From positions 1,860,001 through 1,924,000 of the forward strand of contig NZ_UHCT01000001.1 of the NCBI RefSeq assembly GCF_900458435.1: a stretch of 64,000 bases of DNA, read 5' to 3'. A program made the translations under genes and the position numbers. The number at the start of each line of letters is the position of its first letter. Position 1 is the stretch's first letter. Under the pieces are notes generated by a model. The model was not told the origin of the DNA. It did no database searches and saw only the letters and a program-made list of their open reading frames with translations. This document shows positions 1-64,000 of the stretch, in pieces. Source of the stretch: Staphylococcus carnosus. Its GTDB lineage: Bacteria; Bacillota; Bacilli; Staphylococcales; Staphylococcaceae.

Positions 1-654
1 TCTTCTAAGGAAAAGGAAATTCCATATTGATATTTGTGCAAGAATCCACATTACAATAAAGAATGCATTTACACTTAAAATATCTATCATCGCAATTTCA
101 TGACTTTCAATACGTCCATACAATGCAATTTGTGTGATTAAATAACTGACTCCATATGCAGAAATTATCCACAAATAATGTTCTTTTCTATGATTATGGT
201 TAAGTTCATCTTTATAGACAATATATCCTGTATGCACTATAAATGGTACAACAAAAATAATTGCTGCAAAGCCATATACTTGTGTCATTAAGATAATTGT
301 AATAATAAAGAATAAAATCCCTATAATCAGGAAGAATATTGAAATATCATAATCGTATTTTGTTGTCATGAACAACAAATAACCAATCCATAATAATGCG
401 ATACCAAATACAATAATGAATATGGCACTAAATACTGGGAACTGCCCGATAAATCGACTCATTATCCGGATGATTTCTCCGAAGAATGCATTGATAAAAT
501 CCCACACATTATAAATATGTATATCGACTTTGCTCCCCTTAGCAAGCTTATGAATAAATGATAAATTCAATAAAATTATGATTCCAATGAAAAGTGAAAC
601 AATGCCAATAATCAAACTAAAAATGATCTCAGCGTGCTTCTTTAAATACGACAT
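1..654 (-). CDS. polytopic membrane protein, partial (possible AuxA homologue)
   Basis: Reading the minus strand from the ATG at 654 gives an open frame to the window edge (at least 217 residues), so the C-terminus is missing. The product starts MSYLKKHAEIIFSLIIG and has about six hydrophobic segments separated by short charged loops, with no enzyme motif I recognise. An AGGTGA-like ribosome binding site precedes the ATG. In S. aureus, as I recall, a membrane protein gene on this side of the purine/yko region encodes AuxA, which affects lipoteichoic acid stability. Position and topology fit, but I cannot verify the homology from sequence alone. It is divergent from the riboswitch-controlled yko operon. 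Confidence 0.6.
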   Translation of the reverse strand, partial: MSYLKKHAEIIFSLIIGIVSLFIGIIILLNLSFIHKLAKGSKVDIHIYNVWDFINAFFGEIIRIMSRFIGQFPVFSAIFIIVFGIALLWIGYLLFMTTKYDYDISIFFLIIGILFFIITIILMTQVYGFAAIIFVVPFIVHTGYIVYKDELNHNHRKEHYLWIISAYGVSYLITQIALYGRIESHEIAMIDILSVNAFFIVMWILAQISIWNFLFLRR

Positions 655-858
655 GTTTTTCACCTCATAGTTATTATATAGGAACATAAGTGTTGTGTCT
701 TTAGTGAATGTAATAAATCATTCTATGGTAGTACATAGTATAAAGGAATTGATGTCTACTCTCAATCGGTTAATACCCTATTTAATACTGAAAATGCTTT
801 TTAAGTAAAATCGTTTGAAGATATTGCAATACAAAGATTGAACGTACCTGAAATCATC

Positions 859-887
859 TTGACAATCCTGTATAAAAAGCATACATT
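859..887 (+). promoter_or_regulatory. promoter of the TPP-riboswitch/ykoEDC operon
   Basis: TTGACA at 859-864, a 17-bp spacer, then TACATT at 882-887. It lies about 25 bp upstream of the riboswitch aptamer, as expected for a sigma-A promoter reading into it. The stretch 655-858 shows no gene. Confidence 0.6.
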
Positions 888-907
888 TATTATAAATCAA
901 TATAGAA

Positions 908-998
908 AGCACTAGGGGTGTTTCGTAACTGAGATGAAGCAGTTTTGCTTCAAACCCTTCGAACCTGATCTAGCTTAGACTAGCGTAGGAAAGTGTAG
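908..998 (+). ncRNA. TPP (THI-box) riboswitch aptamer
   Basis: The conserved thiamine pyrophosphate aptamer elements appear in order: AGGGGTG near 914, CTGAGA near 930, ACCCTTCGAACCTGATCTAG spanning 954-973, and TAGCGTAGGAAAG near 980-993. It lies in the leader of ykoE, so thiamine pyrophosphate probably represses this thiamine-precursor transporter operon. A terminator at 1053-1092 is the likely expression platform. Confidence 0.92.
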
Positions 999-1006
999 GA
1001 TGTCTG

Positions 1007-1092
1007 CCGGCAATATAATAAGGGCTATGCCGGTTTGTTCCGATGCCTATTTCACGCAGCTTGCTAGACAAGTTTGTGTGTTTTTTTATTTT
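1007..1092 (+). terminator. riboswitch expression platform: hairpin plus intrinsic terminator
   Basis: CCGGCA (1007-1012) pairs with TGCCGG (1028-1033). A second hairpin follows, CACGCA (1053-1058) with TGTGTG (1075-1080) and CTTG/CAAG inside, then T7-A-T4. The T tract ends about 20 bases before the ykoE start, so termination here would block the operon. Confidence 0.75.
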
Positions 1093-1111
1093 ATAGGAGG
1101 AATTATTACTT

Positions 1112-1687
1112 GTGTCAAAAGGACTTAAACTTTCAGACATCTTGGTAACTGTATTAATTGCAGTTGTTTTCGCTATCATTTATAACATTTGGAATTTAGT
1201 GTACAAAGCGATGCAAGTGACTGGATTACATCTTGAAGAACTTTCTTATGGTATGTGGTTTGCTGCTGCAGTCGTAGCTTACTTGATTATCCCTAAACCT
1301 GGTATTGCACTACTCGCTGAATTTGCAGCTGGTGCGGGTGAAACAATTGTTATGGGACGATTTGATATTGCAACAATAGTTTATGGATTATTGCAAGGTT
1401 TAGCTTGTGAAATTATTTTTGCGATTTTCCGTTATAAATCACGTACTATAATGGTTGCAATGCTTGCTGGTTTAGCTGCTGCATTAGTTACTTTCCCTAT
1501 TGACTACTACTATGGTTATCTAGGTGAAGTTGCAGGATGGAACTTGTTCCTATATGTATTCTTCCGTTGTATCAGCGGTATTGTACTTGCAGGTCTTTTC
1601 CCTTATTACTTAGTTAAAGCACTCGATAAAACTGGTGTTACGAAATTATTTAGACCAGCTTCTCAAAAAGATTACGATAATTTGTAA
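1112..1687 (+). CDS. ykoE: ECF transporter S component, hydroxymethylpyrimidine/thiamine type (YkoE)
   Basis: This 191-residue, highly hydrophobic protein with five to six membrane segments matches the YkoE family, the substrate-binding S component of an energy-coupling-factor importer. The family is assigned to the thiamine precursor hydroxymethylpyrimidine (thiamine-related uptake from family knowledge). The start is GTG at 1112, preceded by AGGAGG at 1096-1101. The TPP riboswitch directly upstream supports a vitamin B1 role. The ATPase gene begins 12 bases after its stop. The exact substrate cannot be read from sequence. Confidence 0.85.
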   Translation: MSKGLKLSDILVTVLIAVVFAIIYNIWNLVYKAMQVTGLHLEELSYGMWFAAAVVAYLIIPKPGIALLAEFAAGAGETIVMGRFDIATIVYGLLQGLACEIIFAIFRYKSRTIMVAMLAGLAAALVTFPIDYYYGYLGEVAGWNLFLYVFFRCISGIVLAGLFPYYLVKALDKTGVTKLFRPASQKDYDNL

Positions 1688-1699
1688 GGAGATATTACT

Positions 1700-3109
1700 T
1701 TGTTACGCGCAAAAAACTTACGACTCAAATATCCAAATGCACCTGATAAAATATTTGATGGCTTAAATATAGAAATAAAGGATAAACAAAAAGTCTTATT
1801 ATTGGGACCATCAGGATGCGGAAAAAGTACATTATTAAATGTACTAAGCGGAATCGTTCCTAATTTAATAGAATTACCAATGAAATACGATGATTTGGAA
1901 GTTGATTTAAATAGTGGTGTTATTTTCCAAGATCCTGACACTCAATTTTGTATGCCTAAAGTTTATGAAGAACTTGCTTTTGTATTAGAAAATAAACAAG
2001 TTCCTCGTAAAGAAATGGACCAATTAATTTTAAATGCCCTAGCTTCAGTCGATTTAGATGTGGGACCTAAACAAACTGTGCAAAAGCTAAGCGGCGGTAT
2101 GAAACAAAAACTGGCGATTGCCGAAACTGTATTGCAAGAAGCACATACTCTCTTCTTAGATGAACCGACAGCAATGTTAGATGTAGATGCTACAGAAGAT
2201 TTATGGAATCACATTAAAGATATGTGGCAAGATCAAACTGTATTGATTGTCGAACACAAAGTTGAACATATTTGGGAACATATCGACCGAGTAATTTTAA
2301 TGAATTACAATGGCGAAATTATTGCTGATGATACGCCTGAAGTCATCTTGAGCCAACATGAAGCGTTACTGACTGAGTACGGTGTATGGCACCCACATGC
2401 TTGGGATTATGCACCTAAGAGCACTTTAAGTTCCGATACTGAAATCCAAACTAATTTTCAATTTCGTGATGGTGAAATTATTCGTGGCAAAAAATCATTA
2501 ATTCAGATACCAGAATTGGAAATTGGAGCTGGCGAATGGATTACTATAACTGGAAAAAATGGCTCTGGTAAAACAACTTTATTAGAGTCTATGATGCAGT
2601 TGATTAAATATCACGGCAAAATGTCTTATCGTGGTCAGCGTTTACACAAAATTAAAGAAGCTGCTCAGCATATGTATTTGGTTTATCAAAACCCAGAATT
2701 ACAATTCATAACAAACTCTGTCTATGAAGAAATTTTCATTAACTTTAGTGGCGATCATGCAAAAGAAGAAACTGAGAAACTCATTAAAATGCTGAATTTA
2801 GAAGCTGTACGTAATCATCATCCGTTTGAACTTTCAATGGGTCAAAAACGTCGTTTAAGTGTTGCAACTGCATTAAGTTCTCGTGCGGACATCATCTTGT
2901 TAGACGAACCGACTTTTGGTTTAGACAGTCATAATACTTTCAACTTGCTGTCATTGTTTCAAAAACGTGTCGCACAAGGCCAGACTATTGTAATGGTTAC
3001 ACACGACCCTCATATCATTGAACGCTATCCGACAAGACGTATTGAATTGCGGGATCATTTACTAAGTGAAGAACAACTTTTTGAAACGGAAGGTGAACGC
3101 AATGTATGA
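1700..3109 (+). CDS. ykoD: ECF transporter ATPase with two ABC domains (YkoD)
   Basis: A 469-residue protein with two fused ABC ATPase domains. The first has Walker A GPSGCGKST near residue 37, signature LSGG near 137 and Walker B LFLDEP near 156. The second has Walker A GKNGSGKTT near 290, signature LSMGQ near 376 and Walker B ILLDEP near 399. It supplies both ATPase subunits of the ECF module for YkoE and YkoC. The start is TTG at 1700 with AAGGAGA 8 bases upstream. Its last 8 bases overlap the start of ykoC, so the two are translationally linked. Confidence 0.88.
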   Translation: MLRAKNLRLKYPNAPDKIFDGLNIEIKDKQKVLLLGPSGCGKSTLLNVLSGIVPNLIELPMKYDDLEVDLNSGVIFQDPDTQFCMPKVYEELAFVLENKQVPRKEMDQLILNALASVDLDVGPKQTVQKLSGGMKQKLAIAETVLQEAHTLFLDEPTAMLDVDATEDLWNHIKDMWQDQTVLIVEHKVEHIWEHIDRVILMNYNGEIIADDTPEVILSQHEALLTEYGVWHPHAWDYAPKSTLSSDTEIQTNFQFRDGEIIRGKKSLIQIPELEIGAGEWITITGKNGSGKTTLLESMMQLIKYHGKMSYRGQRLHKIKEAAQHMYLVYQNPELQFITNSVYEEIFINFSGDHAKEETEKLIKMLNLEAVRNHHPFELSMGQKRRLSVATALSSRADIILLDEPTFGLDSHNTFNLLSLFQKRVAQGQTIVMVTHDPHIIERYPTRRIELRDHLLSEEQLFETEGERNV

Positions 3110-3896
3110 AGCATGGAAACGATATTTCACCTTCGTTGATAATGTCAATATCATCACGAAATTAGGTTTGGGTGTATTCCTATTCTTCTTCGTTATTTTC
3201 GTACACAATTTTGATGTTATGATTTACTTAACATCATTAATGTTGATATTCTTACTCATTTTCGGAGGAATGAAATTCAAAGTTACAGCTTTATTTGTTG
3301 TATATACTGTAATATTCAGCATTATCTCTGCCCTCTTCATGATTTTCTATGGAGATGGAACACACACACTTTTCAAATTAGGTATTATCAACATCACAAC
3401 TGAAAGTTTAGTCCGTGGTCTGCATTTATCAATGCGTACAGATACGGTTACATTCTTTGGAATCGTTATGGCTTTTACTTCTCAGATTGTTATGATTTTT
3501 TATAGCTTAATGCAGCATTTAAAAGTTAAACCAAAAGTAGCTTATGCATTTATGGCAGCGATTCGTATGGTACCGCTTATTATTTCATCATTCGTTCAAT
3601 TACGTAAGTCTTTAAAAATGCGTTATCAAATGGTGGATAAATCGAATTATCGTGGATTTGCGCGAATGAAACACTTAATTATTCCGCTACTAAGCCAAAA
3701 TATTCGTAAAGCGCATCAGCTCTCAGTTGCTATGGAGAAAAAAGGATTTAAAGATGGACCGAGAACTTACTATTATTATGCACCATTCAGTTATCGCGAT
3801 ATCCTCTTTATCCTGCTGTTTGCGGCAATCTTAATTATTGCTGTATTATTAGCACATTATTTACCTATTACAGGAATAACAGACGTGCGTGGTTGA
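3102..3896 (+). CDS. ykoC: ECF transporter T component (YkoC)
   Basis: The start was set to ATG 3102, inside the end of ykoD and preceded by GGAAGGTGAA; the open frame extends upstream to 3066 without a good ribosome binding site. The 264-residue product has four to five membrane helices and the cytoplasmic coupling segment typical of EcfT proteins, including an arginine-rich AIRMVPLIISSFVQLRKSLK near residues 156-175 and AMEKKGFKDGPR near 212. It couples the YkoD ATPases to YkoE. It is the last gene of the riboswitch operon and is followed by a terminator at 3993-4036. Confidence 0.85.
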   Translation: MYEAWKRYFTFVDNVNIITKLGLGVFLFFFVIFVHNFDVMIYLTSLMLIFLLIFGGMKFKVTALFVVYTVIFSIISALFMIFYGDGTHTLFKLGIINITTESLVRGLHLSMRTDTVTFFGIVMAFTSQIVMIFYSLMQHLKVKPKVAYAFMAAIRMVPLIISSFVQLRKSLKMRYQMVDKSNYRGFARMKHLIIPLLSQNIRKAHQLSVAMEKKGFKDGPRTYYYYAPFSYRDILFILLFAAILIIAVLLAHYLPITGITDVRG

Positions 3897-3992
3897 CGTA
3901 TTCAAAACTTTTCCTTACAATGCATATCTGGGTTGTGGTAGTCGAGCTGCAACCCAACCAATTTTACATTTTCATTCATCCATATCTTTTCC

Positions 3993-4036
3993 AGCAGTGA
4001 GCGGTTACCGATTCAGCCGTTTACTGCTAATTTTTT
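3993..4036 (+). terminator. terminator of ykoEDC
   Basis: A 12-bp stem from AGCAGTGAGCGG (3993-4004), pairing with CCGTTTACTGCT with two G-T pairs, is followed by AATTTTTT. Confidence 0.8.
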
Positions 4037-4121
4037 ACCTTAAAATAATTAAAAGTATCATGCAATTAATGCTATAATAAATATATACTGAATATTCGCA
4101 CATAAACTGGAGGATTTCATT

Positions 4122-4346
4122 ATGAAAAAGAGAAACGACGCATATGATAAGGGCTATCAGCAAGCCGCTAAAGAAATTGACACTATGGCAAAATTAAAAA
4201 ATAAAAAGAGACGCTTAAATCGTTATATTGAAAAACGTAAAAGAGCATGGAAATGGCGTCAATTATTCAATAAACATAGCTCTCGTTTTATCGCGGGGTA
4301 TAAACAAGCTTATATCGACATGGCTAAATCTATTCCCGAAGAATAA
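4122..4346 (+). CDS. small basic protein of unknown function
   Basis: A 74-residue, lysine/arginine-rich protein beginning MKKRNDAYDKGYQQAAKEI, with a GYxQA-type motif repeated near the end (GYKQAYIDMAK). The ATG at 4122 follows a CTGGAGGA ribosome binding site, and a -10-like TATAAT lies at 4073-4078. It sits between ykoC and purD, both with their own terminators, so it is probably monocistronic. The positive charge suggests nucleic-acid or membrane-surface contact, but I do not recognise the family. Confidence 0.7.
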   Translation: MKKRNDAYDKGYQQAAKEIDTMAKLKNKKRRLNRYIEKRKRAWKWRQLFNKHSSRFIAGYKQAYIDMAKSIPEE

Positions 4347-4398
4347 CTTAAAACATGCTTTCTATAGAATTTTAAAATCTACATTCTTAAAACTAAAT

Positions 4399-4455
4399 GA
4401 AAAAGTGCCCTATTATCTAAACAATTGTATTTAGAATTAATAGAGCACTTTTCTA
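4399..4455 (+). terminator. terminator after the 74-residue protein gene
   Basis: A long imperfect hairpin: AAAAGTGC pairs with GCACTTTT at the base, and CTATTA..CTAAA with TTTAG..TAATAG above it. Confidence 0.7.
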
Positions 4456-4498
4456 TATTGTTGTCATTTTCTTATATCAACATATAATTCTGTTTAAT

Positions 4499-4535
4499 AA
4501 AAAATGAGATACCTTAAAAGGCATCTCATTTTTAT
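4499..4535 (-). terminator. terminator of the purine operon
   Basis: AAAATGAGATACCTT pairs with AAGGCATCTCATTTT just beyond the purD stop. Read on the minus strand the hairpin ends in a T tract. Confidence 0.8.
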
Positions 4536-5783
4536 TTATGCTTCATGTTTGATCGCTTTATCGCTGATATCACGACGGTAGAATAAACCTTCGCTATCAA
4601 TTCCATCAGCCTTTTTATAAGCATTCGATTTAGCTTCACTAACAGTTTTGCCTTCGCCGATAACTAAGATAACACGTCCTCCGGAAGTAACATAATCATC
4701 GTCTTCTTTTTTCAAGCCGCTGACAAATGTTTGACCGTCTAAATCAAAGCCACTGACTTTAACACCTTTTTCATAAGATCCAGGATAGCCTTTAGATGCA
4801 AGCATAACTCCTACAACCGCTTCATCTTTCCATTTGTACTCAATTGGCTTACGTTCTTCTAAGTCTAAGATATGCTGCATCAAATCACTCTCTAAGCGTG
4901 TCAATAACACTTGTGCTTCCGGATCACCGAAACGCGCATTAAATTCAATGACTTTAGGTCCTTCGTCAGTTAAAATTGCACCTATATATAACACACCGAA
5001 GAATGGATAACCTTCTTCTTGCATCGCTTTCGCAATAGGTTGTGCAATTTCAGCATTCGTACGTTCTAATACATCTTCAGAAATGTGCGGTACAGGACAA
5101 TATGCACCCATACCTCCTGTATTAGGTCCTTTGTCGCCATCAAATGCACGCTTGTGGTCTTGTGCAATCGTATCAAAAGGTACAGCGTAATCACCATTAA
5201 CAAATGTCATTACAGAGTACTCTTCACCTTCTAAAAACTCTTCAAAAACAACTTTTCCATTCTCTTCTGGATATAGTGTTTCAACCGCTTCTTTAGCTTC
5301 TTCACGTGTCATCGCAATAATAACACCTTTACCGGCAGCTAAGCCGTCTTTTTTCAAGACAACAGGAATCTTACAGTCTTCAACATATTTTAAAGCTTCA
5401 GACTTAGAATCTACTTCTACATATTCTGCAGTTGGAATACCATATTTTTCCATAATACGTTTTGCAAATGATTTAGAACCTTCAATTTGCGCTGCTTTTT
5501 CACCTGGTCCGAAGACTTTAACACCTGCTTGGCGTAATTTATCTCCTAAACCTTCAGTTAATGGTTGTTCTGGTCCTACTACCGTCCATTCAACATCATG
5601 GGCTTTTGCAAATTCAACAATTTCATCATGGGCTGTTTCAGCAATTTCACTATGCACTTCTGCCACATTTTCCATCGCCGCATTACCTGGAATTGCGAAC
5701 ACTTGATCTACGAGTTCAGATTGATTTAATTTATGCGCAAGGACATGTTCTCTGCCCCCGCCGCCGATTACTAATACTTTCAT
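4536..5783 (-). CDS. purD: phosphoribosylamine-glycine ligase (GAR synthetase)
   Basis: PurD joins glycine to 5-phosphoribosylamine using ATP, the second step of de novo purine synthesis. The 415-residue product has the N-terminal GGGGREH loop (residues 7-13), an ATP-grasp core with [14 protein letters not shown] near 140, and the [12 protein letters not shown] metal/ATP motif near 283. Length is normal for the family. It is the last of the eleven pur genes, 24 bases after purH, with its own ribosome binding site and a terminator immediately after. Confidence 0.97.
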
Positions 5784-5807
5784 CTTAAGCTTAAACCTCC
5801 TGATACC

Positions 5808-7286
5808 TTAATGTTTGAAGTGGCGTACACCTGTCATTACCATTGCAATGCCATGTTTGTCTGCCATATCAATAGAGTCTTGGTCTTTAATAGATCCGCC
5901 TGGTTGGATAATTGCTTTAATACCTGCTTTAGCTGCAAGTTCTACAGTATCGTCCATTGGGAAGAAACCATCAGAAACAAGTGCTACATTGTCATTAATT
6001 TCAATCGCACGTTCAATTGCGATTTCAGCTGAACCTACGCGATTCATTTGACCTGCACCAATACCAACTGTTTGATGATCATTACTTAAAATGATGGCAT
6101 TACTTTTTACTGAAGGAACTACTTTCCAGCCTAATTCCATAGCTTTCCATTGTTCTTCAGTCGGTTCTGCTTTAGTCACTACTTTCATATCGTCACGAGA
6201 AATTGTTTTTGTATCTTTGTCTTGTACTAAATAACCGCCAGATACAGATACATATTCTTTCTCATCGTGGTCTACTGTCATTTCAACTTCTAGCAAACGA
6301 ATATTTTTCTTTTTAGTCAATACTTCTAAAGCTTCTTCAGTAAATGAAGGAGCAATAACTACTTCTAAAAAGATTGAATGTAACTTTTCAGCAAGTTCTT
6401 TTGTAACAGGTCGATTCACTGCTACAATACCGCCGAAGATAGATTGGCTGTCTGCATCATATGCATTTTGGAATGCTTCTTCGATAGAAGACCCTACACC
6501 TACACCGCAAGGGTTCATATGTTTTACTGCAACAGCAGCAGGTTCTTCAAACTTCTTAGCTAAAGCTAGTGTTGCATCAGCATCTTTAATATTATTAAAG
6601 CTTAATTGTTTACCATGTAATTGTTTTGCACCTGCAATCGTATTCGGTGCATCAGAAGTACGTACAAAGTAAGCATCTTGCTGTGGATTTTCACCATAAC
6701 GTAAAGGTTCTTTATTTTCTTTAAAGAAGTTCACAATCGCATTGTCATAGTCATTTGTATGTTCAAACACTTTAATCATTAATGATTTGCGGAATGTTTC
6801 ATCTAAAGAGTCATTTTTAATATGTTCAATCACTTCATCATAGTCGGAAGGATCAACAATAGTTGTGACATGTTTGAAGTTTTTAGCAGCTGCACGCAAC
6901 ATAGTAGGTCCGCCGATATCGATGTTTTCAATCGCATCCATTTCTGTTACATCTGGATTAGCAACTGTTTCTTTAAAAGGATATAAATTTACAACAACTA
7001 TATCAATTAAATCAATCCCTTTATCTTTCAACTGTTGTAAATGTTCTGGTTTATCTCTATCCGCTAAAATACCTCCGTGCACTGCAGGATGTAATGTTTT
7101 AACGCGTCCATCCATGATTTCATCAAATTGTGTTAAATCTGATACTGATTTAACTGGCACCCCTGCTTCGTCTAGCGCACGTTTTGTACCACCAGTTGAG
7201 TATAATTCATAATCTAAACCAACTAATGATTTGGCAAAGTCTACAATTCCACTTTTATCTGAAACACTTAAAATAACTTTTTTCAT
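5808..7286 (-). CDS. purH: bifunctional AICAR formyltransferase / IMP cyclohydrolase
   Basis: PurH catalyses the last two steps to IMP. The 492-residue product has an N-terminal MGS-like cyclohydrolase domain (starting [17 protein letters not shown]) and a C-terminal transformylase domain with the catalytic KHMNPCG motif near residue 256 and the terminal GVRHFKH. It lies 17 bases after purN and 24 before purD. Nothing looks broken. Confidence 0.97.
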
Positions 7287-7303
7287 TTTAAAAATAGCCC
7301 CTC

Positions 7304-7870
7304 TTATCGAATAATGTTCGCAATTACTTTAGGATATAATTCATATTCTAAATGCTTAATGCGGTCTTCAAGTTGTTCTTTTGTATCATCTGGGTAGATG
7401 TCACATTGGCTTTGCTCGATAATTTCGCCAGTATCCATACCGCTATCAACAAAATGCACTGTTGTACCTGTGACTTTATCTCCACTTTCATATGCTTGTC
7501 CAATAGCATCAATGCCTTTGTATTTCGGCAATAGCGCAGGATGAATATTTAAAATACGTCTTTCGTATGCATCTAATAAATCCGCACCGATTAAACGCAT
7601 ATATCCTGCAAGTACAATCCATTCCACATCTTCTTCTTTTAAAAGTTTAAGCAATTGCTGCTCATATTCTTTTTTAGAATTGAAAGTTTTAGGTAATGTG
7701 ATATGAACCGGAATATCTAATTTTTCAGCACGTTGAATTGCATAAGCATCATCATGATCTACATATAATGCAGTTATTTCGATATTATTCAATCGACCGT
7801 CTTGTACACGTTGTGCGATATTTTCAAAGTTGCTTCCAGAACCTGAGGCAAAAACTGCTACTTTAGTCAC
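7304..7870 (-). CDS. purN: phosphoribosylglycinamide formyltransferase (GART)
   Basis: PurN transfers a formyl group from 10-formyl-tetrahydrofolate to GAR. The 188-residue product has the phosphate loop ASGSGSNFE (residues 8-16), the catalytic [12 protein letters not shown] segment near 105-116 and the conserved Asp of [11 protein letters not shown]. It starts with GTG at 7870, whose codon overlaps the purM stop by 4 bases, implying coupled translation. The formyl donor depends on the C1 pool fed by FolD, encoded divergently at the operon head. Confidence 0.97.
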
Positions 7871-8904
7871 GCTTTAACCCCCGTTAATACAATCGGTTCG
7901 TCGCTCGCTTCAGTAATTTTACCAATTTGGTAAGCATCAACATTTTGTTCTTTTAAAATACTCAATGTTTTTTCAGCTTCTGCTTCATCAACTACTAATG
8001 TAAAGCCGATACCCATATTGAAAATGTTATACATTTCTTCAGTTTCAATGTTGCCTTCTTTTTGCAACCAATCAAAAACAGCTGGTGTCGGGAAGGATTG
8101 AACATCGATTTCAGCTGTAACACCTTCAGGCAATGCACGTGGAATATTTTCATAGAATCCGCCGCCAGTGATATGAGTCATCGCATACAATTTCACTTGT
8201 TCTTTCACTGCTAAAACAGGTTTAACATAAAGACGTGTCGGTTCTAAGAATGTGTCTAAATAAGATTTACCATTTTCAAACTCTGCATTAAGATCAACTT
8301 CAGAGGCTTTAATCAAATGACGTACAAGACTGTAACCATTTGAGTGAATACCGCTTGAAGCAAGTCCAATAATCACTTGTCCTGGTTTTACAGTTGATCC
8401 ATCGATATAATCGTCTTTTTCAACTGCACCAACCGCAAAGCCTGCTAAATCATATTCACCTTCATGATACATTTCGCCCATTTCAGCAGTTTCACCGCCG
8501 ATTAAAGCCGTGTTAGTTTCTTCACAGCCATCGCTGACACCTTTAACGATTTGTTCAATCACTTCAGGTACCACTTTATTCGTTGCAATATAGTCTAAGA
8601 AATAAAGCGGTTCAGCTCCTGTTGTTAAAATATCATTCACACACATTGCAACAGCATCGATACCGATTGTGTCATGTTTATCATGATCAATCGCAAGTTT
8701 TAATTTAGTTCCGACACCATCTGTACCTGAAACTAAAACAGGTTTCTGCATGTTTAATTGTGATAAATCAAACGCTGCGCCGAAACCTCCTAAACCGCCT
8801 AGAACTTCTTTGCGCATTGTACGTTGTACATGACTTTTCATACGTTCTACCGCTTCGTAACCTGCATGAATATCTACACCTGCATTTTTATATGACTCTG
8901 CCAC
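7867..8904 (-). CDS. purM: phosphoribosylformylglycinamidine cyclo-ligase (AIR synthetase)
   Basis: PurM closes the imidazole ring to give AIR, using ATP. The 345-residue product has the family's glycine-rich [10 protein letters not shown] (near 36-45) and [10 protein letters not shown] (near 59-68) motifs and the [13 protein letters not shown] motif near 240. The start is GTG at 8904 with GAGGAG about 10 bases upstream. It begins 4 bases after purF ends and overlaps purN by 4 bases. Confidence 0.97.
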
Positions 8905-8908
8905 AGAT

Positions 8909-10330
8909 TTACACTCCTCTTCTCTTAAGTTCTTTTACTTCTGGTAATTGATGATCGACAATTTCGATTGGATAATTTCCTGTAAAGCAAGCATCACATT
9001 CGCCTTTTGAATCAAACTCACGAAATACTTCATGCATGCCTTCTACTGAAAGATACGTTAGAGAATCCGCACCAATCATTTCTTTCATTTCTTCAACTGT
9101 ATGTTGTGCTGCCATTAATTCAGCATGCGTAGAAACGTCGATACCGTAATAGCATGGATCTACTAAAGGTGGTGATGAAATACCCATGTGTACTTCTTTT
9201 GCACCTGCTGATTTTAAAGCTTTTACAATGTACTTACTTGTTGTACCACGTACAATAGAGTCATCGATTACAACAACGCGTTTTCCTTCAATCACGTCTC
9301 TGATTGGTGAATGTTTCATGCGTACTTGTTTTTCACGCACACTTTGATCTGGTGTAATAAACGTACGTCCGATATAACGGTTCTTTAATAGTCCTTGCTC
9401 ATTCGGAATACCTGTATACTCTGAAAAGCCTTTAGCTGCTTGTAAAGAAGAATCAGGGACACCGATGACGATGTCAGCTTCAATACCCATTTCACTCGCA
9501 AGTTTTTTCCCTAAAGCTTTACGTACATTGTATATAGAGTGTTTATGGAATTCTGAATCGGGACGTGCAAAGTAAACATATTCCATCGAACACATATTAT
9601 GATTGATATTTGTTGAATAATAATCATAATCGATATCATTTTCACCACTGAAAGTAATCAATTCACCTGGTTCGATATCTCGAATATAAGTAGCACCGAT
9701 TGCTTGAAACGCACAAGTTTCACTTGCGACACAATATGCACCGTCTACTTCACCTAACATCAAAGGACGTACACCATTGTTGTCTCTTACTGCTGCTAAT
9801 TGGTTCGTATTCAGCATGACACAGCTGAATGCACCTTTAACTTGATTTAATGCCGCTTTTTGATTGGTTTTAATGTTTGGTGATTTCCCTCTAATCAACA
9901 AATGTGCCAGCACTTCTGAATCACTTGTTGTTTGGAATACACTGCCTTCTGATTCTAAGGCATGGCGAATTTGAACTGCATTCGTCAAATTACCATTATG
10001 CGCTAATCCTAAATCACCTTTTGAATGTTTGAATAAGAATGGTTGTACGTTGGCAATCTCGCTAGCTCCTGTTGTCGCATAACGCACATGTCCAATTGCA
10101 TTTTGAAAACCTTGCAATGATTCTAATTGTGCATCTGAAATTGCTTCAGTTAACAAACCCATGCCACGTGCGCCAAACAGCGATTCGCCGTTTGAACACA
10201 CGATACCAGCACCTTCTTGCCCACGATGCTGCAAGCTGTGCAACGCCATGTAAGTTAGTGTAGCTGCATGAGGATGATTCCATATTCCAAAGACTCCACA
10301 TTCTTCATTTAATCCGCGGATGTCATACAT
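8909..10330 (-). CDS. purF: amidophosphoribosyltransferase (glutamine PRPP amidotransferase)
   Basis: PurF commits PRPP to purine synthesis. I place the start at ATG 10330, not the upstream in-frame ATG at 10351. This gives the short propeptide [10 protein letters not shown] before Cys11, the expected N-terminal nucleophile after self-cleavage, and leaves AAGGAG upstream. The N-terminal half is the Ntn glutaminase domain. The C-terminal half is the phosphoribosyltransferase, with [14 protein letters not shown] near 345. Cys residues in MCSMEY, DPCYYG and CDAC match the four 4Fe-4S ligands of Bacillus-type PurF. Its first 22 bases lie inside the end of purL. Confidence 0.95.
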
Positions 10331-12498
10331 TGAGGAATTGCTCCTTCCCAAATTTCGTTTAACGTCGACACGTTTTCTTCTACTGTTGTTTGACCGTTTG
10401 TGACTTTAAATTGACCATTATCTTTTACTGTTCCGATTTCTTGTGCATTCGGAATATCTAATGTTTGTCCTTCTTTAACTGCGACAATATAACGACCTTG
10501 AGATTCACTGAATAATTGAGCATCAGTTACATCTAATTTCGCATCAACACCTAAACCATAGAAGGCGCTGAAACGTGCAAGTGTAATCAATAAGCCGCCT
10601 TTGCCGACAGTTTGTACATGAGAAGCTTTTCCATCTCTGATAGCTTTTTTAATTTGTTCGCCTTTTTCTACTTCTTCAGATAAATCTAAAGCTTCTGATT
10701 CATGGTTGACTTTGCCATATAATAATTTCTCAAGTTGGCTGCCGCCGAAATCATTACGAGTTTCGCCTACAAGATATAATTTATCCCCCGCATGAGGATG
10801 GAAATCATTTAAGTAATCAATATCTTCAATTAAACCGACCATACCTACTACTGGTGTTGGGAAAATTGAAGTACCTTTAGTTTCGTTATATAAAGAAACG
10901 TTACCAGATACAACTGGTGTTTTAAGTACTTCACATGCTTCTGCCATACCTTTTGTAGAATCGATTAATTGTTGATAGATTTCTTTTTTCTCTGGTGATC
11001 CATAATTCAAGCAGTCAGTCATAGCGAGTGGTGTAGCACCTACTGCAATTAAGTTGCGATAAGCTTCTGCTACGACCATTTTACCGCCTTCATACGGTTG
11101 GTTATATACATAACGTGCTTCACCATCAATTGTAGAAGCAATTGCTTTATTTGTACCTTCAACACGAACTACTGATGCTTGCAATCCTGGTTTTACAACA
11201 GTATTAGCACCTACTTGTTGATCGTATTGTTCGTATAAATAACGTTTAGAAGCAATTGTCGGATGTGCTAATAATTTCTTGAATACATCATTCACATCTA
11301 CATTGCTGTAATCATTTTTAGAAGTGTTATGAGCTTTTTCTTCGCCTTCTAAAATATAAACAGGTGCTTCATCTGCTAATGGTTCTACCGGAATATCAGC
11401 ATAAACTTCATCTTCGTAAGTCAATACAAAGCGATTTGTATCCGTAACTTCACCGATTACCGCACTATCTAATTCATGTTTATCGAATAAATCTAAGAAT
11501 TTTTGTTCTGTACCTTTTTCAACAACTAATAACATACGTTCTTGTGTTTCTGAAAGCATCATTTCATAAGGTGAAATACCTTCTTCACGAACAGGCACTT
11601 GATCTAAACGCATATGCATACCGCTTCCGCCTTTAGCTGCCATTTCTGAAGATGAAGATGTTAAACCAGCAGCACCCATATCTTGAATACCTACTAATTC
11701 AGGGAATGTGATAGCTTCAAGTGTTGCTTCCATTAATTTTTTACCTACAAATGGGTCGCCGATTTGAACAGAAGGACGTTTGCTTTCACTTTCTTCGCTT
11801 AATTCTTCAGAAGCAAAAGTTGCACCATGGATGCCATCACGACCTGTTTTCAAACCAACATAAATTACAGAGTTGCCAACACCTTTAGCAGTACCTTTTT
11901 GAATCATATCGTGATCAATGATACCAACACACATTGCATTTACTAATGGGTTACCGTCATAACGTTCATCAAATTCAATTTCGCCTGCAGTTGTCGGAAT
12001 ACCGATACAGTTGCCGTAACCGCCGATACCAGCAACGACACCGCGTGTTAATGTACGGTTTTGAATTTCGTCTAATTCACCAAAACGTAAACTATTTAAT
12101 AAATTGATTGGACGGGCACCAATAGAAACGATGTCACGAATAATACCGCCGACACCAGTTGCTGCACCTTGATAAGGTTCAATTGCTGATGGGTGGTTAT
12201 GTGATTCAACTTTAAATACCACAGCTTGGTCATCGCCGATATCAACAACACCAGCACCTTCACCAGGTCCCATTAATACATGTTCGCTTGTTGTCGGGAA
12301 CTGTTTTAAAAATGGTTTTGAATGTTTATATGAACAATGTTCACTCCACATTACAGAAAAAATCCCTACTTCAGTAAAGTTTGGCTCTCTTCCTAAAATG
12401 TCGACTACTTTATCATATTCTGCGTCAGTTAATCCCATGTCGCTGTATAATTTTTCAGCTTTGATTTCTTCAATACTTGGTTCAATAAACTTAGGCAT
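10309..12498 (-). CDS. purL: FGAM synthase subunit PurL
   Basis: PurL is the ATP-binding synthetase subunit converting FGAR to FGAM together with PurQ (glutaminase) and PurS. At 729 residues it is the small PurL type of Gram-positives, consistent with separate purQ and purS genes upstream. Motifs seen include [27 protein letters not shown] near 91-110 and [18 protein letters not shown] near 266-283. It overlaps purQ by 8 bases and purF by 22. Confidence 0.97.
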
Positions 12499-13162
12499 TT
12501 TGTTCCCTCCAACTATTTACCATTGACTCAAATAATTTCACGCCATCTTCTGTTCCTAAAATTGATTCTAATGCACGTTCAGGGTGAGGCATCATACCGC
12601 ACACGTTACCACGTTCATTCACGATACCTGCAATATCATCGTAAGAACCATTAGGATTATCTGTATATTTTAAAATGATTTGATTGTTTGCTTCTAATGC
12701 TTTATACATTTCTTCAGTACAATAATAATTCCCTTCACCATGTGCTACTGGATAAACTACTGTTTCATTTTCAGCATATTCATTTGTGAAAGGTGTTTGA
12801 TTATTTACAACTTTTAAAGACTCATTACGACTTACGAATAAATGCATATCATTATGCAATAAAGCACCTGGCAATAATCCTACTTCTGTTAAAACTTGGA
12901 ATCCGTTACATACACCAAGAACAGGTTTGCCTTCTTCAGCAAAACGTTTAACTTCAGAAATAATCGGAGCAACACTTGCCATAGCGCCAGAACGTAAATA
13001 ATCTCCGAATGAGAAACCGCCTGGAATCAATACACCGTCGAAGCCTTCTAATGAAGTTTCGCGATAATCTACATATTCTGCCTCTGCACCTGTTTTCAAT
13101 GCTGCATTCAGCATATCTCTATCACAGTTAGAGCCAGGAAATACTAATACTGCGAATTTCAT
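12491..13162 (-). CDS. purQ: FGAM synthase glutaminase subunit PurQ
   Basis: PurQ supplies ammonia from glutamine to PurL. It is a 223-residue class I glutamine amidotransferase with the nucleophile Cys in GVCNGFQ near residue 86, and the catalytic His/Glu region MPHPER near 193-198. The N-terminal PGSNCDRD segment is typical. It starts where purS ends (1-base overlap) and overlaps purL by 8 bases, as expected for subunits of one complex. Confidence 0.97.
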
Positions 13163-13428
13163 TATGCATTCTCCTTTTCATCGTCTTCGACAACTTTATA
13201 GCTGTACTCTTCGATAACTGTATTCGCAAACAATTTTTCACTTAATGTATTTACAATATTGTGTACTGCTTCATCTGTTGCTTCATCTACAGTAAAGTAC
13301 AATAATTTACCTACGCGAATATCATTAACTTGGTTATAACCTAAGTCATGTACTGCACGGTTAAGTGCTTGTCCTTGTGTATCTAATACTTGCGGTTGTA
13401 GTGTGATGTGCAATTCGATTGTTTTCAT
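13162..13428 (-). CDS. purS: FGAM synthase small subunit PurS
   Basis: PurS is a small bridging subunit that joins PurL and PurQ. The 88-residue product has the family's [20 protein letters not shown] start, with the conserved D-x-Q-G-x-A segment. Stop and start codons of purC, purS and purQ overlap by a single base on each side, giving a tightly coupled series. Confidence 0.95.
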
Positions 13429-14132
13429 TATTTAAGTGCCTCCAGTTTATTTAAGAAAGTTTGGTATGTGTCGATAATTGAACCGCGATCTTCACGGTAT
13501 ACATCTTTATCAAAATTTGTGTCGCTGTCTTTTTCCCAAATACGGCAAGTATCCGGAGAAATTTCATCAGCTAATAAGATATCGCCATCTTCTGTACGAC
13601 CGAATTCAATTTTAAAATCTACTAAGCGAAGGTTAATGCTGTCTAACATTTCAACTAATGCTTTATTAATTTCTAATGCCATTTTTTTCAATTTTGCAAT
13701 TTCTTCGTCATTTGCAATATTTAATAATTTCACATGGTCATCTGTGATAAGGGGGTCATTCAAGTCATCATTTTTATAGAAGAATTCAACAAGCGGTGTT
13801 TCAAATTCATGTCCTTTTTCAAAACCTAAACGTTTTGTAATTGAACCTGCTGCAATATTTCTTACAACAACTTCTAAAGGTATAATTTCTACTGAACGCA
13901 CAAGCTGTTCAGTTTCTGATGTTTGTTCTATAAAGTGGCTTTTAATACCATGTTTTTTCAGGTGTTCAAAAATAATTGAAGTAATTTGGTTGTTTAGACG
14001 CCCTTTGCCGTCAATATGGTCTTTTTTAGCACCATTTCCTGCTGTCACTTCATCTTTGTATTCAACTCTTAATACGCCATCTTCATCTGTTGAAAAAATA
14101 CGTTTTGCTTTTCCTTCATATAATAATGACAT
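13428..14132 (-). CDS. purC: SAICAR synthetase
   Basis: PurC joins aspartate to CAIR using ATP. The 234-residue product begins [13 protein letters not shown], the usual SAICAR synthetase start (YEGKAK nucleotide loop), and contains [10 protein letters not shown] near 83-92 and the [11 protein letters not shown] motif near 193-203. It follows purK with a TAATG stop/start overlap. Confidence 0.97.
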
Positions 14133-15259
14133 TACTTATTTCCTCCTTTAAAGGTTGTTAACATTTCTTGTTCTGTTTTATCAACATCATCTGTTAACAC
14201 TGTCATATGTCCCATTTTTCTTACTGGTTTTCTAGATGCTTTACCATAAATGTGCACGTGCCATTCAGGGTGATCTCCAAATTTATCTTCTAATAAATCT
14301 AAATCTTTTCCTAGCAAGTTCATCATGACTGCGGGTTTTAAGATTTCAATTTTTTCAGGCAGCTTTTGACCTGTCACAGCTAGAATATGTGTGTCGAATT
14401 GTGAATAATCACAAGCTTCAATAGAATAATGTCCTGAGTTGTGCGGACGAGGTGCGATTTCATTAACATAAAGGTCATTATTTTTATCGATAAAGAATTC
14501 CACAGTAAAAGTTCCGACAAAATGTACTTTATTTTTAATTTTATCTACTTCGTTTCGAGCTTCATTTTCTTTATCAGAACGTGCTGGTACGATTGTTTTA
14601 AAAAGAACTTGGTCGCGGTGTTCGTTTTCTTGAAGTGGGAAATAACTAATTTGACCGCCATTTCCGATAGTAACTGTTAGTGAGACTTCTTTATATAAAT
14701 CTAAAAATTGTTCAGCTACACACTCTTGGTTTTCGACAAGAGTTTTTGCTTCATTCAAGTCATTTTCATCACGAACTAATATTTGCCCTTTTCCATCGTA
14801 TCCGCCAAAACGTGTTTTCACCATAAATGGATAACCTAATTTATCAACTGTGGCATCCAAATCAGAAGGTTTAGTCAACTGTGCATAAGGAACAATTTTA
14901 GTTCCAGCAGATTCTAATGTTTGTTTTTCAGTCAAACGGTCTTGAAGTAATTGGATGGCTTGATAGCCTTGGGGAACATTGAATTCTTCAGTTAATGCTT
15001 TCAATTGATCTGCAGCAATATTTTCAAATTCATAAGTAATGACGTCTGAAGCTTCTCCTAATTTTCTTAAAGCATCCATGTCATCGTAAGCAGCGTTAAT
15101 AAATTCATGTGCTACGTACTGACAAGGGGCCTCAGCATCAGGGTCTAAAACGATAACTTTAAAGCCCATTTTTTGAGCTGATTGCGCCATCATTTTACCT
15201 AATTGTCCGCCGCCGATAATTCCTATAGTGGCACCGAATTTTAATTTATTGAAGTTCAC
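14132..15259 (-). CDS. purK: N5-carboxyaminoimidazole ribonucleotide synthase
   Basis: PurK carboxylates AIR with bicarbonate and ATP, and PurE then rearranges the product. The 375-residue ATP-grasp protein has the [14 protein letters not shown] nucleotide-binding start, [13 protein letters not shown] near 148-160 and the [12 protein letters not shown] motif near 267-278. It starts with GTG 15259, about 9 bases after AGGAGAG, and its first 14 bases overlap the end of purE. Confidence 0.96.
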
Positions 15260-15728
15260 TTTGCATCTCTCCTACTTTGTCTACTAGTGATTGCTGATAC
15301 TCTTCTAATTTCTTACGTACTTCATCACTTTTAATGCTTAAGATACGTGCTGCAAGAATACCTGCGTTTTTAGCTCCTGCCTTGCCGATTGCTGTCGTAG
15401 CAACTGGAATGCCGCCTGGCATTTGCACAATAGATAACAGTGAATCTAATCCCTTTAAGCTTTTTGATTCAATAGGAACGCCAATAACAGGCAATGTTGT
15501 CATTGAAGCAACCATTCCTGGTAAATGCGCTGCTCCGCCTGCTCCTGCAATAATGACATCATAACCATTTAGTCTGGCTTCTGTCGCAAAGTCGAACATT
15601 AATTTCGGCGTACGATGTGCAGATACTACCTTTTTATCGTACGGAATTCCAAATTGGTCCAACATCTGGCAACTTTCTGACATTATATTCCAGTCAGAAG
15701 AACTGCCCATAATAACTGCCACTTTCAA
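15246..15728 (-). CDS. purE: N5-carboxyaminoimidazole ribonucleotide mutase
   Basis: PurE is the first gene of the purine operon. I choose TTG at 15728 rather than GTG at 15737: the TTG has AAAGGGTG at a normal distance, while the GTG abuts the GAAAGG. This gives a 160-residue product starting [13 protein letters not shown], which matches the usual family start. Motifs include MGSSSDW, the catalytic SAHRTP near 39-44 and [12 protein letters not shown] near 66-77. A promoter and PurR-box-like sites lie upstream. Confidence 0.93.
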
Positions 15729-15787
15729 ATTGAACACCCTTTCAATTATTTGAAATTTTAATCAAGTAAGTTGTATATTACAGATAT

Positions 15788-15817
15788 AGCATAACAAATC
15801 AGGTAATGCTTTTTCAA
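15788..15817 (-). promoter_or_regulatory. purine operon promoter
   Basis: On the minus strand, TTGAAA (15812-15817), an 18-bp spacer and TATGCT (15788-15793) point toward purE. Transcription would start near 15780. Confidence 0.5.
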
Positions 15818-15823
15818 TCAAAA

Positions 15824-15838
15824 ATCGAACTTTCGACA
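15824..15838. promoter_or_regulatory. candidate PurR box between purE and folD
   Basis: The sequence AATCGAACTTTCGAC contains CGAAC and TTCGA arms (15826-15836), resembling the CGAA-core PurBox of Gram-positive PurR. It lies about 9 bp upstream of the purE -35 box. A second CGAAC (minus strand) occurs at 15907-15911 near the folD ribosome binding site. This rests on motif resemblance only. Confidence 0.4.
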
Positions 15839-15854
15839 GTTTTTTTAAAGAAAA

Positions 15855-15872
15855 TTACGTAATTATACGTAA
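15855..15872. repeat. perfect 6-6-6 inverted repeat in the purE-folD intergenic region
   Basis: TTACGT, six bases, ACGTAA. It lies on the folD side of the divergent promoter region and could be an operator; no regulator can be assigned. Confidence 0.4.
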
Positions 15873-15936
15873 ATTCGTTAATTTACACTTTTTAATCTTT
15901 GTTAAAGTTCGAAAAATATTTAGGAGGAATTTACAC

Positions 15937-16794
15937 ATGGTTGCAAAAATTTTAGATGGCAAACAAATTGCCAAAGACTACCGTCAAGGATTACAAGATC
16001 AAGTTGAAGCGTTAAAAGAAAAGGGCTATACGCCAAAACTTTCTGTAATCTTAGTGGGCAATAACGGTGCAAGTCTTAGCTATGTAAAATCTAAAAAGAA
16101 AGCTGCTGAAAAAATCGGTATGATTTCAGAAATCGTACATTTAGAAGAAACAGCAACTGAAGAAGAAGTATTAAACGAACTTGAACGTCTGAATAACGAT
16201 GATAGTGTGAGTGGTATCTTGGTTCAAGTTCCGCTTCCATCACAAGTAAGCGAACAAAAAGTACTTGAAGCCATTAATCCAGAAAAAGACGTTGACGGCT
16301 TCCACCCACAAAATATTGGTAAATTGTATATTGATGAACAAACATTTGTGCCATGTACACCGCTTGGCATCATGGAATTATTAAAAAATGCCGATATTGA
16401 TTTAGATGGTAAAGATGCAGTAGTAATCGGCCGCAGCCATATCGTTGGTCAACCTGTTTCAAAACTATTGATTCAACAAAATGCAACTGTAACTATCTTG
16501 CATTCTCATTCAAAAGATATGAGCAAATATCTTAAAGAAGCAGACGTCATAGTCAGTGCAGTAGGCAAACCAGGATTAGTTACAAAAGAAGATGTTAAAG
16601 AAGGTGCTGTTGTCATCGATGTTGGTAATACGCCTGATGAAAACGGCAAATTAAAAGGTGATGTTGAATACGAAGACGTTAAAGAAGTTGCGGGCGCTAT
16701 CACACCAGTTCCAGGCGGAGTTGGCCCAATGACAATTACGATGGTCTTAAACAATACTTTATTAGCTGAAAAAATGCGTCGCGGTCTTGAATAA
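15937..16794 (+). CDS. folD: methylenetetrahydrofolate dehydrogenase / cyclohydrolase
   Basis: FolD interconverts 5,10-methylene-, methenyl- and 10-formyl-tetrahydrofolate and so supplies the formyl donor used by PurN and PurH. The 285-residue product has the catalytic Tyr-Lys region [14 protein letters not shown] near 48-61, VPLPSQ near 99, KDVDGF near 119, the NADP-loop GRSHIVGQP near 165 and the C-terminal [16 protein letters not shown] precedes ATG 15937. It is divergent from the pur operon, which suggests shared purine control. Confidence 0.97.
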
Positions 16795-16865
16795 CATAAT
16801 TTGAAAAATAAAAAGAAAATGTATGAGGGATCATTTTGATTTTTATTTATTAAACTAAATTGAAA

Positions 16866-16908
16866 CAAAAAGAGAGGTGCTTACAAAAATGTAGGCATCT
16901 CTCTTTTA
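16866..16908. terminator. bidirectional terminator between folD and the M42 peptidase gene
   Basis: AAAAGAGAGGTGC pairs with GGCATCTCTCTTTT. A and T tracts on the two sides allow termination from both converging genes. Confidence 0.75.
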
Positions 16909-16917
16909 AACTATTGA

Positions 16918-17994
16918 TTACCATTTGATATTTTCAACTGTGTCATCATCTAATGATTTCACAACTTCAGTAACTAACTTCACTGCATTCAAATAATCTT
17001 GTTTATGCATAATCGAAACATTTGAGTGCATATATCTTAAAGGTACACCTATAACAATTGACGGAATACCATCCTCTACAAGATGGATACTTCCGGCATC
17101 TGTACCGCCGCCTTGTGTAGTACCCCACTGTACTTCAATCCCTTTGTCTTTAGCTACCTTTTTAATATGTCTGCGCAAACCGACATGTGCAATAATTGTT
17201 GCATCCATGAAAACAACTAATGGACCTTTACCCAGTTCAGATTGCTCAGTTCCACCTTTCATTCCAGGTGTATCATATGCAATTCCTACATCAACAGCAA
17301 TCGCCAAATCAGGTTTAATTTTATGTGCTGCAACTTTAGCACCACGCAATCCAACTTCTTCTTGCACTGTCGCACCAGATACAAGATTTATATCAATCGC
17401 TTCATTTTTTAAATTTCTTAATACATCTACAGAAAGTGCACATCCGAAACGATTATCAAAAGCTTTAGCTAATAAATAATTTTCATCTGCCATCACTTCA
17501 AATTCAGAGTATGGTGTTATCATATCTCCTAAATCTATTCCTAATTTTTCTGCTTCTTCTTTTGAAGAAACACCAATATCAATAAACATATTTTTTATAT
17601 CCATCGCTTTATTTCTCTCTTCAGGTGCTAACACATGAGGTGGTTTCGACCCAATTACTCCTCTGATTTCGCTACCATCTTCTGTTGTCACAGTCACTTT
17701 TTGTGAAAGCATCACTTGACTCCACCAACCACCGGCAGCTGCAAATTTGATAAATCCATTTTCGTCAATATCAGTCACTATAAATCCAACTTCATCTAAG
17801 TGTCCTGCTATCATCAAAGTTTTATTCCCATTCGCCGCTTTCTTTTTGCCGAAAATTCCGCCTAAGTTATCTTCGATCAACTCATCAGATACAGGTGTAA
17901 GATAATCGCGCATCGTTTCTTTAACTTGCATTTCATGCCCTGCAATCCCATTAACATCTGTTAACTTTTTTAATAATTGATTCGTTTCGTCCAT
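16918..17994 (-). CDS. M42 family metallo-aminopeptidase (FrvX/PepA-like)
   Basis: A 358-residue cytosolic M42 peptidase, a di-metal aminopeptidase family whose members remove N-terminal residues such as glutamate. Visible motifs are the metal ligand MIAGHLDEVGFIV near 63-75, the second ligand Asp in AKAFDNRFGC, the catalytic pair in VQEEVGLRGA and the late GGGTDAG. The start was placed at ATG 17994, 8 bases after AAAGGGG; the open frame continues upstream to 18057 without support. It is flanked by terminators. It is not adjacent to folD in S. aureus as I recall it. Substrate specificity is unknown. Confidence 0.85.
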   Translation of the reverse strand: MDETNQLLKKLTDVNGIAGHEMQVKETMRDYLTPVSDELIEDNLGGIFGKKKAANGNKTLMIAGHLDEVGFIVTDIDENGFIKFAAAGGWWSQVMLSQKVTVTTEDGSEIRGVIGSKPPHVLAPEERNKAMDIKNMFIDIGVSSKEEAEKLGIDLGDMITPYSEFEVMADENYLLAKAFDNRFGCALSVDVLRNLKNEAIDINLVSGATVQEEVGLRGAKVAAHKIKPDLAIAVDVGIAYDTPGMKGGTEQSELGKGPLVVFMDATIIAHVGLRRHIKKVAKDKGIEVQWGTTQGGGTDAGSIHLVEDGIPSIVIGVPLRYMHSNVSIMHKQDYLNAVKLVTEVVKSLDDDTVENIKW

Positions 17995-18046
17995 TTTCAA
18001 ATCCCCTTTCATTTTATTTAATATTAGCAATTTTAAAATATAAATA

Positions 18047-18086
18047 AAAGCAGACAAGCCTATAACCAGGACTTGTCTGCTTTTAT
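18047..18086 (-). terminator. terminator of hmp
   Basis: AAAAGCAGACAAG pairs with CTTGTCTGCTTTT (13-bp stem), with the T tract on the minus strand after hmp. Confidence 0.8.
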
Positions 18087-18115
18087 TTAAGAATGATTTT
18101 TATTTTTAATTAAAA

Positions 18116-19264
18116 TTAAACTTCTACACTTAAACGTGGAATGAATGTTTCGAAGTGGATACGAGATTTGTCTACTCCCAATTCATATAATTCATTCACG
18201 ATAGATTTCAAGAATGAGATGCCACCGCAAATATAAATTTGTGTGTCATCTGTAACATACGGTTCTAAATCTTCTTTAGTAATATAGCCGTCTGCCTCTC
18301 TATCATGCAATGTGTACTCTGCATTATCATATTCAGCTGCAAAGTTAGCTAAACGTTCTGCAAAAGGCACATCAGAAATATCGCGTGTATTTTGGATGAA
18401 TTGTACACTTGGAGAGTCACCTTCAACTGATTCTTCGAACATTGATACTAATGGTGTTACACCAATACCTGAACCTAAGAAAAGTTGTGGTTTGCTTTCT
18501 TCATGTAATCTAAACGCACCTACAGGAGCAGTTAGATTAATGTCATCTCCAACTTTGAATTCATCGTGAAGAATAGTAGAAACTTCACCTTCATTATCTT
18601 TTGTTACATCGCGTTTTACTGCAAATGTAAGTGTATCTTTATCTCCGCCAACGATTGAATAGTGACGTTTTGCTCTGTATGGCAATTTTTCACTACTTAC
18701 ATCAACAGTGATATATTGACCTGGAATAAATTGACTTAAATCATATTCATCTGAAGAAACCGTAAATGCTTTAATATCAGATGCTACATTTTCGATATTT
18801 GTAAGTTTAAATGGTTGGAAACCGTCCCATAACATGTTGTCATACATTTCTTTTTCTACATCGATGAATACATTCGCAATTTCCCAATAAGCATTAATCC
18901 AAGCTTGAATAATCGGATCTTCTTCATCTAAACTTAAAACTTCCATAATAGCAGCGATTAAATTATCTCCAACAATTTTATATCCAGCTGGAGGTACTTG
19001 TAATGCACAGTGTTTATAAGCAATTTCTCTGACAACAGGCATAATTGAACCTAAGTTTTCAATATTTGCTGCTGCAGCTAATACAGTTTGTGCTAAGGCA
19101 GTTGATTGCAAACCTTTTTTCTGGTTGGTTTGGTTAAACATGTTACGCAATTCAGGATGTTCGTTGAACATTCTATTATAGAAGAATGACGTAATTTCAA
19201 CACCTTTATCTTGTAACACTGGTACTGTTTGTTTGATAATATCTTTTTCTTGTTCAGTTAACAT
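18116..19264 (-). CDS. hmp: flavohaemoglobin (nitric oxide dioxygenase)
   Basis: Hmp oxidises nitric oxide to nitrate with O2 and NADPH. The 382-residue product has an N-terminal globin domain (residues 1-140: distal Tyr in FFYNRMF near 29 and proximal His in AYKHCALQ near 85), an FAD domain with RHYSIVG near 202-208 and a C-terminal NAD(P) domain with GSGIGVTPLVSMFE. The helix after the proximal His reads CALQVPPAGY, different from the more common VSLGI-type segment. The gene is monocistronic, with a terminator after it and an AT-rich upstream region carrying an inverted repeat. Confidence 0.95.
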   Translation of the reverse strand: MLTEQEKDIIKQTVPVLQDKGVEITSFFYNRMFNEHPELRNMFNQTNQKKGLQSTALAQTVLAAAANIENLGSIMPVVREIAYKHCALQVPPAGYKIVGDNLIAAIMEVLSLDEEDPIIQAWINAYWEIANVFIDVEKEMYDNMLWDGFQPFKLTNIENVASDIKAFTVSSDEYDLSQFIPGQYITVDVSSEKLPYRAKRHYSIVGGDKDTLTFAVKRDVTKDNEGEVSTILHDEFKVGDDINLTAPVGAFRLHEESKPQLFLGSGIGVTPLVSMFEESVEGDSPSVQFIQNTRDISDVPFAERLANFAAEYDNAEYTLHDREADGYITKEDLEPYVTDDTQIYICGGISFLKSIVNELYELGVDKSRIHFETFIPRLSVEV

Positions 19265-19652
19265 TTAACTTCACTCCCTCTTCGACTCAAATTAATCATA
19301 ATACTGTTTTGTCGAATTATAAACATTTAAATCTCAAGTTCACACAATAGTCAAAAACATCAACAATTTTAGACACAAATCTATTACTTTTTATATACAT
19401 TTGTCTAATTTTAAAACATTGACCTTAATATAGTTGATTGTTTACGATATCTAAAATTCTCAAACCTCCTCTCATCACTAGGATTACGACTTCAAAAAAT
19501 TTTACGTGTTTTTAATCTAATTTTCATAATTATCATTTAATATTGTATGTATCATAAAGATTAGGTCCATAGTATGATGTGACTTAATCAATAAATCGTT
19601 ATAGTATAAGTATGAACTAATACGTAAGCCATAAATTCGGAGGTCGATAAAA
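19265..19652. other. 388-bp intergenic region upstream of hmp and the DUF5011-like gene
   Basis: AT-rich, with no open frame I believe in. It holds a minus-strand -10-like TATAAT at 19317-19322 for hmp, and an inverted repeat TTAGAC(AC)AAAT (19369-19380) with ATTTGTCTAA (19399-19408). This may be a regulator site or a hairpin. Confidence 0.4.
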
Positions 19653-19970
19653 ATGCACAAATTGTTACAGTCTTTATCAGCACTTGGTGTTTCAGCAACA
19701 CTTGTTACACCGAATTTGAATGCTGAAGCTACTGACAACTCTGTACCTGAATTAAAAGGCGTTGAAGATGCTATCATTCAAAAAGGTGAAAATTACAACT
19801 TATTGAATGGAGTCAGTGCTTTTGATAAAGAAGACGGCGATTTAACTGATCAGATTAAAGTCAAAGGAAATATTGATACTAATAAAATCGGTAAATATAA
19901 AGTTGAATATCAAGTAATTGACTCAAATGGAGCGAAAGAAATTTCAGAACGTTACATAGAAGTCAAATAA
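19653..19970 (+). CDS. small secreted protein with a DUF5011-like Ig-fold domain
   Basis: A 105-residue protein. The first ~27 residues look like a signal peptide (MHKLLQSLSALGVSATLV..NAEA). The rest has the bacterial Ig-like/DUF5011 pattern, with GVSAFDKEDGDLTDQIKV near 56-73 and GKYKVEYQVIDSNGAK near 80-95. Such domains usually occur as modules of larger surface proteins; here one stands alone without an LPXTG anchor, so it would be released or loosely attached. ATG 19653 follows GGAGG. In S. aureus a similar small gene sits next to qoxA, as I recall. Its function is unknown. Confidence 0.75.
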   Translation: MHKLLQSLSALGVSATLVTPNLNAEATDNSVPELKGVEDAIIQKGENYNLLNGVSAFDKEDGDLTDQIKVKGNIDTNKIGKYKVEYQVIDSNGAKEISERYIEVK

Positions 19971-20012
19971 TAAGAATAAAAATTTAATAATGGTTTGTTA
20001 TATTTGTTTTTT

Positions 20013-20070
20013 GGCGCTATCGCTTACACCCCTTAATTGATAAGGATTCTCAACTATAGCGTCTATTTTT
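20013..20070 (+). terminator. structured terminator after the DUF5011-like gene
   Basis: The outer stem pairs GGCGCTAT with ATAGCGTC (one G-T pair). The inner stem is CCTTA/TAAGG. TATTTTT follows. Confidence 0.55.
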
Positions 20071-20130
20071 GTGTGAATTGCAATTTATGTCAGTATTCAC
20101 AAAATGGACACATAATTTTAACAAATCTGT

Positions 20131-20171
20131 GAAAGCCCGTCAGTCCTAGTGTCTATTGGGCTTTCTTTTAT
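20131..20171 (+). terminator. second terminator upstream of qoxA
   Basis: GAAAGCCC pairs with GGGCTTTC around a 19-base loop and is followed by TTTTATTTTTT. It isolates the qox operon from upstream transcription. Confidence 0.75.
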
Positions 20172-20269
20172 TTTTTCAAAAAAAGTTTCCTTCACCCACT
20201 TGTAAATATCACGTAATATCTTAAAATTATTGTTAAGCCCTACAATTGTAGTATTAGGAGGTCAATAAA

Positions 20270-21382
20270 GTGTCAAAAATCAAGTCTTTGCTTCTATTGT
20301 TTGGCTCGTTGATTTTACTCAGCGGTTGTCAAAATATGGAAGTACTTAACCCAAAAGGGCCAATGGCAAGTAGTTTAAAATGGCTGATTATTTATTCAAT
20401 CATTTTCATGCTTGTTATTGTTGGTGTTGTGTTTGTACTATTTGCTGTATTTTCTTATAAATACCGTTATTCAAATACCACTGAATCAGGCAAAATTCAT
20501 CACAGCACATTGTTAGAAACTATTTGGTTTATCGTACCATTCATTATTTTATTTGCTTTGGCTATACCAACAGTCAAAACATTATATGATTACGAAAAAC
20601 CGCCTGCTAGCGACAAAGACCCAGTCGTTGTTTATGCAACAAGTGCAGGTTTCAAATGGTTCTTTGCTTATCCAGAGCAAAAAATTGAAACGGTGAATCA
20701 TTTAACGATTCCAAAAGATCGTCCAGTAGTATTCAAATTGCAATCTATGGATACTATGACAAGTTTCTGGATTCCGCAACTTGGCGGTCAAAAATATGCT
20801 ATGACAGCGATGACTATGCAATGGACTTTAGAAGGTGACAAAGAAGGTACATACCGTGGACGTAACTCTAACTTCAACGGTGAAGGCTTTGCTCGTCAAA
20901 CTTTCCCTGTTCATGTTGTAAACAACTCTGAGTTTAACAAATGGGTAGATAAAGCTAAGAAAAAAGAAGTTCTTAAACAAGATACTTTCGATAAACAACT
21001 TTTACCTACAACTAAAAACCAAGAGTTGACATTCAGCGGTACACACATGGCATTTGTAGACCCAGCTGCTGATCCGGAATATATCTTCTATGCTTATAAA
21101 CGTTTCCACTACACACCAAAAGATCCTAACTTCTATGATGAAAAAGAAGGCGTTTTAAGCAAACCAGATGCAAAATATCCAGCAAGAAAACCTCATGTCA
21201 CTAATGTGATGTACACACGTCATGGTATGAAAGAAATGATTTTACCAAACAACAAACCATATGATAACGAATTCAAGAAAGAAGAATCTCATAATATGGA
21301 CGAAATGGAAAAAGCTCATAAAGATGCAAAAGATAAAAAAGCATCTGAGTTAGAAAAGAAAAATGATGGAGGTGAACATTAA
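20270..21382 (+). CDS. qoxA: quinol oxidase (aa3-type) subunit II, lipoprotein
   Basis: QoxA is subunit II of the cytochrome aa3 menaquinol oxidase. The 370-residue product starts with GTG 20270 after TAGGAGG. A lipoprotein signal (lipobox LSGC, Cys near residue 20) and two further membrane helices (near 40-62 and 84-105) precede an extracellular cupredoxin-like domain. The Cys-containing CuA ligand cluster of cytochrome c oxidases is not seen, as expected for a quinol oxidase. The C-terminal ~40 residues are lysine/glutamate-rich. It abuts qoxB with a 1-base overlap. Confidence 0.94.
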
Positions 21383-23364
21383 TGAATTTCCCATGGAATG
21401 AATTACTCTTTCACGGTAACTGGATGATTACAATGGCGCAAATTGGTGCTCCTTTCCTAGTTATTGGTGTCATCGCAGTAATCACATACTTTAAATTGTG
21501 GAAATATCTGTACAAAGAGTGGTTTACAACTATTGACCATAAGAAAATTGGTATCATGTACCTGCTTTGTGCAATCTTAATGTTCGTCCGCGGTGGTATT
21601 GATGCGTTATTAATGCGTACTCAATTAACTATTCCAAACAATACGTTCTTGGAAGCAAACCACTACAACGAAATTTTCACAACACACGGTGTTATCATGA
21701 TTATCTTCATGGCAATGCCTTTCATCTTCGGTTTATGGAATGCAGTTGTTCCATTGCAAATCGGAGCACGTGACGTAGCCTTCCCTGTTATGAACAATAT
21801 CAGTTTCTGGTTGTTCGCAGGCGCAATGTTATTATTCAACCTTTCATTTATCGTCGGTGGTTCACCTGCTGCAGGTTGGACAAACTATGCACCACTTGCT
21901 GGTGAGTTCAGTCCTGGTCCTGGTGTCAACTACTACTTACTTGCGATTCAAATCTCAGGTATCGGTACGTTAATGACTGGTATTAACTTCTTTGTAACGA
22001 TTTTAAGATGTAAATCACCAACAATGAAGTTTATGGAAATGCCAATGTTCACAGTGACAACATTCATCACTGCTTTAATCGTAATCTTGATATTCCCAGT
22101 GTTCACAGTTACACTAGCGCTTATGACAATTGACCGTATTTTCGGTACACAATTCTTTACAGTCGCAAATGGCGGTATGCCAATGTTATGGGCGAACTTC
22201 TTCTGGGTATGGGGGCACCCTGAAGTATATATCGTTGTTCTTCCGGCATTCGGTATCTTCTCAGATATCATTCCAACATTTGCACGTAAACACTTATTCG
22301 GACATAAGAGTATGATCTGGGCAACAGCTGCTATTTCATTCTTGAGTTTCTTAGTTTGGGTCCACCATTTCTTCACAATGGGTAATGGTGCTTTAATCAA
22401 CTCATTCTTCTCAATCTCAACAATGTTAATCGCTGTTCCAACCGGTGTTAAAATATTTAACTGGTTAGCCACACTATATCAAGGCCGAATCAGTTTCGAA
22501 TCACCAATGCTATTCTCATTAGCATTTATCCCAACATTCACTATCGGTGGGGTTACTGGTGTAATGCTTGCGATGGCGTCTACTGACTATCAATACCATA
22601 ATACGTATTTCTTAGTAGCCCACTTCCACTACACATTAGTTTGTGGTGTTGTGTTCGCTTGTTTCGCAGCTCTTATCTTCTGGTATCCTAAGATGATGGG
22701 TTACAAATTGAATGAACGTTTAAACAAACCATTCTTCTGGTTATTTGTAATTGGATTCAACGTATGTTTCATGCCTCAATTCATTCTTGGATTAGATGGT
22801 ATGCCACGTCGTTTATACACTTACATGCCTTCAGACGGTTGGTTCATGTTAAACGTAATTTCAACAATCGGTGCGTTAATGATGGCTGCAAGTGTATTAT
22901 TCTTAGTTGCTAACATCATCTACAGTCACTTAAAATCACCACGTATTGCATCTGGTGACTCATGGGGTCTTGGACGTACTCTAGAATGGAGTACTGCTTC
23001 ATCAGTACCACCTGTTTACAACTTTGCGATCATTCCAGATTGGGATGACTTAGACACATTTGTAGATATGAAAAAACAAGGTCGTCACTACTTAGACAAC
23101 CATAACTATAAAGATATTCATATGCCAAACAACACACCTGTTGGTTTCTTCATGGGTATCTTCATGACAATCGGCGGATTCTTCTTAACATTCGAGACAA
23201 TCATTCCAGCAATCATCTGCTTAATCGGTGTATTCGGTTGTATGATTTATCGAAGCTTCCAAGAAGATCACGGTTACTACATTCCAGCTTCTGAAGTAGC
23301 TGCTACTGAAGCAAAACTACGTGAAGCTCGCGAAAAAGAAAGGGAGGCTGCAAGTCATGCATGA
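21382..23364 (+). CDS. qoxB: quinol oxidase subunit I
   Basis: QoxB is the haem-copper catalytic subunit, 660 residues with about 14-15 membrane segments. The copper/haem motif [16 protein letters not shown] lies near residue 280, the paired VHHFFTMG His residues near 330, and HFHYTLVCG with the haem ligands near 416. The N-terminal [13 protein letters not shown] region supplies another haem His. It belongs to the qoxABCD operon and acts in the plasma membrane to reduce O2 with menaquinol made by the men genes at 49631-55422. Confidence 0.96.
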
Positions 23365-23959
23365 TACAAACACTATTGATGCGCGTTCGCATGAAGGTAA
23401 TTTGAACAAGTTTGGCTTCTGGATCTTCCTAACAGCTGAATTCTCTTTATTCGGTACTCTATTTGCAACGTTGCTTATTATGCAACATGCTGGTGATTAC
23501 GCACACAAACTAACAACTGATTTGTTTGAACTGCCATTAGTACTATTGATGACATTCGCATTATTGATTAGTTCATATACATGCGGTATCGCAATTTACT
23601 ATATGAGACAGGAAAAACAAAAATTGATGATGATTTGGATGATTATCACAGTTGCACTTGGTGCTGTCTTCGTTGGATTAGAAATCTTCGAATTTGCGCA
23701 TTATGTTTCTGAAGGCGTAACACCGCAAATCGGTTCTTACTGGTCAAGTTTCTTCATCTTGTTAGGAACTCACGGTGCCCACGTATCATTAGGTATCGTA
23801 TGGATTATTTGTTTATTAATTCAAGTGGCAACACGTGGACTTAATGAACATAATGCTCCAAAATTATTTATTGTAAGTTTATACTGGCACTTCTTAGATG
23901 TAGTATGGGTCTTCATCTTCACTGCAGTATATATGATAGGGATGGTGTATAGCGGATGA
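23357..23959 (+). CDS. qoxC: quinol oxidase subunit III
   Basis: The start was set to ATG 23357, 8 bases inside the end of qoxB and preceded by AGGGAGG; an upstream in-frame ATG at 23321 lies well within qoxB and lacks a ribosome binding site. The 200-residue product has five membrane helices and the COX3 family pattern, including [13 protein letters not shown] near 143-155 and [14 protein letters not shown] near 175-188. It overlaps qoxD by 4 bases. Confidence 0.94.
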
Positions 23960-24246
23960 ATACAATCGTAAAACATACAGTCGGCTTTATAGCCTCTATT
24001 GTTCTGACACTACTCGCAGTTTTCGTGACTCTTTACACATCATTGACACTCAATGCTAAAATTACAATTATCTTTGGGTTCGCATTTATCCAAGCTGCAC
24101 TTCAATTATTAATGTTCATGCATTTAACTGAAGGTAAAGATGGACAAGCGCAATCATTCAAAGTTATATTCGCCATTATTATTACTCTTGTAACTGTTAT
24201 CGGTTCTTACTGGGTAATGGTTGGCGGACACAGTGCACACATGTAA
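23956..24246 (+). CDS. qoxD: quinol oxidase subunit IV
   Basis: A 96-residue membrane protein with three hydrophobic helices and the [12 protein letters not shown] segment typical of the COX4/prokaryotic subunit IV family. The ATGA overlap with qoxC and the terminator after it mark the end of the operon. In S. aureus the next gene on the chromosome is fmtA, as I recall. Here about 11.4 kb separates the two. Confidence 0.93.
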
Positions 24247-24273
24247 TATAAAACTTTATACTACAAGAAGCAC

Positions 24274-24312
24274 AAAAAGCTGGTGAGGCATTTGCCCCAC
24301 CGGCTTTTTTTA
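24274..24312 (+). terminator. terminator of qoxABCD
   Basis: AAAAAGCTGGTG pairs with CACCGGCTTTTTT (one G-T pair). Confidence 0.85.
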
Positions 24313-24373
24313 CATAGAATATAAGGTATAGAACACATTAACAAAATACAATTCACATTGGAGGATGTTATAA

Positions 24374-25282
24374 ATGTCAACACCAATAATTATAGATACA
24401 GATCCTGGTATTGATGATGCAGCTGCAATCAGCATTGCACTTAATCATCCTGATTTAGATTTAAAAATGATTACTACAGTCAATGGAAATGTAAATATCC
24501 ATAAAACTACAAGCAACGCATTGCAATTAAAAGCATTTTTCAACAGCGATGTTCCAGTACATCAAGGTGCAGCTACCCCTCTTATCAATCAACCTGTCGA
24601 TGCTGAACATGTTCATGGTGAAACGGGAATGGCTGGTTATGAATTCCCAGAAGCAAATTATGACTTATTAGATTCAGAAAATGCTGTTAAAGCTATGAAA
24701 GATACTTTATTAAATTCAGACGAACCCATTACTTTAGTTCCTATTGGTCCATTGACTAATATCGCTTTATTACTAAAAACATATCCTGAAGTGACTGATC
24801 ACATTAAAGAAATCATACTAATGGGCGGAAGTGCTGGCAGAGGAAATGTTACCCCTGCTGCTGAATTCAATATTTACTGTGACCCTGAAGCTGCAGATAT
24901 TGTTTTTAATGCGCATATTCCCATTACAATGGTCGGTTTAGACGTAGCACGCGGTGCTAGCCTATCATATGATGCAATAAATGAATTACAAAGTCAGAAT
25001 AAAACGTCTAATATGCTTTATCATATGTTCAATCATTATCATGGAGACCAATTCGGCAAAGGCATTGCAGTATATGATGCCTATACCATCCTTTATTTAC
25101 TTCATCCCGAAAACTTTACAGTAGAAGATGCAGCAGTGAACATTGAGTTAACGGGCACCTATACTAAAGGAGAAACTGTAGTAGATTTTAATAGCAAAAC
25201 AACAAATGCCAAAGTAGTCCTTTCAGTTGATAAATCTAAATTTAAAACTATGCTTTTTGATGCATTATCATATGCTAAATAA
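24374..25282 (+). CDS. inosine-uridine preferring nucleoside hydrolase family protein
   Basis: A 302-residue protein of the nucleoside N-ribohydrolase family, which cleaves ribonucleosides to base and ribose. The N-terminal IIDTDPGIDDAAAI has the calcium-binding D-x-D-x-x-x-D-D cluster. VPIGPLTNIA lies near 119-128, the MGGSAGRGN loop near 151-159 and AEFNIYCDPEAAD near 164-176. Substrate preference (RihA/B/C type) cannot be read from sequence. TGGAGGATG precedes ATG 24374. It lies just upstream of the lacR-like gene, on the same strand with an 80-bp gap, and is the first gene of the accessory block after qox. Confidence 0.85.
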   Translation: MSTPIIIDTDPGIDDAAAISIALNHPDLDLKMITTVNGNVNIHKTTSNALQLKAFFNSDVPVHQGAATPLINQPVDAEHVHGETGMAGYEFPEANYDLLDSENAVKAMKDTLLNSDEPITLVPIGPLTNIALLLKTYPEVTDHIKEIILMGGSAGRGNVTPAAEFNIYCDPEAADIVFNAHIPITMVGLDVARGASLSYDAINELQSQNKTSNMLYHMFNHYHGDQFGKGIAVYDAYTILYLLHPENFTVEDAAVNIELTGTYTKGETVVDFNSKTTNAKVVLSVDKSKFKTMLFDALSYAK

Positions 25283-25362
25283 GACACATATTTAATAAAA
25301 GCACTATCATACTATATGCTATAATAATCTTAAGTTAAGAAAAAAAGACGCAGGTTGTGAAA

Positions 25363-26115
25363 ATGTTGAATTTAAAAGAAGAACGTCATCAATTTATTCT
25401 AAAAAAACTAAAGCAATCCAAAAGTGTATCCGTCAAAGATTTATCAGAAGAAATGCATGTGGTGCCTATGACAATCCGTAGAGATTTGAAGGAACTTGAA
25501 CAAAAATCTTTATTGGTTAGAGTACACGGAGGAGCTGTAGATTCTACAACTTTCTACGATGAATTGGCAAATGAAGAAAAGCAACAATTAAACAGTGAGA
25601 ACAAACGTGTTATAGCTGAAAAAGCCAGCCAATTAATTCGTAACGACGATATTATTTTTATTGGTTCAGGCACTACAAACGAAGCTATTTTTCCATACAT
25701 CAAAGATTTGAACTTACATATCATTACCAATTCGCTCTTTATATTTGAACAATACAAAGATATAGAAAATATGGATGTGGTTTTAATTGGTGGAAGATAT
25801 CGAAGAAAAACCGGTTCGTTTATAGGACATTTAGCAATTTCAATGCTCAAAAATTTACACATAGATAAAGCTTTTATCGGGGTAAACGGTATTATGGATG
25901 ATGAAGCAACAACAGCTAATGAAGAAGAAGGAATTGCGAATGAACTTATCTTAAGTCAATCTACAGAAAAGTATTTAGTGTCAGACAGTTCTAAGTTTAA
26001 TACACGCGCATTTACCCCTTTTTATAAAATCAGAGATTTAGATGCTATTATTACAGATAAAGAAATATTTCGAGAAGTCGAAGACTATTATAGTAAGCTC
26101 ACTAAAATTTTATAA
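25363..26115 (+). CDS. lacR: DeoR-family repressor, LacR type
   Basis: A 250-residue DeoR/LacR-type repressor. The N-terminal winged helix-turn-helix includes SVSVKDLSEEMHVVPMTIRR and RVHGGAV. The sugar-phosphate sensor domain has GSGTTNEAIF near 96-105, ITNSLFIF, LIGGRYRRKTGSFIG and the late DSSKFNTRAF. ATG 25363 has CAGG 8 bases upstream; GTG 25357 would be too close. A terminator separates it from lacA. Tagatose-6-phosphate is the inducer known for staphylococcal LacR; this protein is the obvious candidate to bind the repeated GAACA operator found at both lac promoters. Confidence 0.8.
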   Translation: MLNLKEERHQFILKKLKQSKSVSVKDLSEEMHVVPMTIRRDLKELEQKSLLVRVHGGAVDSTTFYDELANEEKQQLNSENKRVIAEKASQLIRNDDIIFIGSGTTNEAIFPYIKDLNLHIITNSLFIFEQYKDIENMDVVLIGGRYRRKTGSFIGHLAISMLKNLHIDKAFIGVNGIMDDEATTANEEEGIANELILSQSTEKYLVSDSSKFNTRAFTPFYKIRDLDAIITDKEIFREVEDYYSKLTKIL

Positions 26116-26127
26116 CACTATTAGAAC

Positions 26128-26159
26128 ATAAACGCACATTTCAGATGTGCGTTTTTTTA
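26128..26159 (+). terminator. terminator of lacR
   Basis: AACGCACA pairs with TGTGCGTT around TTTCAGA and is followed by T tract. Confidence 0.8.
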
Positions 26160-26232
26160 TGTCTAATTTATGAATAATAAGTAGCAAAACCATATATAAA
26201 CGCCTATGTATCAATATATCCTCTTTATAAAA

Positions 26233-26261
26233 TTGACATACTTATAAGCAAAGTGTATATT
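26233..26261 (+). promoter_or_regulatory. lacABCD promoter
   Basis: A near-consensus promoter: TTGACA (26233-26238), 17-bp spacer, TATATT (26256-26261). The candidate operator starts 8 bp after it. Confidence 0.75.
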
Positions 26262-26269
26262 CTATATGA

Positions 26270-26294
26270 GAACAATTTCAAACATTTTCGAACA
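26270..26294 (+). promoter_or_regulatory. candidate LacR operator at lacA (three xAACA units, 10-bp period)
   Basis: GAACA (26270), AAACA (26280) and GAACA (26290), each separated by ATTTC or TTTTC. It begins exactly 8 bp after the -10 box, covers the probable transcription start and runs into the lacA ribosome binding site. The same arrangement and spacing occur on the minus strand at 34723-34747 upstream of lacF. Binding by LacR is inferred. Confidence 0.65.
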
Positions 26295-26306
26295 GGAGGA
26301 TTTATT

Positions 26307-26738
26307 ATGTCTATTGTTATTCATAGCGATGCACAATCACAAGAATTAAAAGATTTTATTCTAAAATCATTAGCTGATGCAGATTACGAAATCGAGGATT
26401 TATCAGCAAGTAGTTCAGCAAAAACAATTGATGAAATTACTTTTGAGGTTACTAAATATGTTCAAGAACATGAAGGTACTAAAGCAATTATTATTGATAA
26501 ATATGGTATTGCGCCTTTTATTCTTGCTAATAAACAAAAAAACATCATTGCTGCAACTGTTTCTGACGAGCAATCAGCAAAAATGACGCATAGACACAAT
26601 AATACAAACGTTATCGTTTTAGGCAGTGAAGTTGTAGGTAAACTTAATGCTTTAAACTGTGTTAAAGCATTCTTAAAAGCTGGATACGACGCTGGACGTC
26701 ATCAAATCAGAATTGATATGTTGAATTCTTTATGTTAA
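26307..26738 (+). CDS. lacA: galactose-6-phosphate isomerase subunit LacA
   Basis: LacA and LacB together convert galactose-6-phosphate to tagatose-6-phosphate. I place the start at ATG 26307, 6 bases after CAGGAGGA, giving 143 residues beginning MSIVIHSDAQ; the open frame extends to 26253 across the operator and is not a real start. The product belongs to the RpiB/LacAB fold, with the HRHNNTNVIVLGSEVVG segment near 95-111 typical of LacA. It is the first gene of lacABCD and 18 bases from lacB. Confidence 0.9.
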   Translation: MSIVIHSDAQSQELKDFILKSLADADYEIEDLSASSSAKTIDEITFEVTKYVQEHEGTKAIIIDKYGIAPFILANKQKNIIAATVSDEQSAKMTHRHNNTNVIVLGSEVVGKLNALNCVKAFLKAGYDAGRHQIRIDMLNSLC

Positions 26739-26756
26739 TAGGAGGATATTAAGATT

Positions 26757-27272
26757 ATGAAAATAGCTATTGGTTGTGACCATATTGTTACTAATATTAA
26801 AGCAGAAGTTGCTACTTATTTAAAAAATAACAGACACGAAGTTATTGATGTCGGGACTTACGATTATGTACGTACTCACTATCCTATTTATGGTACACGT
26901 ATTGGTGAATTAGTTGCTAATGGAGATGTAGATTTCGGGGTTGCTTTATGCGGTACTGGTGTAGGTATTTCAGCTAGTGCAGATAAAGTACCTGGAACTC
27001 GTGTCGCACTTGTTCGAGATGCTACAAGCGCTCGTTTAGCTAAAAGTGAATACAATTGTAATATTATTGCAGCTGGAGGCATGGTTACAGGCGTTGATCT
27101 TATTAAAAATATCGTTGATACATTTGCTGAAACAGAATATGAACCAACTCCAGAAAAAGAAGCACTTATCAAGGTCATGAATGAATCATTAAAACCAGAA
27201 GATGTTCATTATTCACACGAAATGTTCGATGGTTACTTAAAAAAATGGGATAACGGAGAATACCACGACTAA
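26757..27272 (+). CDS. lacB: galactose-6-phosphate isomerase subunit LacB
   Basis: LacB is the catalytic partner of LacA. The 171-residue RpiB-type protein starts MKIAIGCDHIVTNIK and carries the CGTGVGISASADKVPG loop near 65-80 and RVALVRDATSARLA. Length and motifs match staphylococcal LacB. AGGAGG lies upstream, and the stop overlaps the lacC start by one base. Confidence 0.95.
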   Translation: MKIAIGCDHIVTNIKAEVATYLKNNRHEVIDVGTYDYVRTHYPIYGTRIGELVANGDVDFGVALCGTGVGISASADKVPGTRVALVRDATSARLAKSEYNCNIIAAGGMVTGVDLIKNIVDTFAETEYEPTPEKEALIKVMNESLKPEDVHYSHEMFDGYLKKWDNGEYHD

Positions 27273-28219
27273 TGACTTTTAAATTATTAACCGTTACATT
27301 AAACCCAGCAATCGACATCAATTACCCTATTAAAAATTTTGAAGTAAATACTGTTCAACGTGCTTCAGAAGATTACAAATCTGCTGGAGGAAAAGGAATT
27401 AATGTCGCACGGGTAGCTAACGAACTAGGACTTTCTGTAACTTGTACAGGAATTATCGGCGGTAAATTCGGCGAATGGCTTACTAATAATTTAGATGAAA
27501 CAAATATCAAACACGATTTTACTGTTTCCCCCGCTTCTACAAGACTTTGTATCGCTATCAACAGTGAAGGTAGTCAAACAGAAATTTTAGAAAGCGGCGC
27601 TTTACAACCAGAAGAAATTCAGACACGATTTTTAGATCATTTCAATACCATTGTATCTAATTATGATTTAATCACAATTTCAGGCAGCTTACCAAAAGGC
27701 TTCCCAGAAAATTATTACGTTAAATTATTAGAAATTGCACATAAACAAGGTATTCCTGTGTGCTTAGATACTTCTGGAAAAGTACTGAATTATACAGTAA
27801 CACATTCAACGCACTGTCCTCCCCTGCTCATCAAACCAAATGATGAAGAAATTAACGAAATTACAAGTACAGATAATTTAGATTTAGCTAATCAATTATT
27901 AGATGAACGCTTAGCTCATATACCATATATTTTATTATCATTAGGTAAAAATGGTGCGTTATTGCGTTATAAAGACGAAGTTTACAATATTGATATTCCT
28001 AAAATAATTGCAGTAAATCCAGTAGGTTCTGGAGATAGCAGTTTAGCTGGTTTCAGTTATGGACTTTCACAAAGTAATAGCTTTGATAAAGCAGCCAAAT
28101 TTGCTATGGCAGCAGGAATTTCAAATGCATTAGAAGCAAGAACTGGACATGTTGATTTAGATAACTTTAAAAAATTTAGTAATCAAATAATTATTGAAAA
28201 GGTGGCAAAAACCTCATGA
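27272..28219 (+). CDS. lacC: tagatose-6-phosphate kinase
   Basis: LacC phosphorylates tagatose-6-phosphate to tagatose-1,6-bisphosphate. The 315-residue PfkB-family kinase has LNPAIDINY near 10-18, [15 protein letters not shown] near 38-52 and the ATP/catalytic motif [13 protein letters not shown] near 249-261 with the catalytic Asp. It overlaps lacB by 1 base and lacD by 4 bases. Confidence 0.94.
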
Positions 28220-29151
28220 CAAAATCCATCAAACCTTTATTAAATGACAAAAACTACATCGCTGCATTAGCAATCGACCAACGTGGTGCTTTAAAACGTT
28301 TATTAGGAGAAGATGCTAAAACAGAAGACTTAGAACAATTTAAAGTACATGTTTCTGAAGAATTAACTCCTTACGCTTCAAGTATCTTACTTGATCCTGA
28401 ATACGGTTTACCAGCAACAAAAGTACGCGCTAAAAACTCTGGTTTATTACTTGCTTATGAAAAAACTGGTTATGATTCATCAGAACCAGGTCGTCTTCCT
28501 GACTTATTGAATGTTTGGTCTGTTAAACGTCTTAAAGAAGCTGGCGCAGATGCTGTAAAATTATTAGTATATGTAGACATTGATGAAGATAAAGCAATTA
28601 ACGATCAAAAAGAAGCTTTCGTTGAACGTGTTGGAAGCGAATGTGTTGCTGAAGGTTTACCTTTATTCTTGGAAATCGTTTCTTATGATGCTAACAATGC
28701 TGATAGCGGTTCTGAAGAATATGCTAAAGTTAAAGCACATAAAGTAAATGAAGCAATGAAAAAATATTCAGAACCACGTTTTAATGTTGACGTATTAAAA
28801 GTAGAAGTACCTGTTAATATGAACTTTGTTGAAGGATTTGGTGAAAAAGCATTATTCACTAAAGAAGAAGCTGTTCAAGCATTTAAAGAACAAGCAGCAT
28901 CTACAAACTTGCCTTATATTTACTTAAGTGCTGGTGTATCTGCTGATTTATTCCAAAAAACTTTATACTTTGCTAAAGAAGCAGGTTCTACTTTCAATGG
29001 TGTATTATGTGGACGTGCAACTTGGAGAGGTGCTACTGATCACTTTGCTGAAGGTGATGCAGCTGTTCAAGAATGGTTCCGCACTGAAGGTAAATCAAAT
29101 ATCGAAAGTTTAAATAAAGTATTAGACGAAACTGCTACACCAATTAAATAA
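28216..29151 (+). CDS. lacD: tagatose-1,6-bisphosphate aldolase
   Basis: LacD splits tagatose-1,6-bisphosphate into dihydroxyacetone phosphate and glyceraldehyde-3-phosphate. The 311-residue class I aldolase has [12 protein letters not shown] near 18-29, [13 protein letters not shown] near 56-68, the KLLVYVD segment, [12 protein letters not shown] with the probable Schiff-base lysine, and [15 protein letters not shown] 28216 has AAGGTGG upstream. It is the last gene of the + strand lac operon. In S. aureus lacF follows lacD directly; here a terminator and arsBC follow. Confidence 0.95.
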
Positions 29152-29175
29152 CAAAAATAATGTTTTTTTGACTTA

Positions 29176-29211
29176 AACCACCAATCATACTAAATGGTTG
29201 GTGGTTTTTTC
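29176..29211 (+). terminator. terminator of lacABCD
   Basis: AACCACCAA pairs with TTGGTGGTT (with a weaker inner CAT/ATG stem) and is followed by T6. It separates the operon from arsB. Confidence 0.85.
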
Positions 29212-29288
29212 ATATATACAATAAGTATCGGTTGGTGCTATCATATGATTTATAAAATAAATCTTAAAGAGAAAAAAGGATTTTTTAA

Positions 29289-30578
29289 ATGGCAATGATT
29301 GCACTTATTATTTTTATAATGACACTTATTTTTATAATATGGCAGCCCAAAGGATTAGACGTTGGCATTACAGCAATTATTGGAGCCTTACTTGCCTTAA
29401 TAACAGGTGTGGTTTCTATTCATGATTTAGGTGAAGTGACACAAATTGTCTGGAACGCTACCCTTACATTTGTCGCATTAATTATCATTTCACTTATTTT
29501 AGATGAAATCGGTTTTTTCGAATGGGCAGCTCTTCATATGGTTCGTGCTTCAAAAGGTAATGGTATCCGTATGTTTATTTATATCATACTTTTAGGTGCC
29601 TTAATTGCAGCTTTATTTGCAAATGACGGTGCAGCTTTAATACTGACGCCTATTGTCCTTGCTATGGTAAGACATCTCAACTTCAATAAAAGGTATATAT
29701 TCCCATTTATTATTGCTTGTGGATTTATTGCAGATACAACCTCATTACCTTTAATTGTAAGTAACTTAGTTAATATTGTATCCGCGGATTATTTCAACAT
29801 TAATTTTATTGAGTATTTCCTCAAAATGATAATCCCAAATCTATTTTCTTTAATCGCAAGTATTTTAATTTTATTTCTTTATTTTCATAAAAGTATTCCT
29901 GACACTGTGGATATTTCAAAGTTATCCCCTCCCGAAAGCGCGATTAAAGACACACAATTATTTAAATTATCTTGGTTAGTTATCATTTTATTACTCAGTG
30001 GTTATCTTATAAGTGAGTTCACAGGTATTCCGGTTTCTATTATTGCAGGCATTATAGCACTAGTTTTCCTTTTATTAGCGAAAAAATCAAAAGCTGTAAA
30101 TACTAAAGAAGTTATTAAAGGGGCACCATGGAATATTGTTGTATTTTCAATTGGAATGTATCTTGTTGTTTTCGGATTAAAAAATGCAGGCATTACGACA
30201 CTACTATCAGAGATCATAAATCAAATTTCGCAATTTGGTTTATTTTCAAGCGTAATCGGTATGGGCTTCTTATCTGCAATTTTATCTGCAATTATGAATA
30301 ATATGCCTACAGTCATGATAGATGCTATAGCTATTAACCAAGCACATGCTTCCGGATTAATTAAAGAGGCACTTGTATATGCAAACATAATCGGCGCTGA
30401 TTTAGGGCCTAAACTTACCCCTATCGGTTCTCTAGCAACTTTATTGTGGCTTCATGTTCTTTCACAAAAAGGCATGAAAATTTCATGGGGCGTTTATTTT
30501 AAAACAGGAGTTATTATTACCATACCTGTCTTACTCGCAACATTGATAGGATTATATATATCGATGTTATTATTTTAA
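29289..30578 (+). CDS. arsB: arsenite efflux pump ArsB
   Basis: ArsB exports arsenite across the plasma membrane. The 429-residue polytopic protein (about 12 segments) matches staphylococcal ArsB in length and motifs: [15 protein letters not shown] near 72-86, [20 protein letters not shown] near 111-130, [13 protein letters not shown] near 338-350 and [20 protein letters not shown] near 373-392. AAAAGGA lies 8 bases before ATG 29289. No arsR gene is adjacent and none was found in the window, which is unusual for an ars locus. arsC follows after 15 bases. Confidence 0.93.
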
Positions 30579-30593
30579 ACAAGGGGTTTCAAA

Positions 30594-30995
30594 ATGAGCC
30601 ATAATACAATTTACTTTATTTGTACTGGAAATGCATGTCGAAGCCAAATGGCTGAAGGTTATGCTAAAGATATATTAGGAGAAAATTGGAACGTTTATTC
30701 AGGTGGAATTGAGTCGCATGGTGTCAATCCGTTAGCAATCGAAGCAATGAAAGAAGACGGCATTGATATCAGTCATCAAACTTCTGATAAAATTACTGAA
30801 CAAGATTTAAAATCTGCCGACCTAGTTATTACATTATGCGATCATGCTGATAAAAACTGTTCTGTTGTTTCTTCTAATGTACAAAGAATGCATTGGGGAT
30901 TTGAAGACCCAGCAGGGAAAGATTGGTCAAAATTCCAAGAAGTGAGAGATAATATAAAAAAACGTATTCAATATTTTAAAGAAACTGGATGTTAA
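30594..30995 (+). CDS. arsC: thioredoxin-coupled arsenate reductase
   Basis: ArsC reduces arsenate to arsenite for export by ArsB. The 133-residue protein is of the low-molecular-weight phosphatase fold typical of plasmid pI258 ArsC, with the C10-TGNAC-R16 loop and the redox cysteines Cys82 and Cys89 all present, so it should be active. AAGGGG precedes ATG 30594. It converges on lacG, with a shared hairpin between. Confidence 0.95.
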
Positions 30996-31000
30996 CAAAT

Positions 31001-31027
31001 AAAGCCTCGGCAGTGCCAAGGCTTTAA
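31001..31027. terminator. bidirectional terminator between arsC and lacG
   Basis: AAAGCCTCGGC pairs with GCCAAGGCTTT (one mismatch) between the convergent genes. Confidence 0.7.
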
Positions 31028-31036
31028 ACATTAATA

Positions 31037-32443
31037 TTATTTTCCATAAATATCTAATGAAAGTGCTTTATACCATTTTGCACTATCTTTGATATAACGT
31101 TTTTGTGTTTCGAAATCAATGTAGAATAATCCGTAACGTTTGTTATATCCATTTGACCAACTGAACATATCTTGTAATGACCAAACAAAGTATCCTTTAA
31201 CATTAACACCATCAACGTACGCACGTTCAATCTCATCAATGTGTTGACGGATATAGCCAATACGATCTTCGTCATGAACTTCTCCATTTTCTTCTAGAAC
31301 ATCTTTATAACCTAAACCATTTTCAGTGATATAGATTTTTTTGTAATTTGGATAGTCATTTTTAATACGTAAAATCATATCATATAATCCTTGAGGATAA
31401 ATGTACCAATCCCAGTCATTTGTCGGAATAGCTTCATTTTTAACTACTTCACCAATACCTTTAACTCGGAAAACAGAAGTTCCTTTGTCACCAGTACCAT
31501 TATGGTGAATATAGCTTTCTTGATTATGATATTTAATCCAGTTACTTTGGTAATAATTAATTCCTAAGAAATCAAGTTGAGGAGCTGCTTTACGCATTTC
31601 TTCTAACTCTTCTTCACGTATATCTAATTTTTCAAATTCGTCTCCTAAAATTTCACGAACTACTGTTAATTTTTCAGGAGTATAGTAACCCAAGAAAGTT
31701 CCGTCTAACATAAAACCGTTCATGAATATATCATGCTTATATGCGGCAATTTGATTCAGCGGTTGATTGTCGATGCTGTAAAATTGCGTTAAAGCATGAA
31801 TTAAGCCGATTTCCCCTTCGTAACCTTTAGATTTGAAAAGGTTAACTACTCGGCTGTGAGCTACGATTTGATTATGTTGCGCTTGAAGACATTTTAAAGT
31901 ATTGTATTGCTCACCAGGCGGGAAGGCACCTGTAATGTATTGTCCTTGAACATAAGCAATAGGTTCGTTGATAGTCATCCAATGTTTTACAATGTCATGA
32001 TATTCATCAAACACTAACTCAGCAAATCTATCAAATGCATCAAGTTGCGCTTTATTTAACCAGTCTCCTTTTTCAAAAAGCGTTTCTGGTGTATCAAAGT
32101 GATGTAATGTCACATAAGGTTCAACGCCATATTTATGACAAGTTTCAAAAACATTTCTATAGTATTCTATACCTTTAGGATTAACTTCTCCTGTTCCATC
32201 AGGTATAATTCTAGACCATGCTACTGAAATACGGATACCTTTAATACCATATTCAGATGCTAAGCGAATATCTTCTTCATAACGATTGTAGAAATCACTT
32301 GCTGGATCTGGAGAAAATCTCCCTTGTTTTTCTAAAAATCCGTCCCATAAAGCTCTACCTTTACCGTCAACAGTACTAGAACCTTCAACTTGATACGCAG
32401 CAGTTGCCGCACCTAATACAAAGTCTTTAGGCAATTTACTCAT
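31037..32443 (-). CDS. lacG: 6-phospho-beta-galactosidase
   Basis: LacG hydrolyses lactose-6-phosphate to glucose and galactose-6-phosphate. The 468-residue GH1 protein has the acid/base Glu in MTINEP near 159 and the nucleophile Glu in YITENGLGY near 371, plus the C-terminal SNGYNKRYGLF phosphate-binding segment. The start was set to ATG 32443, 7 bases after AAGGAGA; the frame continues to 32494 into the intercistronic hairpin. It is the last gene of the minus-strand lacFEG operon. Confidence 0.95.
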   Translation of the reverse strand: MSKLPKDFVLGAATAAYQVEGSSTVDGKGRALWDGFLEKQGRFSPDPASDFYNRYEEDIRLASEYGIKGIRISVAWSRIIPDGTGEVNPKGIEYYRNVFETCHKYGVEPYVTLHHFDTPETLFEKGDWLNKAQLDAFDRFAELVFDEYHDIVKHWMTINEPIAYVQGQYITGAFPPGEQYNTLKCLQAQHNQIVAHSRVVNLFKSKGYEGEIGLIHALTQFYSIDNQPLNQIAAYKHDIFMNGFMLDGTFLGYYTPEKLTVVREILGDEFEKLDIREEELEEMRKAAPQLDFLGINYYQSNWIKYHNQESYIHHNGTGDKGTSVFRVKGIGEVVKNEAIPTNDWDWYIYPQGLYDMILRIKNDYPNYKKIYITENGLGYKDVLEENGEVHDEDRIGYIRQHIDEIERAYVDGVNVKGYFVWSLQDMFSWSNGYNKRYGLFYIDFETQKRYIKDSAKWYKALSLDIYGK

Positions 32444-32490
32444 TATAATGTCTCCTTTTTTATTTAGAATCTTCAATATGATTATTTCAC

Positions 32491-32565
32491 ACACAAATGG
32501 TGCCCCTTACCGCTTATGCAAGTTCATGATGTCGTGGGTAATGCAGCAAGGGGCAATATTTGTGT
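32491..32565 (-). repeat. long inverted repeat between lacE and lacG
   Basis: ACACAAAT-GG-TGCCCCTT (32491-32508) is mirrored by AAGGGGCA-AT-ATTTGTGT (32548-32565): two 8-bp perfect stems with a 2x2 internal loop and a 39-base apical region. No T tract follows on the transcribed side, so it is more likely an mRNA-processing, stabilising or pausing structure than a simple terminator. Confidence 0.6.
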
Positions 32566-32577
32566 ACTTCCTGAATA

Positions 32578-34278
32578 TTATTTTTGGTTTTCGTTGATTT
32601 TTTCAAAAATCAATTTCATTGCGCCTTCTCCATCTCGAGTTAAGCCAATGTATTGTTTACCTGTCGTTGGTACTAAAACTGCACCATATTGATCTGTGTA
32701 TTTTCTCATTTCGTCTTTCATCGCATCCATTTGAGGTGCAAGAATTACAATATCCATATCTTTAATTAAGTCCATATCCTGACCATATGCACGTGCTGTT
32801 GCTTCTAATGGAATGTCATTATCTTTAGCATATTTATTTAAGCTATTTGCCAAGATACCACTTGTTCCACCACCCGCACATACAACTAAAACATTTGTAT
32901 GTTCACGTGAATTGTAATCTGGAGTATTTTCTTCCACTTCTACAGGAGCAGTTGCAGCAGCGCCTGCTTCAGCACCAGCAACAGCAACTCCGCTTGCTTT
33001 CGCTAATTCGATTTCACGTTCTTCATCTAATTTCAATTTGTCATACGCTTTTACAAATGGGAACCAAATTGAAAAGTCTAAAACTAAGATTATGGCAATT
33101 AATAATAGTGATAATACTGAGAAGTTTGATGCCATATAGATACCAATTGGACCTGGAGTCGGCCATGGTAAGAAGTGCATAAATCCGTTCATTCCTAAAT
33201 TATCTACGAAGAATTTTAAGACCCATGAGTTTAAAATTGGTGTAATAATGAATGGAATCATAAATACTGGGTTCAAGATAATTGGTGCACCGAATAATAA
33301 CGGTTCATTTACCGCAAAGGTTGTCGGGATAAAGGACGCTTTACCCACCGCTTTCAGCTCCGGTGATTTACACAACAACATGAACATATAAGGAACTAAT
33401 AACGTTGCCCCTGTACCACCGATAAGTGCAACAAAGTCTTGAGTTGATTGTGTTAATGCATAATGTGCATGTTCACCTGCTCTGAATAAACGTAAGTTTT
33501 CAACTTGGTTATTGTACATAATCGCGATTACAGCCGGACCTACAACTGATGGTCCATGTACACCGATAAACCAGAAGAAAGCCATAAATCCAAAGATGAT
33601 CGCAAAGCCTAAGTAACCGTTAGCGGCTCTGAATAATGGAGATAATAAATTAGTAACAAGTTCTGCAGTATTACCTTTAGAAAATGCTCTTACAACAATA
33701 TCTACAATCCAGAAGAATGATACTGAAAATGCAAAAGGAATCATATCTTTAAATGCCTGTGCAATGTTACCTGGTACTTGAGGCGGCATTTTAATTGTGA
33801 TATTTCTACCAATACAGAATTTGTAAATATTAGGTACAATAAATGCTACTAAGAACGCTGCGATTAATCCTTTAGTACCTAATAATTCGATGCTGATACC
33901 GTCTTTAATAGGTTTCACAGCTAAAATCAATAATGATGATTCAGCTGCTACAAAAGTTGAAATTACGTTAATTTGGTTCGTTTTTGGTAATTTCAAATTT
34001 CGATTGTCTGTTAATGATTTAGTAACAGTACCTGCCATGAATACAGCAAGAATCCCCATTGTAAAGTTGTAAACTTTCATGATGATATCTTCAATATTTT
34101 TCGGCCAATGGAAGCCCCAAACGTTCGGTACATATGCTACTAAGATAAATAAAGATGAAAATAGTACTACTGGCATTAAAGCCACGAAACCATCACGTAT
34201 TGCAGATAAATAAGGGTTAGATGCAATCTTTTCAAAAAATGGCTTCATTTTTTCAATCATTTTGATAATTTTATTCAT
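32578..34278 (-). CDS. lacE: PTS lactose transporter EIICB
   Basis: LacE imports lactose with phosphorylation. The 566-residue protein has an EIIC membrane domain (residues 1 to about 420; GVHGPSVVGPAVIAI near 240-254 and NEPLLFGAPIILNP near 324-337), an alanine/glutamate-rich linker near 432-455, and a C-terminal EIIB domain whose phospho-Cys lies in VVCAGGGTSG near 468-477. The 12-bp gap to lacF and the long hairpin before lacG fit one transcript running lacF-lacE-lacG. Length is close to the S. aureus protein. Confidence 0.96.
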   Translation of the reverse strand: MNKIIKMIEKMKPFFEKIASNPYLSAIRDGFVALMPVVLFSSLFILVAYVPNVWGFHWPKNIEDIIMKVYNFTMGILAVFMAGTVTKSLTDNRNLKLPKTNQINVISTFVAAESSLLILAVKPIKDGISIELLGTKGLIAAFLVAFIVPNIYKFCIGRNITIKMPPQVPGNIAQAFKDMIPFAFSVSFFWIVDIVVRAFSKGNTAELVTNLLSPLFRAANGYLGFAIIFGFMAFFWFIGVHGPSVVGPAVIAIMYNNQVENLRLFRAGEHAHYALTQSTQDFVALIGGTGATLLVPYMFMLLCKSPELKAVGKASFIPTTFAVNEPLLFGAPIILNPVFMIPFIITPILNSWVLKFFVDNLGMNGFMHFLPWPTPGPIGIYMASNFSVLSLLLIAIILVLDFSIWFPFVKAYDKLKLDEEREIELAKASGVAVAGAEAGAAATAPVEVEENTPDYNSREHTNVLVVCAGGGTSGILANSLNKYAKDNDIPLEATARAYGQDMDLIKDMDIVILAPQMDAMKDEMRKYTDQYGAVLVPTTGKQYIGLTRDGEGAMKLIFEKINENQK

Positions 34279-34290
34279 GCTGTCACCTGC

Positions 34291-34623
34291 TTATTGTTGT
34301 TTTAAATCATGTAGTTGTTCATAAAGATCAATCATGTAATTTGCTGCATCACGTAATGCCATTGTTGTCATCAAATGGTCTTGACCATGTACCATGATAA
34401 AACTAATATCAGATGCTTCTCCGGCTGCTTCTTTTGCTAACATTTGTGTTTGTTCTTTGTGTGCTTCAGTGATGAAATCATTTGCTTCTACAATATGTTG
34501 ACGGGCTTGTTCGAAGTTGTTATCTTTAGCAGCAGCTAAAGCAGCCATAACCTCACGACGTGCATCGCCTGCAATTGCTACGATTGTAAAACCAATCATC
34601 ATATTTTCTTCTTTGTTGCTCAT
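34291..34623 (-). CDS. lacF: PTS lactose EIIA component
   Basis: LacF passes phosphate from HPr to the EIIB domain of LacE. The 110-residue helical protein has the family motif MVHGQDHLMT with the phosphorylated His79 and metal-binding Asp82, and the early FTIVAIAGDAR segment. It is the first gene of lacFEG, reading towards lacG, the opposite direction to lacABCD. A promoter and candidate LacR operator lie upstream. Confidence 0.94.
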   Translation of the reverse strand: MSNKEENMMIGFTIVAIAGDARREVMAALAAAKDNNFEQARQHIVEANDFITEAHKEQTQMLAKEAAGEASDISFIMVHGQDHLMTTMALRDAANYMIDLYEQLHDLKQQ

Positions 34624-34722
34624 GGTATTTCCCCCCTCATGATGTTGTGTGTAATAGTATTATTTATCAACGAAAACGAACCTCAACGATCAATATTCAA
34701 AAATATAATCGCAGCATTTATT

Positions 34723-34747
34723 TGTTCGTTAATGTTCGTTTTTGTTC
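34723..34747 (-). promoter_or_regulatory. candidate LacR operator at lacF (three GAACA units, 10-bp period)
   Basis: On the minus strand, GAACA-AAAAC-GAACA-TTAAC-GAACA. It starts 8 bp after the -10 box, the same distance as the matching element at lacA. A further related element, AAAACGAAC on the plus strand at 34674-34682, lies between it and the gene as an inverted copy. Confidence 0.65.
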
Positions 34748-34755
34748 ACAATAAT

Positions 34756-34784
34756 AATGTAACTTTTCCCTATGGTATAGTCAA
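34756..34784 (-). promoter_or_regulatory. lacFEG promoter
   Basis: Minus strand: TTGACT (34779-34784), 17-bp spacer, TACATT (34756-34761), followed 8 bp later by the GAACA repeats. The surrounding 34624-34875 holds only leader and promoter sequence. Confidence 0.6.
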
Positions 34785-34875
34785 TTCAAAATTCAAAAAA
34801 TTATCTAGTTTGCAATAACTTTTGACAAATAAAGTACATAATATGTAATTAAAATTCTCATGTCCTATCTTTCCA

Positions 34876-34910
34876 TAAAAAAACTGCCTAGGATTTCTCC
34901 TAAGCAGTTG
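34876..34910 (-). terminator. terminator of the PepSY lipoprotein gene
   Basis: Minus strand AACTGCTTAGGA pairs with TCCTAGGCAGTT and is followed by a T tract. Confidence 0.8.
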
Positions 34911-34925
34911 TTCAAACTATAATTT

Positions 34926-35540
34926 TTAATTGTCTTTTTCATTAGATAATAATTTACCGGTTTTAGCATCATAGCTGAATTCATGTTTATTATTACCTTT
35001 TTGTAAATCTAAATCATAAACAAATTTACCTTGGTCATCATCTTTAGAGAGTGACCATTCATGAATATCTCCATCAAAATCATTTTGGGCTTTTTTAATA
35101 ATATCTTTATAAGACTTGAAATCTTTGTATTCAAATGATTTATTTTTATCATAATCGTCTTCTTTTTCAGTAGATTTATGCATTAATTTGCCGTCATTAT
35201 CATTAATTACAACTTCGGCTTCTTCACCTTGTTTTTGTAAATCTACTTTATATGCCCATTTACCTTGTTCTTTTTCGAACGAAATTTCTTTTACTTCTCC
35301 ATCATATTCTTTCTTAGCAGTTTTTACCGCATCTTCAGGCGAAGTTTTAATATCATTCAATTTAATTGTTTTACTGTTTTTACCTGTTTCAGAAGTACTT
35401 GAAGTATCACCAGACTGTTTTTGTTCTGTTTTGTTATTATCATTATCTGATTTTTTACCTTCATCACTTGAACCGCCTTGACCGCAAGCTGCTAAAACAA
35501 CTCCAGAGGCAAGCAGTAATGATAACATTTTTGTCTTCAT
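34926..35540 (-). CDS. lipoprotein with two PepSY domains
   Basis: A 204-residue secreted lipoprotein with a signal peptide and lipobox LAAC (Cys19). A low-complexity Ser/Asp/Asn/Lys spacer runs to about residue 60. Two PepSY-like repeats follow, near 65-120 and 140-200, each with a pattern like KTAKKEYDGEVKEISFE and W/F-Y-x-D-L-x-x-G-x-x-x-E/F; the second ends DAKTGKLLSNE. PepSY domains often bind or inhibit peptidases, but this one has no obvious partner nearby. It has its own ribosome binding site (GAGGAAT) and terminator. Confidence 0.85.
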   Translation of the reverse strand: MKTKMLSLLLASGVVLAACGQGGSSDEGKKSDNDNNKTEQKQSGDTSSTSETGKNSKTIKLNDIKTSPEDAVKTAKKEYDGEVKEISFEKEQGKWAYKVDLQKQGEEAEVVINDNDGKLMHKSTEKEDDYDKNKSFEYKDFKSYKDIIKKAQNDFDGDIHEWSLSKDDDQGKFVYDLDLQKGNNKHEFSYDAKTGKLLSNEKDN

Positions 35541-35683
35541 ATCAATTCCTCCTCGTCTATTAATTATCTACCCGAATGTAAAGGAAATATTAAGAAAAGA
35601 TTTGGAATTTTGTGTATGTCTACATAGTAAAACTATACTTTCACTTATTTTTGTTTTTTCAAAGATGAATAACTAGATTCAAA

Positions 35684-35722
35684 CAAAAAATCAACCGACA
35701 TTTTGTCGATTGATTTTTTTTA
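35684..35722 (-). terminator. terminator overlapping the fmtA stop codon
   Basis: AAAAATCAACCGAC pairs with GTCGATTGATTTTT. The stop codon of fmtA (35691-35693) and its last codons lie inside the stem. Confidence 0.75.
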
Positions 35723-36854
35723 TTGGCTTCTTCACATTAGGAGAACGTTGATGGAGCATATTTACATAAATATGATGAAGCATTTTTTCGTTTTTACCAG
35801 TTTTATTTTGATAATTATTACCCATTACCACAACATAATCCTTATTAAAATAAGAAGTCAGTTGTTGACCGAAAAACACCCCATTCAGACGATGTTCTTG
35901 TCCGTTTGAATAAAATCCATATCGATAAGACCCTGGATATTCTTTAGTTTTAACACTATAAAGTAATGGATCAGTCACTTGTTTAGAGAAAATTTTATAA
36001 TTTTGTAAATCAATGACTAATTTTGCAACATCTTTAGGTGCCATATATAAATTTCCAGCTCCATAGTATTGATCTAGAAACTCAGGCTTTTGGAAAATCT
36101 TCATATTATTATATCCCTGTGCCATATAAGGTTGGAAAGTTGTGTCGTTATAAAAAGCGGTTCTTTCTAAATCATATGGCTTCGCAAAGTTATCATTAAA
36201 ATATTTTGCATAAGATTCTTTTGTAACAACTTCTATTACGCGTGCCAAAACAATATAATTTCCATCATTATACATATGCTTATGATACATACCAGGCTGA
36301 ATACCTTCATTTTGCATCCATTTCGATGCGCCATCTATGTCATGAATTTGACTTGTAGCTTTATATTTTTTCAACCCTGTTCTATGAAGCATAAAGTCTT
36401 TTAAATAGAGTGGTTTGCTCGTCTTAAACCATGGAAGATATTTTGTGATTGGATCATTTATATTCACTTTTCCTTCAGTTTCTAATTTTTTCAACATCAG
36501 GCCAGTCGTAAATTTTTGGGCAGAGCCAATCAAATACATTGTATTTGGAGAAGCTTTTTGGGCGATATCAAAATCTTGAAAACCATAACCTTTATTCAAC
36601 ATAATTTTACCTTGATGATAGATGACAATGGTGCCGTTGAATTTTTCTTTTTTTAGATATTTATCTATGTTTTTATAAACCGGTTCTTTTTTATTTACAA
36701 TTGTTTCATAATCAACATCTTCTTTTGCGATACGTCCCGATATTTTCTTTTCATTTTTATCATTCGGTTGAACATGATTATGACGGTTTAATCCATAGGT
36801 TATAACAAATACAAGTGCAACAACAGCAATTACAAAAATTAGAATTCTCTTCAT
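35691..36854 (-). CDS. fmtA: FmtA-like teichoic acid D-alanyl esterase / penicillin-recognising protein
   Basis: A 387-residue serine beta-lactamase-fold protein with an N-terminal signal anchor (residues 4-20). The SxxK motif is Ser111-A-Q-Lys114, and Tyr195-N-Asp197 in HMYNDGNY corresponds to the second motif. The surroundings (YLIGSAQKFTTGL, LDQYYGAGNLYM) match S. aureus FmtA, which removes D-alanine from teichoic acids and affects methicillin resistance. In S. aureus fmtA lies between the LCP gene and qoxD. Here pgcA and the lac/ars block separate them. Confidence 0.88.
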   Translation of the reverse strand: MKRILIFVIAVVALVFVITYGLNRHNHVQPNDKNEKKISGRIAKEDVDYETIVNKKEPVYKNIDKYLKKEKFNGTIVIYHQGKIMLNKGYGFQDFDIAQKASPNTMYLIGSAQKFTTGLMLKKLETEGKVNINDPITKYLPWFKTSKPLYLKDFMLHRTGLKKYKATSQIHDIDGASKWMQNEGIQPGMYHKHMYNDGNYIVLARVIEVVTKESYAKYFNDNFAKPYDLERTAFYNDTTFQPYMAQGYNNMKIFQKPEFLDQYYGAGNLYMAPKDVAKLVIDLQNYKIFSKQVTDPLLYSVKTKEYPGSYRYGFYSNGQEHRLNGVFFGQQLTSYFNKDYVVVMGNNYQNKTGKNEKMLHHIYVNMLHQRSPNVKKPIKKINRQNVG

Positions 36855-36917
36855 ATTTTCCTCTTTTTTGTACCGGTGTTTTCATTTGGGTAGTCATTCA
36901 ATCAATACATTCATCAA

Positions 36918-38570
36918 CTAGGATAAATAAGTTGATTTAAATTCAGTCACCACTTTGTTTAAGTCCCCTACATTTAACGAAAAGTAAACTTTGATTTTAG
37001 GTTCTGTTCCAGAAGGTCGTAATGCTATAAAACCTTCTTCAAAAATAAAACGAATCAGATTCGCTTTCGGTAGAACCGTAGCACTTTGTTCACCACTATC
37101 TATATCTGTAATTAAACAAGTTTGGTAATCCTCAACTCTTTTTACTTTCAACCCGCAAATTTCATTAGGTGAATTATTACGGAAGTCTTCAAGTAAATCA
37201 TCCATTTTTTGACGTCCAGTTAGTCCCTCAAATTTTGGAGAAATCGTACAGTCTTTATATATACCAGTAACTTTATAAATTTCAGTTAACAAATCTTGGA
37301 AATTCATTCCTTTTTCTGTTAATTGATTTTTATATTTTACAACTAACGGTATCATTTGTATAGCATCTTTATCTCTTGAAAATGGGGCTGCTAAATAACC
37401 ATGACTTTCTTCGTATCCTAAAACCAGTTCATCTTCTGAGTTCTCTTTGTTTTGAAGAATTTCAGAGATATATTTGAATCCAGTTAAAACAGTATTGTTT
37501 TCAATTTCTAATGCTTGTGCTAAACGATCACTTGCTGCACTGCTCACTATAGATTTCACCATATATAAAGGTGTATTTTTATTTTTTGATTTAATGTTCT
37601 CATAACGTAACTTTAATAAAATCAAACCAATTTCATTACCATTGAAATAACGATACTCCCCATTTTCATAACGTTCAATCATGCCAAAGCGATCAGCATC
37701 AGGGTCAGTGGCTAAAATAAGTTGTGCATTTTCTTTATTTGCTAAGCGCAAGCTATAATCAAAAGCTTGTTCTTCTTCAGGATTAGCATATGCTACAGTT
37801 GGAAAACTGCCGTCTGGTTTAGATTGTTCTTCTTCAATCACATAATTGCGATAACCTAAATCATCTAGTATTTCAGATAATAGCGGCAAACTTGTACCAT
37901 GTAAGCTAGTAAGTACAACTTTATCTTTTTGTGATGGAATGTTTTTAACAAGAGCTTCAACAGAATCACGATATGCTTTGCTTACATCGCTGGCTAAATA
38001 CGTAATCAAACCTTTATTTAAACCTGTTTCAAAATCTCCCCCATCTAACTCAAGAGGATTTTCAATTTGATTAATATAACTGCTCAACATTTCAGAAGCT
38101 TCAGGAAGTAATTGACCTCCATCTGCACCATAAACTTTAATCCCATTATATTCTTTAGGATTATGGCTGGCTGTTATCATAACACCGGCATCAGCATTTA
38201 GATATCTTACCGCAAATGAAAGTTCAGGTGTGGAACGATAACGGTCTCCTACTATTGTATGTACACCATTTTCTGCTAATATTGCAGCAATTTCATGAGC
38301 AAATTCTTCAGATAAAAATCGTGTATCAAAATGAATGACTACTTTTGAATTTGCTTTATGTTCTTTAAGATAGTTAGCTAAACCTGCAGCTACTTTGCGT
38401 ACTGTAAATGCATTCAAACGACCAGGTCCTAAACCTAATAATCCTCTGATACCAGCTGTGCCAAACGCTAATGTATCTTCAAATCCTTCATCACGAATTA
38501 CATCGCTTTGTTCATTATAAAAATCTGAAACTAAACTTTCCTCAAGTTTATTTTCCCAATTAACTCTCAT
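36918..38570 (-). CDS. pgcA: alpha-phosphoglucomutase
   Basis: A 550-residue alpha-D-phosphohexomutase. The catalytic phosphoserine loop TASHNPKEYNG lies near 132-142, the metal loop DPDADRFG near 289-296 and the phosphate-binding RPSGTEPKIK near 515-524. It interconverts glucose-6-phosphate and glucose-1-phosphate for UDP-glucose, and so for glycolipid and teichoic acid assembly. It begins with ATG 38570 after AGGAGAA. In S. aureus I recall pgcA elsewhere, so this position between fmtA and lcpB is a rearrangement or a second copy; only one copy is visible here. Confidence 0.9.
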   Translation of the reverse strand: MRVNWENKLEESLVSDFYNEQSDVIRDEGFEDTLAFGTAGIRGLLGLGPGRLNAFTVRKVAAGLANYLKEHKANSKVVIHFDTRFLSEEFAHEIAAILAENGVHTIVGDRYRSTPELSFAVRYLNADAGVMITASHNPKEYNGIKVYGADGGQLLPEASEMLSSYINQIENPLELDGGDFETGLNKGLITYLASDVSKAYRDSVEALVKNIPSQKDKVVLTSLHGTSLPLLSEILDDLGYRNYVIEEEQSKPDGSFPTVAYANPEEEQAFDYSLRLANKENAQLILATDPDADRFGMIERYENGEYRYFNGNEIGLILLKLRYENIKSKNKNTPLYMVKSIVSSAASDRLAQALEIENNTVLTGFKYISEILQNKENSEDELVLGYEESHGYLAAPFSRDKDAIQMIPLVVKYKNQLTEKGMNFQDLLTEIYKVTGIYKDCTISPKFEGLTGRQKMDDLLEDFRNNSPNEICGLKVKRVEDYQTCLITDIDSGEQSATVLPKANLIRFIFEEGFIALRPSGTEPKIKVYFSLNVGDLNKVVTEFKSTYLS

Positions 38571-38970
38571 TTTTATTCTCCTCTCAGACCTCTTAATTCG
38601 TTCTATTTTTTTCTAACAGATCAGAGTATTTTCAACATTTCTATTATATCTTAACAAGAAAATTAAATCATTATTGAATCAACAAAATCACATTTAAGCC
38701 ATATTAATTAATCTACATTCCCTACTAAGATGGTCAGTTAAATAACCGTTTTTATTAAAATAATGTAAACATTCAAATTAAACCTCTGATATTCTTTAGT
38801 ATTGTAGAAGTTTGTGAAATAATAGGTTGTATTATAAGTTTGTAATTTGACCATAAGCGTATTAAAATATATGGTTATAATGAACAGATTTAGAAGTGAT
38901 TGCCGTTTGTTGTGTAAATAATATTATGGCAATTGTTGTGTATACAAAATTAAAACCAGGGGTAAAAATA
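38571..38970. other. 400-bp divergent intergenic region pgcA / lcpB
   Basis: AT-rich and without a credible gene. A possible lcpB promoter is TTGACC (38847-38852), 17 bp, TATGGT (38870-38875), with an alternative TATAAT at 38876-38881. The open frame entering lcpB from 38896 has no ribosome binding site. Confidence 0.4.
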
Positions 38971-40281
38971 ATGAACAAAGTTTTTAAATATTTTTTAATT
39001 TTACTCTCGCTTGTCCTGGTCATTATTCCTATCATTTTTGCAGTGATGCTTTTAAAAACATCTCAAAATGCCATTAATACTTCATTTAGTGGTGACAACA
39101 CTGATAGAAAATCAAATTTGAGAAGTGAAAAAGTAAACCCTTCTAAAGATCCTGTTTCCATCTTATTTTTAGGAATAGATGATAATAAAGGAAGACGAGA
39201 AAATGGTCAATCTACGGAACATTCAAGAACAGATGCAATGATTTTATCTACACTTAATCCTGACAAAAACCAAGTAAGAATGCTAAGTATCCCACGTGAT
39301 ACAATCAGTTATATTCCAAAAGTAGGATACTATGATAAAATAACGCACGCTCATGCTTATGGCGGTCCTGTTGCAGCAATGGATTCCGTAGAAGCTACAT
39401 TAAACGTACCTGTAGATTATTATGTACGTGTGGATATGGATGCGTTTGTTCAAGCCGTAGATGAATTAGGCGGTATTTATTACGACGTACCATACGATAT
39501 CAATGAACCTAACACAAATGATGACGGTCGTATCAAAGTGAAAAAAGGTTACCGCAAATTAAACGGCGACCAAGCTTTAGCTGTGGCTCGAACTAGACAT
39601 CAAGACTCTGACTTGAAGCGTGGTCAAAGACAAATGGAATTGATTAAAATTCTATTTAAGAAAGCCCAAAAATTAGATTCAGTTAATAAATTGAACAATT
39701 TGGTTGAAATTGTAGGAAAGAATTCTAAACATGATTTATCAAATAAAGATATACAAGCCCTACTAAGTACATATCTTCCATCTGATCTTAAAATTAAAAC
39801 TAATCAATTAAAAGGCGATAACGACATGCTGAATGGTATTTATTATTACAATCCAGACATGAAAAGTATTAAGAAGTTCTCTAATTTATTGCGTGGAGAT
39901 TTAGGTTTATCTAAGATTAAAAATGACAATGAATTCTTGAATCAACGTGTCATTGATCAATATGGTGAACTCGTTCCACTAACTGAGATTGATAAAAGCC
40001 TTCTACGCAAGAATCAGCATGACACTTCTAAAGGCAACAATGATTCTGATGTTGATGAAGGTAATAATGATAACCAAAGCCAAGAGCAAGATAATAATCA
40101 GCAAGATAATCAGAATCAAGGCAATCCGAATGATGGGTCTCAACAAGACCCGAATGCTCAACAAGATCCATACGGATATAATCAAGACCAACAACAAGCA
40201 CCTGATCAATCACAACAAGGAAACCAACAGCCTGATATGAACAACAGTCAACAAGCACCTTCTAATCAAGGGTATTATTAA
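38971..40281 (+). CDS. lcpB: LCP (LytR-CpsA-Psr) family glycopolymer ligase
   Basis: LCP proteins attach wall teichoic acid or other glycopolymers to peptidoglycan. The 436-residue product starts at ATG 38971, 8 bases after AGGGG. It has one membrane anchor (residues 7-29), then the LCP domain with LFLGIDDNKGRRE near 65-77, RTDAMILSTLNP near 87-98, LSIPRDT near 108-114 and RTRHQDSDLKRGQRQ. A hydrophilic C-terminal tail of about 85 residues is almost only Gln, Asn, Asp, Pro and Gly and ends NQGYY. The position next to the fmtA region and DUF2538 matches S. aureus lcpB (SA0908) as I recall. Confidence 0.87.
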   Translation: MNKVFKYFLILLSLVLVIIPIIFAVMLLKTSQNAINTSFSGDNTDRKSNLRSEKVNPSKDPVSILFLGIDDNKGRRENGQSTEHSRTDAMILSTLNPDKNQVRMLSIPRDTISYIPKVGYYDKITHAHAYGGPVAAMDSVEATLNVPVDYYVRVDMDAFVQAVDELGGIYYDVPYDINEPNTNDDGRIKVKKGYRKLNGDQALAVARTRHQDSDLKRGQRQMELIKILFKKAQKLDSVNKLNNLVEIVGKNSKHDLSNKDIQALLSTYLPSDLKIKTNQLKGDNDMLNGIYYYNPDMKSIKKFSNLLRGDLGLSKIKNDNEFLNQRVIDQYGELVPLTEIDKSLLRKNQHDTSKGNNDSDVDEGNNDNQSQEQDNNQQDNQNQGNPNDGSQQDPNAQQDPYGYNQDQQQAPDQSQQGNQQPDMNNSQQAPSNQGYY

Positions 40282-40302
40282 TTATAGAAGGGAGAGAACA
40301 TG

Positions 40303-40773
40303 ATGACACGAAAAACATATGAAAAACTTAACAATATTAATGGAATGTTTGGTATTTTAGAACAGCAAATCATTCATAGTAAAGATATGGCACACTTTCG
40401 CAATGAATTTTTCTATGTAAATCATGAACATCGCGAGAATTACGAAGCATTACTTCTTTATTATAAAGACAGTGTAGAAAATCCGTTTATCGATGGTGCT
40501 TGTTATATTGTCGCACTTCCAGAAATATTCGATCGTGTAGACGTATTCCAAGCTGAATTACCATTCTCATGGGTGTACGATGAAAATGGTGTTACAGAAA
40601 CCATGCAACAAATCAGTGTCCCTATTCAATATCTTATTGCTGCTGCTTTAGAAGTAACAGATGTAAATATCTTTAAACCTTCCGGTTTCACAATGGGAAT
40701 GAACAATTGGAACATTGCTCAAATGCGTATCTTCTGGCAATATACTGCTATTGTAAGAAAATATGCTCAATAA
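40303..40773 (+). CDS. DUF2538 family protein
   Basis: A 156-residue soluble protein. The second ATG (40303) is preferred over 40300 because it lies 8 bases after GGGAG and gives the family-like start MTRKTYEKLNNINGMF. Conserved blocks are HFRNEFFYVNHEHRENYEALL and the C-terminal FKPSGFTMGMNNWNIAQMRI. A close homologue sits at the same place in S. aureus, next to the LCP gene. Its function is unknown. It is 21 bases after lcpB, so probably cotranscribed, and ends at a strong terminator. Confidence 0.85.
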   Translation: MTRKTYEKLNNINGMFGILEQQIIHSKDMAHFRNEFFYVNHEHRENYEALLLYYKDSVENPFIDGACYIVALPEIFDRVDVFQAELPFSWVYDENGVTETMQQISVPIQYLIAAALEVTDVNIFKPSGFTMGMNNWNIAQMRIFWQYTAIVRKYAQ

Positions 40774-40779
40774 AAATTT

Positions 40780-40825
40780 ATCGCTGTAAATGCAACAAAT
40801 CGAGTGCATTTACAGCGATTTTTTT
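40780..40825 (+). terminator. terminator after lcpB and the DUF2538 gene
   Basis: A 15-bp perfect stem, ATCGCTGTAAATGCA with TGCATTTACAGCGAT, followed by a T tract. Confidence 0.9.
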
Positions 40826-40878
40826 GTATCCTTGGAAAAACTGTTAAAACTAATTGAAACTTAAAAAGGATGATGACT

Positions 40879-41301
40879 ATGTATAAAATTGCCAAAAGCA
40901 AAAAAGAATTAAATGACTGTTTCGAACTTAGAAAAGAAGTTTTTGTAGATGAACAAAATGTTCCTCAAGAAAATGAATTTGATGAATATGAAGATGAAGC
41001 TACTCATATCATTGTATATGATGTTAATCATAGACCTATTGCAGCTGCAAGATATCGTTCATATCAAAATAAAGCGAAAATTGAACGCGTTGTTGTTGTT
41101 AAAGATCAAAGAATGCATGGTATCGGCCGTAAATTAATGCAATTTATTGAAGAAGAAGCTCAAAAAGATGGCTTTAAAGAAGCAATATTAAATGGACAAA
41201 TTCAAGCTCAACCTTTTTATGAATCTTTAGGTTATCATCCACAAGGCGAAATATTTTTAGAAGAAGCAATCGAACATATCGAAATGCAAAAGCAACTTTA
41301 A
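40879..41301 (+). CDS. GNAT family N-acetyltransferase
   Basis: A 140-residue GNAT protein. ATG 40879 is 9 bases after AAAAGG; two upstream in-frame ATGs sit on top of the ribosome binding site. The acetyl-CoA loop VVVVKDQRMHGIGRKLM lies near 73-89 (Q/R-x-x-G-x-G/A pattern), followed by LNGQIQAQPFYESLGYHPQGE, the YjcF/ElaA-like ending. The substrate is not known. It has its own terminator and precedes atl as in S. aureus. Confidence 0.87.
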   Translation: MYKIAKSKKELNDCFELRKEVFVDEQNVPQENEFDEYEDEATHIIVYDVNHRPIAAARYRSYQNKAKIERVVVVKDQRMHGIGRKLMQFIEEEAQKDGFKEAILNGQIQAQPFYESLGYHPQGEIFLEEAIEHIEMQKQL

Positions 41302-41317
41302 CATTTTCAACAAATAC

Positions 41318-41355
41318 AAGAAAAAGGACTTTGATTATAAGTCCTTTTTCTTTTG
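41318..41355 (+). terminator. terminator of the GNAT gene
   Basis: AAGAAAAAGGACT pairs with AGTCCTTTTTCTT around TTGATTATA. Confidence 0.8.
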
Positions 41356-41765
41356 GAAAATCAACATAAAAATCTAACAATTTATCAACCGAAGAATTTC
41401 ATAATGAATTTAAGATATTAAGGTTTGATTACAAAATGATTAAAAAGGCTAATCTAAGACTTAAGAAGTATTATACTGTATGAAAATGATATATTACATA
41501 GTAATTACAAGTCCTTATATCCTATCATTTAACCAAACTATCATGTGTTAAGTCACTTTGAATTGGATATATAAACTTGGAGAGTCTGTTTACATACAGC
41601 GATTCTGTTACTTCTATATCACGTTATATATTTTCTGGCGTTACACCGTACCTTTTAAGGTAATGATTTACAAACTTCTTCGAGGACAGAAAATACAACT
41701 CGAAACGTTTGTCTACAGACTGTAATATATCCAAAAATAATATATGGTAAAAAAGGAGTAGTTTC
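41356..41765 (+). other. atl upstream region
   Basis: About 410 bp without a credible gene. It contains a 14-bp palindrome TACCTT-TT-AAGGTA at 41649-41662 in the probable atl leader and several -10-like TATA(A/C)T words; I cannot fix one promoter. AAAAAGGAG before the ATG is the atl ribosome binding site. Confidence 0.4.
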
Positions 41766-44700
41766 ATGTCTAAAAAGTTTCATTACAAAGCACCCGCTAT
41801 CATAGCACTCACTATTGCAGGCACTGCAATCACTACGCATCAAGCTTTTGCAGATAGTTCAACTGGAACTAATACAAACACAGACAGCAATCGTACTGCA
41901 GATCAGACACAACAACCGACTAATCAAACGAAAAGCACTCAAGTTCAAACGAATGATTCAAATAATAAAGTTGCAGGTACACAAGCATATAAAGATCCTT
42001 CTCAAGTACAACCTGTTAATGATAATCAAAATTTGAACTATGATTCAAAACTTGAGGATTTAGATTCTAAAGCAGACAATAGTAATGTTACTGCTGCAGG
42101 ACAAACTTCTGATGAGCAGCCATCAAATGTATCTAATACATCTGAAGACAATTCTACAAATACATCTCAGCAACCTGAGCAATCAGCAAAAGACGAGGTT
42201 CAAAATCCGACAAATCAAACTAATGTTGACAATAATCAGGCTCAACAAAGTACAAATGATGCAACAAAACCTCAACAAGAACAAGATGCTGTTCAACCAC
42301 AATCTAATGAAAAAACTTTAGATAATTCAAATGATCAACAAAGTAATATTGAACAAAATAAAGACCAAATAGACAATACAGCGACTGTAAACCCAGAGCA
42401 ACAAAAGTCTGAACAATCGAACAAAGAAGCGGTACAACAATCTGTACAATCAGAAACTGCAAATACAGAAAGCAAAGCCGCACCTAAATTAGCTATGCGC
42501 TCTTTCGCTGCACAACCGACAACTAATACAACTCAAAAACTAGCAGTTCAACCTGCTGCTCAAACGGCTAAAGCACCGGCAACTGCAACTGCTAAAACAG
42601 CTGCCACTTCTTCGTTACCGAAGTATAAACCAGCTGTGAACTCATCTATTAATGATTATATTCGTAAAAACAACTTTAAAGCGCCAACTTATGAACAAGA
42701 TATTTCTCCATATCTTCCTAAAAATGAATACCGCTACGGCAAACCAGAAGGTATTGTAGTTCATGATACAGCGAATGATAATTCAAATATTAATGGCGAA
42801 ATTAGTTATATGAAAAACAATTGGCAAAATGCCTTTGTACATGGATTTATCGATGGAAACCGTATTGTAGAAACTGCAGATACTGACTATCTTGCATGGG
42901 GTGCTGGTCCCGTTGCTAACCAACGTTTCATCCACATCGAGCTTGTGCATGAACATAGTTATGATGGTTTCGCTCGTCAAATGAATAACTATGCCGACTA
43001 TGCAGCAACTAACTTACAATATTATGGTTTAACACCAGATAGCGCTGAATACGATGGTCAAGGTACAGTTTGGACTCACTATGCCATTTCAAAATATTTA
43101 GGCGGAACTGACCATTCAGATCCACACGCTTATTTACAAGCGCATAACTATAGTTATGATCAGTTATATGATTTAATTAATGAAAAATATTTAATTAAAC
43201 AAGGAAAAGTAGCACCTTGGGGTACTACATCTAGCACAACAACAAATACATCAAACACACCAAAACCATCAACAACACCTTCTAACTCACAATTAAAAGT
43301 AATTCCTGTTGATTCAATTGGTCGTGTTGCAGCTAATAACCATGGTGTATATACAACTGTATATGACAAAGCTGGCGTACAAAAACCTTCAGTTAATAAC
43401 AGAACATATCGTTTAACTAAAAAAGCTTTATTAGGCGATAAATCATTCTATTTAATTACTGACTATAATAAAAATACTAACGTGGGATGGGTTCAAACTA
43501 GTGATATCGACTACCGTGTTGGTAAACCTGTCACAGCTAATACAACAACATATTCTGTGCAGCCAGGCACAAAACTTTATCACACACCTTGGGGTTCTGA
43601 ACTTCAATCTATCGGTTCAGTAACAGGAACAGGCGCTCAACAGTTTAAAGCTCAAAAACAAACTGAAGTCGGTACTTCAACATACGTTTATGGTGCAGTG
43701 AATGGTAAAAACGCTTGGGTTGATAGTGCAAAATTATCAAAATATACTGCACCAAAAACTGCTACTAAAACTGTTGCAGCACCAAAAACACAAGTTAAAG
43801 CAGCTAGCACTACAACACCATCAACAACTAAAACTGCAGCTAAACCTGTTGCTAAAACTAATACAGCAACTAAAACTGCGGCTAAACCTGTTGCTAAAGC
43901 TAATACAGCAACTAAAACTACTGCCAAAACTAATGTTGTAACTAAAGCTGCAACTGCAGTTAAAAAAGCAGTTCAACCAACAGCTAAAGCAGCAACTACA
44001 GCTAAACCTGCTGCCAAAACAGCGACTAACACTGCTGTTAAACCTGCTGCGAAGACAACAACTGCTACTAAAGCTAAGAGTACTTCTCCACTTAATCAAA
44101 CTGTTGTTGTAAATAAATTAGGACAATATGTTTCTAATCAATATGGTTTACGTGCTTCAGTTTATGATGCTAAAGGTTCTAATGCAGCTAAGTATTTAGG
44201 TTACACTTACGACATTTTAAGAGAACGTAATCAAGATGGTACACTTTACTATCTATTACAAAACAATGGGCTTACAACACCTCTTGGTTGGGTGAATGCT
44301 AAAGATGTGAAAGTTGTAAATCAAAGTAACGCTACCCCTGTTTCAACAAAATACAATGTTAAACAAGGCAGCAACGGACTTTATACAATGCCTTGGGGTA
44401 CTTCAAAACAACAAATTGATAATTTAAAACAAACTAATAGTGCCTTCCAAGCATCTAAACGTAAAATAGTTGATGGTGCAGCTTATGTTTACGGTACTGT
44501 AAATGGCAAAACAGGTTGGATTGCTGAAAAAGATTTAGTTCAATCAAATGCTAAAGCAGCGACTACTCCTGTTAAAGCACAACCTGCTACAGCATATAAA
44601 CACAACTATATCATCGCAAATGCTGGAAGTAATTATTATAATGCGCCAAACGGTAAAGTTTTAGGTTCATTAAGAGATAAATACGGTAATATCATTTCTG

Positions 44701-45530
44701 TATATGAAAAACAACTTGTAAACGGTGTTACTTGGTATCACGGAACTTTAGCAAATGGTACTGCAATTTGGGTTAAAGCTGCAGATGTTCGTGACACGTT
44801 AACTAGAACAACTACTTCTAATTATTCATTAAACCAAGCAGCTAATATTCAATCTAGCTCACCTTGGCCACCACAGGTTCAACACACACCTGGCAAATGG
44901 GTAAATGCGACTAAAGATGAAGTGAAAACTGCAATAGATCCAAAAACTATAACTGAAGATGCTACACAAAAATACCAATTCTTACGTCTAGATAAAGCAC
45001 AAAATCTTTCAACAAGCAGTGTTAACCAATTGTTGAAAGGAAAAGGTATCTTAGAAGGACAAGGTGCAGCATTTGCTCAAGCTGCACAAAAATATGATAT
45101 TAATGAAATCTACTTAATATCTCATGCTTTATTGGAAACTGGCAATGGTACATCCGAACTTTCAAATGGCGGATATGTAGATAATAATAATAAAGTTGTT
45201 ACAAACAGCAGCAAAAAATATTACAATATGTTCGGTATAGGCGCAATTGATACTGATGCTGTCCGTGGCGGATTCAAAACTGCTCAAAATTATGGTTGGG
45301 ACACAGTAAGCAAAGCAATTGTCGGAGGCGCTCAATTCATTAAAGATGCTTATATTAACCAAGGTCAAAATACGTTATATCGTATGCGCTGGAACCCAAG
45401 TTCACCTGGCAACCACCAATATGCTACTGATATTAACTGGGCAAGCCATAATGCAACTCGTATGAAAACAATGTATGATTCTATTGGTGAATCAGGTAAA
45501 TATTTCGATGTAGATAATTATAAAGGCTAA
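41766..45530 (+). CDS. atl: bifunctional autolysin (amidase / endo-beta-N-acetylglucosaminidase)
   Basis: This major autolysin splits daughter cells. The 1254-residue pre-pro-protein has a signal peptide (residues 1-29, ending QAFA). A Gln/Asn/Thr-rich propeptide runs to about 285. The amidase domain lies near 295-480, with zinc His333 in VVHDTA, the catalytic Glu of HIELVH and DHSDPH. GW-type repeat R1 spans about 510-660. A Lys/Ala/Thr linker (about 660-775) is followed by R2 (about 775-930) and R3 (about 940-1040). The C-terminal glucosaminidase domain has the catalytic Glu in SHALLETGNGTS near 1124. Length and order match staphylococcal Atl. The linker holds tandem 42-bp repeats. Confidence 0.96.
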   Translation: MSKKFHYKAPAIIALTIAGTAITTHQAFADSSTGTNTNTDSNRTADQTQQPTNQTKSTQVQTNDSNNKVAGTQAYKDPSQVQPVNDNQNLNYDSKLEDLDSKADNSNVTAAGQTSDEQPSNVSNTSEDNSTNTSQQPEQSAKDEVQNPTNQTNVDNNQAQQSTNDATKPQQEQDAVQPQSNEKTLDNSNDQQSNIEQNKDQIDNTATVNPEQQKSEQSNKEAVQQSVQSETANTESKAAPKLAMRSFAAQPTTNTTQKLAVQPAAQTAKAPATATAKTAATSSLPKYKPAVNSSINDYIRKNNFKAPTYEQDISPYLPKNEYRYGKPEGIVVHDTANDNSNINGEISYMKNNWQNAFVHGFIDGNRIVETADTDYLAWGAGPVANQRFIHIELVHEHSYDGFARQMNNYADYAATNLQYYGLTPDSAEYDGQGTVWTHYAISKYLGGTDHSDPHAYLQAHNYSYDQLYDLINEKYLIKQGKVAPWGTTSSTTTNTSNTPKPSTTPSNSQLKVIPVDSIGRVAANNHGVYTTVYDKAGVQKPSVNNRTYRLTKKALLGDKSFYLITDYNKNTNVGWVQTSDIDYRVGKPVTANTTTYSVQPGTKLYHTPWGSELQSIGSVTGTGAQQFKAQKQTEVGTSTYVYGAVNGKNAWVDSAKLSKYTAPKTATKTVAAPKTQVKAASTTTPSTTKTAAKPVAKTNTATKTAAKPVAKANTATKTTAKTNVVTKAATAVKKAVQPTAKAATTAKPAAKTATNTAVKPAAKTTTATKAKSTSPLNQTVVVNKLGQYVSNQYGLRASVYDAKGSNAAKYLGYTYDILRERNQDGTLYYLLQNNGLTTPLGWVNAKDVKVVNQSNATPVSTKYNVKQGSNGLYTMPWGTSKQQIDNLKQTNSAFQASKRKIVDGAAYVYGTVNGKTGWIAEKDLVQSNAKAATTPVKAQPATAYKHNYIIANAGSNYYNAPNGKVLGSLRDKYGNIISVYEKQLVNGVTWYHGTLANGTAIWVKAADVRDTLTRTTTSNYSLNQAANIQSSSPWPPQVQHTPGKWVNATKDEVKTAIDPKTITEDATQKYQFLRLDKAQNLSTSSVNQLLKGKGILEGQGAAFAQAAQKYDINEIYLISHALLETGNGTSELSNGGYVDNNNKVVTNSSKKYYNMFGIGAIDTDAVRGGFKTAQNYGWDTVSKAIVGGAQFIKDAYINQGQNTLYRMRWNPSSPGNHQYATDINWASHNATRMKTMYDSIGESGKYFDVDNYKG
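43827..43910 (+). repeat. two tandem 42-bp repeats in the atl linker
   Basis: Two 42-bp units (43827-43868 and 43869-43910), nearly identical, encode TKTAAKPVAKTNTA and TKTAAKPVAKANTA. A diverged third partial unit follows. The frame is preserved. Confidence 0.8.
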
Positions 45531-45536
45531 ACAACT

Positions 45537-45580
45537 ACAAAAGGAACGCTCTTCAAGTTGAAGTGCGTTCCTTTTGTTTG
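45537..45580 (+). terminator. terminator of atl
   Basis: ACAAAAGGAACGC pairs with GCGTTCCTTTTGT, with an extra TTCAA/TTGAA inner stem. Confidence 0.85.
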
Positions 45581-45638
45581 CCTAAAATCACATGTCATAC
45601 CTATGTAAAAACAACTTGTGCTTCTATCAATTATATGA

Positions 45639-46058
45639 CTATATGACAAAACTTTTTTTATTCAATTTCACTAATAGTTCGTTTAATTGTTTAACATCAT
45701 CTTCAGACAACTTCTCACATCGTGCTTCTATTAATTCTTGACGTGCTTCATTGATCTGGTTAATCAAAATACGTGATTTGTCTGTAATTTCTAGTTCCTT
45801 GCATCGTAAGTCTTGATGTGATTGATGACGTACTACATAACCAAGATTGACCAATTTTTTTATCCAACGAGAAACAATAGATTGTTCCTTCCCTACTTTC
45901 ATTGTTAAATCAAATTGAGACAAGCGATGATACTCGTTAAGGGTTCTCAAAAGTTCTATTTGCTCTGTTGTTAAATTTGCGCGTTGTCCAAAACGTTTGT
46001 TTACTATAATCAAATCATTATTTGTAACAGTAATTTGTTGTTCAAGTTGTTTATACAT
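45639..46058 (-). CDS. MarR-family transcriptional regulator
   Basis: A 139-residue winged-helix MarR protein. The recognition helix region reads LSQFDLTMKVGKEQSIVSRWIKKLVNLGYV (quoted in part: KEQSIVSRWIKKL near 57-69), the wing RHQSHQDLRCKELEIT near 77-92, and a C-terminal dimerisation helix follows. Convergent to atl and directly downstream of it. A MarR-type repressor of atl (AtlR) has been described in S. aureus as I recall; this gene could be its counterpart, but I cannot confirm it. Confidence 0.8.
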   Translation of the reverse strand: MYKQLEQQITVTNNDLIIVNKRFGQRANLTTEQIELLRTLNEYHRLSQFDLTMKVGKEQSIVSRWIKKLVNLGYVVRHQSHQDLRCKELEITDKSRILINQINEARQELIEARCEKLSEDDVKQLNELLVKLNKKSFVI

Positions 46059-46412
46059 AGCTGACTACTCCACTCATTTTAATTATTTATATTATGAACT
46101 ACATCGCTACTGAAGTAAAGAGTTAATAAATTTTTAGAGTTGCACAAGATTTATTTCGTTATTTTAAACTCAGTCAGACAATCTCATTATTTAATTGAAG
46201 TTTAATTCAAACCAGTAATTCATTATTTTTTGAGCTGCTTTCAGATTAAATACATCTATAATTCATCAAATTTAAACTTTCAACATCATTTAAGTTATAA
46301 AAGCAACAAAATATACGACACTTTGCATCAAAAAGTTGTTTATCTTGCAATTTACTATAAATATGTAATACGTTAGGGATATCCTAATTATTTAAAGGAG
46401 ATACATATCGTT
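46059..46412. other. 354-bp divergent intergenic region
   Basis: Very AT-rich sequence between the MarR gene and the acyltransferase gene. I see no open frame, tRNA or strong hairpin in it. AAAGGAG at 46395-46401 is the ribosome binding site of the downstream gene. Confidence 0.4.
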
Positions 46413-47417
46413 ATGCACAAGACACTCGATCATCGCGATTATTTTTTCGATAATGCACGTGCGTTTCTCATATATCTCGTGGTACTTGGTCATCTTATTA
46501 ATCCTTATGTAGAAGGCCATAAGTTTATGGGATCGCTATATTTATTGATTTATAGCTTTCATATGCCCTCTTTCTTATTTATTTCAGGGTATTTTTCAAA
46601 AAATGCAGGTAAACCTGGCCACCTAGAAAAAGTAGCTAAAAAATTATTAGTTCCCTACATCTGTTTTTTCTGTTTCTTTTCAGTTTATTATTATTTAACC
46701 GGAAAAAGCAGTAATTTACAGCTAGATCCATTTAATCCTGTATTTGCTTTATGGTTTTTACTTACACTATTTATGTTCCATGTTATTTTAGTTATCGTAA
46801 AAAATTATAAAGCCTATTATGTAATGCCTATTGCCATTTTAGTGGCAATGTTTGCTGGTTTTTCTTCTAATATTGATGGTTATATGAGTTACTCTAGAAC
46901 AATCGTCTTTTTCCCGATTTTTTATCTTGGTTACTTAATGAACAAACATCAAACTATGATTTTGCGTAATAAAAGATGGTTGCCGATATCTATTTCGATA
47001 TTAATAGCATTTTATGTCATTTATACGATACATCCGATTAATCCTGATTGGTTATTAGGAAGCTCTCCTTATAGTTCATTAGATGGCAAAAATATATTCA
47101 GTCCGCTCAAAAGGCTATTATTATACTTTATTATCTGTATAACGATGTTTTCTTTTATGAATTTGATGTCATCCAAAAAACATTTTTATACCTATATAGG
47201 TCAGCGCACAATGTATGTTTATTTATTACACGGCATAGCAATCGGTGTTATTCGCGGATTCGACCTTTATCCATTTAAGGATCCGATTTCGATTTTCACT
47301 TATATCTATTTATTCGTTACATCTGCTATTATTGTTTATGTATTATCTACAAACTTTGTAGCAAAATGGACAAATCCAGTTATCAATTTAAAATCACCTT
47401 CAAAATTTGTACCTTAG
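46413..47417 (+). CDS. acyltransferase family 3 membrane protein
   Basis: A 334-residue polytopic protein with about 10 membrane segments. The N-terminal RDYFFDNARAFLIYLVVLGH (residues 8-27) matches the acyltransferase 3 family start with its conserved Arg and His, and SFHMPSFLFISGYF near 48-61 is the next family block. Relatives O-acylate sugars of surface polymers (OatA, exopolysaccharide acyltransferases), but this protein lacks an extra SGNH domain. The acceptor is unknown. It is followed by a terminator. Confidence 0.83.
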   Translation: MHKTLDHRDYFFDNARAFLIYLVVLGHLINPYVEGHKFMGSLYLLIYSFHMPSFLFISGYFSKNAGKPGHLEKVAKKLLVPYICFFCFFSVYYYLTGKSSNLQLDPFNPVFALWFLLTLFMFHVILVIVKNYKAYYVMPIAILVAMFAGFSSNIDGYMSYSRTIVFFPIFYLGYLMNKHQTMILRNKRWLPISISILIAFYVIYTIHPINPDWLLGSSPYSSLDGKNIFSPLKRLLLYFIICITMFSFMNLMSSKKHFYTYIGQRTMYVYLLHGIAIGVIRGFDLYPFKDPISIFTYIYLFVTSAIIVYVLSTNFVAKWTNPVINLKSPSKFVP

Positions 47418-47423
47418 TTTTAA

Positions 47424-47458
47424 CAGCTGGCTCATATTCTGTGAGTCAGCTATTTTTA
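47424..47458 (+). terminator. terminator of the acyltransferase gene
   Basis: AGCTGGCTCA pairs with TGAGTCAGCT (one G-T pair) and is followed by ATTTTTATTTT. Confidence 0.75.
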
Positions 47459-47567
47459 TTTTATTCTAAAATTTCTTATCTTCAGATAACTATTCGATTT
47501 TTTGCCATTAAATATGATAAGATGAAATTTATATACATATCGAAGTCAATAATAGAGGTGTAACACA

Positions 47568-48731
47568 GTGAAACTATCTTTAAATAACCAATCTAAATTT
47601 TTACGTGCTCCAAGTATTCGTCAATTTTCAAGTCGCATTAAAAATATCCCTGATTGCATCAACCTTACTATCGGACAACCCGACTTTCCAATGCCTGATG
47701 TTGTAAAAGAGGCATACATCGAAGCTATTAAAGAAAACAAAACAAGCTATTCACATAATAAGGGTTTAATGGAAACAAGAACAGCGATTAGAAACTATTT
47801 TAATCAACGTTATGCTGTTGATTATACAGAAGAAGAAATTATTGTTACGAATGGTGCAAGTGAAGCAATTGATACAGCATTAAGAAGTATTTTAGAGCCT
47901 GGCGATGAAATTATACTTCCAAGTCCTATTTATGCAGGTTATATTCCTCTTATTGAAACCTTAGGGGGCAATCCAGTTTACGTAGATACGACAGAAACTA
48001 ATTTCAAAATCACACCGGAAGCAATTAAAAACAATATTACACCAAATACTAAAGCTATTATGCTTAATTATCCAACTAACCCAACAGGCGTAATTTTGAG
48101 TCATGATGAAGCCGCTGCACTTGCTGAAGAATTGAAACAACATGAAATCTTTATTTTAAGCGATGAAATCTATGCTGAGAATACTTTCAAAGGGCAACAC
48201 ACTTCTTTAGCAGAATTTCCAGAAATTCGAGATCAACTACTCTTAATCAGTGGATTAAGCAAATCTCATTCTGCAACTGGGATACGTATCGGCTTTTTAT
48301 TAGGTCCAGAATATTTAATAGAGAAACTAACATTTATGCATGCCTATAATACAATATGTGCAAATGTACCTGCACAAATTGCCACTGTAGCAGCATTAAC
48401 AGACGGTAAAGATGCACCTAAAAAAATGAATGAGGCATACAAAGCGCGATTGGCTTATTTGAAATCTCGTTTATTAGAAATGGGCTTCAAATTAGATGCT
48501 GAACCTGAAGGTGCTTTTTACATCTTCCCTAGCTTAGCACCATTTGGAATAGACGATGATTTTCAATTTTGTGTAGATGCTTTAGAAAAAGGCCATATCG
48601 CCATGGTACCTGGCTCTTCCTTTACAGATGCCGGCAGCGGCCACGTTCGTATTTCATATGCATATGATTTAGATACAATAAAAGAAGGAATGGACCGTTT
48701 AGAAAGCTTTTTAAATGATTATATTAAATAA
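47568..48731 (+). CDS. class I aminotransferase, PatA-like
   Basis: A 387-residue PLP-dependent fold-type I aminotransferase resembling PatA / N-acetyl-LL-diaminopimelate aminotransferases. It contains NLTIGQPDFPMP near 32-43, TNGASEAID near 93-101, NYPTNPTG near 163-170 and the PLP lysine in LSKSHSATGIRIG near 226-238, plus the C-terminal Arg in HVRISYA. The start is GTG 47568 after GAGGTG. A similar gene precedes menB in S. aureus. A role in lysine/diaminopimelate or methionine metabolism is possible; the substrate is not fixed. Confidence 0.85.
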   Translation: MKLSLNNQSKFLRAPSIRQFSSRIKNIPDCINLTIGQPDFPMPDVVKEAYIEAIKENKTSYSHNKGLMETRTAIRNYFNQRYAVDYTEEEIIVTNGASEAIDTALRSILEPGDEIILPSPIYAGYIPLIETLGGNPVYVDTTETNFKITPEAIKNNITPNTKAIMLNYPTNPTGVILSHDEAAALAEELKQHEIFILSDEIYAENTFKGQHTSLAEFPEIRDQLLLISGLSKSHSATGIRIGFLLGPEYLIEKLTFMHAYNTICANVPAQIATVAALTDGKDAPKKMNEAYKARLAYLKSRLLEMGFKLDAEPEGAFYIFPSLAPFGIDDDFQFCVDALEKGHIAMVPGSSFTDAGSGHVRISYAYDLDTIKEGMDRLESFLNDYIK

Positions 48732-48738
48732 ATAATAA

Positions 48739-48780
48739 TAGCGAGAAAGTATCCTGATTTAAGATACTCTCTCGCTTTTT
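48739..48780 (+). terminator. terminator of the aminotransferase gene
   Basis: AGCGAGAAAGTATC pairs with GATACTCTCTCGCT (one mismatch), followed by a T tract. Confidence 0.85.
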
Positions 48781-48956
48781 AAATTCCAATGTAAATTATC
48801 AAGATTAATTATTTCACTATACTCTAGTTAACTCTACTAAATTTCTACGCTATCAATTTTAAAATTTAAAATCCATTAAGATTCCGCTAAATTTTTATCC
48901 ACAAAAGTCTGCATCAAGTTATAATAGTTTGATTTTTCATCTTCAGTTAAATTTAA

Positions 48957-49316
48957 CTAATCAACGACATGTGTTGAAATATCAGAAAATTCCTTTTTTA
49001 AAGACGTTCCTTCTCCAGTCAAACGAAGCACAACTTTTCTTTCGTCTTCTGGGAGTCTCATTCTTTTAACTAAGTTTTTCTTTTCTAATCTTTTTACAAT
49101 TGGACTGATAGTTCCAGAATCTAAATGCAATTTGTCACAGAGTGTTTTTACATATATTTCTTCACTATCTTTTATGTAAGATAATACAATATAATTTGGA
49201 AAACTAATATTATACTGCTTTAAATATTTGTTAAAGCGATTCACAATTTCTTTAGTTGTAATGTAAAAAAGAAAGCACAAGTCTTGATCAAATTTGCTAT
49301 TCTGATTATTAGTCAA
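48957..49316 (-). CDS. SarZ/OhrR-like MarR regulator, apparently truncated by an in-frame TAG
   Basis: A MarR-family protein with FDQDLCFLFYITTKEI at the start (Cys in the SarZ/OhrR redox position) and LHLDSGTISPIVKRLEKKNLV as recognition helix. I place the start at TTG 49316, 7 bases after GGAGGTG; the open frame extends to 49364. It stops at TAG 48957-48959 after 119 residues. The same frame then continues for 26 codons (LNLTEDEKSNYYNLMQTFVD and a short end) to TAA 48876. That extension resembles the final helix of SarZ, so the gene looks like a nonsense mutant lacking part of its dimerisation helix. Confidence 0.75.
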   Translation of the reverse strand: MTNNQNSKFDQDLCFLFYITTKEIVNRFNKYLKQYNISFPNYIVLSYIKDSEEIYVKTLCDKLHLDSGTISPIVKRLEKKNLVKRMRLPEDERKVVLRLTGEGTSLKKEFSDISTHVVD

Positions 49317-49578
49317 TATATTCCACCTCCATTTAAATATATTCAACTTTTCAATGAATGTCAATATAATACTTTAATTTTTAAAGTAATTTCATTCTGG
49401 TTTTTTATAATTTGTTTAATTTAAGCAACTATTTTATTTATTTAATTGATTGCATATTGAGATAGATGTTTTCTATCATGTTTTCTTAAAAATATAAACG
49501 TGTACTTTTAAATCACATTAATAAAATTATCAAATATAATTTATTAATAGTTTGTAAAATATTCAAAATAATACAGAC

Positions 49579-49605
49579 TAAAAAAGCTCCCTTTTCAGGG
49601 AGCTT
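49579..49605 (-). terminator. terminator of the menF-D-H-B operon
   Basis: AAGCTCCC pairs with GGGAGCTT around TTTTCA, with a T tract on the minus strand. Confidence 0.8.
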
Positions 49606-49630
49606 AGATTATATATAATTTCTTTAAATA

Positions 49631-50449
49631 TTAAGGGAATTTAGGGAACTGATCAAAATCAGGTTTACGTTTTTCTTTAAATGCATCGCGACCTTCTTTT
49701 GCTTCATCAGTTGTGTAGTAAAGTAATGTTGCATCCCCTGCCATTTGTTGTAAACCAGCTAATCCGTCTGTATCAGCGTTCATAGCTGCTTTTAAGAAAC
49801 GTAAAGCAGTTGGAGAATGTTGCATCATTTCTTTACACCATTGTACTGTTTCGTCTTCGATACGATTTAATGGTACTACTGTGTTTGCCATGCCCATATC
49901 CAATGCTTGTTGTGCATCGTATTGGCGGCATAAGTACCAGATTTCACGTGCTTTTTTATGTCCAACGATTCTTGCTAAATAGCCTGAACCATAACCTGCA
50001 TCGAATGAACCTACTTTAGGACCAGTTTGACCGAATTTTGCATTGTCTGCAGCAATTGTTAAGTCACAAACAACTTGTAATACGTTACCGCCACCAATTG
50101 CATAGCCTTTTACCATAGCGACAACTGGTTTAGGAATAACACGGATTAAACGTTGTAAATCAAGTACGTTTAAACGAGGAATTTGGTCATCACCAACGTA
50201 ACCGCCGTGACCACGAACTTTTTGGTCTCCGCCTGAACAGAATGCTAAGTCACCTTCACCTGTTAAAATAATAGTTGAAATGCTTTGATCATCACGTGCA
50301 CGTGAAAAAGCATCCATCATTTCTTGAACAGTTTTAGGTGTGAATGCATTACGAACTTCTGGTCGATTAATCGTAATTTTAGCGATACCTTCAAAAAATT
50401 CATATTTTATCTCTTCATATTCTTTAAGTGTTTCCCACTGTCTAGTCAT
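49631..50449 (-). CDS. menB: 1,4-dihydroxy-2-naphthoyl-CoA synthase
   Basis: MenB cyclises O-succinylbenzoyl-CoA to DHNA-CoA in menaquinone synthesis. The 272-residue crotonase-fold protein has [17 protein letters not shown] near 70-86, [19 protein letters not shown] near 114-132 and [17 protein letters not shown] near 146-162, plus the C-terminal DFDQFPKFP. It overlaps menH by 8 bases. It is the last gene of the minus-strand operon. Confidence 0.97.
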
Positions 50450-51257
50450 TTTGCTCCTCCTTATTTAAAAAACCTATTACTATTATATCAAATTGTTTTG
50501 CATCTTCCACATGAACTGTATGTCCTGCTTGCGATACAATATGCACTTCGCAATGCGGGATGACATCTTCCATCTTTTCTGCAATGTTTACAAACTTTTC
50601 ATCTCGTTCACCGACTATAATACAAACAGGAATAGAAAGTTCATTCAATTCCGGCCATAAATTAGGCATATTACCAGTACCATAATCTCTTAATGCTTTT
50701 GCTAATCGTTGAGGATTTTGTGCTAATCTCATCTCACGGATGCGCTGTCTTTCATCTTCACTCATCATTTCAGATTGACTTGCGAACAACGGTAGCTTTT
50801 CCCAATCATTAACAAATACTTCAATACCTGCAATTTCTAAAACTTTTGCACGTGCTTCATCGACTTGTATGCGTTCGCTACGTGAAGCATTATCTTGGAT
50901 ACCTGGAGAGGCACTTTCTAAGATTAGTCCTTCTAGTTTGATTTTTCCATGAAGTGCATAATACAAAGCAGTACGTCCGCCCATAGAATAACCATGCATT
51001 GTAATGTCATACTTACGGAACGTCTGCAGAACCTCATCTAACTGCTGTTGAATAAACGCAAAATCCCAAGTCTCTGTGTCTAAACTTTGATCTGCTCCAT
51101 GTCCCGGCAATTCAATTGTTAATACCGAAGTGTGTTTAGCTAAGTGTTCAATATGCTTATCAAATGTAGATGCATCACTTATAAATCCATGCAACATAAC
51201 CAATAGTTGGTTAGAATGCTCTTTAGATTTGCTTTCATAAAAATTATAGTTAAGCAT
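50442..51257 (-). CDS. menH: 2-succinyl-6-hydroxy-2,4-cyclohexadiene-1-carboxylate synthase-like hydrolase
   Basis: A 271-residue alpha/beta hydrolase. It has [13 protein letters not shown] near 20-32 (oxyanion region), the nucleophile Ser in [13 protein letters not shown] near 88-100, and the catalytic His in AGHTVH near 245. It acts on the MenD product. I use ATG 51257 (product starting MLNYNFYES, as in S. aureus MenH) rather than the GTG at 51269. It overlaps menD by 8 bases and menB by 8 bases. Confidence 0.92.
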
Positions 51258-52917
51258 TGACGATTTCACTCAATTTCTTATATAAAATTTGATGTTGTTG
51301 GAGGTTATCCTCACGGTCAGTACGTACTTCATAAATATAAGAATCCAGTTGTGATAAAGAGGTATATTTAAAATCTTCTACTGTTTCCAAATATTTATAA
51401 CCGAAATCATAAAGTAACGCAGCATGTTTAAATTCCAAATGCGTCGGTGTACCGAATAAACGCTCGAAGTATTGTGCTGCTGATTTTTTTTGAGGAAGAT
51501 AAGAGAAAATACCTCCTCCATCATTATTTAAGAGCACAATATTAATATGAATATCATTCAGTTTAGCCATCAATAAACCATTCATATCATGGTAAAATGC
51601 TAAGTCTCCTATAAGTAATGTCACTTTTTTGTGTACTGCCATTCCAAGTGCAGTTGAAATAACACCATCGATGCCATTAGCCCCTCTATTTGCATAGATT
51701 TGCACTTTACCTTTCACAAACAAATTGTCGATGTCTCTGATTGGCATGCTGTTGCTGACAAACAATGTATCTTCTTCTGTAAGTTTTTCTAATAAAACGC
51801 CTATATTTGCAGCTTCATCTGTTGCATGATTGACGTAACTTTCAACTTCTGCCACAGCTTGATAATTCATTTGTTGCCACTGTGTCAACCATGATCGACG
51901 ATGTACAACCGGCACTTCTCCAAGAGATCTAAAGAAATCATTTGCAGACATTTCGAATGTAACATCCGAAGGAACCGGAAAGGCATCAGGCAATGCACTA
52001 TTTTGCACTAATATTTGGTAAGCATCCGAAGTTTTTAACCATTGATTTAACTTTTTAGATAATGCAGGTTTGCCAACTCTGATGACAAAATCAACATCAG
52101 GATTAAATCCAACACGATACAATAGATCATATGTCGAAATAATATTAGGATGTTCTGATTGTCGTAATCCGCTTAAAGGGCCAGCAAGAATCGGCAAATC
52201 ATGTACAGTAGCGAATGGCAATAATTCTCTTGCATCTTGATGTTGCATGTCCCCTACAATGATAATACCTTTCTTTCTTTTCAAAATTGGAATAATACTA
52301 TCAATTGAAGCCGTCTTTTGATAAGTCGGAATCTCTTTTTCTTCTGATTTCAATAAATCTGTCATATCAAAATCAGGTGTAAGCGGCTCTCTGAACGGCA
52401 AGTTGAAGTGTACAGGTCCTCGTTGGGGACCTTGGAAAAATTGACTCGCTATTTGCATTTGATATCTTACAACTTCAACTGCCCCATTCGAATCATCTGC
52501 CAACGGCATATCAAATTGGTGGCGCACAAAATTTTGAAACATATTAACTTGATTCAAAGTTTGCGGAGCCCCGATACCGCGTAACTCATGCGGTCTGTCA
52601 CTTGTTAAAACAACAAGTGGCAAGTTGCTGATGTCGCTTTCTGCAACAGCCGAAGTATAATTTGTTGCTGCAGTACCTGATGTACATAAAATGGCAACTG
52701 GTCGATTACTTCCTTTAATTAATCCCAATGCAAAAAAAGATGCGCTTCGTTCATCCGGATGAATCCAAGTTTTAATATTTGGATGTGCCTCAAATGCTAA
52801 AGCAAGCGGAGTAGAGCGTGATCCTGGGCTGATTACTACTTCTCTTATTCCATAAGCATACATCTCAGATGCCATTGTAAATACTTGTTTAGTTAATAAA
52901 TTTTGATGATTATCCAT
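51250..52917 (-). CDS. menD: SEPHCHC synthase MenD
   Basis: MenD is the thiamine-diphosphate-dependent enzyme joining isochorismate and 2-oxoglutarate. The 555-residue product has the N-terminal [19 protein letters not shown] near 26-44, [20 protein letters not shown] near 76-95 and the C-terminal TPP-binding region [13 protein letters not shown] near 441-453 with [12 protein letters not shown] near 464-475. It overlaps menF by 8 bases and menH by 8. Its cofactor links to the thiamine-precursor transporter at the start of the window. Confidence 0.97.
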
Positions 52918-54262
52918 GATTTTCGACTCCTAAAGCATTCATCATCGGTGTAAATTTAAGTGTTGTTTCTGCTAATTCACTTTCCGGTTCTGATTGCTCA
53001 ATAATTCCACAGCCAGCATATAATGTTGCTTGATTTTTCTTAATCAGCATTGAACGTATTGCAACGATAAATTGACAATTATCATCCATATCGATATAAC
53101 CTACCGGAGATCCGTACAAGCCGCGTGTACCAAATTCTTTTTGTTCAATAAATTCAACAGCTTTCTCTTTGGGGTACCCACCAAGAGCAGGTGTAGGATG
53201 CAAACGATCCAATAAGCCGATATAAGTTTTATCTTTGAGTTCACCAGAAATTTCAGTATATAAATGATAAAGGTGGTCATTTTTTAATATTTTCGGGTGT
53301 TTATTATATTCTACATCAGTGACATAAGGCTCAATATCATCTAATATACTTTGAACAACAAAACGATGTTCATGTAAATTCTTTTCATCTTGTAAAAATT
53401 CATTTAAATGCTTTTTATCTTCTGCTTCATCATTAGTACGTTTAATTGTACCTGCAACAGCTTTTGTGGATAAAACTTTATTTTCTACTTCCATCAATTG
53501 TTCAGGTGTTTGTGAAAAGAATATAGATTGATCAGATTCCATCACAAAAATATAACTGTTCGATTCATTTTTTAATGCATTTTCTAATACATAAGCAATA
53601 TCAATATCTTTTTTAAATTGAATCATACGACGACGTGCTAAGACGATTTTTTCATCTTCGTTCATTGTATCAATTGCTTCTCGAACAATATTCAACCATT
53701 CATCTTTATAAATATCTTCACTGCGTTTAATATCCCCATTCGCATGTGTTGGTTGAACTTCTGTACTTTCAATTTTATGTGCTAGTGCTTTTAAATCACC
53801 TATATCAAATGTTTCTCTAGGTACTGTATAGGTTAAAATAGTTTCATTTTCTTCCATAGTAATCAGTACTTTTGGTAATACAAAGTGATTCAATCCGAAT
53901 TGACGCCATTCATCATCTGATTTGTGACTTGAAAACTGGAAGCCGCCACAAACTTTCAGATGGTGTTTAGGTGTATCCGGATGGATGAGTGCAATTTTTT
54001 CTTTATATTTCTCCCATTCTCGAAAAATAGATTGTTTATTTTCATGATTATTTTTCAATTTTAATAGTGCATCATATCCGAAAAATGCTGTTTTGCCAGA
54101 GTTGTCTTTAAAATAAAAACGATCTTTAGCTTGTCCCTCAGTCATTTGAAAGAGCATAATCGGATTTGTCGGCTGGTCAATTTTAATCTCGACAGAAACC
54201 CAGGATTCTGAATTTTCATATATGGCGTCGAGAATTTGATCATCCTTAACACTTACAGTCAT
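52910..54262 (-). CDS. menF: isochorismate synthase
   Basis: MenF converts chorismate to isochorismate, the first dedicated step of menaquinone synthesis. The 450-residue chorismate-binding protein has [13 protein letters not shown] near 204-216, [11 protein letters not shown] near 271-281, [15 protein letters not shown] near 360-374 and [15 protein letters not shown] near 387-401, all typical of the active site. It starts the minus-strand operon menF-menD-menH-menB, divergent from menA. Confidence 0.95.
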
Positions 54263-54483
54263 CTATCTCACTTCTTTCATCATTCAAATTATTCACATTA
54301 TATCATTGTATCATTTTTTATCTTATACTGTAGTTTGTTTTGCCCATAAATTAGTTGAAAACTTAACAAGATTTGACCTTTCCACTTTCATTGCTTAAAA
54401 TAAATTTGTTAATCAGATTGCATTTTAACAATTATTATCCGCACTCTGAAATTTGTTATTCCAAAGATTAAGAAGGAGAAAAA
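54263..54483. other. menF-menA divergent intergenic region
   Basis: 221 bp, AT-rich. It must hold promoters for both arms of the menaquinone pathway. I see no strong palindrome. GAAGGAG before 54484 is the menA ribosome binding site. Confidence 0.35.
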
Positions 54484-55422
54484 ATGTCAAATCAATATCA
54501 GCAATATTCTACTGTTAGAAAATACTGGCATTTAATGCGTCCACACACACTAACAGCTTCAGTTGTTCCTGTTTTAGTCGGTACCGCAACTGCTAAGCTT
54601 TTTCTATTAGGCAGTGAAGATCATTTAAAACTCAGCCTATTTCTAGCAATGTTACTTGCATGTTTACTTATTCAAGCTGCCACAAATATGTTCAACGAAT
54701 ATTACGACTTTAAGAAAGGCTTAGACGATCATACATCCGTCGGTATCGGTGGTGCGATTGTGCGCAATGGTATGAGTCCAAAACTGGTAATAAATCTTGC
54801 TATCGCATTTTATGTTATCGCAGGATTACTCGGTCTTTTTATTGCTTCACAATCATCATTCTTATTAATACCAGTTGGAATTGTCTGCATGGCAGTCGGT
54901 TACCTATATACAGGCGGACCATTTCCTATTTCATGGACACCATTTGGAGAATTATTCGCTGGCGTGTTTATGGGTCTTATCATTATCTTAATTTCATTCT
55001 TTATTCAAACTGATAATATCCAAGGTTATGCAGTTTGGATTAGTGTACCGATTATTATTACAATTGGGCTTATAAATATGGCCAATAATATCCGTGACCG
55101 TGTTAAAGATAAACAAAGCGGACGTAAAACTTTACCTATTTTATTAGGTAAAAACAACTCTATTCGCTTTATGGCAGTCATGTATATTGTTGCTTATGTT
55201 TGGGTCGTTTACACAGCTTTCTTTGTTCCAGGTGGTTCAATCTTTTACTTGCTTGCGTTATTATCATTCCCATTCCCAGTAAAAGCAATTCGCCGTTTCA
55301 AGAAAAACGACACACCTGCTGAAATGATGCCAGCAATGGCAGCTACAGGCAAAACAAATACTGTGTTTGGTCTGCTTTATGCATTAGGTATCTATATCAG
55401 TGCCTTATTAGGCGGCATTTAA
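54484..55422 (+). CDS. menA: 1,4-dihydroxy-2-naphthoate polyprenyltransferase
   Basis: MenA attaches the prenyl chain to DHNA in the membrane. The 312-residue UbiA-family protein has about 8-9 helices, the first Asp-rich motif NMFNEYYDFKKGLDD near 67-81 and the second motif NNIRDRVKDKQSGRKTLP near 200-217. It is the final membrane step of menaquinone supply for the Qox oxidase. It converges on a GNAT gene with a shared terminator. Confidence 0.95.
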   Translation: MSNQYQQYSTVRKYWHLMRPHTLTASVVPVLVGTATAKLFLLGSEDHLKLSLFLAMLLACLLIQAATNMFNEYYDFKKGLDDHTSVGIGGAIVRNGMSPKLVINLAIAFYVIAGLLGLFIASQSSFLLIPVGIVCMAVGYLYTGGPFPISWTPFGELFAGVFMGLIIILISFFIQTDNIQGYAVWISVPIIITIGLINMANNIRDRVKDKQSGRKTLPILLGKNNSIRFMAVMYIVAYVWVVYTAFFVPGGSIFYLLALLSFPFPVKAIRRFKKNDTPAEMMPAMAATGKTNTVFGLLYALGIYISALLGGI

Positions 55423-55437
55423 ATAATCATTGTAGTG

Positions 55438-55468
55438 AAACGTTGAACAGTTATTGTTCAGCGTTTTT
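55438..55468. terminator. bidirectional terminator between menA and the GNAT gene
   Basis: AAACGTTGAAC pairs with GTTCAGCGTTT (one G-T pair). The last codons of the minus-strand gene lie inside it. Confidence 0.75.
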
Positions 55469-56020
55469 CTTATTTATAACCATGTGGTGATATGCATGTC
55501 CGTACAAATCTATCGTTCCCTCTGTTTCAAAACCTAATCGTTGATAGAGTTGATATGCACCGTTATTTTCATAATCACAACTCAAACTCAACTTCTTATC
55601 TCGATGTTCTTCTATGACATAATGCATAAGTTGTGTTGCAATTCCCTTTCCACGATATTGAGAGAAAACAGCTACTGTTTCAATATACAGTTCATTATCT
55701 TCAGCTTCTTTTAATGGTAAAGGTGTTCCTATATCACGCACTTTTTCAGGCAAATCTAGTTTCATCCAGTTTTTTTCTAAATGCATTTCATCTTCGCCTT
55801 TATAAGTGATGATAATGCCCGCAACATCTCCATCTATTTCATAAACCAATACATTTTCATAATAAGTTCGATATGGTACTTGTGTAATTGCTTGTTCTAA
55901 CCAAGTGATAACTTGTGCCTTATCAAAATTTTTCACAATAGGCAATTCCATATCTTCCCAAATAATATAAGATAGCTCTGCAATCTCATGTTGATCTTCA
56001 AGTTTAGCTTGTCGTATCAT
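55451..56020 (-). CDS. GNAT family N-acetyltransferase
   Basis: A 189-residue GNAT protein. The acetyl-CoA loop VFSQYRGKGIATQLMHYV lies near 118-135 (R-G-K-G-I-A), followed by LSLSCDYENNGAYQLYQRLGFETEG near 146-170 (quoted only to show the N-x-G-A/x-x-L-Y-x-x-L-G-F pattern). Related staphylococcal proteins sit beside menA. The substrate is unknown. The 3' end overlaps the terminator shared with menA. ATG 56020 follows an AGAGGGG ribosome binding site. Confidence 0.85.
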   Translation of the reverse strand: MIRQAKLEDQHEIAELSYIIWEDMELPIVKNFDKAQVITWLEQAITQVPYRTYYENVLVYEIDGDVAGIIITYKGEDEMHLEKNWMKLDLPEKVRDIGTPLPLKEAEDNELYIETVAVFSQYRGKGIATQLMHYVIEEHRDKKLSLSCDYENNGAYQLYQRLGFETEGTIDLYGHAYHHMVINKKNAEQ

Positions 56021-56257
56021 AATGTCCCCTCTTTTTTTATATTAATCACTTATATTTTATCAATAATGTGCAGTTTTTGTGAAAGATGTGTATAGAAGCA
56101 CAGCTAAATTAATAAAATTATAGATTGTCCTTAAGAATCTCGTCTCTTTTTTCCTTTCACCATACAGTGAACAAGTATCTAAGTTGGAAATATTTCCTTA
56201 ATTATTACATAATAAAGGTACAAGTGAATTAAACTTAGACAAAAAGGAGAAATTGTA

Positions 56258-56467
56258 ATGAGAGTAAATAAAGTGATTTATATCGCCCTTGCAATCTTTC
56301 TAGGAAGCTTCGGCGTTCACAAGTTTTATTCTGGTCAAAAAGGATTAGGAATTCTTTGTCTATTATTCTTCTGGACAGGTATCCCGCATATCATTGCGAT
56401 TATTGATGCTATTATTACTTTATTCTTCAGACCTGCAGATGAAGACGGAAATATTGCTTTTAATTAA
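56258..56467 (+). CDS. TM2 domain membrane protein
   Basis: A 69-residue protein with two membrane helices and the TM2 family pattern: FLGSFGVHKFYSGQKGLGIL (residues 14-33) followed by IPHIIAIIDAIITLFF. Function is not established for bacterial TM2 proteins. ATG 56258 follows AAGGAG. The next gene starts 12 bases after its stop, so the two are probably cotranscribed. Confidence 0.85.
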   Translation: MRVNKVIYIALAIFLGSFGVHKFYSGQKGLGILCLLFFWTGIPHIIAIIDAIITLFFRPADEDGNIAFN

Positions 56468-56479
56468 GGAGAGATTTTT

Positions 56480-56686
56480 TTGAACAAATCAACCATTTTA
56501 TCGTATTTAGAATCATTTCCTAGTAAATATTTGATTTTATATATGGACAATCAAGCAGAAATTTCAGTTGAAGGTATAAATAAAGATACAGACGAAGGGG
56601 TTCTTCATGTAACAGAACCTGCAGAATATGTTGTAAACATTTCTAAAATATCACACTTTGAAATTTTACAACGCTCTACGTATTAA
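56480..56686 (+). CDS. conserved small hypothetical protein
   Basis: A 68-residue soluble protein beginning with TTG 56480 after AAGGAGAG; the sequence starts MNKSTILSYLESFPSKYLIL. I do not recognise a domain. The composition (alternating hydrophobic and acidic residues, with GVLHVTEPAEYVVNISKISH) suggests a small beta-rich fold. It is cotranscribed with the TM2 gene and followed by a terminator. Confidence 0.7.
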   Translation: MNKSTILSYLESFPSKYLILYMDNQAEISVEGINKDTDEGVLHVTEPAEYVVNISKISHFEILQRSTY

Positions 56687-56697
56687 ATATTGATAGC

Positions 56698-56741
56698 AAA
56701 AAAACCTGGGATATTCCGAAGATGGAATATTCCAGGTTTTA
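56698..56741. terminator. bidirectional terminator
   Basis: AAAACCTGGGATATTCC pairs with GGAATATTCCAGGTTTT (one G-T pair) between convergent genes. Confidence 0.85.
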
Positions 56742-56745
56742 TTAT

Positions 56746-57348
56746 TTAACCATGAAAAATCAGTAACAATACAACCGCCGCAATTTGCGCAATTGACGTT
56801 GTGATAATGCGACGTGTATAAAAATAGCTGATTGATAAAATAACTTGAACAATAAGAACAAATATACAAACCCAAATTTGGTCAAAATAGAAAAACAAAG
56901 AAGCTGAACATAAAGCAGTAATCACAATTGCTGCCCATGCAGGCAACTTCAAGTTCAATAATTGTTTTTGCAATACAGTACGCATGTAAAGCTCATGACA
57001 AGGGATTACAAATAATAATGTTACTAAAATCTGCCATTTAAAATATACTCCTGAACGTGATAAGTCTTTTATTAATGACGTATATGTCACTTCTTGAGAC
57101 ATTAATGACATGATGAGTTGTACAATTATTAAAACAACAGCAGTAATGAGTCCAATACCAATTGATGGCAATAATCGTTTAGAAGCGATATCGCGTTGAT
57201 AAAACACATAACTGATTTCAGCAAACAACATGATTCCAGTATAAAGATACCAGTATTCTTGTCGTTCTCCCCACATGATAAATAGTATGATGTGGAATAT
57301 AATGAAACTGATTATAAACCACAACAAAGCTTTTGTATTTGTTTTCAT
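56746..57348 (-). CDS. CPBP-like membrane protein with degenerate catalytic motifs
   Basis: A 200-residue protein with about 7 membrane helices. The region VIPCHELYMRTVLQKQLL near 113-130 looks like the first CPBP (Abi) motif E-E-x-x-x-R, but the first Glu is His (HELYMR). The usual second-motif His appears replaced (FFYFDQIW). So it may be a non-catalytic CPBP/Abi-like protein, or another membrane family. It lies 6 bases after the YkvS-like gene on the same strand, likely in one operon. Confidence 0.65.
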   Translation of the reverse strand: MKTNTKALLWFIISFIIFHIILFIMWGERQEYWYLYTGIMLFAEISYVFYQRDIASKRLLPSIGIGLITAVVLIIVQLIMSLMSQEVTYTSLIKDLSRSGVYFKWQILVTLLFVIPCHELYMRTVLQKQLLNLKLPAWAAIVITALCSASLFFYFDQIWVCIFVLIVQVILSISYFYTRRIITTSIAQIAAVVLLLIFHG

Positions 57349-57354
57349 TGTTTA

Positions 57355-57540
57355 TTAACCTTCTTGATCAACTATCTTATAGCGTTTATGATTAATCACC
57401 GTTTTTTCCGGTAGATCTAATTCTTCAAAGTTTTCCATAATTGTTAAATCAACAATTACTGAATTATCATTAATTTTTTCAACACGACCTCTAAGTCCAT
57501 CATAAAATTCTACAATATCTCCTACTTCTGCAACAGTCAT
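57355..57540 (-). CDS. DUF2187 (YkvS-like) small protein
   Basis: A 61-residue protein with a KOW-like beta fold: VGDIVEFYDGLRGRVEKINDN (near 6-26; first 20 residues relevant) and SVIVDLTIMENF, matching the DUF2187/YkvS family. The C-terminal KTVINHKRYKIV is also typical. Function unknown. AGGAGG precedes ATG 57540. It is the first gene of a two-gene minus-strand unit. Confidence 0.85.
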   Translation of the reverse strand: MTVAEVGDIVEFYDGLRGRVEKINDNSVIVDLTIMENFEELDLPEKTVINHKRYKIVDQEG

Positions 57541-57743
57541 TACAGGTCCTCCTCGAATTATACTAAATTATATTGTACTAAAATTTGTGCTCTAAATAAA
57601 CAAATATCATATGAAAGCGATATAATTATACTAAATTCTAACTTAATTGTGAAATCCCAACTATTTTATTGGCATTTTAGTTCAAAATAAGAGATAAATA
57701 AAGTATTAAGGAATAGTAAGTAAGGTTAAAGGAGAGAGAAACA

Positions 57744-58730
57744 GTGAAATTTGTAAGCAATAACAACATTACAGACCCCAAGCTTAATTTAGCAATGGAA
57801 GAATACGTTTTAAAATATCTTCCTCAAGATAGTGATTATTTCTTATTTTACATTAATCGCCCTTCAATTATTATCGGAAAAAATCAAAATACAATTGAAG
57901 AAGTTAACCAACAATATGTAGAGGAACATAATATAGATGTAGTGCGTAGAATATCAGGCGGCGGCGCAGTCTATCATGATTTTGGGAATTTAAATTTCAG
58001 TTTCATTACTGATGATGATGGAAACAGTTTCCATAACTTCAAAAAATTTACACAACCTATTGTTCAAGCATTAAATAGTATGGGTGTGGATGCTGAAATG
58101 ACAGGAAGAAATGATATTCAAGTTGGCCAAGCCAAAATTTCTGGGAACGCTATGGTTAAAGTCAAAAATCGTATGTTCAGTCATGGAACATTAATGCTTG
58201 ATAGTGATTTAGATGAGGTTCAAAATGCACTGCGCGTAAACCCAGCTAAAATCCAATCAAAAGGTATTAAATCAGTTAGAAAACGTGTTGCTAATATTTC
58301 TGAATTCCTTGAAGAACCAATTGATATCGAAGCTTTCAAACAAATTATTTTAAAACATATCTTTGGCGAACATGAGGTCGAGGAATATAAATTAACTGAT
58401 GAAGACTGGAAAAATATCGAAGCGTTAAGCGATGAAAAATATCGAACTTGGGATTGGAATTATGGTAAAAACCCTAAATATAACTTCGAACGAGAAGAAA
58501 AGTTTGAAAAGGGCTTTGTACAAATTAAATTACATGTTAAAAGAGGTCGTATCGAGCACGCTAAAATATTCGGAGATTTCTTTGGTGTAGGAGATGTTAC
58601 TGATTTAGAAGAAGCTTTAATCGGAAGCTTGCATAATTTTGAAAGTATCGAAGAAGCACTTTCAGAATTTGATTTATATCATTATTTCGGGGATATACCT
58701 CGTGAAGAATTAATCAGATTAATGTCCTAA
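57744..58730 (+). CDS. lplA: lipoate-protein ligase A
   Basis: LplA attaches free lipoate to lipoyl domains using ATP. The 328-residue product has PSIIIGKNQNTIEEVN near 37-52, the RRISGGGAVYHDFGNLNFSF block near 71-90, and GRNDIQVGQAKISGNAM near 120-136 with the catalytic Lys, followed by the C-terminal accessory domain. The start is GTG 57744 after AGGAGAG. A strong terminator follows. Confidence 0.95.
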   Translation: MKFVSNNNITDPKLNLAMEEYVLKYLPQDSDYFLFYINRPSIIIGKNQNTIEEVNQQYVEEHNIDVVRRISGGGAVYHDFGNLNFSFITDDDGNSFHNFKKFTQPIVQALNSMGVDAEMTGRNDIQVGQAKISGNAMVKVKNRMFSHGTLMLDSDLDEVQNALRVNPAKIQSKGIKSVRKRVANISEFLEEPIDIEAFKQIILKHIFGEHEVEEYKLTDEDWKNIEALSDEKYRTWDWNYGKNPKYNFEREEKFEKGFVQIKLHVKRGRIEHAKIFGDFFGVGDVTDLEEALIGSLHNFESIEEALSEFDLYHYFGDIPREELIRLMS

Positions 58731-58742
58731 AAAAACACAAAA

Positions 58743-58787
58743 ATAAGGACTATTCATTATTAATTAGTAATGAATAGTCCTTTATTT
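58743..58787 (+). terminator. terminator of lplA
   Basis: AAGGACTATTCATTA pairs with TAATGAATAGTCCTT, then TTATTTT. Confidence 0.85.
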
Positions 58788-58809
58788 TACCCAGGAACAA
58801 GATGATGAA

Positions 58810-59028
58810 TTATCCAATTAAAACATCCTCCAATTGATTATATTCTTCAGTATATCGATTAAAAGCTTCTTCGTCTTTATTAACAAGTGCTTGATCTATC
58901 AGTTCAGTCAATTTTTCTTTTCGAACATTGCGTAATGCTTGATCAATCACGAGCTCTACCCCCAAATCATTTACATTAGCTACAAATGCCTGCAACGTCC
59001 CATTTTTTACATTGATATTGTGATTCAT
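58810..59028 (-). CDS. IDEAL domain protein
   Basis: A 72-residue protein. ATG 59028 is preferred over the GTG at 59037, which sits on top of the AAAGG ribosome binding site. The C-terminal half, LTELIDQALVNKDEEAFNRY near 43-62, matches the IDEAL domain found at the C-terminus of small Firmicute proteins. Relatives include ComK-region and YpiB-type proteins; function is undefined. It lies divergent from comK. Confidence 0.82.
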   Translation of the reverse strand: MNHNINVKNGTLQAFVANVNDLGVELVIDQALRNVRKEKLTELIDQALVNKDEEAFNRYTEEYNQLEDVLIG

Positions 59029-59240
59029 AGTAATCACTGCCTTTCTCTTTTTTATGTAATTAAGAGTATACCTCGTATTTATTTTAAAATCAACGAATAT
59101 TCTGACTTTTTAAAAAATAAATAGTGTAATTTTAACACTAAAGTTTCTATTGACTTTTTAAGGTGCTAGTATACAATAATTATAGATTTTGATTATTTTT
59201 ATAATTCAACATCAAACAATTTAATAGGAGGACATTGATT

Positions 59241-59813
59241 ATGGAAGAACACTACATCTTCAAAAGTAACGACATCGCTATTATACCCATCGTCAAAGAA
59301 AATGGACATTATCCCGTCACCAAAATTCTCACTTATGAAAAAGAACCTCGTATATTTAACATTTCCCCGCGAAGAGTATTAGAAAGTTCATGTAAATTTT
59401 ATGGATCAAAATTTTCTATTTTACGTTCTGATACCATTCGAATAACGGACATCAAAAGTAAACCTCCCATATTGCTCTCACCGATTATTTCTATCATATT
59501 ATTTTCTACCCAGTCTATCAGCTCTACTTCTAATATTTGGATAAATATTGAATACGTTAAAGATATCAAATCAATAGGATCGAAAGAAACACGTATTAAT
59601 TTTATTGATGGTCAATTTATCACCGCCCCTGTCACTACACGAACCGTTAACCACCAGTATAAAAACGCAATTTATTACGAACATCTTCTTAAAAAACGTG
59701 TGAAAACAATCAAATGGAATATTGAACAACCCATTGACTATTCAAAGCCAGCTTTAGATGTCTATGAAACACTTTGTACTTATCTTATTATAAATCAATC
59801 CAAAAACTCATAG
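59241..59813 (+). CDS. comK: competence transcription factor ComK
   Basis: ComK activates late competence (DNA uptake) genes. The 190-residue product (ATG 59241, 8 bases after AGGAGGA; TTG 59235 is too close) has the family segments RVLESSCKFYGSK near 43-55, INIEYVKDIKS, and FITAPVTTRTVNHQYKNAIYYE near 128-149 (pattern given in short). Length matches staphylococcal ComK1 and the frame is intact. It lies upstream of the tRNA pair with its own terminator. Confidence 0.9.
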   Translation: MEEHYIFKSNDIAIIPIVKENGHYPVTKILTYEKEPRIFNISPRRVLESSCKFYGSKFSILRSDTIRITDIKSKPPILLSPIISIILFSTQSISSTSNIWINIEYVKDIKSIGSKETRINFIDGQFITAPVTTRTVNHQYKNAIYYEHLLKKRVKTIKWNIEQPIDYSKPALDVYETLCTYLIINQSKNS

Positions 59814-59848
59814 CTTTATTTTTTAGTTATATAATTATAGTAGTAAGT

Positions 59849-59900
59849 TAATAAGCGGGATATTCATATTAATTTGGTGTAAATGTTCCGCTTATTTTTC
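59849..59900 (+). terminator. terminator of comK
   Basis: AATAAGCGG pairs with CCGCTTATT with a 32-base loop, then a T tract. Confidence 0.65.
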
Positions 59901-59911
59901 GTTATTTTCTC

Positions 59912-59939
59912 TTGAATTTTTTAAAGGTCTTGTTATAAT
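59912..59939 (+). promoter_or_regulatory. tRNA operon promoter
   Basis: TTGAAT (59912-59917), 16-bp spacer, TATAAT (59934-59939), 30 bp before tRNA-Asn. Confidence 0.65.
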
Positions 59940-59968
59940 AGTACTTGTGCTTGAATAAATCAGATTAA

Positions 59969-60043
59969 TCCACAGTAGCTCAGTGGTAGAGCTATCGGCT
60001 GTTAACCGATCGGTCGTAGGTTCGAGTCCTACCTGTGGAGCCA
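59969..60043 (+). tRNA. tRNA-Asn (GTT)
   Basis: A complete cloverleaf: acceptor TCCACAG/CTGTGGA, D-arm GCTC..GAGC, anticodon loop CTGTTAA with anticodon GTT, T-loop TTCGAGT, and an encoded CCA. Confidence 0.97.
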
Positions 60044-60044
60044 T

Positions 60045-60133
60045 GGAAACGTACTCAAGTTGGCTGAAGAGGCGCCCCTGCTAAGGGTGTAGGTCGCGAG
60101 AGCGGCGCGAGGGTTCGAATCCCTCCGTTTCCG
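60045..60133 (+). tRNA. tRNA-Ser (GCT)
   Basis: A class II tRNA: acceptor GGAAACG/CGTTTCC, anticodon loop CTGCTAA with anticodon GCT, a long variable arm around GTCGCGAGAGCGGC, and T-loop TTCGAAT. CCA is not encoded. It begins one base after tRNA-Asn. Confidence 0.96.
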
Positions 60134-60144
60134 TAAATTACATA

Positions 60145-60191
60145 GAATAGCTAGAAGCAGTTATAATAATTGCTTCTAGCTATTTTTTTTG
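60145..60191 (+). terminator. terminator of the tRNA operon
   Basis: AATAGCTAGAAGCA pairs with TGCTTCTAGCTATT, then T8. Confidence 0.9.
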
Positions 60192-60224
60192 TCCTCTAAA
60201 ACCTTTAATACATAAAGATTTACT

Positions 60225-60347
60225 GCAAGTTTTGAAGTTTTATCATTTTTATTACTTCTTTTCCTTTTTAGCAACACTCTTAGCAAAAGTCTCAATTAAA
60301 AATGACTTTTCATAAGAAACCCCATCTAATAATTTATTGCATTAAGG
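60225..60347 (-). pseudogene. possible 3' gene remnant
   Basis: The minus strand has an open stretch with no start codon that encodes a protein-like end (LLDGVSYEKSFLIETFAKSV then a Lys/Glu-rich tail, TAA). It looks like the C-terminus of a lost gene. I cannot name the family. Ends are approximate. Confidence 0.3.
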
Positions 60348-60350
60348 TTT

Positions 60351-60527
60351 TTATTTCTTATCTAATTTTCTTCCTAAAATCCCTAATAAAGTTCCAATTA
60401 TAAATATAATAAGTATAATTAAAAAGTTTAAAAACTGATTGTCATTCTTCAAAAATGGCTCTACTTTGAAAGTATATATGAATATCAAGATTATGAAGAA
60501 TATTCCTGTTGTTATTTTGTATTTCAT
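60351..60527 (-). CDS. small two-helix membrane protein (58 residues)
   Basis: A short minus-strand frame from ATG 60527 to TAA 60351. TAGGAG lies 8 bases upstream of the ATG. The product starts MKYKITTGIFFIILIFIYTF, has a charged middle (KVEPFLKNDNQ), a second hydrophobic helix with IIGTLLGILG and ends GRKLDKK. The layout (helix, acidic/basic loop, helix with a Gly motif, basic tail) is like many small staphylococcal membrane proteins, including phage, toxin-antitoxin or immunity-type proteins, but no family is recognised. It lies in the decayed tract after tRNA-Ser. Confidence 0.55.
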   Translation of the reverse strand: MKYKITTGIFFIILIFIYTFKVEPFLKNDNQFLNFLIILIIFIIGTLLGILGRKLDKK

Positions 60528-60595
60528 ACGAATTCTCCTAAATTCAAAAATTATAATATATATATCAATATATTCAACGCTTTGTTACATGCTCA

Positions 60596-60831
60596 TCAAA
60601 TTCTGCATCTGTTGTTATATTTTTGGCAATACATAGCATTTTTAATTACCTTTTGAAATACCAGCCTTCTTTTGCTGTTTTCTACCAGAAATTCATATGC
60701 ATGAGTCAATTCGACTTTAATTCCAAAAGAAGCTTCTTTAATCTCCACTTTATTATTAAGTATGGTTTTAATCGTTGAAATTGTTATCCCTTAAATGTCA
60801 GATGGTATATTTTTATCTAATTTGTCTCTTT
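60596..60831 (-). pseudogene. possible remnant with a helix-turn-helix-like segment
   Basis: A minus-strand frame reads DKLDKNIPSDI, a TAA stop, then GITISTIKTILNNKVEIKE and on to TGA at 60596-60598. GITISTIKTILNNK resembles the recognition part of an XRE-type helix-turn-helix, interrupted just before it. There is no start codon or ribosome binding site. Low support. Confidence 0.25.
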
Positions 60832-61538
60832 GTTATCCCAGTAGATTTCAACTTCCTTGTCAAAAATTCTTTGAAATTTACCAAATATATTTACTAATGC
60901 ATCAATGCCATATCCAGTTTGATCAATATAAAGTGCTTCTTTATATTCTTTTTCATATTCGCTGTTTACTACAATTAACTCTATATCATTATCTAAGCAT
61001 TGTTTTAAAATTATGAACCGTCCAATTCTTCCGTTCCCATCATGGAATGGATGGATTTTTTCAAATTTACTGTGAAACTCAGCGATTTTATTGATATCCA
61101 TCTTGGTTTTTTTATATTCTTCCATTAACATTTCCATATCAAAATGTATCATTTCTGGACTTGATAATTCTAAATTTACCTTGTTTAATCTAGATGATAC
61201 AGGTCTATATATATTCCAGCAAGTTTATCAGCGAAAGTATTTAAAGTGTTTTTGAATAAAATACTATGAAACTCTTTTAATAACCTCTCTGTTAACTTTT
61301 CATTATGCGTTTCTACCATGAAATCAAATACTACTATTGAATTTGCTGTTTCTATAACATCTTTTAGTTCATGCGGACCAGTAACCTCACTATCAGCAAT
61401 CAGTTTCATTATTTCACTTTTACTAAACTTACTGCCTTCTAATTTATTAGAATGAAACAAGAACTCTGTTTTAAATTTATTATAAATATCAATATTTGAT
61501 TTTTTTAACCAAAATAATTGCTTTCCTGTTAACTTCAT
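60817..61538 (-). pseudogene. Fic domain (AMPylase) gene, frameshifted at a TA repeat
   Basis: Two minus-strand frames together make one Fic protein. The N-terminal part (ATG 61538; RBS AGGGA) carries FHSNKLEGSKFS, which fits the class II Fic inhibitory motif S-x-x-x-E-G, and ends at a stop at 61185. The C-terminal part has the catalytic HPFHDGNGRIGR motif (His-x-Phe-x-Asp-Gly-Asn-Gly-x-x-x-Arg). Between them, deleting 2 bases from the run TATATATA (61206-61214) joins AGIY to RPVSSRLNKVNLELSS and gives an intact 239-codon frame. So the gene is inactive as read, or switchable by repeat slippage. Fic proteins transfer AMP or other nucleotides to target proteins. Confidence 0.8.
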
Positions 61539-61624
61539 GATGTTCACTTCCCTATTTTAGGCTAATTTTTTAAAATCCTAAAAAATAATACTTGTTTATT
61601 GAATTTCAACTTTGCAACAGAACT

Positions 61625-62178
61625 TTAATCTCTATATGTATTCAATAATGTCATTATATGTTTTTTTATTGCTATTCGCTCTTTTTCTCCATCCATTAAG
61701 TATTGATCTATCATACCAACCAACCCATAGCTAAGAAAATTTAATGTCATATTGAAATCCATTCCTCTTTGCGCACAAACTTTAGGAGATATAACCTCTG
61801 ATAACATTTTCTGTAAAAATTGGATTAAATGATGGCGACTACCCATGGGTTGTTTATTTACAAATAAAGAGATATAGAATTTTTGATGTCGGTAAAAGAA
61901 CTCTAACCATTCATCGATGATTAGGTTCAAATTTTCAAATTTTCAACTTTTAAATTACGACAAATTTCTCTTAGTTCTTCTAATCTTTTGATGAATATTT
62001 TCTCTAATAAATCATATTTATCTAAATAATGAAGATAAAAGGTCTTTCTAGCTATTTGAGCTATTGTCGTAATTTCTTTCACAGAAATTTGTTCTATTTC
62101 CTTTTGATAAAACAGATTCAAAAAAGCATTTTCAATATTCATTTTAGTTTTAATTACTCTTAAATCTTCTTTTTGCAT
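61625..62178 (-). pseudogene. TetR-family regulator gene, frameshifted by an 8-bp tandem duplication
   Basis: The N-terminal frame (ATG 62178, AGGTGA 7 bases upstream) has a TetR DNA-binding domain, with ISVKEITTIAQIARKTFYLH near 33-52 and YLDKYDLLEKIF. It stops at 61927. A second frame from about 61930 continues with a TetR-type ligand domain (LIIDEWLEFFYRHQKFYISL) to 61625. At 61928-61943 the octamer CAAATTTT is tandemly duplicated. Removing one copy gives a 181-residue protein, a normal TetR length. It faces the hydrolase gene at 62377, as many TetR repressors face their targets. Confidence 0.8.
61928..61943. repeat. 8-bp tandem duplication inside the TetR gene
   Basis: CAAATTTT occurs twice head to tail (61928-61935 and 61936-61943). 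The net +8 shifts the reading frame. Confidence 0.85.
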
Positions 62179-62321
62179 TATAATTCACCTCACTTACAAC
62201 CCACAATCATAAAAAGTGAGTATTAATTCTCGATTAATATTTTAATTATTTAGTTTTCTTGTTTTCATATCTTAACATAATCATAAGAAGTTGCTATATT
62301 AGGTTGCCTAAGTTTCTCAAA

Positions 62322-62340
62322 AGTATACTTGGGGTATAGT
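62322..62340. promoter_or_regulatory. candidate TetR operator upstream of the hydrolase gene
   Basis: AGTATAC, five bases, GTATAGT: an imperfect palindrome (one mismatch) in the divergent TetR/hydrolase intergenic region, 37 bp before the hydrolase ATG. Confidence 0.4.
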
Positions 62341-62376
62341 AATCTTCGTACAATAAATGAATGGAGGCAATAATTT

Positions 62377-63192
62377 ATGAAACACAGAATACAAGTAAGC
62401 GATGAAGTTGCATTAAACGTTGATGATTTCGGTTCAGGTCAACCATTGGTTTTCTTACACGGCTGGCCAGCAAATAATACGATGTTCGAATACCAAGCTG
62501 ATTTTGTAGTTGAAAATGGTTACCGCTATGTAGGTATTGATCATCGTGGCTTCGGCTTATCTGATAGAGCAGCAGATGGATATGATTATGACACTATTGC
62601 AGACGACATTCAAAAAGTAGTAGACGAATTAAACTTGAAAGATTATATCGTTGTAGGTTTCTCTGTAGGCGGTGCTTTAGCATTGAAATACGGAGTTAAA
62701 CATAATAATGATAACTTGAAAAAAATGGTATTACTAGGACCTGCGGGACCAAGCTTTGTACAACGCGATGGTTACCCTTATGGATTAAAAGCAGAAGACG
62801 TTACTGCTTTAATTGACTCAATCAATGACGATCAACCTAAAGCAATTGGTGACTTTGGTGAAAATTCTTTCTTCAACTCAGATGTTGAAGTATCAGAAGA
62901 ATATAAAGATTATTTTAATAATATGACTTTAACTTCTTCTCTTATCGGAACAGTAAAACTTGCTGAATCATTAAGAGATGAAGACTTACGTGAAGAAATC
63001 AAATCCTTAGATTTACCTGTTTATGGTATTCACGGTACTGCAGATCATGTGTGCCCTATCGAATTCTCTGAATATCTTGAAAAAGAAGCACCTGATTATA
63101 CACTTTCTAAAGTTGAAGGTGCAGGACACGCTTTATTCTTCGAGAAAAAAGATGAAGTAAACAGATTATTATTAGAAGCTTTAAAAAAATAA
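62377..63192 (+). CDS. alpha/beta hydrolase, non-haem haloperoxidase / esterase-like
   Basis: A 271-residue alpha/beta hydrolase. It has LVFLHGWPANNTMFEYQ near 24-40 (oxyanion region), IDHRGFGLSD near 54-63, nucleophile Ser in VVGFSVGGALAL near 92-103, the acid region GIHGTADHVCP near 216-226 and catalytic His in GAGHALFFE near 249-257. This motif set is that of cofactor-free haloperoxidases and arylesterases; the true substrate is unknown. It is divergent from the frameshifted TetR gene, which may have left it unregulated. Ribosome binding site GGAGG, terminator downstream. Confidence 0.85.
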   Translation: MKHRIQVSDEVALNVDDFGSGQPLVFLHGWPANNTMFEYQADFVVENGYRYVGIDHRGFGLSDRAADGYDYDTIADDIQKVVDELNLKDYIVVGFSVGGALALKYGVKHNNDNLKKMVLLGPAGPSFVQRDGYPYGLKAEDVTALIDSINDDQPKAIGDFGENSFFNSDVEVSEEYKDYFNNMTLTSSLIGTVKLAESLRDEDLREEIKSLDLPVYGIHGTADHVCPIEFSEYLEKEAPDYTLSKVEGAGHALFFEKKDEVNRLLLEALKK

Positions 63193-63212
63193 CTACTTAA
63201 TATAGATTTATT

Positions 63213-63245
63213 TATGAGGCGCTATCATGCGCCTCATTTTTTATT
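63213..63245 (+). terminator. terminator of the hydrolase gene
   Basis: ATGAGGCGC pairs with GCGCCTCAT and is followed by T6. Confidence 0.85.
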
Positions 63246-63269
63246 TTTATTAATATTCAGAATTTTCTA

Positions 63270-63298
63270 TTGAAATGCCTTTTGTTTCGTGCTATGAT
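63270..63298 (+). promoter_or_regulatory. his operon promoter
   Basis: TTGAAA (63270-63275), 17-bp spacer, TATGAT (63293-63298). The leader to hisZ is about 65 bases and holds a weak TTTTACT/AGTAAAA hairpin; no T-box sequence is seen. Confidence 0.6.
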
Positions 63299-63367
63299 AC
63301 TGTCATTAATTCATTTTTACTTTAGTTCGGTAGAGAGTAAAAGTGTATGTGAAAGCGAGGCTAAGAA

Positions 63368-64000
63368 ATGGACTACATCGAATATCAAGACAAAGTGCTG
63401 GAACGTAAAAATTTAGAATTCAAATTTTTAAATTATTTTAAAAACCATCATTATACAGTAATTGATTTGCATTTTATCGAACGATTAAATTGGCAGCAGT
63501 TAACCCAAGATGATTTAGAGAGTATGAGTACTAGAAGCATTTGGAAAAATGGTCAAAACTTCTTTGCATTGCGCAACGACTGGACAGATCAGCTTCAACA
63601 TTATGCAAGAACCTTTGATTTGAATTTCAAACGTGCAGTTTATGCAGGTCCAATTGCTAATAATGAACATATAAGCACCAATCTTGGTATTGAAGTTTTC
63701 AATCCATCTTACGAAGATATGCTGACAAGCTTTCAATACATGTTGAAATTCATAAAAGAAGAAATGCAGCAACCAGTCGACTTTGCAGTAATTGGTCATT
63801 ACCAATTACTAAACTTGCTTTTATCGGAATCAGAGCAAACACCAGAAATCTTACAACTGATAAATGAACGCAACATTTCAGAACTAAGTAAAAAATTATC
63901 AGAAATACATCCTCTGGTAAATTTACTGAAACAGCCTACTCATTTACAGTTGGATTATATTCCATCCCTTATTCCTAACGACCACCCTACCTATTTATCA
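63368..64000 (+). CDS. hisZ: ATP phosphoribosyltransferase regulatory subunit, partial
   Basis: The frame from ATG 63368 (GCGAGG 8 bases upstream) is open to the window edge, giving 211 residues without a stop. It resembles staphylococcal HisZ, a histidyl-tRNA synthetase-like protein without aminoacylation activity that activates the short HisG: ALRNDWTDQLQHYA near 67-80, VDFAVIGHYQLLNLLL near 138-153, PEILQLINERN near 159-169 and IPNDHP near the edge. It should start a hisZGDC.. operon outside the window. Confidence 0.85.
   Translation, partial: MDYIEYQDKVLERKNLEFKFLNYFKNHHYTVIDLHFIERLNWQQLTQDDLESMSTRSIWKNGQNFFALRNDWTDQLQHYARTFDLNFKRAVYAGPIANNEHISTNLGIEVFNPSYEDMLTSFQYMLKFIKEEMQQPVDFAVIGHYQLLNLLLSESEQTPEILQLINERNISELSKKLSEIHPLVNLLKQPTHLQLDYIPSLIPNDHPTYLS

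Follow-up and report, generated by a model that had tools for sequence, protein, structure and literature searches.

Triple direct repeats at the two facing lac promoters of Staphylococcus carnosus as predicted LacR operators

Operators built from direct repeats with a period of 10-11 bp are a known type for regulators of the DeoR family, and tagatose-6-phosphate is the inducer of LacR in S. aureus and Lactococcus lactis. The LacR operators lacO1 and lacO2 of L. lactis reportedly contain TGTTT repeats, as van Rooijen and de Vos are said to have described. For S. mutans, tagatose phosphate appears as the LacR inducer in the passage compared from PMC3832376; furthermore, predictions of LacR sites exist, because LacR regulons have been reconstructed in lactic acid bacteria (PMC3616900, in excerpt). 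In the compared passage of PMC3870299, the RhaR motifs of the DeoR family differ from the site reported below, as they consist of two imperfect repeats of another sequence and belong to another pathway. L. lactis FruR, likened here by description alone from an excerpt of PMC2222622, is a DeoR-type regulator with four non-palindromic repeating sequences but acts on fructose genes. No published description of the triple site was found in mostly open-access literature, from which passages of PMC3616900, PMC5156439, PMC4694137, PMC3870299, PMC3750489, PMC3472324, PMC6528599, PMC3302838, PMC3832376, and PMC2222622 were compared, with the RegPrecise LacR motifs outside the comparison.

The window, the whole stretch of DNA analyzed here, comprises 64,000 nt of the 2.58-Mb S. 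carnosus genome (NZ_UHCT01000001.1, 1,860,001-1,924,000, forward strand) and contains lacR and two convergent lac operons (Table 1). LacA and LacC passed broader subfamily cut-offs only, LacE exceeded the lactose/cellobiose subfamily cut-off and fell below the lactose-specific one, and LacF fell below the EIIA-LAC cut-off. Eight terminator-like sites were observed in the region, where 5.9 were expected. The promoter scan as a whole did not exceed the shuffles (55 promoter-like sites, 55.5 expected); since the scan itself is thus no evidence, the lac promoter hexamers rest on their conservation.

Table 1 Features of the lac region in window coordinates.
Feature	Position	Strand	Remarks
lacR	25357..26115	+	DeoR-family repressor; HTH_DeoR (10-61) and DeoRC (79-235), both above Pfam cut-offs
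Terminator-like hairpin 3' of lacR	26130..26154	+	Terminator scan
lacA promoter	26233..26261	+	-35 TTGACA, 17-bp spacer, -10 TATATT; 11/12 consensus matches, top of promoter scan
lacA element (putative operator)	26270..26294	+	GAACA ATTTC AAACA TTTTC GAACA; 8 nt past -10
lacA-lacB-lacC-lacD	26307..29151	+	Tagatose-6-phosphate pathway operon; lacB and lacD above the equivalog/subfamily cut-off of that name
Terminator-like hairpin 3' of lacD, ahead of arsB	29175..29207	+	Terminator scan
Terminator-like hairpin 3' of lacG	31000..31026	-	Terminator scan
lacF-lacE-lacG	31037..34623	-	Lactose-type PTS and phospho-beta-galactosidase operon; lacG above its own cut-off
lacF element (putative operator)	34723..34747	-	GAACA AAAAC GAACA TTAAC GAACA; 8 nt past -10
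lacF promoter	34756..34784	-	-35 TTGACT, 17-bp spacer, -10 TACATT; 9/12 consensus matches

A sequence-only reading of the window had described a 25-bp element at each lac promoter, beginning 8 bp after the -10 hexamer of a promoter with a 17-bp spacer, with AAACA as the middle unit at lacA. Re-reading of the sequence confirmed these details. The two elements share the pattern GAACA-N5-(A/G)AACA-N5-GAACA, and the facing promoters lie 8.45 kb apart. As in DeoR-type operators, direct repeats spaced at 10-11 bp are found near the promoter of the presumed target operon. At lacA, the element abuts GGAGG and ends 12 nt before the ATG (26307). A weight matrix was derived from 27 exact triples at lac and gat promoters, including both window elements and leaving out a triple inside lacE (L069) and one overlapping triple (L163). 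At a score of at least 16 it matched only the lacA and lacF elements in the window, in agreement with the claimed absence upstream of lacR and arsB.

The same reading had named loss in relatives as evidence against its proposal. Instead, the site is kept at both lac promoters in the window clade and in S. auricularis, being weaker at lacA of the latter, where the first unit is degenerate and slipped. Conservation across eight window-clade genomes and S. auricularis is 95-99% for the unit bases, nearly that of the promoter hexamers, and 56-67% for the flanks. In the seven clade relatives, identity to the window is 97% (lacA) and 99% (lacF) for the unit bases, 100% for the hexamers of both promoters, 79% (lacA) and 94% (lacF) for the spacers between units, and 59% (lacA) and 67% (lacF) for the flanks. 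Single units are degenerate in some relatives, and one unit is skipped (20 bp) at lacA of S. coagulans. Nine loci from clade relatives and S. auricularis were searched for exact RAACA triples at spacings of 6 to 18; the 10-bp spacing gave 12, of which 11 lie at lac promoters, and all other spacings together gave 1. Confinement to lac promoters did not hold: three clade genomes also carry the triple ahead of gatA in the gat PTS operon, and elsewhere it stands before lacR, kinase-like genes, and hydrolase genes. The gat triple fits expectation, as the regulator would sense an intermediate of the tagatose-6-phosphate pathway.

Allowing up to 2 mismatches, the window contained 2 matches, whereas 0.24 were expected from 100 shuffles, 2 of which reached 2. 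In the whole genome, only the lacA and lacF elements matched with up to 1 mismatch; at that level, the occurrence at unrelated promoters that would have counted against the sequence-only reading was not seen. The genome gave 9 matches at up to 2 mismatches, 7 of which had exactly 2; for the reversed control, the figures were 7 at up to 2 mismatches and 1 at up to 1. The strict GAACA triple was rejected as a genus-wide marker: at up to 1 mismatch, 84 genomes yielded 28 matches, of which 14 lay at lac promoters, 1 at gat, and 13 elsewhere, whereas the reversed pattern yielded 32, so that the motif per se is not enriched across the genus. From the genus rate away from lac promoters (14 matches in 84 genomes), about 3e-6 matches would be expected in two 50-nt promoter windows, a value uncorrected for promoter composition. 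Exact RAACA triples numbered 47 (18 at lac or gat promoters and 29 elsewhere; control, 36). Among the 30 matches examined with their locus, 15 of the 20 away from lac and gat lay inside open frames of at least 150 codons. An order-wide search of 157 genomes added 33 RAACA triples outside the genus, of which 16 were examined. A regulon can thus be recognized from the position of the pattern, not from the pattern by itself. What is distinctive about the lac triples is position together with conservation, not motif frequency. A CRAACA triple gave 6 matches in 5 of 398 genomes of the class and none in the genus, and two of the matches were examined (L323 and L324); the pattern was too strict, because in the window sites no C stands before the first unit.

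By its two domains the window regulator belongs to the DeoR family, and no NCBIfam model exceeded its cut-off. The name LacR comes from genomic place and tree: the protein adjoins lactose/tagatose-6-phosphate genes and groups with lac-linked LacR proteins. The LacR group comprises 70 of the 128 tree rows (support 100/98) and includes S. aureus-type and L. garvieae LacR. Within two trees, a clade of S. aureus/L. lactis-type LacR (99/94 and 98/98) excludes the window LacR, and the remaining LacR proteins form one clade (98/94) in the first tree and a grade in the second. Labels clustered with 8 changes in the first tree (14.4 when shuffled; 0 of 500 as low) and 11 in the second (14.4; 11 of 500). 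The first tree left out L066, L069, and L070 (clade near-copies), L123 (short), and L155-L158 and L183 (same genomes as G loci). The recognition helix reads VVPMTIRRDLKELE in the window LacR and mostly VSDMTVRRDLxELE in S. aureus-type LacR; this difference carries no claim on specificity, because relatives were found partly through RRDLKELE. A sequence search of solved structures returned no DNA-bound relative; its 2 matches were a DeoR effector domain and a MarR-like protein.

The lactococcal system resembles the window in having a DeoR-family LacR and RAACA/TGTTY units in tandem at near 10/11 bp, but its LacR belongs to the other clade, and its units lie 11 bp apart in both orientations, whereas each window site has three units of one sense, spaced at 10 bp just past the -10. 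An AAACA triple at 11 bp was observed upstream of lacA in L. garvieae plasmid DNA. Promoters of the lacR-lacABCDFEG type, which we take to be S. aureus-type from the gene layout, likewise carry three units about one turn apart; however, these are TGTT units with 11- and then 10-bp spacing, in the opposite sense and over the -35/-10 region (19 of 37 lacA upstream regions). This difference in orientation is blurred by same-sense AACA pairs, which the 37 regions also contain (27 at 11 bp and 11 at 10 bp).

Outside the genus, exact RAACA triples at spacings of 6 to 18 were sought in 24 LacR loci, a biased set drawn from the best 80 of 282 relatives and found partly through the peptide RRDLKELE. 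Twelve occurred at 10 bp and 1 at the other spacings. The 10-bp triples represent 11 separate sites in 8 of the 24 loci, ahead of lacR, lacF, lacA, lacC, lacD, gatA, or kinase-like genes, and the other 16 loci lack an exact triple. With the weight matrix (at least 16), 38 loci gave 55 matches (47 once overlapping ones were merged) and the reversed matrix gave 10, a partly circular count; 37 of the 47 begin 6-12 nt past the best-matching -10. Eight of the 24 out-of-genus loci had no such site, including four Gemella loci without lac genes. Three merged sites (L068:12105, L172, and L076:11699) have no lac, gat, lacR, kinase-like, or hydrolase gene behind them. The L172 site precedes an EIIA-like ORF, and L076:11699 precedes an antiterminator-like ORF heading a lacF operon.

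We also used a sample selected by LacB, in which the regulator was not a criterion (35 of 42 out-of-genus places, hand-picked). A regulator could be placed in 33 of the 35 loci, L350 having a 129-residue piece only and L357 none. Here the matrix found 21 sites against 3 for the control, a count that is not circular. Among loci with non-S. aureus-type LacR, 10 of 12 had a site at a lac, gat, or lacR promoter; among those with S. aureus-type LacR, 5 of 21 did (Fisher p 0.0014; 7 of 9 and 5 of 18 without near copies, p 0.037), the groups having been defined after the sites were seen. The two exceptions among the 12 are L333 and L343. Some of the five S. aureus-type loci with sites have them in A-rich DNA only. 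G014, which also has an S. aureus-type LacR, carries an AAACA triple ahead of its gat operon. The triple is a layout common to other genera, neither a local oddity nor private to the species.

Taken together, the sequence and spacing of the units, their position with respect to the promoter, their conservation, and their joint occurrence with this LacR type across genera suggest that the lacA and lacF elements are very probably operators of the adjacent LacR, which would repress both operons and be released by a sugar phosphate. This proposal has come through comparisons with the power to overturn it, namely conservation in the clade, the search of the S. carnosus genome, and LacR-adjacent tagatose-6-phosphate genes elsewhere. 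Without inducer, LacR subunits would occupy the three consecutive RAACA units on one helix face, from about +1 to +26 of the predicted transcription start, and the bound repressor would stop initiation or promoter escape at lacABCD and lacFEG. Lactose imported by LacEF and cleaved by LacG would then give galactose-6-phosphate/tagatose-6-phosphate, the presumptive inducer, which would release LacR and open both operons together. A bolder version, in which LacR oligomers bridge the facing promoters over the distance given above, finds no support here.

It is improbable that another regulator, of the DeoR family or unrelated, reads the triple. The triple-repeat grammar need not be exclusive to LacR: three genomes from a further genus of the family have triples ahead of ABC-transporter lipoprotein genes, triples in that genus also stand in front of an oxidoreductase-like gene and a PTS gene cluster, and the S. 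carnosus genome holds four further DeoRC matches besides LacR. However, the site lies at lac, gat, or lacR promoters beside this LacR type in other genera, and the two further matches that were placed (L246 and L249) fall outside the LacR group; L252 is not in the tree, and the match at 1589925 is partial. A box of an OmpR-type response regulator, PhoP- or WalR-like, would likewise consist of tandem short repeats (WalR, TGTAA-n6-TGTAA in the excerpt of PMC3472324), but the WalR spacing is 11 bp whereas the lac triple keeps exactly 10 bp over three units, and the element stands after the -10 at sugar genes beside LacR, which makes this reading highly implausible. Chance AT-rich repeats beside promoters would agree with the lack of genome-wide enrichment, yet enrichment is seen at 10-bp spacing only and the unit bases are conserved almost like the hexamers; because of this conservation, a chance origin is very unlikely. 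LexA (SOS) boxes consist of inverted GAAC...GTTC halves, CGAAC being half of the Bacillus-type box, and although CRAACA triplets in two distant Bacilli (L323 and L324) look like such boxes, the window units all point in the same direction and neither site has the inverted GTTC partner, so that LexA boxes or half boxes are scarcely credible.

Beyond the LacR operators predicted in the window, a wider proposal has about an even chance of being right: LacR proteins that do not belong to the S. aureus/L. lactis clade may share a code of three same-sense RAACA units at exactly one turn from about +1, co-regulating lac, lacR, and gat in several Bacillota families, whereas the S. aureus-type clade would mostly have inverted the unit and moved it onto the -35/-10 region. 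If true, the LacR family would have kept its recognition word and changed the order and place of the sentence. It would also provide a precise, testable operator code for LacR outside that clade, join lac and gat (galactose-type PTS) genes in one predicted regulon, and offer a natural comparison for how a repressor that retains its recognition unit can switch from occluding the promoter to blocking the transcription start, or the reverse.

With a strict pattern, the catabolite (cre) box had no match in the window (1.15 expected). By eye, a cre-like box follows the TGTT units in many S. aureus-type lacA regions.

The lac operons of the window, lacABCD and lacF-lacE-lacG, are oriented face to face, and each follows a promoter of the sigma-70 type whose hexamers are 17 bp apart (lacA, TTGACA/TATATT; lacF, TTGACT/TACATT). 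At each of them, a 25-bp element consisting of three 5-bp units (RAACA, R = A or G) with 5-bp spacers starts exactly 8 nt past the -10 hexamer. The sequence-only reading had given the coordinates, spacings and letters of both elements correctly, as confirmed by re-reading the sequence. The window contained two matches at two or fewer mismatches versus 0.24 expected, a count reached by 2 of 100 shuffles. Furthermore, the two elements were the sole places at one mismatch or fewer in the whole genome, where the reversed control pattern also had one such place. The motif per se was not enriched in 84 genomes of the genus (28 matches versus 32 for the reversed pattern), but half of its matches (14 of 28) were at lac promoters, with one more at a gat promoter. 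At this background rate, approximately 3e-6 matches were expected in the two promoter windows, assuming uniform positions.

Features of the window and of lac loci in other species
Feature	Position	Strand	Remark
Inosine-uridine-type nucleoside hydrolase	24374-25282	+	
lacR	25357-26115	+	DeoR-family regulator
lacA element	26270-26294	+	
lacABCD	26307-29151	+	
Hairpin	29175-29207		strong, terminator-like, 3' of lacD
arsB-arsC	29289-30995		between the two lac operons
lacF-lacE-lacG	34623-31037	-	
lacF leader blocks	34640-34715	-	operator-to-start-codon interval
lacF element	34723-34747	-	
Upstream block	34821-34840	-	~40 bp 5' of lacF -35
Anaerococcus lacA promoter	L166:4591-4625		four imperfect units
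Anaerococcus lacA promoter	L167:5417-5451		four imperfect units
S. coagulans lacA site	L076:5029-5073		one unit missing (10 then 20 bp)
S. coagulans triple	L076:11699		near-perfect

Conservation was examined in eight clade genomes (the window as the reference, G017, G020, G049 and G062-G065) and S. auricularis (G007). The promoter hexamers of the clade and S. auricularis were 99-100% identical to those of the window. In the seven clade relatives, identity at lacA and lacF was 97% and 99% for the unit bases (95% and 98% with S. auricularis included), 79% and 94% for the bases between units, 57% and 63% for the 17-bp promoter spacers, and 59% and 67% for the remaining flanks. Exceptions among the units were GAATA as the third unit at lacA of G017, GCACA as the first at lacA of G064 and G065, GAACG as the third at lacF of G065, and a degenerate and slipped first unit at lacA of S. 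auricularis.

Decaying lac operons were observed in G017 (loci L071/L072), G062 (L069) and G065 (L070), and lacD was broken in all three. In addition, lacE matches lay ~34 kb apart in G017, lacE and lacG were truncated and separated by ~6 kb in G062, and lacF was broken in G065; G017 and G065 also carry single degenerate operator units. In the lacF leader, the blocks GCTGCGAT and TCG.T..CGTTGAT were kept in all eight clade genomes. The upstream block, TATGTxxxTTATTTGTCA, was similar in the clade relatives and is possibly a second regulator site.

The window regulator belongs to the DeoR family, carries an HTH and a sensor domain, and fell within the LacR group of the tree (70 of 128 rows, support 100/98), outside the clade of S. 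aureus/L. lactis-type LacR (hereafter the S. aureus-type clade). LacR proteins outside this clade formed one clade in the first tree and a grade in the second. LacR would sit on the three units, on one helix face, across the putative transcription start; such occupancy would block both lac operons, and a pathway sugar phosphate would free LacR from its sites. Tagatose-6-phosphate is the LacR ligand in S. aureus and L. lactis. For streptococcal LacR, PMC3832376 mentions tagatose phosphate as the ligand.

LacR relatives in other genera were gathered via two conserved peptides; the best 80 of 282 yielded 24 loci (L159-L182, 419 kb). In this set, exact RAACA triples gave 12 matches at 10 bp versus one for the remaining spacings in the range 6-18 combined. 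The 12 matches represent 11 separate sites in eight of the 24 loci, the exact triple being absent from the other 16. They precede lacR and lacF in two Enterococcus, lacA and lacC in Sporolactobacillus, lacD in Fundicoccus, lacR in Atopococcus, gatA in Eubacterium multiforme, and a kinase-like gene in two Anaerococcus. When a position weight matrix built on 27 exact triples was used, sites scoring at least 16 were found in 16 of the 24 loci. Lac promoters of additional Anaerococcus-type loci and of S. coagulans showed weaker copies; two Anaerococcus lacA promoters keep the 10-bp phase through four imperfect units, suggesting that the arrays read by LacR can exceed three. The scan covered 38 loci in total, and of its 47 sites after merging, 37 start 6-12 nt past the best-matching -10. 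The four Gemella LacR genes, none with lac genes alongside, had no site in their vicinity. All these counts carry some circularity, since many of the loci had supplied training triples for the matrix and had been collected through LacR peptides. In S. coagulans, the lacF operon is apparently headed by an ORF, presumably resembling a BglG-type antiterminator, which itself lies behind the near-perfect triple.

A sample chosen by LacB instead of by the regulator was also analysed. The search of 398 genomes of the class gave 59 with a match, at 63 places, 42 of them outside the genus; 35 of the 42 were analysed and contained 21 matrix sites versus three with the reversed matrix. The regulator tree assigned 33 of the 35 to a LacR group. 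A lac, gat or lacR promoter carried a site in 10 of 12 loci with LacR outside the S. aureus-type clade versus 5 of 21 inside (two-sided Fisher p 0.0014). When near copies were dropped, the proportions were 7/9 and 5/18 (p 0.037). The groups were drawn with the sites already known, and loci that are related do not count as independent.

Lac promoters were called S. aureus-type from what we take to be the operon layout of S. aureus. Of 37 regions upstream of lacA that are of this type or related to it, 19 have TGTT triples spaced 11 then 10, and a spacing of 11 and 11 occurred once; every other combination of 9-12 gave none. On inspection, these triples extend over -35/-10, and the weight matrix had only four matches, scoring 16-18, in 454 kb of S. 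aureus-type loci. Same-sense AACA pairs nevertheless occurred in the same 37 regions (27 at 11 bp and 11 at 10 bp); hence, the reversed orientation is a trend and not a rule. In the wider reading, LacR of the loci outside the S. aureus-type clade would share the triple code, and LacR inside it would have the unit mostly reversed and moved onto -35/-10; we put this at even chances, slightly lowered on account of the AACA pairs.

In the relative G049, one more exact triple, its third, starts 6 nt past a TTGACG-17-TATAAT promoter, ahead of gatA-gatB-gatC-gatA2. Its EIIC is a Gat-family relative far under the galactitol subfamily cut-off (213.9 versus 542.2 bits). Since S. pneumoniae gatABC is tabulated with galactose in PMC3302838, this gat PTS likely brings galactose into the LacAB-CD route. 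In G062 and G063, GAACA-AAACA-AAACA at 10 bp occupies the same position before gatA (the G063 contig stops within the gene), and G014, which has an S. aureus-type lac operon, has three AAACA at 10 bp ahead of its gat operon. GatC of the G049 kind was not found in the window genome at E 1e-20; therefore, the predicted LacR regulon there comprises the two lac operons.

Lactococcal LacR sites contain TGTTT repeats, and AAACA/TGTTT repeats akin to the RAACA units are visible in L. garvieae DNA. Earlier papers describe DeoR-family motifs in which two imperfect direct repeats lie 10-11 bp apart (PMC3870299) and mention a DeoR-type FruR with four repeats (PMC2222622). LacR regulons of lactic acid bacteria have already been reconstructed, and the motif was not found in the accessible portion of that text (PMC3616900). 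With these direct repeats already known, what appears new is a variation on a known operator type, namely a predicted operator of three same-sense units at 10 bp, set at the putative start site and common to LacR outside the S. aureus-type clade.

Three genomes of a different genus in this family (G150, G153 and G154; loci L303, L306 and L308) have AAACA-N5-RAACA-N5-AAACA closely past a -10-like box at an ABC-transporter lipoprotein gene, apparently marking another regulon. Further RAACA triples precede an oxidoreductase-like gene in G154 and, in G150, a cluster with LacF/LacE/LacG relatives (31-43% identity). Triples of this layout may thus serve other regulators as well.

In the window, arsB-arsC follows the hairpin between the converging lac operons, and the lacD-arsB interval contains no ORF of at least 80 aa as an arsR candidate. 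ArsB, absent from S. auricularis, is present in all seven clade relatives, and ArsC was found in five. In the window, and likewise in each of the seven clade relatives, the nucleoside hydrolase gene lies immediately 5' of lacR; it was not found at the S. auricularis lac locus.
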